Position numbers and translations under genes: made by a program. 37,514 nt of DNA from Actinomycetota bacterium (GTDB lineage Bacteria > Actinomycetota > Rubrobacteria > Rubrobacterales > Rubrobacteraceae), in NCBI GenBank assembly GCA_004563715.1, contig SIRX01000056.1, positions 1-37,514 on the forward strand, given 5' to 3'. Below the pieces are notes generated by a model that saw only the letters and a list, made by a program, of their open reading frames with translations, did no database searches and was not told where the DNA came from. Numbering within the stretch: the stretch's first letter is position 1; the number at the start of each line of letters is the position of its first letter. Shown piece by piece: positions 1 to 37,514 of the stretch.

Positions 1-28
1 GGATAAACTTCGGGAGAGAGGAGAGACC

Positions 29-457
29 ATGACCGACACCGAGCCCGGTTTCGAGGTAGAGGTCGCGAGCTTGGGTGAGTTCCTGCGGCTGCTGAAGGAG
101 CGGAACGAGCAACTTCCAGGCCGGCAAGGCCACGGTGTCTCTGGCAGGGCGATCTTCGTGGCCCAGATGGTGGATCGGCGTCCTTCGAATTACGGGTTCC
201 CGCTGGTAAGGCGTTACGTGATCGCCGCTTTCGCCTACGGGAGGGATCGCGTCTCCTACACTAGAACTACCTCAAACGCCGTGGAACTGCCCGAGATGGT
301 GGCCAGGATCGAGGACCGTCAGCAAGAGGTCTACGAGGAGGTCTGGGCGGAGATCAGGCGGGGACTAAAGGACGCGGACCTCAACATTCCCGTCCACAAA
401 GGCTTCCTGCGCCACGCCGCGGACAACGGACGTGTTCGGCGAGAGGAAGGAGGTTAG
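29..457 (+). CDS. Hypothetical protein, 142 aa
   Basis: The ATG at 29 follows a good SD (gagaggaga at about 16-24), so this looks like a real gene. The protein is charged and soluble, with no signal peptide or membrane segment. It has an N-terminal part with LGEFLRLLKERN, a central segment rich in aromatic and basic residues (around residues 45-75), and a Glu/Arg-rich probable helix (about 85-115). I do not recognise a family. It lies just before a tRNA fragment and an integrase remnant, so it may be cargo of the same decayed integrative element; that is inference from position only. The tail (about 118-142) is polar and probably disordered. Confidence 0.6.
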   Translation: MTDTEPGFEVEVASLGEFLRLLKERNEQLPGRQGHGVSGRAIFVAQMVDRRPSNYGFPLVRRYVIAAFAYGRDRVSYTRTTSNAVELPEMVARIEDRQQEVYEEVWAEIRRGLKDADLNIPVHKGFLRHAADNGRVRREEGG

Positions 458-624
458 CGTACGCAGGAGCGCTCTAGCGAGTAGTGTCAGCAGTAGCGTC
501 AGCAGTAGGAGCGGCACGAGGCGGTACTCGACGGCAGCTCGTGTAAGTCCTATAGCGCGATTTACCTGCAAACACGACATTTAGCATCACTCGCCGGTAC
601 CGGGCGAAACATGGGCGATTGTCA

Positions 625-667
625 CTCGTAATGAGCAGGTCAGCGGTTCGAGTCCGCTCGTCGGCTC
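625..667 (+). pseudogene. 3' fragment of a tRNA-Thr(CGT), candidate att site
   Basis: The sequence carries an anticodon loop ctcgtaa (625-631), a variable segment, a perfect T-arm (stem agcgg/ccgct around loop ttcgagt, 642-658) and a 3' acceptor-like gtcggct. No D-arm or matching 5' acceptor strand is found upstream, and only the inner three pairs of the anticodon stem form. It is therefore a tRNA 3' part and not a working tRNA. Such fragments typically mark attL/attR where a tyrosine integrase inserted into a tRNA gene. Confidence 0.6.
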
Positions 668-709
668 TCTCTATTCCCGATAGATAAGGGAAAAAACCCC
701 GAATGTTCA

Positions 710-736
710 GAGCCTCCGTTACCGTCACGGAGGCTC
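710..736. other. 10-bp stem inverted repeat
   Basis: Arms GAGCCTCCGT (710-719) and ACGGAGGCTC (727-736) enclose a 7-nt loop. No T-run follows on the plus strand. On the minus strand a T-run lies about 12 nt beyond the stem, so it is at best a weak terminator for minus-strand transcription from the deaminase/integrase side. It sits between the tRNA fragment and the integrase remnant and could equally belong to an attachment or integrase-arm region. Confidence 0.4.
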
Positions 737-739
737 ATT

Positions 740-760
740 GATGCCAACCTGATGCCAACC
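740..760. repeat. Tandem 10-bp direct repeat GATGCCAACC x2
   Basis: GATGCCAACC occurs at 740-749 and 751-760, separated by one base. It lies just past the stop codon of the integrase remnant on the minus strand, where arm-type binding sites of tyrosine integrases can occur. The role is inferred from position only. Confidence 0.4.
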
Positions 761-768
761 CGGAGTCT

Positions 769-864
769 CTAGGTTGTGTCTCCGGTTCCGGGAAGTATGT
801 CGCCCATCGCGTCGGCGGTTTGCCGGGCGGAAGCATCATAATGGTGAGTGTACCTCTGGAGGGT
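769..864 (-). pseudogene. Tyrosine recombinase (integrase) C-terminal remnant
   Basis: On the minus strand an open frame directly after the deaminase stop reads [33 protein letters not shown]-stop (stop at 771-769). QRYTHH resembles the catalytic-tyrosine segment of phage-type integrases (LxRYxH), and ARQTADAM resembles their usual last helix. The rest of the enzyme (Arg, His-x-x-Arg) is absent because the deaminase occupies the upstream sequence in a different frame. With the tRNA 3' fragment 100 nt away, this reads as the leftover end of an integrative element. The match is made by eye, and the remnant is only about 31 codons. Confidence 0.45.
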
Positions 865-1964
865 CAAACACCACGGAGTGTTTCGGGCTGCGTACCGGCG
901 AAGTAAGCGTTCAGGTTTGCCAGCAGCTTTTTCTTGCTGTTTTCGTCGAGGAACGAGGCGGTGAAAGAGTTCTCGGCCACCCGGCGGAACTCCCCGCGGG
1001 TGAAGCCGAGCCCGTCACGTATGGCGGTGTAGTTGTCGGCCACGTAGCCGCCGAAGTAGGCGGGATCGTCGGAGTTGACCGTTACGCACAGGTCCTCCCC
1101 GAGCATCCTTCGTACCGGATGCTCTTCGATGGAGTCGAAGACCCGGAGCTTTACGTTAGAGAGCGGGCAGACGGTCAGCGGGACTTGTTCCTCCCTCAGC
1201 CGCCGCACGAGCCCGGGGTCTTCCATGCACCGGACGCCGTGGTCTATGCGGGCTGCTCCCAGGTCGTCCAGGGCCTGCCAGATGTACTCCGGGGGACCCT
1301 CCTCTCCGGCATGGGCCACCCTCCGGAAGCCGTGTCTGGCGGCCTCCTCGAACACGGCCCGGAACTCGTCCGGGGGGTGTCCGAGTTCGGATGAGTCGAG
1401 GCCCACGCCCACGATCCACGCCCGGTACGGCCGCGCCTGCAGCAGGGTCTCCATTGCCGCCTCCGCGCTCAGATGCCGGAGGAAGCACAGGATCAGGTGC
1501 GACGACATACCGAGGCCCCGCCGGCCGTCGAGCAGGGCCCGGTGGATGCCGGTGATCGCCGTTTCGAAGGCGACCCCTCTATCAGTGTGGGCCTGGGGAT
1601 CGAAGAATATCTCCGCGTGTCGCACCCCCTGTGCGTGGGCCTTACGGAGGTACGCGGAGGTCAGGTCGTAGAAGTCCCTCTCGTATAGCAGTACCCTGGT
1701 CGCCTCGTAGTAGACGTCCAGAAAGGACTGCAAGTCGCCGAAGTCGTAAGCTTTTCGTACCTCTTCCGCGGAGCCGTACCGGAGCGGAACGCCGTTGCGC
1801 CGGGCGATCTCGAACATTATCTCTGGTTCTAGAGAGCCTTCGACGTGCATGTGCAGCTCGGCCTTCGGCATTCCCCTCAAGAATTCGTTCGTAACGGTTC
1901 GTTCCCGCGCCTTCATCCCCGAACCCACTTTCTGCTCGTCTTCCGCGGCGCCCCGCACCGGCAC
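864..1964 (-). CDS. Adenine/adenosine deaminase family protein (ADE type)
   Basis: This is a zinc-dependent amidohydrolase of the adenosine deaminase superfamily, acting in purine salvage in the cytoplasm. Visible hallmarks are the metal-binding [11 protein letters not shown] near the N-terminus, [15 protein letters not shown] with the metal His and catalytic Glu, the RIDHGVRC segment, and [10 protein letters not shown] with the metal Asp. The phrases [28 protein letters not shown] and [11 protein letters not shown] are typical of the adenine deaminase (ADE) branch, exemplified by Pseudomonas PA0148, so adenine to hypoxanthine is more likely than adenosine to inosine. The start is uncertain: GTG at 1964 has a nearby gaggga; ATG at 1916 gives 350 aa, closer to usual family length. 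The gene stands alone. A promoter-like TATACT and a large palindrome lie just upstream, and an integrase remnant abuts its 3' end. Confidence 0.9.
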
Positions 1965-1981
1965 GGGGCGATCCCTCGTTC

Positions 1982-2019
1982 AGTATAGAGTTCCGCGCTG
2001 ACCCTGGTCCAGCGCGGAA
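1982..2019 (-). promoter_or_regulatory. Putative deaminase promoter with palindromic operator
   Basis: On the minus strand a TATACT -10 box occupies 1987-1982. A 9-bp perfect inverted repeat, TTCCGCGCT (1991-1999) / AGCGCGGAA (2011-2019), lies immediately upstream over the expected spacer and -35 region. Its interior is itself near-palindromic (GACC-ct-GGTC). A repressor bound there would block this promoter. The -35 match (TGGACC) is poor, so the promoter call is moderate. Confidence 0.45.
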
Positions 2020-2428
2020 GCGGAAACCTGGCTCACGCCAGCTTACAGCCGCCTCGACCCCGGACGACTTACGAGCGTCTTCGAAACCCTTTCTGACACC
2101 CGGGGCGGCTACGGTTGCCTCTCGTGCCCGGCTTCCTGCAGCATCCAGCGAAAGGAACTGGTGAAGGGTACATGATCTCCGGCGTTTTCGGCGAACATCG
2201 GCACTCTGTTCTTGCCGTAGCGTCGTCCCGCAGAAACAGTGAGCGCGAGGCCCGGTCTCGAAACGGAGACCACCAGGTCATGACGATGTGCCCGAAACGG
2301 TAGCCGTCCGGGGTTCAGATGTTTGCCTGGATCTTGATCAGGGTGGAAGTCCCTCTGGACTCGACACCAGACAACAGGTCCTCCTGGCGAGAGAGGCCGT
2401 GCCCGGCGTCCGCCCGTCTCGGTTACTT
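2020..2428. other. Gene-poor intergenic region with two small hairpins
   Basis: No convincing coding frame was found here on either strand; open frames are short and lack SD sites. The only structure seen is at 2342-2386. The first stem is GGTG(2342)-GA-AGTCC / GGACT-CGA-CACC(2368) with a CTCT loop. The second is a short hairpin CAGG-tcct-CCTG (2375-2386). These could be the leader of the downstream membrane enzyme gene or part of an unrecognised RNA. The remaining bases show nothing I can name. Confidence 0.35.
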
Positions 2429-2458
2429 CAATATTAAATATGTGTTAAATATATAACT
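2429..2458. promoter_or_regulatory. AT-rich island with 11-bp spaced repeats
   Basis: This is an almost pure A/T stretch in a very G/C-rich window. TTAAATAT occurs at 2434-2441 and again at 2445-2452, exactly 11 bp apart, about one helical turn. It ends some 50 nt before the ATG of the LtaS-like gene. It may be a promoter -10/UP region or a regulator or nucleoid-protein site. Confidence 0.4.
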
Positions 2459-2508
2459 TGGGCCGGCGAGGCTCTGCAACCTGTGTCGTGCGGTTTGGAG
2501 CGTGCTTG

Positions 2509-4548
2509 ATGGAATGGAGCAACAAACAGAGGCTACGCCGGCTTGCCCTGTTGAGTGGTCAGGAGTGGGTCTACTTGCTGAGCCTGCTGGTGCCGCTGGT
2601 CGCCTACAACATCACGGTCAGGGTGCTCGGATTGGCCGCCCTCGGTGAGAACCAGGGGTTGCTACCGGACTCGCTGAGTCTGCTGCGCTCTGAGGTACTG
2701 TTCAACCTGGGGTACGTGGTGCTCTGGGTTGGGCTCTTCTTGCTGGTGAAGTGGTGGACCGTGCTGCGCTGGATCTACCTCTTCTTCTTCCACGCTGTCT
2801 CGCTCCTGGTCGTGGTGATCACGACCAGCTCCTACCATTACTTCAAGACCACGGGATTTACCCTCGACTACGGTATCGTGGCCTACTACCTGGCTGCGCC
2901 GGGGGAAGCCCGGGGCGCTATCGAGAGCGAGGCCTCTCTGGGGGTCTGGCTGTTGCTCTCCGGGGCGATCCTGTACGTCATGGTCGGTCCCTTGCTGATC
3001 ACCCAAGGCTTCCTCAAGCTGCAGCAGCGCTGGCGGGACAGCCGGACGCGGGGTACGGCGCCGGACGGCCTAGCACCCGCTGGCGGCGTTTCGGGCGGCG
3101 AGGAAGAGCCGGTGCCAGAGGATGTCGCGGGGTCCGACGGAACTGAACCAGCCCGGCGCCGGCTCTCGCGCCAGAAGTTCCTGGTCGCCAGCGTGGGGGC
3201 GACGGCCGGGGTTTTCCTCTTGAGGGAATCGTTGTTGCCGTACGCCGCCGAGGGCAAGGGGCAGTTCGCCCGGGCCTCGGTCTCCAACCTGGTCGTTACC
3301 CGACGCGAAGAGTCTTACATGCGGGAGGCCGTGGAGAGTGTCGAGGCTGCTGATACCCTCGTCAACGTCCGCCTCGAGCCTACGCCGCGCACCCGCAAGC
3401 GGCACGTGGCGCTCATACACCTGGAGTCGGTGCGCGAACGGTCCGTCACCCCCTACAACGAGTACATCAGCACCACGCCCTACCTGGACGGGCTGGCGCA
3501 AGAGAGCCTGTTCGTAGAGCGAGCCTACACGACCCAGCCGCACACCACCAACGCCATAACCTCAGTCAACGCCGGTGTCTACCCCTACCCGGGGACCGAG
3601 ATCGTCGAGGCCCAGCCCGGCGGTGTTCCCGCCCGGGCTCTGGCGCGGCTCTTGAGGGAACAGGGCTACCGCGCCGCCTGGTTCCAGTCGGCCACCGGAG
3701 GGTTCGAAGACCGGGCGCAACTCGTCGAAAACTTTGGCTACCAGCACTACCAGGCCCTGGAGTCCATGGATACGGCGGGCTTCGACCGGACGAACTACCT
3801 CGGCTACGAGGACGACATCATGCTGGAACCCAGCCGCCGGTGGTTGGAGGAAGACCTGGAGACGCCCTCCCTGGTCATGTTCCTGGGTGTAACGCCGCAC
3901 CACGATTACCTGGTTCCCCGGCGTTACGGCCGCAGGAGCTTCGCCGAAGAGGAGATGCTCGACCGCTACCTGAACAACGTCCGCTACGACGACTTCTGGG
4001 TGAGGAACATTATCGAGCAGTACAAGGCCCTCGGGCTCTACGAAGACACCATCTTCGTCATCTACGGGGACCACGGCGAGGCCTTCGGGGAGCACGGCCG
4101 CTACCAGCACGACGGCGTGATCTGGGAGGAGGGTGTCCGGGTGCCCCTGTTGGTTCACGACCCGCAGCGCTTCTCCCACGGGGCCCGTGTAGAGGGGCCG
4201 GCCAACCTCAACGACCTCGCGCCGACCATCGTGGACCTGTTGGGCTACAGGGTCGTGGACGGGGAGTACCCCGGCTACTCGCTGCTCGACCCGCCCAGAG
4301 CGCGCACGCTCTACGTTAGCTGCCGCCCCGACCTGCTGAGCATGGCGAGCATAAAAGGGTACGAAAAATACATCTACCACTTCGGCAAGCAGCCCGAGGA
4401 GTTCTACGATCTCTCCAGAGACCCCCTGGAGCAGAACAACCTCTCCGATCGGCTCGGCTGGAGAGAGCGCGAGCGGCTCCGCTCCGATCTGCTGGAGTGG
4501 CACGCGGAGAGCAGCGCCTACTACGAGCAGGGGTCTGTTTCCTCGTAG
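2509..4548 (+). CDS. LtaS-like membrane sulfatase/phosphoglycerol transferase family protein
   Basis: The ATG at 2509 with ggag eight bases upstream is preferred over the earlier in-frame TTG at 2458, giving 679 aa. Four membrane helices (about residues 20-45, 63-85, 88-110 and 143-167) are followed by a roughly 50-residue Gly/Glu-rich cytoplasmic linker. Then comes a fifth hydrophobic segment (about 222-246) that reads like a Tat signal (RRRLSRQKFLVASVGATAG). The extracytoplasmic alkaline-phosphatase/sulfatase fold starts near residue 298 with HVALIHLESV. TTQPHTTNA supplies the Thr nucleophile region seen in LtaS enzymes, and GDHGEAFGEHG with a later HDGVIWEEGVRVPLL completes the metal site. 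The five-helix plus outside-domain plan matches lipoteichoic-acid synthase-type phosphoglycerol transferases. The substrate is unknown, so a sulfatase or phosphoethanolamine transferase role remains possible. It is a single gene. Confidence 0.8.
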   Translation: MEWSNKQRLRRLALLSGQEWVYLLSLLVPLVAYNITVRVLGLAALGENQGLLPDSLSLLRSEVLFNLGYVVLWVGLFLLVKWWTVLRWIYLFFFHAVSLLVVVITTSSYHYFKTTGFTLDYGIVAYYLAAPGEARGAIESEASLGVWLLLSGAILYVMVGPLLITQGFLKLQQRWRDSRTRGTAPDGLAPAGGVSGGEEEPVPEDVAGSDGTEPARRRLSRQKFLVASVGATAGVFLLRESLLPYAAEGKGQFARASVSNLVVTRREESYMREAVESVEAADTLVNVRLEPTPRTRKRHVALIHLESVRERSVTPYNEYISTTPYLDGLAQESLFVERAYTTQPHTTNAITSVNAGVYPYPGTEIVEAQPGGVPARALARLLREQGYRAAWFQSATGGFEDRAQLVENFGYQHYQALESMDTAGFDRTNYLGYEDDIMLEPSRRWLEEDLETPSLVMFLGVTPHHDYLVPRRYGRRSFAEEEMLDRYLNNVRYDDFWVRNIIEQYKALGLYEDTIFVIYGDHGEAFGEHGRYQHDGVIWEEGVRVPLLVHDPQRFSHGARVEGPANLNDLAPTIVDLLGYRVVDGEYPGYSLLDPPRARTLYVSCRPDLLSMASIKGYEKYIYHFGKQPEEFYDLSRDPLEQNNLSDRLGWRERERLRSDLLEWHAESSAYYEQGSVSS

Positions 4549-4721
4549 CCGGCGTCCGGGGTCTGCTGGTGTCGGCTGGCCACCCGCCCTCCCAACCGTG
4601 GATAAAGTAGCGATGCGCCGTCCGGACACGCTATAGTTTCCCTGCTCGCCGGCCGATAACATCTCCGGCGATCCAAAACATACCGCCGGGACCCGGATCT
4701 CCCGGCTACGGAGGGGGCAGC

Positions 4722-5723
4722 GTGCGTCGTATATTGCCGGCTTTATTAATGATGGTCTTTACCCTGGGGCTGGTCTCGCAGAGCGAGGCGCAGAGCGGGC
4801 CTTATTCGCAGGTCGTGGACAACGCTTCGAAGAACAGGTTTGCGGCCGCGGACGGGTGGAGGGTGAGCACCAACGGCTCGGGATACTTCGGTAAGAATTA
4901 CGCGGTTGCCAGAACCGCCAACAAGCCCCTCGCCGCCCGGTTCAAGGTCAGGATACCGAAGACCGGCCCCTACACCGTCTACGCCCGCTGGCCCGCCCGC
5001 AACAACCACAACAACTCGACCAGGATAGGGGTCAGGGCCGCTTCGGGCATCAAGTGGACGCGGGTCAACCAGCAGCGCAACGGCGGCAGGTGGGTAAAGA
5101 TCGGCCGCTATCGCATGGAGAGAGGGGACCGTTACAGCGTGATGGTCTCCCGGCGGACCGACGGCAATCGGCTCGTGGTGGCGGACGCCGTGAAGGTCGT
5201 CGAGGCCAGGCGGTCCGTCCGTGGACCCGACAGCATACTCGGGCCTCCCATCCACAGCCAGGCTTCCGTCAGGAAATACGCCCGGTCGGTGGGGAGCACA
5301 CGCTACATCATGGAGACGATCCCGCACTACTACAAGCTGGCCCCCAGGGGGGGCATAGCGCCCGACGTGCTGGTGGCCCAGGCTATCCTGGAGACCGGCC
5401 GCGGCCACTACGGGGGCGACTCGAAGCCCTGGAACATGGCCGGTATCAAGAAGGGGGGCGTCGTGGGGGATGCTCCCAGAGACTTCGAGCGGCCGCGGAC
5501 CGCCTACGAGGGCGTCCGGATGCACGTGAACCACATGGCAGCCTACACCGGCAAGAAACCCATCGGCAGGCCCCACGACCGATTCCACGACGCGCGGGCC
5601 GCCCAGAGGAACCGCGGGTGGTGGGTTCGGAGGGTCAGCCAGCTAGGGGGCGGAGTCTGGGCGATGGACTCCGAGTACGCCGGGAAGATCCGGCGCATCC
5701 TGAACGACATGGGTAAGCACTGA
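4722..5723 (+). CDS. Secreted golvesin-domain glucosaminidase
   Basis: The GTG start is preceded by ggaggggg. The 333-aa protein begins with a signal peptide (about 1-24: MRRI, a hydrophobic core, then SEA). It continues with a beta-rich golvesin-like domain (about 28-160; VDNASKNRF, YTVYARWPA, VVADAVKVVEA), and ends with a mannosyl-glycoprotein endo-beta-N-acetylglucosaminidase domain (about 180-333). In that domain QAILETGRGHYGG carries the likely catalytic Glu224. It should cut the glycan strand of peptidoglycan outside the cell during wall turnover, with the golvesin part as a carbohydrate- or wall-binding module. A TATAGT -10-like box lies at 4632-4637 without a good -35. The gene ends 38 nt before a strong terminator and so appears monocistronic. 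Confidence 0.85.
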   Translation: MRRILPALLMMVFTLGLVSQSEAQSGPYSQVVDNASKNRFAAADGWRVSTNGSGYFGKNYAVARTANKPLAARFKVRIPKTGPYTVYARWPARNNHNNSTRIGVRAASGIKWTRVNQQRNGGRWVKIGRYRMERGDRYSVMVSRRTDGNRLVVADAVKVVEARRSVRGPDSILGPPIHSQASVRKYARSVGSTRYIMETIPHYYKLAPRGGIAPDVLVAQAILETGRGHYGGDSKPWNMAGIKKGGVVGDAPRDFERPRTAYEGVRMHVNHMAAYTGKKPIGRPHDRFHDARAAQRNRGWWVRRVSQLGGGVWAMDSEYAGKIRRILNDMGKH

Positions 5724-5760
5724 CCCGCCGCATCTAAAGCCAGACGCGTAGAGGCTTCCC

Positions 5761-5796
5761 AAGCCCGCCCGGCAGTGTTTCGCCGGGCGGGCTTTT
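5761..5796 (+). terminator. Rho-independent terminator
   Basis: A perfect 13-bp stem (aagcccgcccggc 5761-5773 / gccgggcgggctt 5782-5794) with an 8-nt loop is followed by TTTT. It ends the glucosaminidase transcript and isolates the micro-ORF region downstream from read-through. Confidence 0.85.
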
Positions 5797-5814
5797 GTCT
5801 ACCTCCGTCTGGAC

Positions 5815-5855
5815 GCCAATATCTTCCTCGATTTCGCGCGAGTAAAGCCAATATC
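5815..5855. repeat. 9-bp direct repeat GCCAATATC, 32 bp apart
   Basis: GCCAATATC occurs at 5815-5823 and 5847-5855, three helical turns apart. The pair lies between the terminator and the micro-ORF array, so a regulator-binding pair is plausible. There is no further evidence. Confidence 0.35.
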
Positions 5856-5882
5856 CGGCATCTCTGGACTTTCGACGCGATC

Positions 5883-5904
5883 TTTTGCCGCGGATGAGGC
5901 AAAA
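5883..5904. promoter_or_regulatory. Inverted repeat upstream of micro-ORF array
   Basis: A perfect inverted repeat TTTTGCC (5883-5889) / GGCAAAA (5898-5904) flanks an 8-nt loop, 50 nt before the first micro-ORF. It could be an operator or an RNA hairpin at the head of the array transcript. I see no clear -35/-10 pair nearby. Confidence 0.45.
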
Positions 5905-5953
5905 TGTACCTGCTGCACCGAGAAATCGCCTGAGGGGGGTGAGCATATAGACG

Positions 5954-5971
5954 ATGCGCAAGCGTTGGTAG
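5954..5971 (+). CDS. Micro-ORF 1, peptide MRKRW
   Basis: ATG CGC AAG CGT TGG TAG encodes five residues, preceded by gaggggggtgagc with 11 nt between GGTGA and ATG. Relative to the other three copies it lacks the Gly codon and has Arg for Ala, both in-frame changes. It keeps the Arg-Lys-x-Trp-stop pattern. It is the first and most diverged unit of the array. Translation is inferred from the SD and the copy comparison. Confidence 0.5.
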   Translation: MRKRW

Positions 5972-6023
5972 CCGGACGACTCTCGTTGGAACTCGTTTTT
6001 CTTCAGAGGAGGTGAATAGAGGC

Positions 6024-6044
6024 ATGGGGCGCAAGGCTTGGTAA
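6024..6044 (+). CDS. Micro-ORF 2, peptide MGRKAW
   Basis: ATG GGG CGC AAG GCT TGG TAA encodes MGRKAW. The SD GAGGAGGTGA (6006-6015) lies 8 nt before the ATG and is among the strongest in the window. It differs from copies 3 and 4 only at third codon positions (the Gly, Arg and stop codons). The peptide is a basic hexamer with a C-terminal Trp. The shortest bacterial precursor gene I can compare it with is mccA (microcin C, seven codons), but no maturation enzyme is adjacent. Confidence 0.55.
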   Translation: MGRKAW

Positions 6045-6099
6045 CCGAGCAGATTTCACTGTCGAACGACTGACTGTATATACGGGAGGTGAGCAAAAA

Positions 6100-6120
6100 A
6101 TGGGCCGTAAGGCTTGGTAG
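6100..6120 (+). CDS. Micro-ORF 3, peptide MGRKAW
   Basis: ATG GGC CGT AAG GCT TGG TAG encodes MGRKAW, with SD GGAGGTGA (6085-6092) 7 nt upstream and an A-rich spacer (gcaaaaa). The block from the SD through ATGGG is identical to copy 4, while the preceding bases are unrelated. The peptide is unchanged although Gly, Arg and stop use different codons than copy 2. Confidence 0.55.
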   Translation: MGRKAW

Positions 6121-6171
6121 CCGGAAAATCAATGCTGTTGAACCACTACTCGTTTGGGAGGTGAGCAAAAA

Positions 6172-6192
6172 ATGGGTCGCAAGGCTTGGTAA
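6172..6192 (+). CDS. Micro-ORF 4, peptide MGRKAW
   Basis: ATG GGT CGC AAG GCT TGG TAA encodes MGRKAW, with SD GGAGGTGA (6157-6164) 7 nt upstream. It is the last unit of the array, followed 22 nt later by a 10-bp inverted repeat (6215-6252) and then by the membrane HD-like gene. Its Gly codon (GGT) is a third distinct synonym among the copies. Confidence 0.55.
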   Translation: MGRKAW

Positions 6193-6214
6193 CTCGATGA
6201 CAACTTATCTGACG

Positions 6215-6252
6215 AGAGGTCCCGGCGTGGCTATGTAGACTTCGGGACCTCT
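6215..6252. promoter_or_regulatory. 10-bp inverted repeat closing the micro-ORF array
   Basis: Perfect arms AGAGGTCCCG (6215-6224) and CGGGACCTCT (6243-6252) surround an 18-nt loop. No U-run follows, so it is not a standard intrinsic terminator. It may be an attenuator hairpin, a Rho-dependent end, an mRNA-stabilising 3' hairpin of the array transcript, or an operator for the next gene. Confidence 0.5.
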
Positions 6253-6308
6253 TGGTACTACAATTCCAGCTATGGGAGGAGAGCCCAAATTCTCGCTGGG
6301 GATGGTCT

Positions 6309-7712
6309 TTGTCCTGTAGCGGTACACATCGGATAGCCTTACGAGCTTACGTGGCTGGGCTGGCTGCTCTAGCCGTGGCTGCGCTGGCCGGCTGGACACT
6401 TTACTTTGAGATCTACCTGACTACCGCCACCTTATCGGCGGGGCTCGTTCTGGGCACGCTCTGTGCTGTCGCTCGTTTCTGGCCCGTCAGCTTCGGAGTG
6501 GGCAGAGCATCTTTTGATGCGGACGATGTTCCCATGCTCGCTGCTCTCGTGCTCGGTGGCCCCGCCTGCGCACTCTTGGTCGCCGCCCCCTCGACTATAT
6601 ACCGGAGCCCGTCCCGAACGGTGTTTCAAGGGTCTGCTTACCTGGTGCAGGTTCTCGCCGCTTCGCTGGCGTTTGCGGCTTTCTCAAAACCTTTACTTGT
6701 ACAACCTCAACTTACGGCTTCGTTTGTTTACGGAGTCCTGGCTGCCGGCTTCGTCTTCTTTAGCGTAAACGTACTGACCTCTTCCGGGCTCATGCGCCTG
6801 AAATACCGGCTTTCCCCGGGTGAGATCGCGCGCGAAATGGTCTTGCCGCCTCTGCCCTCGGACGCTCTGGCGATCGTTACGACGCTCGTTACCGCCCTGG
6901 CGATCACCGCCTATGGTCCGGCCGCGGGCCTGATCCTGCTCTCGGGCGCCGCGCTGTCCTTGATCCTCGTGAAGCAGGTCCGGGAGCACCACAAGAGGAA
7001 GCTCCGGGCGGAGGCCGAGAACGCGGCCCTCAGGGAGGCGCTGCGCGAGTCGAACCTGAACCTCGCCGCCCGGCTGGTAGGCCAGCTCGCGCTGCGCGAC
7101 GGCCATGCCCAGGCCCACGCCGCCGCTTCCGCCATCTACGCCGAAGACCTCGCGCGGGAGATGGGGCTCGGAGATGGGCGGGCGCAGGAGGTGCGCCTGG
7201 CCGCGCTCCTCCAGGACGTGGGGCTCCTGTACGTTCCCGACGAGGTCCTGCTGACCCCGCCGGAGAAGCTCAACTCCCTGGGCCGGATGCGGCTCGAGGA
7301 GCACCCGGTTTCCAGCGAGAAGGTGCTCGCGGAGGTTCCCGGCTTGCACGAAGCGGCCCAATGGGTGCGCTGGCACCACGAGCGGGTGGACGGCACCGGC
7401 TACCCGGACCGCCTGCGGGGCGAGTGGCTCCCGCTGGAGGCGAGGATCCTGGCCACCGCGGCGTTCTACGCCTCGCTCGTCCTCGACAGCCCCCACAGCC
7501 AGCGGCGCTCCCCCGAGGAAGCCCGCCGAGCCCTGATCGAGGAGATGGACCAGGCCGTGGACGGCCTGGTGGCAAAGACCTTCCTGCGCGTGCTCGACCG
7601 CGAGGGCGCATCCTACGCCACAGCCTCCGACGGCCGCTTCCGGTTCCCGGAAGAAGAGGTGGCCCCGCCTCCCGCCGCAGACAACGTCTACCAGCTGCAC
7701 GGCCTCTCCTAA
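6309..7712 (+). CDS. Membrane protein with degenerate HD-GYP domain
   Basis: The N-terminal half is a multi-helix membrane domain (from AYVAGLAALAVAALAGW to LILLSGAALSLILV), roughly six to seven helices. A basic/coiled linker (REHHKRKLRAEAENAALREAL) leads to a cytoplasmic HD-GYP-like domain. In that domain the HD pair reads QD (AALLQDVGLLYVPDE) and the following GK reads GL. HPVSSEKVL and HHERVDGTGYPDRL are kept. Active c-di-GMP phosphodiesterases need the HD pair, so this one is probably inactive or a sensor; that is inference. The start is uncertain: TTG 6309 has a weak gggga; TTG 6252 and GTG 6351 are alternatives, and the true start may lie near HRIALRAYV. It stands directly downstream of the micro-ORF array. 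Confidence 0.75.
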   Translation: MSCSGTHRIALRAYVAGLAALAVAALAGWTLYFEIYLTTATLSAGLVLGTLCAVARFWPVSFGVGRASFDADDVPMLAALVLGGPACALLVAAPSTIYRSPSRTVFQGSAYLVQVLAASLAFAAFSKPLLVQPQLTASFVYGVLAAGFVFFSVNVLTSSGLMRLKYRLSPGEIAREMVLPPLPSDALAIVTTLVTALAITAYGPAAGLILLSGAALSLILVKQVREHHKRKLRAEAENAALREALRESNLNLAARLVGQLALRDGHAQAHAAASAIYAEDLAREMGLGDGRAQEVRLAALLQDVGLLYVPDEVLLTPPEKLNSLGRMRLEEHPVSSEKVLAEVPGLHEAAQWVRWHHERVDGTGYPDRLRGEWLPLEARILATAAFYASLVLDSPHSQRRSPEEARRALIEEMDQAVDGLVAKTFLRVLDREGASYATASDGRFRFPEEEVAPPPAADNVYQLHGLS

Positions 7713-7830
7713 CAACCTCCAGGCTTCTCTATACCTGCCAACAAGACGCCGCCGGCCCAGACCCCCGGTGAACACGGCCTGACACCCCTTTTGCCCACCC
7801 CGTAGCGTAAACCACCCCGAAACAAACCTG

Positions 7831-7859
7831 TTGACATCCCCCTGTCTTCCTTGTACCAT
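7831..7859 (+). promoter_or_regulatory. Sigma-70-type promoter for the RHH/esterase operon
   Basis: TTGACA at 7831-7836, a 17-bp spacer and TACCAT at 7854-7859 form one of the clearest promoters in the window. It precedes the ribbon-helix-helix regulator gene by about 50 nt, and its -10 box overlaps the palindrome of the putative operator. Confidence 0.75.
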
Positions 7860-7895
7860 CCATGTGGATGTTAGATAGATGTTAGGTGGATGTTG
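7857..7895. promoter_or_regulatory. Repeat operator for the RHH regulator
   Basis: An inverted repeat CATCCA-TG-TGGATG (7857-7870) runs into three direct repeats GATGTT(A/G) at 7867-7873, 7878-7884 and 7889-7895, spaced exactly 11 bp. Ribbon-helix-helix proteins commonly bind such helically phased short repeats cooperatively. Overlap with the promoter suggests autorepression. Confidence 0.65.
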
Positions 7896-7910
7896 AAGGG
7901 AGGTTACTGG

Positions 7911-8309
7911 ATGGCGGCGGGTGAGTTGGAGAAGATCACGATCAACATGGCGCCGGTGGACCTGGGGCAGATCGACCTGCTGGTGCAGGAGGGCTTCTAC
8001 CAGAACCGCACGGACTTTATCCGCACGGCGATTCGGAACCAGATCTCCGCGCACGCCGACGCTGTGCGCCAGACGGTGGCCCGCAAAACGCTGGTGCTCG
8101 GGCTCCAGCACTACACGCGGGATGACCTGGAAGCTGTGCGCGCCGCCGGGGAGAGGCTCCAGATCAATGTCCTGGGCCTCGCGAGTATTGACGACGACGT
8201 GTCCCCGGAGCTCGCCCGGGAGACGATCGACTCCGTGGTCGTGCTGGGCGCCTTCCGGGCGAGCCCGGCGGTAAAGGCGGCGCTGGCGGACCGTATCCGC
8301 TCGTCGTAG
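7911..8309 (+). CDS. CopG-type ribbon-helix-helix transcriptional regulator
   Basis: ATG 7911 with aagggagg 7 nt upstream is preferred over the in-frame ATG at 7890, which lies inside the operator; this gives 132 aa. The N-terminal LEKITINMAPVDLGQIDLLVQEGFYQNRTDFIRTAIRNQI region is a typical beta-strand then helix-turn-helix of the Arc/MetJ/CopG fold. The C-terminal part (about 55-132; TLVLGLQHYTRDDLEAVRAAGERL) is longer than minimal CopG proteins and may bind a ligand. It is 30 nt ahead of a PHB-depolymerase-type esterase and probably controls both genes. Regulators of this type are often found beside such esterases. Confidence 0.85.
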   Translation: MAAGELEKITINMAPVDLGQIDLLVQEGFYQNRTDFIRTAIRNQISAHADAVRQTVARKTLVLGLQHYTRDDLEAVRAAGERLQINVLGLASIDDDVSPELARETIDSVVVLGAFRASPAVKAALADRIRSS

Positions 8310-8339
8310 CGTCACACAAAAGAGAGGAGAAACGCGAAC

Positions 8340-9539
8340 ATGAACAACCCGTTCCAGTCCGGCATGATGGAGGCCGTCCGCCTCACCCGCGAGGGCCGGC
8401 TCGACGAGGCGACAGCCAGGATCCAACGCGCCCTCGCCGGCGCGCCGGATGCGTCCGAGGCGCGAGAAACGGTCGCGCAGGAGGATTTCCGCGCCCCGGA
8501 TGAAGCTCCGCCAGAGACCTCTGGCCCGACCTGGCAGGGCTTCCGCCGCGCCCCGGCGCAGCCGCGCGGCTTCCGGGGCATGACGCCGCCCTCCGGCCTC
8601 CGGCTCCCCGACGCGCCGCTCACGATGCCGGGCTCTCTCGCGGGCGTCACCAGCCCGGTCGTCGTTCCGGAGGGGGCGCGGTTTCTGGAGCGGTCCTACA
8701 CGAATCGGGCCGGGAGCCGCGGCTACAAGCTGTACGTACCTAGCGGGTACGCCGGACAAGAAGTGATGCTCGTCGTCATGCTGCACGGCTGCACCCAGAA
8801 CCCCGACGACTTCGCCACCGGCACGCTCATGAACGCGCTCGCCGAGGAGCACACCTTCCTCGTCGCCTATCCCGCCCAGGCCCGGGGCGCCAACACCTCC
8901 GGGTGCTGGAACTGGTTCCAGGCCGCCGACCAGCGGCGGGGCGGGGGCGAACCCTCGATCCTCGCGGGGATCACGGCCGAGGTCCTCGGCGAGTACAACG
9001 TGAACCCCGCTAAGGTGTACGTGGCCGGGATGTCGGCCGGCGGGGCGATGGCCGCGATCCTGGGCGCTACCTATCCCGACCTTTACGCCGCCGTCGGGGT
9101 CCACTCCGGCCTCGCCCCCGGCGCCGCCCGGGATCTGCCCTCCGCCTTCGCCGCGATGCAGAATGGGGGACCGGCTGCGCCGGGCGGCGGCGGCTCCCGG
9201 AGCGTGCCGCTGATCCTGTTCCACGGGGACCGCGACACCACCGTCAACCCGCGCAACGCCGACCACCTGCTGGCCCACGCGGGCGCGAACATCCGGGCCG
9301 GGGCGGACGGCCAGCCGCCCCTGGCGACCGTGCGGCAGGGAAAGGTCCCCGACGGGTACTCCTACACCCGCGCCACCCACCGCGACGCTGGCGGCCGCGC
9401 CCTCGTCGAGCGCTGGACCGTGCACGGGCTCGAGCACGCCTGGTCGGGGGGAAGCTCCCTCGGCTCGTACACCGATCCCAAAGGCCCCGACGCCTCGGCC
9501 GAAATGGTCCGGTTCTTCCGGCAGCATTCTCGCCGGTAG
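8340..9539 (+). CDS. PHB depolymerase family esterase
   Basis: This is a 399-aa alpha/beta hydrolase with gagaggag upstream of its ATG. The first 105 residues (a short helical repeat, then a Pro/Ala-rich segment) have no signal peptide, so the enzyme is probably intracellular. The esterase domain follows: YKLYVPSGY, VVMLHGCTQNPDDFA (oxyanion region), the lipase box GMSAGG with Ser232, HGDRDTTV with Asp299 and GLEHAWSGG with His367. These match the poly(3-hydroxybutyrate) depolymerase/feruloyl-esterase-like family. The likely role is polyester or short ester hydrolysis. It is co-transcribed with the upstream RHH regulator. Confidence 0.85.
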   Translation: MNNPFQSGMMEAVRLTREGRLDEATARIQRALAGAPDASEARETVAQEDFRAPDEAPPETSGPTWQGFRRAPAQPRGFRGMTPPSGLRLPDAPLTMPGSLAGVTSPVVVPEGARFLERSYTNRAGSRGYKLYVPSGYAGQEVMLVVMLHGCTQNPDDFATGTLMNALAEEHTFLVAYPAQARGANTSGCWNWFQAADQRRGGGEPSILAGITAEVLGEYNVNPAKVYVAGMSAGGAMAAILGATYPDLYAAVGVHSGLAPGAARDLPSAFAAMQNGGPAAPGGGGSRSVPLILFHGDRDTTVNPRNADHLLAHAGANIRAGADGQPPLATVRQGKVPDGYSYTRATHRDAGGRALVERWTVHGLEHAWSGGSSLGSYTDPKGPDASAEMVRFFRQHSRR

Positions 9540-9574
9540 GGGGAGGCAAGGCTCGGGCAGGCGTGGCTGTTAAA

Positions 9575-9604
9575 CTGAAGCCGTTCGTGGGGAACGAGCT
9601 TCAG
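9575..9604 (+). promoter_or_regulatory. Hairpin overlapping the SD of the acyl-CoA synthetase
   Basis: Arms CTGAAGC-CGTTC (9575-9586) and GAACG-A-GCTTCAG (9592-9604) form 12 pairs with a single bulged A and a 5-nt loop. The last two bases overlap the SD aggagg (9603-9608) of the gene at 9615. It could modulate translation of the operon's first gene. Confidence 0.45.
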
Positions 9605-9614
9605 GAGGAAATAT

Positions 9615-11291
<1,677 letters not shown>

Positions 11292-11315
11292 GAGCCCGAG
11301 AGGAGCGAGCCCGAG

Positions 11316-12503
11316 ATGAACTTCGACCCGACCACAGACCAGAAACGCTGGCGGGACCTGGCCCGCGACTTCGCCGAGGCCGTCATACGGCCCCGGGCCG
11401 CCAGGCTCGACAAGGAGCAGAAGTTGCCCTACGACGTAATCGCGGAGATGGCCGGGCTGGGGCTCATGGGCCTGACGCTGCCCGAGGAGTACGGCGGGAG
11501 CGGCGGCGACTTCGTCGCGTACAACCTGGCGCTAGAGGAGATCAGCCGCGCGGACACCTCCGTCGGGATCACGATGGAGGCCCACATCTCCCTCGGGTGC
11601 GCCCCGATCGCCGCTTTCGGGACCGTCGAGCAGAAAGAGCAGTTCCTGGTGCCCTGCGCCACCGGCGAGAAGCTGTGGGCCTTCGGGCTCACCGAGGAGC
11701 ACGCCGGCACCGACGCCGGCGGGACGCGCACCACCGCCGAGCTTGCGGACGGCGCGTGGGTCATAAACGGCTCGAAGAAGTGGATCACCAACGGCGGCAC
11801 GGACATCACCGCGGGCGTGACCGCGATGTGCCGCACGGGAACGCGCGAAAACGGCAAGCCGGAGCTCACCGCCATCCTCGTGCCGCAGGACACGCCGGGC
11901 TACACCCGCGGGCCAGGCTACGAGAAAACCGGCTGGCGCGCCTCCGACCAGCGCCCGCTGTACTTCGAGGACTGCCGGGTGCCGGAGGCGAACGTGCTCG
12001 GCGAGCGGGGCGCGGGCTTCCGGCAGTTCCTCCGGACGCTGGACGCGGGACGGGTGGCGGTCGGGGCGCTCTCGGTCGGGCTGGCTCAGGCGTGCCTCGA
12101 CGAGGCGCTCTCGCGGGCTCGGGAGCGGGAGCAGTTCGGCCGGGCCATAGCCGGGTTCCAGGCGATACAGTTCAAGCTCGCGGACATGGCGATGGAGGTG
12201 GAGCTGGCGCGCAACATGGTGCTCAAGGCGGCGTGGCTCAAGGACCGGGGGAGGCCGTTCGCGAGGGAGGCGAGCATGGCGAAGGTCTTCGCGAGCGAGA
12301 CGGCCAAGCGGGCGGCGGACCAGGCCGTGCAGATCTGGGGCGGCGAGGGCTTTATGGAGACGAGCGCCGTGGCCCGCTACTGGCGACAGGTCAAGATCAA
12401 CGAGATCGGGGAGGGGACCAGCGAGATAAACCGCCAGATCATCGCCCGCTCCCTGCTCTCCGAGAGCGCCGAAGCGGCAAAGGAGAGGATGGTGGCCCAG
12501 TAA
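11316..12503 (+). CDS. Acyl-CoA dehydrogenase
   Basis: This 395-aa FAD flavoprotein passes electrons to ETF. Typical segments are LPEEYGGSGGDFVAY, FGLTEEHAGTDAGG (substrate/FAD loop), KKWITNGG, and IWGGEGFMETSAVARYWRQVKINEIGEGTSEI. The operon context suggests isovaleryl-CoA dehydrogenase. However, the site where IVD has its catalytic Glu (LDLERL in the human enzyme) reads LDAGRV, while Glu is present in GEGTSEI, the MCAD/SCAD position. The catalytic geometry therefore looks like ordinary short-chain dehydrogenases. It starts 24 nt after the synthetase with gagaggag as SD. Confidence 0.9.
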   Translation: MNFDPTTDQKRWRDLARDFAEAVIRPRAARLDKEQKLPYDVIAEMAGLGLMGLTLPEEYGGSGGDFVAYNLALEEISRADTSVGITMEAHISLGCAPIAAFGTVEQKEQFLVPCATGEKLWAFGLTEEHAGTDAGGTRTTAELADGAWVINGSKKWITNGGTDITAGVTAMCRTGTRENGKPELTAILVPQDTPGYTRGPGYEKTGWRASDQRPLYFEDCRVPEANVLGERGAGFRQFLRTLDAGRVAVGALSVGLAQACLDEALSRAREREQFGRAIAGFQAIQFKLADMAMEVELARNMVLKAAWLKDRGRPFAREASMAKVFASETAKRAADQAVQIWGGEGFMETSAVARYWRQVKINEIGEGTSEINRQIIARSLLSESAEAAKERMVAQ

Positions 12504-12504
12504 C

Positions 12505-12828
12505 GTGGCGCTCTACGCCCTGAACCTGTTCGACCTGGCGGAAAACGACCTCTACCGGCAATACTCGCGCCGCTCGGTAGCCGCGGTTGAGAAGCACGGC
12601 GGCCGTGTCGTGGCGCTCGGCCGGCTGGAAGACGACGAGGGAGGCTCGGAGGTGGAGCCTCGGTCGGTCATGGTCCTCGTGGAGTGGCCCGGACGCGCGG
12701 CGTTCGACGCCTTTCTCGAAGACCCCGAGCACGCCGACCTGCACCCGCTGCGCGAGCACGGTACGCGCAATTACCTGTGGTGGACCTACGAGCGGCTGGA
12801 GGACCTGCGGCCGCTGTTCCGCGGGTAG
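12505..12828 (+). CDS. DUF1330-like small protein (dimeric alpha/beta barrel)
   Basis: The GTG start lies one base after the stop of the dehydrogenase, implying translational coupling. The 107-aa protein reads YALNLFDLAEND, YRQYSRRSVAAVEKHGGRVVALGRLE, then SVMVLVEWPGRAAFDAFLEDPEHADLHPLRE. This is the beta-alpha-beta-beta layout of DUF1330/NIPSNAP-like ferredoxin-fold proteins. The function within the catabolic operon is unknown. Confidence 0.65.
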   Translation: MALYALNLFDLAENDLYRQYSRRSVAAVEKHGGRVVALGRLEDDEGGSEVEPRSVMVLVEWPGRAAFDAFLEDPEHADLHPLREHGTRNYLWWTYERLEDLRPLFRG

Positions 12829-12892
12829 CGCGGATGGGGGGACGCCGGATAACATACTCCCAGTTTGGATGGACCGTGGGGACAGGTGACCG

Positions 12893-14500
12893 TTGAGCAA
12901 GCTGCACAGCCACGTTGATACCGGTGGCGAGACGTTCCGGGAGAACGCCCGCGGATACGAGAAGCTGCTCGCTGATTTGCGGGGGCGCTCGGCGGAGGCC
13001 CGTCTCGGCGGAAGCGAGAAGGCCCGGAAGCGTCACGAGGAGCGGGGCAAGCTGCTGGTGCGCGATCGCGTCGAGCGCCTCCTCGATCCCGGCACCGCTT
13101 TCCTGGAGCTCTCGCCCCTGGCAGCCTACGGTCTCTACGACGGGGACGTGCCGGCGGCCGGCATCGTTACCGGCGTCGGACGCGTCGCGGGCCGGGAGGT
13201 GATGATCGTCGCCAACGACGCCACCGTCAAGGGCGGCACCTACTACCCGATGACGGTAAAGAAGCACCTGCGGGCGCAGGAGGTCGCCGAGCAGAACCAC
13301 CTGCCCTGCGTGTACCTGGTGGACTCCGGCGGGGCCTTTTTGCCGCTCCAGGACGAGGTCTTCCCGGATCGCGACCACTTCGGGCGCATCTTCTACAACC
13401 AGGCCCGGATGAGCGCGAAGGGCATCCCCCAGATCGCGGCGGTCATGGGGAGCTGCACGGCGGGCGGGGCCTACGTGCCGGCGATGAGCGACGAGGTCGT
13501 GATCGTGAAGGGGGAGGGTACGATCTTCCTGGGCGGGCCGCCGCTCGTGAAGGCCGCCACCGGCGAGGACGTGAGCGCCGAAGAGTTGGGCGGGGCCGAC
13601 GTGCATACCCGGCTTTCAGGGGTAGCCGACCACTTCGCCGAGAACGACGAGCACGCCCTGGCGATAGTCCGCTCCGTCGTGGCGAACCTGAACACGGAGA
13701 AGCGCGTTCCCTGGACCGTCGAAGAGCCCGAGGAGCCTCTCTACAGCGCGGAGGAGCTTTACGGCGTCGTGCCGGAGGACTACCGCCGCGGTTACGACGT
13801 GCGGGAGGTCGTAGCCCGCGTCGTGGACGGCAGCCGGCTGCACGAGTTCAAGCCCCGCTACGGCGAGACCCTGGTGTGCGGGTTTGCCCGGGTCATGGGC
13901 CACCCGGTCGGTATCATCGCCAACAACGGCATCCTGTTCTCCGAGAGCGCGCTCAAGGGGACGCACTTTATCGAGCTGTGCTGCTCGCGGGGAATACCGC
14001 TGGTGTTTCTGCAGAACATCACCGGGTTTATGGTCGGCCGGGAGTACGAGGCGGGCGGGATCGCCAGGGACGGGGCGAAGATGGTGATGGCGGTAGCCAA
14101 CGCGAACGTCCCCAAGTTCACGGTGGTCATTGGGGGGTCTTTCGGGGCGGGCAACTACGGGATGTGCGGGCGGGCGTACTCGCCGCACCTGCTCTTTATG
14201 TGGCCGAACGCCCGGATCAGCGTTATGGGCGGGGAGCAGGCGGCGAACGTGCTGCTGACGGTGCGCGAGGAGGGGCTCCGGCGCGAAGGACGGGAGATGA
14301 CGAACGAAGATAGGGAGGAGTTCAAGGCGCCGATCCTGGAGAAGTACGAGCGGGAGGGCAACCCCTACCACTCGACCGCCCGTCTCTGGGATGACGGCGT
14401 CATAGACCCGGCCGACACGAGGATGGTCCTGGCCCTCGGCCTCTCCGCCGCCGCGAACGCCCCGCCTCAGGAGACCCGCTACGGTATCTTCAGGATGTAG
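12893..14500 (+). CDS. Methylcrotonyl-CoA carboxylase beta (carboxyltransferase) subunit
   Basis: The TTG start follows ggacaggtga; the protein has 535 aa, the usual size. It transfers CO2 from biotin to 3-methylcrotonyl-CoA in leucine breakdown. Features are the N-terminal KLLADLRGR helix, [49 protein letters not shown], the oxyanion [16 protein letters not shown], and in the C-terminal half [39 protein letters not shown] and the terminal YGIFRM characteristic of MCC-beta. Geranyl-CoA carboxylase beta is the nearest alternative. The alpha subunit is three genes downstream. Confidence 0.9.
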
Positions 14501-14501
14501 G

Positions 14502-15353
14502 GTGCGGCTGGAGTTCCTGGGCACGGGCGGCGCCATCACCACGCCCCAGCCGGGCTGCTGGTGCCGGCTGTGCTCCCAGGCCCGGCAAGAGGGGATACCC
14601 CACAGCCGCAGCGGACCGAGCCTCTTCGTTCACGGCCCCGACGTCCTCATAGACACCCCGGAGGAGATAAAGGACCAGCTCAACCGCTCTACGGTGGGGC
14701 GTATCCGGGCGGGCGTCTACTCCCACTGGCATCCGGATCACGTCATGGGCTGGCGGGTGTGGGAGATGAACGCCGACTGGCGCGGCTGGCCGCCGGAGAA
14801 CGCCTGCACCGACGTATACCTGCCCGAGCAGGTCGGGCGCGACTTCCGCCGGATGCTCGGGAGCTGGGACCATCTGGCGTATCTCCAGGACCGGGGACTC
14901 GTGCGACTGATCGAGCTATCCGACGGCGAAAGCGTGGAGCTTGACGGGGTCCGCATCTCCCCGTTCCGGGTGGCGGAGGACTACGTGTACGCGTTTCTCT
15001 TCGAGGAAGCCGACAAGCGGGTCCTCATCGCCCCCGACGAGCTGAACGGCTGGGAGCCGCCGGCCTGGGTGCAGGGGGTGGACCTGGCGGTGCTGCCGAA
15101 GGGCCTGGACGAGTTCGACCCGTTTACCGGCGAGCGGCGCATCCCGGCGGGGCACCCGATCCTGAAAGAAGAGGCCACCTACGAGGAGACGCTGGAGATC
15201 TTGGAGCGGCTGGGGGCGGAGCGCGTGATCCTCACCCACATCGAGGAGGTTGACGGCCTCTCCCACGACGACCTCCAGGTCCTTCAGGGGCGGCTGCAAG
15301 CCGAGGGCCGGAACGTTGCCTTTGCCTACGATACGCTGGTCGTAGATGTCTGA
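14502..15353 (+). CDS. PhnP-like metallo-beta-lactamase-fold hydrolase
   Basis: The GTG start is immediately after the stop of the carboxylase beta gene (one base apart). The 283-aa protein opens with LEFLGTGGAITTPQPGCWCRLC; the GCxCxxC group matches the structural-zinc cysteines of PhnP-type phosphodiesterases. SHWHPDH is the catalytic metal motif, and further metal ligands are likely in LIAPDELNG and LTHIEEVDG. It should hydrolyse a phosphodiester or a related small ester. Such an enzyme has no known step in leucine degradation, but its position between the MCC subunit genes implies co-expression. Confidence 0.8.
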   Translation: MRLEFLGTGGAITTPQPGCWCRLCSQARQEGIPHSRSGPSLFVHGPDVLIDTPEEIKDQLNRSTVGRIRAGVYSHWHPDHVMGWRVWEMNADWRGWPPENACTDVYLPEQVGRDFRRMLGSWDHLAYLQDRGLVRLIELSDGESVELDGVRISPFRVAEDYVYAFLFEEADKRVLIAPDELNGWEPPAWVQGVDLAVLPKGLDEFDPFTGERRIPAGHPILKEEATYEETLEILERLGAERVILTHIEEVDGLSHDDLQVLQGRLQAEGRNVAFAYDTLVVDV

Positions 15354-15367
15354 GAGGGGGAGAGCTT

Positions 15368-16156
15368 GTGAACGGTGAGTACCGGCACCTGCGCCGGACG
15401 GACGAGGGGCGGGTGGCGACGGTCGCGCTGGACCGGCCCGACACGCGCAACGCGCTGAACGCGGACCTCATAGAAGAGCTGACCCGCTGCTTCGAGGAGG
15501 TCGCGGAAGATGACAGCATCCGGGTCGTTGTCCTGACCGGGGCGGGGCCTGTTTTCTGCGCGGGGGCGGATGTTGGGTACATGAGGGAGACGGCGCGGTT
15601 TTCTTACGAGGAGAACGTGGAGGACGCGCGGCGGCTGGCGGCGATGTTCCGGGCGATGGACGGGTGTCCGAAGCCGGTGGTGGCGGCGGTGCGGGGGGCG
15701 GCAATAGGGGGCGGGGCCGGGCTCGTGGCGGCGGCGGACGTGGCGGTGGCCGGGGAGGAAACGGTGTTCGCCTTCTCCGAGGTGCGGCTCGGGATCGCGC
15801 CGGCCACCATCGCGCCGTTCGTGGCACGCAAGATCGGGCTCTCCCACGCCCGAGCGCTGTTCCTGACCGGCGGGCGTTTCGGCGCGGGACGGGCGCGGGA
15901 GGTCGGGCTCGTCCACGAGGTCGTTCCGGAGGACGAGCTGGACGCGGCGGTGGAGAAAGTAGTTCACGGGTTGCTCAAGGGCGGCCCGGCGGCGCAGGCG
16001 GAGACCAAGGGTCTACTCTGGGAGCTGGATCCTTTTGCCGACGTAACGGAGGGGATGGCCCGCCGGATCGCGGCGCTACGGACCGGCGAGGAGGGGCAGG
16101 AGGGGCTCGGGGCGTTTCTGGAGAAGCGCGAGCCGGCGTGGAGGGAGGGCTCTTGA
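15368..16156 (+). CDS. Enoyl-CoA hydratase, probably methylglutaconyl-CoA hydratase
   Basis: This 262-aa crotonase-fold protein has a GTG start with agagggggaga upstream. NALNADLIEELTRCFEE, GAGPVFCAGADVGYM (first oxyanion loop), AVRGAAIGGGAGLVAAADVAVAGEE and FSEVRLGIAPA (catalytic Glu in SEVRLG) are all visible. Between the MCC beta and alpha genes the natural assignment is hydration of 3-methylglutaconyl-CoA to HMG-CoA (LiuC-like). Its last bases overlap the start of the alpha-subunit gene. Confidence 0.85.
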   Translation: MNGEYRHLRRTDEGRVATVALDRPDTRNALNADLIEELTRCFEEVAEDDSIRVVVLTGAGPVFCAGADVGYMRETARFSYEENVEDARRLAAMFRAMDGCPKPVVAAVRGAAIGGGAGLVAAADVAVAGEETVFAFSEVRLGIAPATIAPFVARKIGLSHARALFLTGGRFGAGRAREVGLVHEVVPEDELDAAVEKVVHGLLKGGPAAQAETKGLLWELDPFADVTEGMARRIAALRTGEEGQEGLGAFLEKREPAWREGS

Positions 16157-18114
16157 GCTTCGCGCGGCTGCTGGTCGCCAACCGCGGTGAGATCTCGGTG
16201 CGCGTCATCCGGGCTTGCCGGGAGCTCGGTATCGAGACCGTTGCCGTCTACTCGGAGGCCGACGCGAACGCGATGCACCGCCGCCTGGCCGACCGCTCTT
16301 ACCTGCTGGGTCCGGCTCCGGCGGCCGAGAGCTACCTGGACATCGGGCGGCTCGTGGCGGCTATCGAGGAGTCCGGGGCGGAGGCCGTTCACCCAGGGTA
16401 CGGCTTCCTCTCCGAGAGCGCGGCGTTCGCCCGGGCGGTCGAGGCGGCGGGCGCGGTGTGGGTCGGGCCGCCGCCGGAGGCGATGGAGCTTATGGGCTCG
16501 AAGGTCCGGGCCAAGGAGCTGGCACGGCGGGCCGCCGTGCCGACCGTGCCAGGCTACGACGGTGAAGACGAGTCTGAAGAGCGGCTGGCGGAGGAAGCCG
16601 AAAGGATCGGCTACCCGGTGCTGGTGAAGGCGGCGGCTGGTGGTGGGGGCCGGGGGATGCGGGCCGTGGGGCGGCCGGAGGACCTCGCGGAGGCCGTGCG
16701 GGGCGCGCGCCGGGAGGCGGAGGCCGCCTTCGGGGATGGGTCGCTGTTCCTGGAAAAGCTGGTGGAGAACCCCCGGCACGTCGAGGTGCAGGTGATCGGG
16801 GACAAGCTGGGCAACGTGGTCCACCTCTACGAGCGGGAGTGCTCGATCCAGCGCAGGCACCAGAAGGTCGTGGAGGAGGCCCCGTCTCCCGCCCTCGACC
16901 CGGACCTCCGCGAAGCCATCTGCGTCGCTGCGGTGCGCCTGGCGCGTGAGGCTGGCTACCACAACGCCGGCACCGTAGAGTTTCTCCTGGAGGGCAATGA
17001 GTTCTACTTCCTGGAGATGAACGCCCGGCTCCAGGTGGAGCACCCGGTGACGGAGTTGGTGACGGGTCTGGACCTCGTCCACCTGCAGCTGGCCGTCGCC
17101 GCCGGAGAGCCTCTGCCGCTCTCACAGGAGGATATTACGCTGCGCGGCAGCGCCGTAGAGGCCCGCGTCTACGCCGAGGACGACGCCGGGATGCCGGCAG
17201 GTGGGCGGCTGCTCGCGTTCTCGCCGCCCGAGGGGCCGGGCGTCCGCAACGACGCGGGCTTCGAGGCCGGGGACGAGGTCTCGCTCCACTACGACCCGAT
17301 GCTCGCCAAGCTCATCGTGTACGCGCCGGACCGGGAGCGGTCGGTCCGGCGTCTCCGGCGGGCGCTGGACGACTACGCGGTGCTCGGGGTCCGGACGAAC
17401 CTGCCGCTGCTGCGGCGCATCATCGGCCACCCGGCCTTCGCCGCCGGGGAGACCACGGTCGCCTTTCTCGAAGAGCACCGGCTCGCGGAGCCGACCCCGG
17501 AGCCCGCCCCGCCCCCGGAGGCGCTGGTGCTGGGAGCGGCGGCCGACCTCGCGGCGAGGGTGTCGGCCAACCCCTTCGCCGCCGGCCCCTGGCGCGCGCT
17601 CGGCGCGGCCCGCCTGCGGTACCTGGCGGGCGGTGAAGCGCGCGAGGTCGAGGCCGGCCGCGGCGGGGGTGGGACCCTAAAGCTCCGGGTGGAGGGAGAG
17701 GAGTATACGGTTACGGACCTGCGCCTGCGCGACGGGTCTTTGAGCGCCGGGGTGAACGGCCGGCCCGTTACGGGGACCCTCGCGTGGGACGGGGGAGACT
17801 TGCTGCTCTCATTTGCCGGGAGAACATACCGGTTGGCCCGGCCCGCGCCGCCCGGCGTTGACGAGGCCGGACCGGGCGGGGGGGATGCGGGCCGCGCCAG
17901 CCTGACGGCCCCGATGCCGGGCACCGTGGCGCGGGTGCTGGTGGCCGAGGGCGAGGAGGTCGAGGAGGGACGGACGCTCCTCGTGCTGGAGGCCATGAAG
18001 ATGGAGCAGCCGGTGGCGGCGCCCCACGCCGGGGTCGTGCGGAAGCTGCCCTACGGCGAGGGAGACATGGTTCCCGGCGGGGCCGTGCTCGCCGAGGTCG
18101 AAGAGGCGGGCTAG
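16153..18114 (+). CDS. Methylcrotonyl-CoA carboxylase alpha (biotin carboxylase/carrier) subunit
   Basis: A TTG start at 16153 overlaps the stop of the hydratase gene (TTGA) and has ggagggaggg upstream; the much longer in-frame extension lies inside the hydratase gene and is rejected. The product is 653 aa. The biotin carboxylase part shows LLVANRGEISVRVIRA, HPGYGFLSE, KAAAGGGGRGM (ATP-grasp glycine loop), RECSIQRRHQKVVEEAPSP and EMNARLQVEHPVTE. A middle BT-like region follows, then the biotinyl domain with EAMKM (Lys616 biotinylated). It is the partner of the beta subunit at 12893 and the last gene of the operon. Confidence 0.92.
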   Translation: MSFARLLVANRGEISVRVIRACRELGIETVAVYSEADANAMHRRLADRSYLLGPAPAAESYLDIGRLVAAIEESGAEAVHPGYGFLSESAAFARAVEAAGAVWVGPPPEAMELMGSKVRAKELARRAAVPTVPGYDGEDESEERLAEEAERIGYPVLVKAAAGGGGRGMRAVGRPEDLAEAVRGARREAEAAFGDGSLFLEKLVENPRHVEVQVIGDKLGNVVHLYERECSIQRRHQKVVEEAPSPALDPDLREAICVAAVRLAREAGYHNAGTVEFLLEGNEFYFLEMNARLQVEHPVTELVTGLDLVHLQLAVAAGEPLPLSQEDITLRGSAVEARVYAEDDAGMPAGGRLLAFSPPEGPGVRNDAGFEAGDEVSLHYDPMLAKLIVYAPDRERSVRRLRRALDDYAVLGVRTNLPLLRRIIGHPAFAAGETTVAFLEEHRLAEPTPEPAPPPEALVLGAAADLAARVSANPFAAGPWRALGAARLRYLAGGEAREVEAGRGGGGTLKLRVEGEEYTVTDLRLRDGSLSAGVNGRPVTGTLAWDGGDLLLSFAGRTYRLARPAPPGVDEAGPGGGDAGRASLTAPMPGTVARVLVAEGEEVEEGRTLLVLEAMKMEQPVAAPHAGVVRKLPYGEGDMVPGGAVLAEVEEAG

Positions 18115-18181
18115 CTATTCGGCCCGCACCTCGGGGTCTGCGGTACACTGGCGTCGCAGGTTCCAGACACGGAGGGTTGTC

Positions 18182-19357
18182 GTGGAGAGAGCGGTGGTAC
18201 TGGCGGCGGCGCGGACGCCGTTCGGCAGGTTTGGCGGGGCGCTTGCTTCTTTGAGCGCGCCGGAGCTGGGGGGAGTGGCGATCCGGGAGGCCGTTGACCG
18301 CTCGGGTATCGGAGACGAGGAGATCGGGCACTCGGTGTTCGGCATCGTCGTGCAGGCGGGCATCGGCCAGATCCCCAGCCGCCAGGCCAACTTCCACGCG
18401 CGGTTGCCCTTCTCCCTGACGACCGAGACGCTCAACCAGGTATGTGCCTCTGGCCTCCGGAGCGCGACGCTGGCGGAGACCATGATCCGGTGCGGCGACT
18501 ACCAGGTCGTTCTGGCCGGCGGCATGGAGAGCATGTCGAACGCCCCGTACCTGCTGAAAGAGGCCCGGTGGGGAGCCCGCATGGGCGACGCGCCGATGGT
18601 GGACGCCATGATGCACGACGGCCTGCTCGACGCCTTCCACGAGGTCAACATGATCCGGTTCGGCACCGACGGCGCGCGAAAGTACGGCATCCCTCGCGAG
18701 AAGCAGGACGAGTGGGCGCTGCGCAGCCACCGGAGGGCCGCCGCCGCCACCGACGAGGGCCGGCTCGCCGGGGAGGTCATGGGGGTAAAGGTGTCGGGCC
18801 GCAAGGGGGAGCCGGGCTACGTCGAGGCCGACGAGCCGATCCGGCGCGACACCACCCTGGAGAAGCTCGCCGCCCTGAAACCCCTGGACGAGGGCGGCGC
18901 GGTGACCGCCGGCAACGCACCCGGCGTCACGGACGGCGCCGGGGCGCTCGTGCTGACGGGCGAGAAATTCGCGGAGCGCCGGGGCCTGGAGCCGCTCGGG
19001 ACTATCGTCGCGCACGCCAAGGTCGCCGGGCAGCCGCCGGACCTCTTGAGCGTGCCGGGCAACGCCGGAACGCTCGCTTTGGAGAAGGCCGGCTGGAAGG
19101 CGGAGGAACTGGACCTCGTGGAGATAAACGAGGCGTTCGCGGGCGTGGCGATCCACTCCACGCAGATCCTGGGCGTGGACCCGGAGATCGTGAACGTAAA
19201 CGGCGGGGCGTTGGCGCTCGGGCACCCGATCGGGGCGTCCGGGGCGCGCATCTTGATGACGCTGCTCTACGAGTTGCGGCGGCGGGGCGGCGGGAAGGGG
19301 CTCGTGGCCATCTGCTCCGGCGGCGGGCAGGGCGACGCCGTGCTGGTCGAGGTTTAG
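18182..19357 (+). CDS. Acetyl-CoA acetyltransferase (thiolase)
   Basis: This 391-aa thiolase has a GTG start and SD ggaggg. Catalytic residues are Cys88 in NQVCASG, His in NEAFAGVAIHS and GHPIGASG, and Cys in CSGGGQGDA. AARTPFGRFGGALASL and GGMESMSNAPYLL are also typical. It cleaves acetoacetyl-CoA or 3-oxoacyl-CoA, or condenses two acetyl-CoA. It starts 68 nt after the MCC-alpha gene and may be read with the operon or from its own promoter. Confidence 0.93.
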   Translation: MERAVVLAAARTPFGRFGGALASLSAPELGGVAIREAVDRSGIGDEEIGHSVFGIVVQAGIGQIPSRQANFHARLPFSLTTETLNQVCASGLRSATLAETMIRCGDYQVVLAGGMESMSNAPYLLKEARWGARMGDAPMVDAMMHDGLLDAFHEVNMIRFGTDGARKYGIPREKQDEWALRSHRRAAAATDEGRLAGEVMGVKVSGRKGEPGYVEADEPIRRDTTLEKLAALKPLDEGGAVTAGNAPGVTDGAGALVLTGEKFAERRGLEPLGTIVAHAKVAGQPPDLLSVPGNAGTLALEKAGWKAEELDLVEINEAFAGVAIHSTQILGVDPEIVNVNGGALALGHPIGASGARILMTLLYELRRRGGGKGLVAICSGGGQGDAVLVEV

Positions 19358-19466
19358 CCCTGCGCCGAGAGGCCGGTAAAACCGCGCCGCCGGGCTCCGG
19401 GCGGGGATCCAGGGTAATATGGGACGGTCCTGTCCTCGGGTCTTTACATACAAGGAGCTTGCCTGC

Positions 19467-20573
19467 GTGTCGGAGAACTACACCCTCGGGGTCGAAGAGG
19501 AGTACCAGGTCGTAGATGCCGGCACGCGGGAGCTCAGCCCCAAAGGGGAGCGGGTCCTGGACCGGGCGCTGGAGAGCCTCGGGGATCAGGTAGAGGCCGA
19601 GCTGCTCACCTCCCAGATCGAGATCATGACCCCCGTGTGCGGTTCGCTTTCGGAGGTGCGCTCCGAGCTGGTCCGGCTGCGGCGCGGCGTCATCGAGGCC
19701 GCGGAGAAGGAGGGGTGCGGGATCGCCGCCGCCAGCACCCACCCGTTCTCGCACTGGGAAGACCAGGAGCTCACCTCCAAGGGCCGGTACCGGCGGCTCG
19801 TGGAGAGCTTCCGGCAACTGGCCGAGGAACAGCTAGCTTTCGGGTTCCACCTCCACGTCGGCATCGGCGACCGGGAGGCGGCGGTCGAGGTCCTGAACCG
19901 CCTGCGCCCCTGGCTCGCGCCGCTGCTCGCGCTGTCGGCGAACTCCCCGTTCTGGCTCGGCGCGGACTCCGGCTACGCCAGCTACCGCACCCAGGTGTGG
20001 GGCCGGTTCCCGACAGCGGGGCCGCCGGGGCACTTTGGTTCGCTCGCGGCCCACGACCACCTGATCCGGACCCTGGTGGAGACCGGCAGCGTGCTGGACG
20101 TGGAGAGCATCTACTGGGACGCCCGGCTGCCGGAGAAGCACGACACGGTCGAGGTTCGGGTGTGCGACGTGTGCAGCACGCTGGACGAGGCGGTGATGCT
20201 GGCCGGCCTGGTCCGGGGCCTGGTGCGCGAGCTTCACGAACGCGCCCTGCGCGAAGAGGCCTACCCGGAGGTGCGCCCGGAGCTGCTGACGGCCGCCCAC
20301 TGGCGCGCCTCGCGCCACGGGCTGAACGCGGAGCTGGTGGACGTGGAGGCCGGGCGCGCCGTCCCGGCCCGGGAAGTGGTCGGCAAGCTGCTGGATCTCT
20401 CGCGCCAGGCCCTGGAGGAGTCCGGGGACTGGGACGAGGTGTCGTCCCTCGCGGGCGAGACGCTGGAGCGCGGCACCGGCGCGCGCCGCCAGCGCCGGGC
20501 TTACGAGAGGAACGGACGGCTGGAGGACGTGGTGGACGGGCTCGTCGAGGAGACGGAGCGCGGCATCCGGTAA
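19467..20573 (+). CDS. YbdK-type carboxylate-amine ligase (GCS2 family)
   Basis: GTG 19467 with aaggag upstream is preferred over ATG 19419; the protein then starts MSENYTLGVEEEYQVVD (368 aa). GVEEEYQ, LLTSQIEIMTPVC, ASTHPFSHWEDQ, FGFHLHVGIGD, and the later DTVEVRVCDVC are signatures of glutamate-cysteine ligase family 2 (YbdK). E. coli YbdK has weak gamma-glutamylcysteine ligase activity; the true substrate here is unknown. A TAATAT element lies about 50 nt upstream of the start. Confidence 0.88.
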   Translation: MSENYTLGVEEEYQVVDAGTRELSPKGERVLDRALESLGDQVEAELLTSQIEIMTPVCGSLSEVRSELVRLRRGVIEAAEKEGCGIAAASTHPFSHWEDQELTSKGRYRRLVESFRQLAEEQLAFGFHLHVGIGDREAAVEVLNRLRPWLAPLLALSANSPFWLGADSGYASYRTQVWGRFPTAGPPGHFGSLAAHDHLIRTLVETGSVLDVESIYWDARLPEKHDTVEVRVCDVCSTLDEAVMLAGLVRGLVRELHERALREEAYPEVRPELLTAAHWRASRHGLNAELVDVEAGRAVPAREVVGKLLDLSRQALEESGDWDEVSSLAGETLERGTGARRQRRAYERNGRLEDVVDGLVEETERGIR

Positions 20574-20642
20574 AGCCGAACTTGCCGGAGAAATGCTTGA
20601 AAAACCTTGTGCGGAGAGCCGGTGTGGGAAAGGAGTGCCAGG

Positions 20643-21116
20643 ATGGCCGGAAAGGATGACGCAGACAACCCGGGCGTGGCAGCGCCGCCGCCCCTGGTCT
20701 TCGGCGGAGCCCTGGCCGCCGGGCTGCTGGCGCACCGGCTGCGGCCCACCCCGTTCCTGCCGCGGGCCGTAGCGCGGCCGCTGGGATGGCTGCTCCTCGG
20801 CGGCGGCCTGCTGCTGGGGGGATCGGGGATACGGGCGTTGCGGAACGCCGGCACCAACGTGGACCCGTACAAGCCCACGACCGCTTTCGTAGCCGTGGGG
20901 CCGTACCGATTTACCCGCAACCCGCTCTACCTCGCGCTTACGATGATGTACGCAGGTATCTCCTTTCTTGCCCGGTCACTCTGGGCTTTCACGTTGCTTC
21001 CCGGCGTGCTAGCCGTCATCCGGTGCGGCGTGATCGAGCGCGAGGAACGTTACCTGGAGCGCAAGTTTGGCGCCGAGTACCGCCGGTACAAGGCGCGGGT
21101 CCGGCGTTGGGTGTGA
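20643..21116 (+). CDS. Isoprenylcysteine carboxyl methyltransferase-like membrane protein
   Basis: The ATG at 20643 with aaaggag upstream gives 157 aa. Three to four hydrophobic segments are visible (LVFGGALAAGLLA, LGWLLLGGGLLLGGSGI, LYLALTMMYAGISFL, LWAFTLLPGVLAVIR). GPYRFTRNPLYLA followed by a C-terminal EERYLERKFGAEYRRYKARVRRW is the SAM-binding signature of the ICMT/phospholipid methyltransferase family. The bacterial substrate is unknown. Its stop overlaps the start of the gamma carbonic anhydrase gene. Confidence 0.85.
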   Translation: MAGKDDADNPGVAAPPPLVFGGALAAGLLAHRLRPTPFLPRAVARPLGWLLLGGGLLLGGSGIRALRNAGTNVDPYKPTTAFVAVGPYRFTRNPLYLALTMMYAGISFLARSLWAFTLLPGVLAVIRCGVIEREERYLERKFGAEYRRYKARVRRWV

Positions 21117-21667
21117 GCGGCGGGGAGCGCATCCTGCCCCACGGCGAGGCCGTACCGGAGGTGCCGGCGTCAGCGTGGATCGCCCCGGGAGCCACCGTCG
21201 TCGGGGACGTGGAGCTGGGCGAAGAGTCCAGCGTGTGGTACGGGGCCGTGCTGCGCGGCGACACGGAGCCGATCCGGGTCGGGGCGCGGACCAACGTCCA
21301 GGACGGCTGCGTGCTGCACGCCGACCCGGGCTTCCCGGCGGTGTTGGGCGAGCGCTGCGTCGTCGGGCACGGGGCCATCGTGCACGGCTGCGAGGTGGGC
21401 AACGATAGCCTCGTGGGGATGGGCGCTACTATCCTCAACGGGGCGAAGATAGGGGCCGGCTCCGTGGTGGCCGCCGGGGCGCTGGTGCCCGAGGGCAAGG
21501 AATTCCCGCCGCGCAGCCTGATCGTCGGTGTCCCGGCCCGGCGGGTGGGGGATGTCTCCGGGGAGCAGGCCCGGCAGATAGCCCGGGGGGTGCAGACTTA
21601 CGTAGAGCGTGCGGCGGCCCACCGGGAGTCCCTGGGCCGCGCAGAGACTCCCGGCCCGGAAGGCTAG
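21113..21667 (+). CDS. Gamma-class carbonic anhydrase family protein
   Basis: GTG 21113 overlaps the upstream stop (GTGA), giving 184 aa. The left-handed beta-helix repeats are clear (AWIAPGATVVGDVELGEESSVWYGAVLRGD, then VGARTNVQDGCVLHADPG). Metal-binding His residues occur in VLHAD, VVGHG and IVHGC. The family includes Cam and YrdA/CaiE-like proteins, so CO2 hydration is plausible but not certain. The stop codon overlaps that of the convergent glutamate dehydrogenase. Confidence 0.87.
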   Translation: MSGGERILPHGEAVPEVPASAWIAPGATVVGDVELGEESSVWYGAVLRGDTEPIRVGARTNVQDGCVLHADPGFPAVLGERCVVGHGAIVHGCEVGNDSLVGMGATILNGAKIGAGSVVAAGALVPEGKEFPPRSLIVGVPARRVGDVSGEQARQIARGVQTYVERAAAHRESLGRAETPGPEG

Positions 21668-24600
21668 CTGCTGGCCGAGACCTCCACGGTGGCGTCGCTG
21701 GAGGCGGTTATGAGGTTGCGCACCTCGCGCAGCGCCACCGACAGCGTCGAGAGGTCGAAGGTGCCGCTGGAGTTGATGTCCCGGAGGACCTGCAGGGTCC
21801 GTTCCACAGGCCCGTGGTTGGCCTCGACCCAGGCTTCGATACGCTCCGTGGCGGACGTGTCCTCGGGGGTGCTCTGGAGCACCTCGCGGGTGAGGGTGGC
21901 CTGCTGGCTGTAGAGGTCGTCGCGGAGCGCCGCCCGGGCCAGGGTCTGCCAGCGGTTGTCGCGGGGCAGGGCCTCGATGTGCTGTATCAGCCAGTGGAAC
22001 CGCAGCCGGTCGCCGAGCGTGAAGTAGACCTCGGCCGTCGAGTCTATAGAGGTGTCTGCGGCGGCGGCGACGTCCACGACGTCCAGGGCGGAGAACATGG
22101 TGGGCAGGCCGGCGACCCGCCGCGCCAGCCCGGATGGCACGCCCTCTTCTGTCAGCTCGTTCTCTCTCTTCTCCAGCGACTCGCGGGCGCCGTCGAGCAG
22201 CAGCTCCGAGAGCCTGCCGGCCAGGTCTCCGGCCCCCTCCGAGAAAAAGTCCACCGCGCCCGCGATATCCAGGGGCGACCGCCGGTTGCGCACGAGCCAG
22301 CGCGAGGCGCGCTCGATCAGCTTGCGGCAGTCGAGCAGCATCTTCGTCTGCACCCCGGCGGCCACCTCGTTGTCCAGGGCCTCGATCTCCTTCCAGAGGT
22401 CTCGCAGGCCGAAGATGTCGCGGGCGGCCGCGTACGTCCGCGAGATCTCCGCCCACGAGGCCCCGGTCTCCTCCCCGAGCCGGAAGGCAAAGGAGGGGCC
22501 GCCCCGGTCCACCACCTCGTTGGCTATGCAGGTGGCGGTGATCTCCCGCTGCAGACGGTGCTCTCTCATCTGTTCGCGGAAGCGCTCGCGCAGCGGCGTG
22601 GGGAAGTACCGCTCGAGCTCGCCCGAGAGATAGGGGTCCTCCGGCACATCGGAATCCAGCAGGGCCTTATAGAGCGTTATCTTGGAGTACGACAGGAGGA
22701 CCGAGATCTCGGGGGGCGTGAGGCCCTGGCCGTCGGAGCGGCGCTCGGCCAGCGTCTCGTCGTCCGGCAGGAACTCCAGCTCGCGGCTCAGGCCGCCGGC
22801 CTGCTCCAGGTACCGGATGTACCGGGAGTGAACGTCCACCATGGGGTAGGCCAGGGCGGCGGCCTTGTTTATCGCCTGCGTCTGCCCGTAGTTGTCGCGC
22901 AGCACCAGGTCCGCCACCTCCTCGGCCATCTCCCCGAGCAGGTCGTTGCGTTGCTTCTCCGTCATGTCTCCCTCGTCCACCACGGCGTCGAGCAGGACCT
23001 TGATGTTTACCTCGTGGTCGGAGCAGTCCACCCCGGCCGAGTTGTCTATGGCGTCCATGTAGATCTGTCCGCCCTCCAGTGCGTACTCGATGCGGCCGAG
23101 CTGGGTAAACCCTAGGTTGCCCCCCTCACCGACCACCCTGCACCGCAGGTCCCGGCCGTCCACCCGCAGGGCGTCGTTCGTCTTGTCGCCCACCTCGGCG
23201 TTGTTCTCGCTCGAAGCCTTTACGTAGGTGCCGATGCCCCCGTTCCAGAGCAGGTCCACCGGCGCTTTCAGGAGCGCCTGTATAACCTCGATCGGCGTGA
23301 GCTTCTCGTCCTCCACGCCCAGCAACTCCCTCGCCTGCGGCGAGAGCTCGATGGACTTCGCGGTGCGCGGGAACACGCCGCCGCCCTCGGAGATGCGGTC
23401 CTCGTCGTAGTCGTCCCAGGTCGAGCGCTCCAGTTTGAACATCCGCCCGCGCTCCTCGTAGCTCGACTCCGGGTCCGGGTCGGGGTCCAGGAAGATGTGC
23501 CGGTGGTCGAAGGCGCCGACGAGCTTTATGTGCCGGGAGAGGAGCATGCCGTTGCCGAACACGTCCCCGGACATGTCGCCGATGCCGACCACGGTGAACT
23601 CCTCGCTCTGGACGTCTTTGCCCAGCTCTCGGAAGTGGCGGCTGACCGACTCCCACGCGCCCCGGGCGGTTATGCCCAGCGCCTTGTGGTCGTAGCCTGT
23701 CGAACCCCCCGAGGCGAAGGCGTCGCCGAGCCAGAAACCGTACTCCTCGGAGATAGCGTTCGCGGTGTCCGAGAAGGTGGCGGTGCCCTTGTCGGCGGCG
23801 ACCACGAGGTAGGGGTCGTCCCCGTCGTAGCGCACCACCTCCGGGGGCGGCGCGGCGTGGCCGTCTTTCAGGTTGTCGGTGACGTCGAGCAGGCCCCGGA
23901 TCAGGGTCCGGTAGCAGCCCTCTACCTCCTGCATCATGGCGTCGCGGTCGCCGCCGGCGGGCGGGCGTTTCACTACGAAGCCGCCCTTGGCGCCGACGGG
24001 CACGATCACGGCGTTCTTCACCGTCTGGGCTTTCATGAGGCCCAGGATCTCGGTGCGGAAGTCTTCTTTGCGGTCGGACCACCGGATGCCGCCGCGGGCC
24101 ACCTCGCCGCCGCGCAGGTGGACGCCCTCCATCCGGGGCGAGTACACGAAGATCTCGAACCTCGGCCGGGGCAGGGGAAGCTCGGGGATGCTGCCCGGGT
24201 CGAGCTTGAACGACAGGTGCGGCTTGGGCTCGCCCTCCGGCGTGCGCTGGTAGTAGTTGGTGCGCAGCGTGGCCCGGGTGACGTGGAGAAAGCTCCGGAG
24301 GATGCGGTCCTCGTCCAGGCTCTCCACCGCGTCGAGGGCCTCCTCGATCTCACCCACCAGCCGGTCCGACGTCTCCTCCGCCCCGTCTTGCCGCTCCGGA
24401 TCGAAGCGGGCGTGGAAGAGGTCCACCAGGAGCCGGGCGATGTGCGGGCTGGCGGCCAGGGTGTCCTCCATGTACCGCTGGCTGAACATGGTCCCCGTCT
24501 GGCGCAGGTACTTGCAGTAGGCCCGGAGGATCGTGATGTCGCGCCACGGGAGCCGGGCGCCCAGCACCAGGCGGTTGAAGCCGTCGCCCTCGACGACCCC

Positions 24601-26526
24601 GCGCCACATCCGGTAGAAGGCGTCTTGGAAGATCTCCTTTACCTGGTCGGCCTGGAACTCCCCGTCCGACTCGTGGGCCAGCCCGAAGTTGTGGATGCGG
24701 ACCGGCCGCGCGCCGGCGGGCTCTACCTTGTATGGGTGCTCGTCCACCACCGTGACGCCCATGTTCTCCAGCAGCGGCAGCACGTGGGAGAGCGGCATCG
24801 TGTCGCCGGGGCTGTAGAGCTTGAAGCGCAGGAAGTCCTCCGGCGCCTCCAGCGGATGGTAGAGGCTCATCCCCAGGTCGTCTTCGGGGGTCAGCTCCTC
24901 TATCCGCTCGATGTCGGCCACCGCCGTCCGGGCGAGGAAGTCGTCCCGGTAACCGGGCGGGAAAGCGTCGCGGTAGCGGTGGTAGAGCTCCGTCCCGCGC
25001 TCCTCGCCGCAGCGCTCGATCAGGGCGTCGTACAGGCTGTCCGACCAGGACCGGACCGCCTCGGCGATCCGGGACTCCAGCTCGTCCGCGTCGTAGTCCG
25101 GGAGCTCGCCCGGCCGGGTGTGAACGGTGAAGTGCAGCCGCGCCAGGACCGACTCCGAGAGCCGGACGTTGAACTCCACGTTGGTCCCGTCGAACGCCTC
25201 CACCAGGATGTTTTGCATGCGCTCGCGGATAACGGTGTTGTAGCGGTCGCGGGGGACGTAGACCAGGCAGGAGAGAAAGCGGCCGTACTCGTCGCGCCGG
25301 ATAAAGAGCCTCACCCGCTGGCGCTCGTGCAGGTGGAGTATCCCCATCGCGGTCTCGAAGAGCGCCTCCTTGGAGATCTGGAACATCTCGTCGCGCGGGT
25401 AGGTCTCCAGGATCTCGATCAGGTCCTTTTCGTTGTGGCTGCCCGGCGGGAAGCCGGCGCGGTCCAGGACGTAGCGCGTCTTGCGGCGGACGAGCGGGAT
25501 GTCCAGGGTGCTCGCGCTGTAGGCGGAGAAGGTGTACAGGCCGAGGAAACGCCGCTCGCCGGCGACCTCACCGTCCTCGTCGAACTTCTTTACCCCGACG
25601 TAGTCCAGGTAGGAGGGGCGGTGGACGGTGGAGCGCGAGTTGGCCTTGGTGAGGTTCAGGAGGCGCGGCTCGCGGGCGAGCTGCCGCACCTCCGGCGGCA
25701 ACCGGGAGAAGCTGTAGGACGTGGGCCGTCCCTCTTCCCGCAGGATGCCGAGCCCGGAGCCGGGCACCGCCCGCAGCACGTCCTCGTCGTCCTCCGTTAG
25801 CAGGTCGTACTCCCGGTAGCCCACGAAGGTGAAGTTGTGGTCCTCGATCCAGCGCAGGAACTCCCCGGTCTCCGCCACGATGTCCGGGTCCACCGGCAGG
25901 TCTTCTCTTTCGAGGTCGCCGGTTATCTCGCGCACCCGCTCGCGCATCTGGGGCCAGTCTTCAACCGCCGCCCGGACGTCGGCGAGGATGCGCACCACGT
26001 TGTCGCGGAGCCCTTCCAGAGCCTCGGGTTCCGTGTGCCGGTCGACCTCCACGTGCATAAAGGACTCGGCGACGACCTCCCCCTCGTCTTCGGCCTCTTC
26101 GGAGCCGTGGTCCAGGACCTCGACCAGCCGGCCTTCCTCGTCGCGCCGGACCTTGATGACCGGGTGCAACATCAGGTGGATGGAGAGGTTCTGGCGGTTG
26201 ACCTCCATGCGGGTGGAGTCCACGAGAAAGGGCATGTCATCGGTGACGATCTCCAGCACGGTGTGGGTTGACTGCCAGCCGTGCTCCTCGTGCTGGGGGT
26301 TGTACACCCTGACCTTGGCCGTGCCGGGTTCCCGCTGGTGGCCGAAGTTCCAGTGGGCGACCGCGGCACCGTAGAGGTCAACCGGCGAGCGCCCGGCCAG
26401 GTCCTCTAGCGCCGTCCAGCCGTAGTACTGGCGCACGAATTCTTCGACCTGCGGGGCCTCGTCCTCGGGCAGCCTCTCCCGAACGCGGGCCACGACCTTA
26501 TCTAGCAGGTCATCTCTGGTTATCAT
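21664..26526 (-). CDS. gdhB: NAD-specific glutamate dehydrogenase, large (about 180 kDa) class
   Basis: This 1620-aa protein has the length of the L_180 class of NAD-GDH (Streptomyces/Pseudomonas type). It deaminates glutamate to 2-oxoglutarate and ammonium. An N-terminal regulatory ACT-like part ([20 protein letters not shown], and a second at about 390-480) precedes the catalytic core around residues 800-1150. There [42 protein letters not shown] carries the catalytic Lys, and [16 protein letters not shown] is the NAD-binding Rossmann region. A long C-terminal helical domain follows. The ATG start has ggaggc upstream. It is convergent with the carbonic anhydrase gene and divergent from an acyl-CoA dehydrogenase. 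The symbol is tentative. Confidence 0.93.
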   Translation of the reverse strand: [1620 protein letters not shown]

Positions 26527-26651
26527 CTGGATAAGCCTCCGTTCCCGTCCCCACGGTATAAACTGCCGCTAATGATAATAGATGCGGAGCCCGCCGTTCA
26601 GTGGGGTGGCCAGCGGCCCTGGGCTTCGCGACGAAGGCGCGGAGGGGCACG

Positions 26652-27836
<1,185 letters not shown>

Positions 27837-28079
27837 CTTCTCCGCACAAATTTACAAGCTTGTGTGGTCTTCGGGTCGCTCGTTTTGTATGGGAGTGCCG
27901 CTATGGAAGACGCCGTCCATCGCGCGGCCTCGCTAGGCTACCATGGAGTCATAAATCTCCTCCATGTCCGTCTCCGAGGCAAGGACCCCTGCGGTGTTGT
28001 GTCGCAGGCATGGTTATGCCGGGAATGGTATATCCCGGGTTGAGCCTCAAAAATCCTCGCCTACCTGCCGGCGCTCCCT

Positions 28080-28907
28080 CTACATGAGCCCGGCCAGGAA
28101 CCGGTGGCGTTCCCAAAAGGCTGCAAGCGCCTCGGCCAGGCCCCGAGGATCCTCGATCTGTAGGAAATGCGTCGTGCCAGGCAGGACGGCTCCTTCGGCG
28201 TGGGGCAGCCACGCCAGCAGCAGCCGGTGCGCTTCGCCGAATCTAGGTGAGAGGGTGCTGCTTTCGCCGCCGAGCACGGACAAGACCGGCTGGCTGATGC
28301 GCCGCGCTTCCGCCTCGCCGAAGCGCCAGTCCAGCAGCTCGGGCAACTCGTGCTCGAACCAGGTCTCCGCGTCGGCCACCGCCTGATCAAAGGCATACGG
28401 CAGCACGCGGTTGAGGATGTCGTGGTATCCTGGCCACCTCGCTCGCAGGAACTCGTCCACGACGACAACCGCGCCCACTTCGCGGTAGCGCTCCGCGCCC
28501 CGCACCAGCGATCCTCTATAGCCCTGGGCGCTCGTCCCCACCATCACCGCCGGTTCCAGCAGGGCTAGAGAGTGGGCCACATCCGGGGTGTCTAATGCCA
28601 ACTGGAGGGCGACTGCGCCACCATATGAGTGCCCCACGATGTGCGCTCGTTCTACGCCCAGGTGGCGCAGAAGGGCCCGGCAGTCGGCGGCCTGTTGGAC
28701 GATGCCGACCGGCTCGGAGACGCGACTGCTGCCCGCATAGCCGCGGCGGTGGTATACGGTGAGCTGGTACCGGTCTGCCAGGCGGGACTCGACCAGTAGC
28801 GGCCGGAACGTGTCCGCAACGAACGCCCCGTGGATGAACACTACGGGCTCGCCCGTTCCCGAAACCTCGTACTCCAGCTCGGTCTTACCGATCTTCGCCT
28901 TTTCCAA
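28080..28907 (-). CDS. Alpha/beta hydrolase
   Basis: A TTG start preceded by gagaggaag gives 275 aa. The alpha/beta-hydrolase core is intact: VVFIHGAFVADTF (oxyanion), IVGHSYGGAVALQLA (nucleophile Ser in GHSYGG), PVLSVLGGESS (acid region) and LPGTTHFLQIEDP (catalytic His). The substrate is unknown; small-ester or lactone-type hydrolysis is plausible. A 16-bp palindrome lies 24 nt upstream of the start. Tail-to-tail with the acyl-CoA dehydrogenase, separated by 243 bp that contain only short inverted repeats (CATGGAG/CTCCATG at 27942-27966). Confidence 0.85.
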   Translation of the reverse strand: MEKAKIGKTELEYEVSGTGEPVVFIHGAFVADTFRPLLVESRLADRYQLTVYHRRGYAGSSRVSEPVGIVQQAADCRALLRHLGVERAHIVGHSYGGAVALQLALDTPDVAHSLALLEPAVMVGTSAQGYRGSLVRGAERYREVGAVVVVDEFLRARWPGYHDILNRVLPYAFDQAVADAETWFEHELPELLDWRFGEAEARRISQPVLSVLGGESSTLSPRFGEAHRLLLAWLPHAEGAVLPGTTHFLQIEDPRGLAEALAAFWERHRFLAGLM

Positions 28908-28931
28908 TGCTGGCTTCCTCTCGACACTCCG

Positions 28932-28947
28932 GCGATGCCGGCATCGC
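28932..28947. promoter_or_regulatory. 16-bp perfect palindrome upstream of the hydrolase
   Basis: GCGATGCC/GGCATCGC forms an uninterrupted 16-bp palindrome between the hydrolase start and a TATAGA-like element further upstream on the minus strand. It is a candidate repressor site. Confidence 0.45.
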
Positions 28948-29075
28948 TGCCGAAGTTCGCTATTCGACCTCTATTCTATACGGTGCTGCGCCCGGGCTGC
29001 CGGGGATCTGTTGCCCCTGTGCCGGATGCCGTCTTGCTTCCATGTAGCAGGCAGTAACCAGAGAGGCCCGGGCCT

Positions 29076-29507
29076 TTATCGCGTCGTCCGGATGAAATGC
29101 GTCAATACGCCTTCAGGGTCGTACAGGACCCGCAGCCCGCCGTTGCCAAGCGCCTCGCCCGTGTCTGGATCCGGCGGGTCCGTGGCGGCCCACTCCGGCG
29201 GCGCGAGCCTGAACTCCACCTCCAGGCCCGTCGGCAAGACGGACCGCCGCTCGGTGTAGAGCGGTCCCCAGTCATGTGTGCGGATAACCTGTACGCCGCC
29301 TAGCTCTTCTATCCAGGCCTCGCTTTCGAGGTAGCTTTCCTTGGCGGTCGTCAGCGCGACGAGGTCCACATCTGACTCCATCGTCGGGTTGCCCCGGGCC
29401 CAGGAGCCCGCGAGCCCGACGGCCACCACGTCCGGCCGTCGCCCGGCCCACTCCTGCACGCGGATGAGCAGAGTCTCTACCTCCTTTCTGCGCTCTTCGC
29501 TGGCCAT
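29076..29507 (-). CDS. Nucleotidyltransferase-domain protein
   Basis: ATG 29507 with ggagggagg upstream gives 143 aa; a longer in-frame extension runs into the divergent mutase gene and is rejected. [23 protein letters not shown] is the GSx(10-12)DxD active-site motif of the pol-beta/MNT nucleotidyltransferase superfamily. The rest ([35 protein letters not shown]) resembles stand-alone aminoglycoside-type or MNT-like proteins. No HEPN partner is adjacent, so an antitoxin role is not supported. Confidence 0.82.
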
Positions 29508-29586
29508 CCGACCTCCCTCCGGCACCGGGGTCCTGGAGCCGTCTATGCTACAGTTTATGCGAGGGGACAGAGCCAGGAGGACCGGC

Positions 29587-31230
29587 ATGGACACGAGAAA
29601 GACCGCCCGCAACCGCTGGGAGGAGGCATACTCTCGGACGCCCGAACGGGACGCGGAGTTCTCCACGATGTCCGGCGCCCCCGTGAAGCCGCTCTACACG
29701 CCGGAGGACGTCGAGGGCGACTACGACGAGAAGCTGGGCTATCCCGGCGAGTACCCCTACACCCGCGGCGTGTACCCTAATATGTACCGGGGACGGCTGT
29801 GGACGATCCGGCAGTTCGCCGGTTACGGCAGCGCCGAGGACACCAACAGGCGCTTCAAGTACCTGCTGGAGCACGGCCAGCACGGCCTCTCCGTCGCCTT
29901 CGACATGCCGACCCTCATGGGCCTCGACTCCGACTCGCCGCTCTCTCTCGGGGAGGTCGGCACCGAGGGCGTCGCGGTGGACACGCTGGAGGACATGGAG
30001 CGCCTCTTCGACGGCATCCCGATGGACGAGGTCACGACCTCCATGACGATCAACGCCCCCGCGATGGTGTTGCTCGCCATGTACGTCGTAGCCGCCGAGA
30101 AGCAGGGCGTGCCGCCGGAGGCCCTGGGCGGCACCAACCAGAACGACATCCTCAAGGAGTACATCGCCCAGAAGGAGTGGATCTTCCCTCCAGAGCCCTC
30201 TATGCGCGTCTTCAAAGACATGCTCGTCTACTCCACCGAGCACATGCCCCGCTGGAACACCGTCTCTATTTCCGGCTACCACATCCGGGAGGCCGGGAGC
30301 ACCGCGGCTCAGGAGCTGGCCTTCACCCTCTCCGACGGCTTCGCCTACGTGGAGGCCGGCATCGAGGCGGGCCTGGACGTGGACGACTTCGCCCCGCGCT
30401 TCTCATTCTTCTTCAACTCGCACATAGATTTCTTCGAGGAGATCTGCAAGTTCCGCGCCGCCCGGCGCATCTGGGCGCGGGAGATGAAGGAGCGCTACGG
30501 CGCGAAGGACGAGCGGTCCCTGCGACTGCGCTTCCACACACAGACGGCGGGCGTCTCCCTAACGGCTCAGGAGCCGTACAACAACGTGGCGCGCACGGCG
30601 TTCGAGGCGCTGGCCGCCATTCTCGGCGGCACCCAGAGTTTGCACACAAACTCTCTGGACGAGGCGCTCGCGCTGCCGACCGAGGAGGCGGTGAGGATCG
30701 CGGTGCGTACGCAGCAGATAGCGGCCTTGGAGACCGGGGTGACGAACACCATAGACCCGCTAGGAGGCTCGTACTTCGTTGAGGCGCTCACCGACGAGCT
30801 GGAGAAGCAGGCCTACGACTACTTCCGGCAGATAGAGGAGCTCGGGGGTGTGATCCCCGCGATAGAAGCCGGTTTCCAGATGCGCGAGATCGCTGAGGCC
30901 AGCGCCCGCTATAACCGGGAGGTAGAGGAGGGGCGGCGGCACATCGTCAACGTCAACGTCTACGAGCCGCAAGAAGAGTCGGACGTAGAGACTCACAGAG
31001 TAGACTCCGAGATAGCCCGCGAGCAGGTGCGCCGCCTCAGGGACCTCAAGACCCGCCGCGACAACGACCTGGTCCAGCAGAGGCTCGAAGAGCTTAAAGA
31101 AGCCGCCGCCGGAGAGGACAACACCATGTACCAGATCCTGGACGCCGTCCGGGCCTACGCCACCGTGCAGGAGATCTGTGACGCGCTCAAGGAGGTCTAC
31201 GGTGCCTACCGCGAGACGCCGGTAATATAG
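29587..31230 (+). CDS. icmA: Acyl-CoA mutase large subunit, isobutyryl-CoA mutase (IcmA) type
   Basis: ATG 29587 with aggagg upstream gives 547 aa, the size of B12-domain-free large subunits. The TIM-barrel segments [64 protein letters not shown] and [20 protein letters not shown] are clear. At the two positions that separate substrates it has Phe77 (RQFAG) and Gln195 (IAQKEW). These correspond to Phe80/Gln198 of Streptomyces IcmA, whereas methylmalonyl-CoA mutase has Tyr89/Arg207. So it likely interconverts isobutyryl-CoA and butyryl-CoA. No C-terminal cobalamin domain (HxxG) is present; the small subunit must lie elsewhere. The branched-chain dehydrogenase operon follows downstream. Confidence 0.85.
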
Positions 31231-31321
31231 AGGCTGAAGCCCCAACCCGGCAACAGCCGGCAACAAGATAGAATACGATTGCTACCAGAGTAGCACGCGG
31301 TGTGGGCGGCAGAGGAGGCCG

Positions 31322-31618
31322 GTGGTGTACGCGAGCGTGGTGGAGCTTCAGGTGTGGCCGGCGGACGTGGACGAGATGGTGCGCGTCTACCGCGAGCGCG
31401 TGGCGCCGGACATCAAGAAGGAGTCCGGGTTCAAGGGGGCTTTCCTGATGACGGACCGGTGGTCGGGGACGGGTATGGCTATAGCCCTGTGGGAGACGGA
31501 GGAGGACCGGGAGGCGGGGGAGGCCAGCGAGTTCCACCAGGAGCAGGTCAGCCACTTCGCCGACCTGTTTACCGAGACCCCGGTGCGCAAGCACTACGAG
31601 GTGCGGGTCACGGTGTAG
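31322..31618 (+). CDS. ABM-like dimeric alpha/beta-barrel small protein
   Basis: A GTG start with aggagg upstream gives 98 aa. The pattern VELQVWPADVDEMVRVYRERVAPDIKKESGFKGAFLM, then GMAIALWETEEDREA, is that of antibiotic-biosynthesis-monooxygenase-like ferredoxin folds. No catalytic residue can be assigned. It lies between the mutase and the BCKDH genes. Confidence 0.65.
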   Translation: MVYASVVELQVWPADVDEMVRVYRERVAPDIKKESGFKGAFLMTDRWSGTGMAIALWETEEDREAGEASEFHQEQVSHFADLFTETPVRKHYEVRVTV

Positions 31619-31654
31619 CCGGCGCCCGGGACCCGTCCGGACGCGCGGAGAATA

Positions 31655-31690
31655 TATAATAGACGTAGCTTTTGCGGGGGCATCGCCCCG
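31655..31690 (+). promoter_or_regulatory. TATAAT box and leader hairpin of the BCKDH operon
   Basis: A consensus TATAAT lies at 31655-31660 inside an AT-rich patch, without a recognisable -35. A short leader hairpin CGGGG (31675-31679)/CCCCG (31686-31690) follows about 40 nt before the E1-alpha start. It probably marks the promoter of the three dehydrogenase genes. Confidence 0.5.
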
Positions 31691-31728
31691 GCATCTGGGA
31701 GAGGAAGCTTCGGAAGGAGCGTCGATAG

Positions 31729-32733
31729 ATGGATGTCAAGGAGGCCAGGGCCCGGCACGAGGAGCTGGGGCTCGGCGACGACGACCTGCTAAGGATGTAT
31801 GAGACCATGCTACTCGCCCGCCGGGTAGACGAGCGGATGTGGATCCTCAACCGCCAGGGCAAGGCGGCGTTCGTGATCTCCTGCCAGGGACACGAGGGCG
31901 TGCAGGTGGCGGCGGCCTACAACCTCCGGCCCGGCTACGACTACGTGTACCCCTATTACCGGGACTTCGGCATCACGACCGTGCTGGGCCAGACGCCGCG
32001 GGACCACTTCCTGAGCCTCCTGGCCCGCAAGGAGGACCCCAACAGCGGCGGACGCCAGATGCCGGGCCACTTCTCCAGCCGGAAGCTGAACATCGTAACG
32101 TCCTCGGCCCCGGTCGGCGTCCAGTACCCGCAGGCCACGGGGACGGCGCTAGCGTTCAAGGTGCGGGGCGAGGACGGCGTGGTGCTCGTCACCGGCGGCG
32201 AGGCGTCCACCAGCCAGGGCGACTGGCACGAGGCGATGAACTTCGCCGGTATCCACGACCTGCCGGTAATCTTCTTGATCGAGAACAACGTCTACGCCAT
32301 CTCCGTCCCCGAAAACCTGCAGGTGGCGGGGTCCATCGCCGGTCGCGCGGCGGGCTACGGGTTCCCGGGACACGAGGTGGACGGCAACGACGTGCTGGCG
32401 GTCTACGAGACGGTCAAGGAGGCCGTCGGGCGGGCGCGGCGGGGCGAGGGGCCGACCCTGGTCGAGGCCAGGACCTACCGCCTGACGGCCCACTCTTCGG
32501 ACGACGACGACCGGCGCTACCGCGAGCGGGACGAGGTCGAGAACTGGCGCAAGAAAGACCCCATCGTCCGCTACGAGCACTACCTGGAGGAGGCCGGCCT
32601 GCTCGACGAGGAGACGAAAGAAGAGATCGAGGAGCGTGTGAGAGAGCAGGTGGCCGAGGCGAGCGACTACGCGGAGCAGGCGCCGCTCGCCGACCCCGAG
32701 GAGGCGCTCGGTCGCGTCTACGCGGAGGTGTAG
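31729..32733 (+). CDS. bkdA: Branched-chain 2-oxoacid dehydrogenase E1 alpha subunit
   Basis: The ATG start has aaggagc upstream; 334 aa. This is the ThDP-binding subunit that decarboxylates the 2-oxoacids of Val, Leu and Ile. Signatures are ISCQGHEGVQVAAAYNL, YYRDFGITTVLGQ, MPGHFSSRKLNIVTSSAPVG and the ThDP loop GGEASTSQGDWHEAMNFAG...NNVYAISVP, followed by AHSSDDDDRRYRERDEVE. The usual GDG of the ThDP motif reads GEA here; a Glu at the middle position also occurs in Bacillus-type E1 alpha. It is first in an operon with E1 beta (3-base gap) and E2. Confidence 0.92.
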   Translation: MDVKEARARHEELGLGDDDLLRMYETMLLARRVDERMWILNRQGKAAFVISCQGHEGVQVAAAYNLRPGYDYVYPYYRDFGITTVLGQTPRDHFLSLLARKEDPNSGGRQMPGHFSSRKLNIVTSSAPVGVQYPQATGTALAFKVRGEDGVVLVTGGEASTSQGDWHEAMNFAGIHDLPVIFLIENNVYAISVPENLQVAGSIAGRAAGYGFPGHEVDGNDVLAVYETVKEAVGRARRGEGPTLVEARTYRLTAHSSDDDDRRYRERDEVENWRKKDPIVRYEHYLEEAGLLDEETKEEIEERVREQVAEASDYAEQAPLADPEEALGRVYAEV

Positions 32734-32735
32734 GG

Positions 32736-33722
32736 ATGCCCGCGAAGAGCTTGCTGCAGGCGATCCACGAGGGATTGGCCGAGGAGATGCGGGCCGACGA
32801 GTCGGTGATGGTGCTCGGCGAGGACGTGGGGCACGCGGGCGGCGTGTTCCGGGTGACGCAGGGCTTGCAGGACGAGTTCGGGCCGGAGCGGGTAATGGAC
32901 ACGCCGCTGGCGGAGAGCCTGATCGTGGGCGCCGCCATCGGCCTCTCCGTAAACGGTATGCGCCCGGTGGCGGAGATACAGTTCGCCGACTTCATCCCGC
33001 CGGCCTTTGACCAGATCGTGAACGAGGCCGCCCGGTTCTACTACCGCTCCAACGGCGCGTGGAACGTGCCGATCACGGTCCGGGTGCCCTACGGCGTGGT
33101 GCCCGGCGGCGCGCTCTACCACTCCCAGAGTGTCGAGGCGTGGTTCTGCAACACGCCCGGCCTCAAGGTCGTCGCCCCCAGCTTCCCCGCCGACGCCAAG
33201 GGCATGCTCAAGAGCGCCGTCCGCGACCCCAACCCGGTGCTCTTCTTCGAGCACAAGAAGGCGTACCGCCTCATAAAAGAGGAGATCCCCGAAGACGACT
33301 ACAGCGTGCCGCTGGACCGGGCGAAGGTCCACCGCCAGGGAGGCGACATAACGGTCGTCTCCTACGGCATGACGCTCCACCAGGTGCTGGAGGCGGCGGC
33401 GAGGATCTCCGAGGAGCACGGTGTCGAGGCCGAGGTCGTCGAGCCGATGTCGCTCTATCCGCTGGACCGGGAGACCATCCTGGAGGCGGCCCGCAAGACC
33501 GGCAAGTTCCTGGTCGTCTCGGAGGCGAACCTCACGGGGTCGGTGTCGGGGGAGATAGCGGCGCTCGTGGCGCGGGAGGCGTTCGAGTGGCTGGACGCCC
33601 CGGTGATGAGGCTCGGCGCGCCGGACACGCCCGCTGCCCCGTTCGCCCGGCCGATGATGGACTTCTTCGTGCCATCGCCGGAGAAGATCGAGTCGGCCAT
33701 GCTCGAGTTGGCCCGCTACTAG
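32736..33722 (+). CDS. bkdB: Branched-chain 2-oxoacid dehydrogenase E1 beta subunit
   Basis: ATG 32736 follows cggaggtg and is two bases after the E1-alpha stop; 328 aa. Motifs are SLLQAIHEGLAEEM, VLGEDVGHAGGVFRVTQGL (with the ThDP-pyrimidine Glu in GEDVG), DTPLAESLIVGAAIGL, EIQFADFIPPAFDQIVNEAAR, SQSVEAWFCNTPGLKVVAPS and FEHKKAYRLIKEEIP. It completes the alpha2beta2 E1 heterotetramer with the preceding gene. The E2 gene begins 10 bases after its stop. Confidence 0.93.
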   Translation: MPAKSLLQAIHEGLAEEMRADESVMVLGEDVGHAGGVFRVTQGLQDEFGPERVMDTPLAESLIVGAAIGLSVNGMRPVAEIQFADFIPPAFDQIVNEAARFYYRSNGAWNVPITVRVPYGVVPGGALYHSQSVEAWFCNTPGLKVVAPSFPADAKGMLKSAVRDPNPVLFFEHKKAYRLIKEEIPEDDYSVPLDRAKVHRQGGDITVVSYGMTLHQVLEAAARISEEHGVEAEVVEPMSLYPLDRETILEAARKTGKFLVVSEANLTGSVSGEIAALVAREAFEWLDAPVMRLGAPDTPAAPFARPMMDFFVPSPEKIESAMLELARY

Positions 33723-33731
33723 GAGGACGCC

Positions 33732-35039
33732 GTGGCGCAACCCGTTACCATGCCCCAACTCGGAGAGAGCGTTACCGAAGGCACCATAGCCCGCTGGCTC
33801 AAGGCCGAGGGCGACGAGGTACAGAGGGACGAACCCCTCTGCGAGGTGGACACCGACAAGGTCAGCGCCGAGCTGCCCTCGCCCCTGGCCGGGACCCTGG
33901 AGAAGATCCTCATCTCCGAGGGCACCACCGTGGACGTGGGGACCGAGATCGCCCTGATGGCCGTCGCCGGCGAGGAGGAGTCCCCCAACGGCGAGTCCCC
34001 GCCCACGGAGGAGTTCCCCGCTGCCGGCACCGAGGCCCAGCCGGTGGCCGCCGGAGGCGCCTCCCGCAGCGCCGCCGTCCGCGACGCGGGCGACGGCCAC
34101 AGTAAGGTAGAGAGCGCCGCCACGCTGCGCCGGACGCGGTCCTCGCCGGTCGTCCGCCGGCTCGCCGCCGAGCACGACATAGACATCCGGCAGATCACGG
34201 GCACCGGCATCGAGGGCCGCGTGACCAGGAAGGACATCGAGAGCTACATCGCGGAGCGCGAGGCCGCCCCCGCAGCCCCGCCGGAGCCGGAGACCGTAGA
34301 GCGGGAACCTATGGAGCGGGAGCGGGTGGCGGTCCACGAGGGCGACCGGGTGGTCGAGCTCACGAGCGTGCGGCGGGCCATTGCGCAGCGCATGAGCGCG
34401 AGCAAGCGCGAGGCGCCCCACGCCTGGACGATGGTCGAGGTGGACGTGACCGGCCTGGTGGGCCTGCGCGAGCGGGTGAAGGAGGAGTTCGCCGGGCGCG
34501 AGGGCGTGAAGCTCACGTACCTGCCGTTCATCGTGCGGGCGGCGGTCGAGGGGTTGAAGGAGCACCCGGTGCTAAACTCCGTGTGGGACGGGGACCGGAT
34601 CGTCTTGCGCAAGAAGGTCCACGTCGGCGTTGCCGTGGACCTGGAGGACGCCCTGATCGTGCCGGTCGTCCGCGACGCCGACGAGCTGAACATCCTCGGC
34701 CTGGCCCGCAAGATAGACGAGGTTGTCCGGAAGGCCCGCGGCGGCGCGCTCACCCCCGACGACGTCTCGGGCGGCACCTTCACGGTCAACAACCCCGGCG
34801 CGTTGGGCTCGGTGGTCTCCACCCCGATCATCAACCACCCGCAGGCGGCGATCCTCTCCGCCGAAGCCATAGTGAAGCGCCCGGTAGTGCGGGACGACGC
34901 CATAGCGGTCCGCAGCATGATGAACCTGGAGGTCTCCTTCGACCACCGTATCCTGGACGGCGGCGCGGCCCTGCGCTTCCTGAACACAGTCAAGAAGCGG
35001 CTGGAGTCGTACTCGCCGGAAAGCCGTGTCGTCAGTTGA
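33732..35039 (+). CDS. bkdC: Dihydrolipoyl acyltransferase (E2) of the branched-chain dehydrogenase complex
   Basis: The GTG start has aggagg upstream; 435 aa. Domain order: one lipoyl domain (about 1-77; EVDTDKVSAELPS with the lipoylated Lys), an acidic/Pro-Ala linker, a peripheral subunit-binding domain (SSPVVRRLAAEHDIDIRQITGTGIEGRVTRKDI, about 136-172), a second linker, and the acyltransferase domain (about 205-430) with the catalytic FDHRILDGG. It transfers branched acyl groups to CoA. No E3 (lipoamide dehydrogenase) gene is in the window. The linker between lipoyl domain and PSBD is rich in Glu, Pro and Ala as expected for a swinging arm. Confidence 0.92.
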   Translation: MAQPVTMPQLGESVTEGTIARWLKAEGDEVQRDEPLCEVDTDKVSAELPSPLAGTLEKILISEGTTVDVGTEIALMAVAGEEESPNGESPPTEEFPAAGTEAQPVAAGGASRSAAVRDAGDGHSKVESAATLRRTRSSPVVRRLAAEHDIDIRQITGTGIEGRVTRKDIESYIAEREAAPAAPPEPETVEREPMERERVAVHEGDRVVELTSVRRAIAQRMSASKREAPHAWTMVEVDVTGLVGLRERVKEEFAGREGVKLTYLPFIVRAAVEGLKEHPVLNSVWDGDRIVLRKKVHVGVAVDLEDALIVPVVRDADELNILGLARKIDEVVRKARGGALTPDDVSGGTFTVNNPGALGSVVSTPIINHPQAAILSAEAIVKRPVVRDDAIAVRSMMNLEVSFDHRILDGGAALRFLNTVKKRLESYSPESRVVS

Positions 35040-35080
35040 TGCGAGAGTGGTAAAGTCTAGGAATCAGACCCGCTACTGCG

Positions 35081-36250
35081 TCATTTTCTGTGAGCATCCG
35101 GAGGCTCCCCGGAGGCAGGTCTTGCGAGCATGCTAAGCAGCGCGAGCGTGGCCGTCGTCAGAAACGCTGTCTTGAGTCCAAGGGAGGCGGCCAGGGCGCC
35201 CAGTGCCGCTGGTCCGACAACCAAACCAACTCCGAAGGCGAAGAGTGTTGCGGAGAAGCCGGTCGAGGGTTGCTCGGGGAAGACGTACGAACTCCACACC
35301 GAGAGCAGGGCGCTCATGACCATCACCCCCGCGCCGAAGAGGGATGCCGAGACGGCCACAGCCGACCAGGAGGATGGCACTGCGCCCATGAGGAGGGCTG
35401 CAATACTCAGAAAAGTCAGGGCGGCGAGGAGCACCCAGCTCAATCCGAAGTAAGAGATCGCATCTCCCGTGAGGAGACCGGCGAAGCCGGCTACGCCCAT
35501 GAAGGCGAAAAGGATCGGTCCCGCCGACGTCAGAGAAAATCCGCCGGAGCTGGCGACCAAGTCCACCGCAAAAGAGAAGTAGAAGGCGCTGACCAACCCG
35601 AACGAGAACGCCACCACGAACAGGGAGGTCGATTCGGCGCGCAGCAGCCAGCCCCAGCTTGGCCGGGACAGCGAGTGCTTGTTTCTGGCATTGTTGCCGG
35701 CGTCATCAGATAACACCAGCGTGTTGAGCGCTACTGCGGCCACGGCTCCGGTGGCGAAGGCGAGCCAGGCGATACGCCAGCTCGTTCCGGCCGCCAGTGC
35801 AACCAGACCGGCAACCAAGATGCCGAAGGTCGTGCCGGTGCTTACTATGGAGAGCACCCGGCCGCGATACCGTGGCGGCACAGCACGGTCGGTCGCGTCG
35901 TTGTAGGGTGCCCACGACCAGCCTGCGCTCGTGCCGGCCAAGATGACCCCCGCTGCCAGTAGAGGGGCGTTCGGTGCCAGCGCCACGAGCCCCATCCCTA
36001 CGCCGGCGGACAGTAGACCGATCAGCACCGGGAGCCGGGGTCCCACTCTCGCCGCTATCAGCCCTACTGCCGAGAGCGCGAGCAGGTATCCTCCGTATAG
36101 CCCGCTGGCGACCAACCCCAGTAGCTCGGTAGGCAGCTCGAACTCCTGGCGAAAGTAAGGCAGGAAAAGCCCGTAGCCGTTGCGGGCCGGACCGAACGCC
36201 ACCGCTGTAGCCAAGAAGCCTGCCAGTGCCAGCCGACTGGCCCCACTCAC
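35081..36250 (-). CDS. MFS transporter
   Basis: A GTG at 36250 with aaaggaaag upstream is preferred over the earlier TTG at 36292; 389 aa. Twelve hydrophobic segments can be followed. The opening ALAGFLATAVAFGPARNGYGLFLPYFRQEFELPTELLGLVASGLYGGYLLAL and the loop AGTSAGWSWAPYNDATDRAVPPRYRGRVLSIVSTGTTFG resemble the YbfB/YjiJ-like branch of the major facilitator superfamily. The substrate is unknown. It follows the TetR gene on the same strand with about 100 nt between them, so the two could share a transcript. Convergent with the E2 gene. Confidence 0.85.
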   Translation of the reverse strand: MSGASRLALAGFLATAVAFGPARNGYGLFLPYFRQEFELPTELLGLVASGLYGGYLLALSAVGLIAARVGPRLPVLIGLLSAGVGMGLVALAPNAPLLAAGVILAGTSAGWSWAPYNDATDRAVPPRYRGRVLSIVSTGTTFGILVAGLVALAAGTSWRIAWLAFATGAVAAVALNTLVLSDDAGNNARNKHSLSRPSWGWLLRAESTSLFVVAFSFGLVSAFYFSFAVDLVASSGGFSLTSAGPILFAFMGVAGFAGLLTGDAISYFGLSWVLLAALTFLSIAALLMGAVPSSWSAVAVSASLFGAGVMVMSALLSVWSSYVFPEQPSTGFSATLFAFGVGLVVGPAALGALAASLGLKTAFLTTATLALLSMLARPASGEPPDAHRK

Positions 36251-36352
36251 ACTGAGCTTTCCTTTCCTCTTGGGGGTATACCGGCCCCACAAGTTAGACC
36301 AGGGTTCACAGGGTCGTCGTGATGTCCGGGGCGGCGATGAAGACCACGGTGC

Positions 36353-36970
36353 TCAACGTGATCCGGAATCGTTCACGGCCGCCGTGATGAGCTCGGCCGC
36401 AAGGTTCCGGGCGTTTTCCACGATAGCGTCGTCGCCCTCCAGGGCTCCCGTCACGTAGGATCCTTCAAGGAGGAAGAACAGGCGCTCGGCCAACCCCTCG
36501 GGATCCACCACCCCGGCCTCGGCGGTGAGCTCGGCTAGGCGTCGCCTGAAACCAGCTTTGTGCTCCCGTACGATCTCGCGAGTCGGGTGCTCGCGTTCCG
36601 GGAACTCCGCCGCGCAGTTGATATAGGCGCATCCTCTCAGACCCCCGGAGATGAGCCACTCTCGGTAGGCGTCGAACACCGCTAGGAGCTTCTCCCGGGA
36701 GTCCTCGTACTCAGCGAGCCTGCGCTTCAGCGACTCCCGCCAGCGCCGGTCCCGCTCCTCCAGGTAGGCGGCGACCAGCTCGTCCTTGGAGGCGAAATAC
36801 GAGTAGAGGGTCATCTTGGTAACCCCCGATCTCTCGGCCACCGCATCTACCCCTGTAGCGCGGATGCCCTCCCTATAGAAGAGTTCGTCGGCGGCTTCGA
36901 GTAATCTTTCCCTCGTCTCTTCCGCTTTTCTCCTCTTGGTAGGTGTCTTCCTGTGTTCTTTGCCGGTCAT
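36353..36970 (-). CDS. TetR family transcriptional regulator
   Basis: The ATG at 36970 gives 205 aa; a longer upstream frame runs through the divergent promoter and gene and is rejected. The N-terminal helix-turn-helix is classical: RERLLEAADELFYREGIRATGVDAVAERSGVTKMTLYSYFASKDELVAAYLEE. The C-terminal part (RRWRESLKRRLAEYEDSREKLLAVFDAYREWL, GGLRGCAYINCAAEFPE) resembles the TetR_C_16/LfrR-like ligand domain and includes two Cys residues (RGCAYINCA). The promoter TTGACA-17-TATAGT places the transcript start at about the ATG, so the mRNA is probably leaderless. It likely represses itself, the divergent hydrolase gene and perhaps the MFS gene. Confidence 0.92.
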   Translation of the reverse strand: MTGKEHRKTPTKRRKAEETRERLLEAADELFYREGIRATGVDAVAERSGVTKMTLYSYFASKDELVAAYLEERDRRWRESLKRRLAEYEDSREKLLAVFDAYREWLISGGLRGCAYINCAAEFPEREHPTREIVREHKAGFRRRLAELTAEAGVVDPEGLAERLFFLLEGSYVTGALEGDDAIVENARNLAAELITAAVNDSGSR

Positions 36971-36973
36971 GCA

Positions 36974-37037
36974 TTGACTATACTGACCGGTAAGTATAAT
37001 GTCAAGATAATTTGACCGATTTCGGTGACCGGCCGGT
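36974..37037. promoter_or_regulatory. Overlapping divergent promoters with TetR-type operators
   Basis: Minus strand: TTGACA (37005-37000), 17-bp spacer, TATAGT (36982-36977). Plus strand: TTGACT (36974-36979), 15-bp spacer, TATAAT (36995-37000). Between them sits a near-perfect palindrome, TATACT-g-ACCGGT-a-AGTATA (36979-36998). Two further ACCG/CGGT palindromes follow: ACCGAT/TTCGGT (37015-37026) and ACCGG/CCGGT (37028-37037). One TetR dimer on the first site would cover both promoters. Confidence 0.8.
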
Positions 37038-37065
37038 GTTGGGTAAGTGAGGAGAGGAGGAGCCG

Positions 37066-37425
37066 GTGGGATGGATGCTGGACCGCAATGTGGTTGTAGA
37101 GGGGGCGCGAATAGCCTACCGTGACGACGGGGAAGAGGGACGGCCGGTGGTGCTCGTACACGGGACACCATCACACTCCTACATCTGGCGGGAGGTAGCG
37201 ACCGGACTAGCGGAGGTGGGGTACAGGGTACTCGTCTTTGACCTGTTGGGATACGGGCGCTCGGAGAGACCTTTGAGCAAGGATACCTCCGTCGCGGCCC
37301 AGGCGCGGATCCTGGGGCGGTTGCTTGACGTTTGGGGGCTTGATCGAGCGGACGTGGTCGGCCACAACATAGGCGGGGCAATAGCGAGAGATATGCTCAG
37401 AAGTTGTGGATCGGAGATTCCTTGA
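37066..37425 (+). pseudogene. Truncated alpha/beta hydrolase, haloalkane-dehalogenase-like
   Basis: The GTG at 37066 with gaggagg upstream (or ATG 37075) starts a frame of only 119 aa; family members have about 280-300. VVLVHGTPSHSYIWREVATGLAE and VLVFDLLGYGRSERP are typical of haloalkane dehalogenase/epoxide hydrolase-like enzymes. The nucleophile elbow reads VGHNIGG where the family has Asp or Ser, a change reachable by one base (GAC to AAC). After GGAIA the sequence departs from the family and stops at 37425. No continuation is seen in other frames before the next gene. The gene is therefore probably dead, although its regulated promoter is intact. Confidence 0.65.
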
Positions 37426-37466
37426 GGAACGTGGTGTACCTTCCCTTCGAGCAATCGAATGGAAGA

Positions 37467-37486
37467 GCCGACGCGCCAACGTCGGC
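37467..37486 (+). promoter_or_regulatory. Leader hairpin before the last gene
   Basis: Arms GCCGACG (37467-37473) and CGTCGGC (37480-37486) enclose a 6-nt loop. The hairpin lies one base before the SD ggaagga of the next start codon. It could be the remnant end of the hydrolase transcript or a leader element. Confidence 0.4.
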
Positions 37487-37501
37487 GGGAAGGAGACACC
37501 G

Positions 37502-37514
37502 ATGCGCAGCATAC
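37502..37514 (+). CDS. Start of a further gene, cut by the window end
   Basis: ATG CGC AGC ATA follows gggaaggagacacc at good SD spacing. Only four codons (MRSI) are present, so no function can be given. It is in the same direction as the truncated hydrolase and may share its promoter. Confidence 0.4.

Follow-up and report, generated by a model that had tools for sequence, protein, structure and literature searches.

Here we describe a tandem array of micro-genes in a 37,514-nt stretch of rubrobacterial DNA (hereafter the window), which probably forms with the gene downstream a specificity cassette for a peptide signal and its receptor, a kind of leaderless peptide signalling undescribed in Rubrobacteria. 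Arrays of this format are conserved beside one gene family, their peptides are under selection, and array and sensory half of the adjoining membrane protein have been replaced jointly. From these patterns we infer translation, export and binding of the peptide and the output of the system.

The array is flanked on one side by the terminator-like hairpin of a glucosaminidase gene and on the other by the ORF of a membrane protein with a C-terminal HD domain, hereafter the TM-HD protein (Table 1). A scan of the window found four units of SD, short ORF and Trp-stop on the forward strand and none on the reverse, against an average of 0.06, and never more than 1, in 200 dinucleotide shuffles. This bears out the first-pass annotation, made from the sequence alone, which had reported four micro-genes with strong SDs here; the micro-ORFs span 5954-6192. 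The units follow at steps of 70, 76 and 72 bp; three of their SDs contain GGAGGTGA and the first is GGGGGGTGA. Exactly as had been claimed, the MGRKAW copies differ solely at third bases of the Gly codon (GGG/GGC/GGT), the Arg codon (CGC/CGT/CGC) and the stop (TAA/TAG/TAA). The spacers had been described as unalignable, which is correct for two of the three pairs, these aligning no better than shuffled letters, but not for the spacers after units 2 and 3, which are weakly alike (score reached by 0.4% of shuffles). The RNA fold of the array is not beyond shuffles (z -0.04), and Rfam and tRNA scans gave no match. Within its own 3.47-Mb genome the exact MGRKAW motif occurs three times, all in this array, and a literal search found it in none of 38 other Rubrobacteria genomes.

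Table 1. Features of the array locus, in window coordinates.
Feature	Position	Strand	Basis or remark
Preceding gene, Golvesin_C/glucosaminidase	4722-5723		
Terminator-like hairpin of the preceding gene, parting it from the array	5765..5797	+	sequence; terminator scan match 5779-5791
Putative promoter -10 region of the array, GATGAGGCAAAATG	5893..5906	+	~50 nt 5' of the first start codon; function inferred
SD of unit 1, GGGGGGTGA	5934..5942	+	sequence
Micro-ORF 1, MRKRW-stop, ATGCGCAAGCGTTGGTAG, diverged copy	5954..5971	+	sequence, unit scan
SD of unit 2, AGGAGGTGA	6007..6015	+	sequence
Micro-ORF 2, MGRKAW-stop	6024..6044	+	sequence, unit scan
SD of unit 3, GGAGGTGA	6085..6092	+	sequence
Micro-ORF 3, MGRKAW-stop	6100..6120	+	sequence, unit scan
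SD of unit 4, GGAGGTGA	6157..6164	+	sequence
Micro-ORF 4, MGRKAW-stop	6172..6192	+	sequence, unit scan
Hairpin between array and gene, AGAGGTCCCG...CGGGACCTCT	6215..6252	+	sequence; spacer fold z -1.65
Promoter-like TAGACT-17-TACAAT for the downstream gene	6236..6264	+	sequence
Membrane HD-GYP-like protein, putative receptor	6309..7712	+	Pfam HD_5 and HD; AlphaFold2, Foldseek
ECF-S-component-like transmembrane domain	6339..6986	+	Foldseek ThiT/RibU, probability 1.00; counterpart in relatives exchanged with array
Degenerate HD-GYP domain	7149..7592	+	QDVGL for HDIGK; HHERVDGTGYP kept

The terminator scan matches, that at the preceding gene's hairpin included, are not above shuffle expectation. 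At the putative array promoter a block, GATGAGGCAAAAT, is common to the window and the orthologous loci L008 and L009, and the promoter-like arrangement ahead of the TM-HD gene is also visible by eye in both. The spacer between array and gene folds to a mean z of -1.9 over all loci, and the hairpin within it in the window is a possible terminator of the array transcript. We propose that the TM-HD gene of the window uses a TTG start, its frame being open from 6252. Between the proposed TM-HD promoter and this start, the three orthologues carry an ORF of 15-16 codons (window 6274-6319, L008 ~1471, L009 ~1431) that begins ATGGGAG or ATGGGAGG and ends near the TTG or overlaps it, possibly a leaderless coupled ORF. 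Spacers of a second sub-lineage (G000b, G005, G020, G021b, G022b, G013b) contain a long inverted repeat, e.g. GTACGGAGCCTG...CAGGCTCCGTAC, which brackets the putative TM-HD promoter and is a candidate terminator or operator.

The AlphaFold2 model of the TM-HD protein (mean pLDDT 84, pTM 0.53) has a C-terminal domain with the HD-GYP fold (Foldseek match 4mcw, E=1e-8). Its N-terminal domain matches the S components ThiT and RibU at a Foldseek probability of 1.00, E of 0.05-0.1 and TM-score on target of 0.47-0.65; judged by E-value, this predicted fold match is moderate. Sensor kinases of the 5TMR type are known to have the S-component fold (PMC11109136). Strong profile matches of the TM domain are confined to Rubrobacteria, in which genus g13 has neither this domain nor arrays; weak S-component-like matches outside the class (L252-L258) are not accompanied by micro-ORF arrays. 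The HD-GYP motif is degenerate across the family (QDVGL or HNVGL), with the late Asp lost in most members, and the downstream protein does not carry the full set of catalytic and metal residues (HD...HDxGK...HHExxDGxGYP) of an HD-GYP phosphodiesterase.

Relatives of the TM-HD protein were collected and the 700 nt 5' of each gene were scanned for SD-preceded Trp-stop micro-ORFs, at least one of which was found at 36 of 41 loci. We counted out G022c, whose single ORF looks unrelated, counted in G011b, whose five-copy array in L055 was passed over by the script because of a broken frame, and counted the near-identical pair G027a/G028b once. On this basis 35 of the 40 distinct TM-HD genes are immediately preceded by Trp-stop micro-ORFs, and five related TM-HD loci have no array. 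The 77 units are mostly tandem, 5-11 codons long and all end in Trp-stop, usually as [R/K]-x-W; the terminal Trp was a search criterion for units and not an independent result. They start with ATG (57) or GTG (20), follow at steps of 68-117 bp apart from one gap of 171, and mostly have an SD with at least 7/9 matches. Arg, Lys or His stands two residues before the Trp in 68 of the 77, and net charge is +1 to +3 in 59 and 0 in the other 18. Most loci have two to five copies, a few (G019, G023, G011a, G016b, G026c) a single unit.

Each locus has its own peptide. Examples are MTRKCW, MRFGSRRAW (two copies), MFCRKGW (two), VSEGKIHAW (three, plus VAEGKIHAW), SEGKARFW (three), MTFGQRHGW (two), ARKIW (two), ARRSW (four), PRIASW (five) and GHKYW (two). 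The Rubrobacter taiwanensis loci L110 and L114 have the peptides MRFGSRRAW and VTGFGKNRLW. Conservation is confined to the array format, the strong SD, a basic residue close to the C-terminus and the terminal Trp. In the search of related genomes suggested by the first-pass annotation, for clusters of hexapeptide and SD, the format recurs in the 35 of 40 genes, and MGRKAW itself is found only in the window. When a pattern of two tandem units was searched in 39 Rubrobacteria genomes, the matches passing the SD and start filter all adjoined TM-HD genes. No array was recognised in 357 other Actinomycetota genomes, where the pattern matches look by eye like coding sequence and the script check was partial. 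A literature search on Rubrobacter with small ORFs or HD-GYP found no paper in the collection covered.

Between neighbouring copies in all arrays, 61 codon changes are synonymous and 32 nonsynonymous, against 22 synonymous of 93 expected under unconstrained change (P<1e-5). Eight of the synonymous changes need more than one base, e.g. AGC/TCC and AGG/CGT. The synonymous excess and the multi-base changes together indicate that residues are kept, and not merely DNA or RNA. The earlier proposal of selection on the peptide is thereby upheld across the arrays. Residues before the Trp vary among loci and are nearly constant within an array, where the conserved part is the last 5-6 residues, x-[R/K]-x-W. 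A TGA stop ends 1 of 77 units, compared with 47 of 124 long ORFs (38%) in the same group of loci (P=9e-11), a scarcity that avoidance of Trp-UGA readthrough would explain.

The inheritance of the peptide can be followed in G028a and G026a. Upstream, and through the first 15 nt of the leading micro-ORF, their DNA is 94.5% identical, the next ~800 bp, comprising array and sensory half, are without DNA similarity, and from the end of the TM region onward they are again 97% identical. Fourfold-degenerate sites are 24% identical in TM1, the level of random letters, vs 99% in HD. Faster evolution of one domain would not saturate silent sites, and the 24% therefore points to replacement by a divergent allele. 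The peptides of the two loci differ in sequence (RLNAW vs HRACW). In an independent pair, G023/G017, fourfold identity is 26% in TM and 83% in HD, both flanks are conserved, and the peptides again differ (MKWRTKCW vs MTFGQRHGW). Conversely, G028b and G026b share both the TM half (90%) and the peptide. Joint replacement alone is no proof of binding, since array and TM half are neighbours and could travel on a single recombination tract without interacting; that the replaced block consists of array plus sensory half and ends before the HD half in two independent pairs nevertheless favours a functional unit. By analogy with ComX-ComP, replacement as one block is the signature of a cassette for peptide/receptor specificity.

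The TM tree and the HD tree conflict, and the peptides follow the TM tree. Similar peptides (ARRSW/ARKSW/ARKIW; DRWRTW/DRFRTW; SEGKARFW/TEGTARAW) are grouped there, which they are not on the HD tree. Peptide and TM identity showed no association in a global partial Mantel test controlling for HD (0.006, p=0.46), perhaps because peptides and TM domains are saturated at larger distances. In a test of the most similar peptide pairs, which was chosen after that null result, TM identity was in excess once HD was allowed for (p=0.0003 at every cut), and HD identity given TM was not. Peptides of only 5-11 aa easily reach similarity by chance. Many of the genomes compared are metagenome assemblies; chimaeras are an unlikely cause because several conflicting or mosaic cases occur in different genera.

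In the second sub-lineage an MFS_3 transporter gene comes first, followed by the array, the TM-HD gene and finally a gene for another HD-GYP protein. This last protein has GAF or GGDEF at some loci, and its motif is intact in the copy inspected (L224). The window locus belongs to the sub-lineage without MFS_3 and extra HD-GYP genes, but a single second-kind locus (G000b, contig C139) is present in its genome. Among the ten second-kind loci the peptide tracks TM when MFS is controlled for (p=0.017 in the top 6 pairs, with a weaker signal at wider cuts), and peptide against MFS given TM is not significant. The locus contains no leader, processing protease or importer, and at the window no exporter adjoins it. 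Six loci carry MFS and TM-HD genes with no Trp-stop array (L048, L049 and L051-L054, upstream of G027b, G028:C13, G026d, G016c, G015:C1:304151 and G014b), and may supply an exporter for array loci in the same genome. A coupling of array loss to TM decay was considered and rejected, as the array-less loci are more divergent in both domains.

Taken together, these patterns suggest the following scheme. A short transcript would carry several independent micro-genes, each with its own strong SD and each yielding the same leaderless peptide (MGRKAW in the window), whose dose the tandem copies would raise. The peptide could be exported, as the MFS_3 gene beside the array in one sub-lineage hints, or kept in the cell. 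The S-component-like membrane domain encoded by the next gene would recognise it, and the degenerate HD-GYP domain of that protein would relay the signal, probably towards cyclic-di-GMP or a second HD-GYP partner. Arrays and receptor sensory halves, exchanged together, would generate pherotype-like variants. Of the functions listed in the first-pass annotation, a multi-copy signalling peptide fits best, and arrest leaders and titrating minigenes fit worse because they leave unexplained why the peptide is inherited with the neighbour's sensory half.

A cis-acting role is unlikely. Ribosomes translating the units, or stalling at the terminal Trp, would then control a terminator hairpin before the membrane gene by attenuation, in the manner of TnaC or trpL. 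The Trp codon beside the stop in every unit (a search criterion), the frequent hairpin between array and gene, with the mean z given above, and the position of all arrays upstream of one gene family are what such control would leave. Yet a single leader would be enough, and 2-5 copies spaced 70-100 bp are the usual number, some as far as ~440 nt from the gene, for which a separate promoter seems to lie at or beyond the hairpin. The array itself is unstructured, the gene downstream is TM-HD in every case and not one of Trp metabolism, and the pre-Trp residues, variable among loci and near-constant within an array, track the sensory domain.

It is distinctly unlikely that, within a genuine cassette, the peptide acts solely inside the cell, as a ligand or chaperone for the membrane protein. 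The locus content is compatible with this, there being no leader or processing genes and, at the window, no exporter; the exchange with the sensory half and the diversification among paralogues nevertheless resemble intercellular pherotypes, and one lineage has the adjacent MFS_3 gene. We consider it highly improbable that the micropeptide is a bacteriocin-like or mccA-like antimicrobial, for which the cognate membrane protein would provide immunity or sensing. Cationic Trp peptides, an MFS transporter beside some loci and a peptide replaced with its membrane partner, as in bacteriocin/immunity pairs, would suit it, but the membrane partner is of a signalling type and has HD-GYP as its output, 18 of the 77 peptides have net charge 0, and no modification enzyme stands beside the loci examined by Pfam, unlike mccA. 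Minigenes that titrate ribosomes or tRNA, in which strong SD and shortness matter and the peptide does not, would account for very short tandem ORFs with near-perfect SDs, but they are barely credible given purifying selection on residues within arrays, the many units of 9-11 codons, and the unexplained link to one gene family and exchange with the TM domain.

The peptide-signalling reading can be set beside known systems. The mccA gene has few codons, a strong SD, a single copy and dedicated modification genes; the likeness here is in codons and SD, and neither an adenylating enzyme nor other modification genes were seen at the loci examined, with MFS at some. Mature Phr and arbitrium signals resemble the peptides described here in their size of 5-6 residues and in the basic residue that many of them have internally; they differ in being released by cleavage from secreted precursors and in binding to cytosolic TPR receptors. 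The leaderless communication peptides (LCP) of Firmicutes, such as SIP of Streptococcus pyogenes with RopB, are also very short, have their own SD, lie beside the receptor gene and differ in sequence between systems (PMC10518010). The gene form alone, signalling apart, is shared: a usORF of 5-11 codons here with its own SD and no leader or accessory sequence. LCPs are highly hydrophobic, mostly 8-10 aa, with a cytosolic RopB/Rgg regulator as receptor, and the text of that paper does not mention tandem copies (PMC10518010). Ours, in Actinomycetota, are mostly cationic, Trp-ended and mostly tandem, and their partner is a membrane S-component-like HD-GYP protein rather than an adjacent RopB/Rgg-type TPR receptor.

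As in ComQXPA and Agr, a polymorphic peptide stands beside its putative receptor, and peptide and sensory half diverge together. In ComP-type receptors the N-terminal membrane domain varies far more than the cytoplasmic domain (PMC4008528), and here too the far more variable membrane half (TM1 47% vs HD 98%) co-varies with the peptide, though the global Mantel test was null. In contrast, the peptide is the whole ORF with no long precursor, no ComQ/AgrB processing gene occurs at the loci examined, and the direct output is an HD-GYP-like domain and not a histidine kinase or response regulator. Pfam-annotated neighbours in the window and loci L219-L230 include no ComQ isoprenyl transferase or ComX precursor. 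With 5TMR and other S-component-fold sensors the system has in common an S-component-like membrane domain as receptor module; their description contains no HD-GYP in its main text and no peptide array, and its mentions of peptides concern other matters (PMC11109136). Because defining features of LCP and ComQXPA were looked for and found absent, we file the system under neither. Its gene appears LCP-like and its variation follows a ComX/ComP-like pattern, whereas receptor, peptide chemistry and tandem format set it apart from both.

It is an even question whether Rubrobacteria possess a peptide communication of their own, with tandem minimal genes, leaderless peptides ending in Trp, S-component-fold receptors wired to HD-GYP/cyclic-di-GMP, and pherotype cassettes. 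If so, leaderless peptide signalling would extend to a deep actinobacterial class, an S-component-type membrane receptor would have a peptide ligand, and dose would be set by tandem complete micro-genes instead of one precursor. Standard annotation does not see genes of 5-11 codons, and other such systems may therefore escape notice. Because the cassette boundaries are sharp, receptor specificity could be tested directly by exchanging halves.

Two loci treated individually in the count have peculiarities of their own. In L050 (~1528, reverse strand), a micro-ORF of G022c reads VLFRHRAR-stop behind a strong SD, with CGG as its last codon where other arrays have TGG, and is possibly a decayed or altered unit. 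In L055/L097 the five-copy PRIASW array of G011b adjoins a TM-HD gene whose TM and HD parts are in different frames, which could reflect a pseudogene, an assembly frameshift or two proteins.
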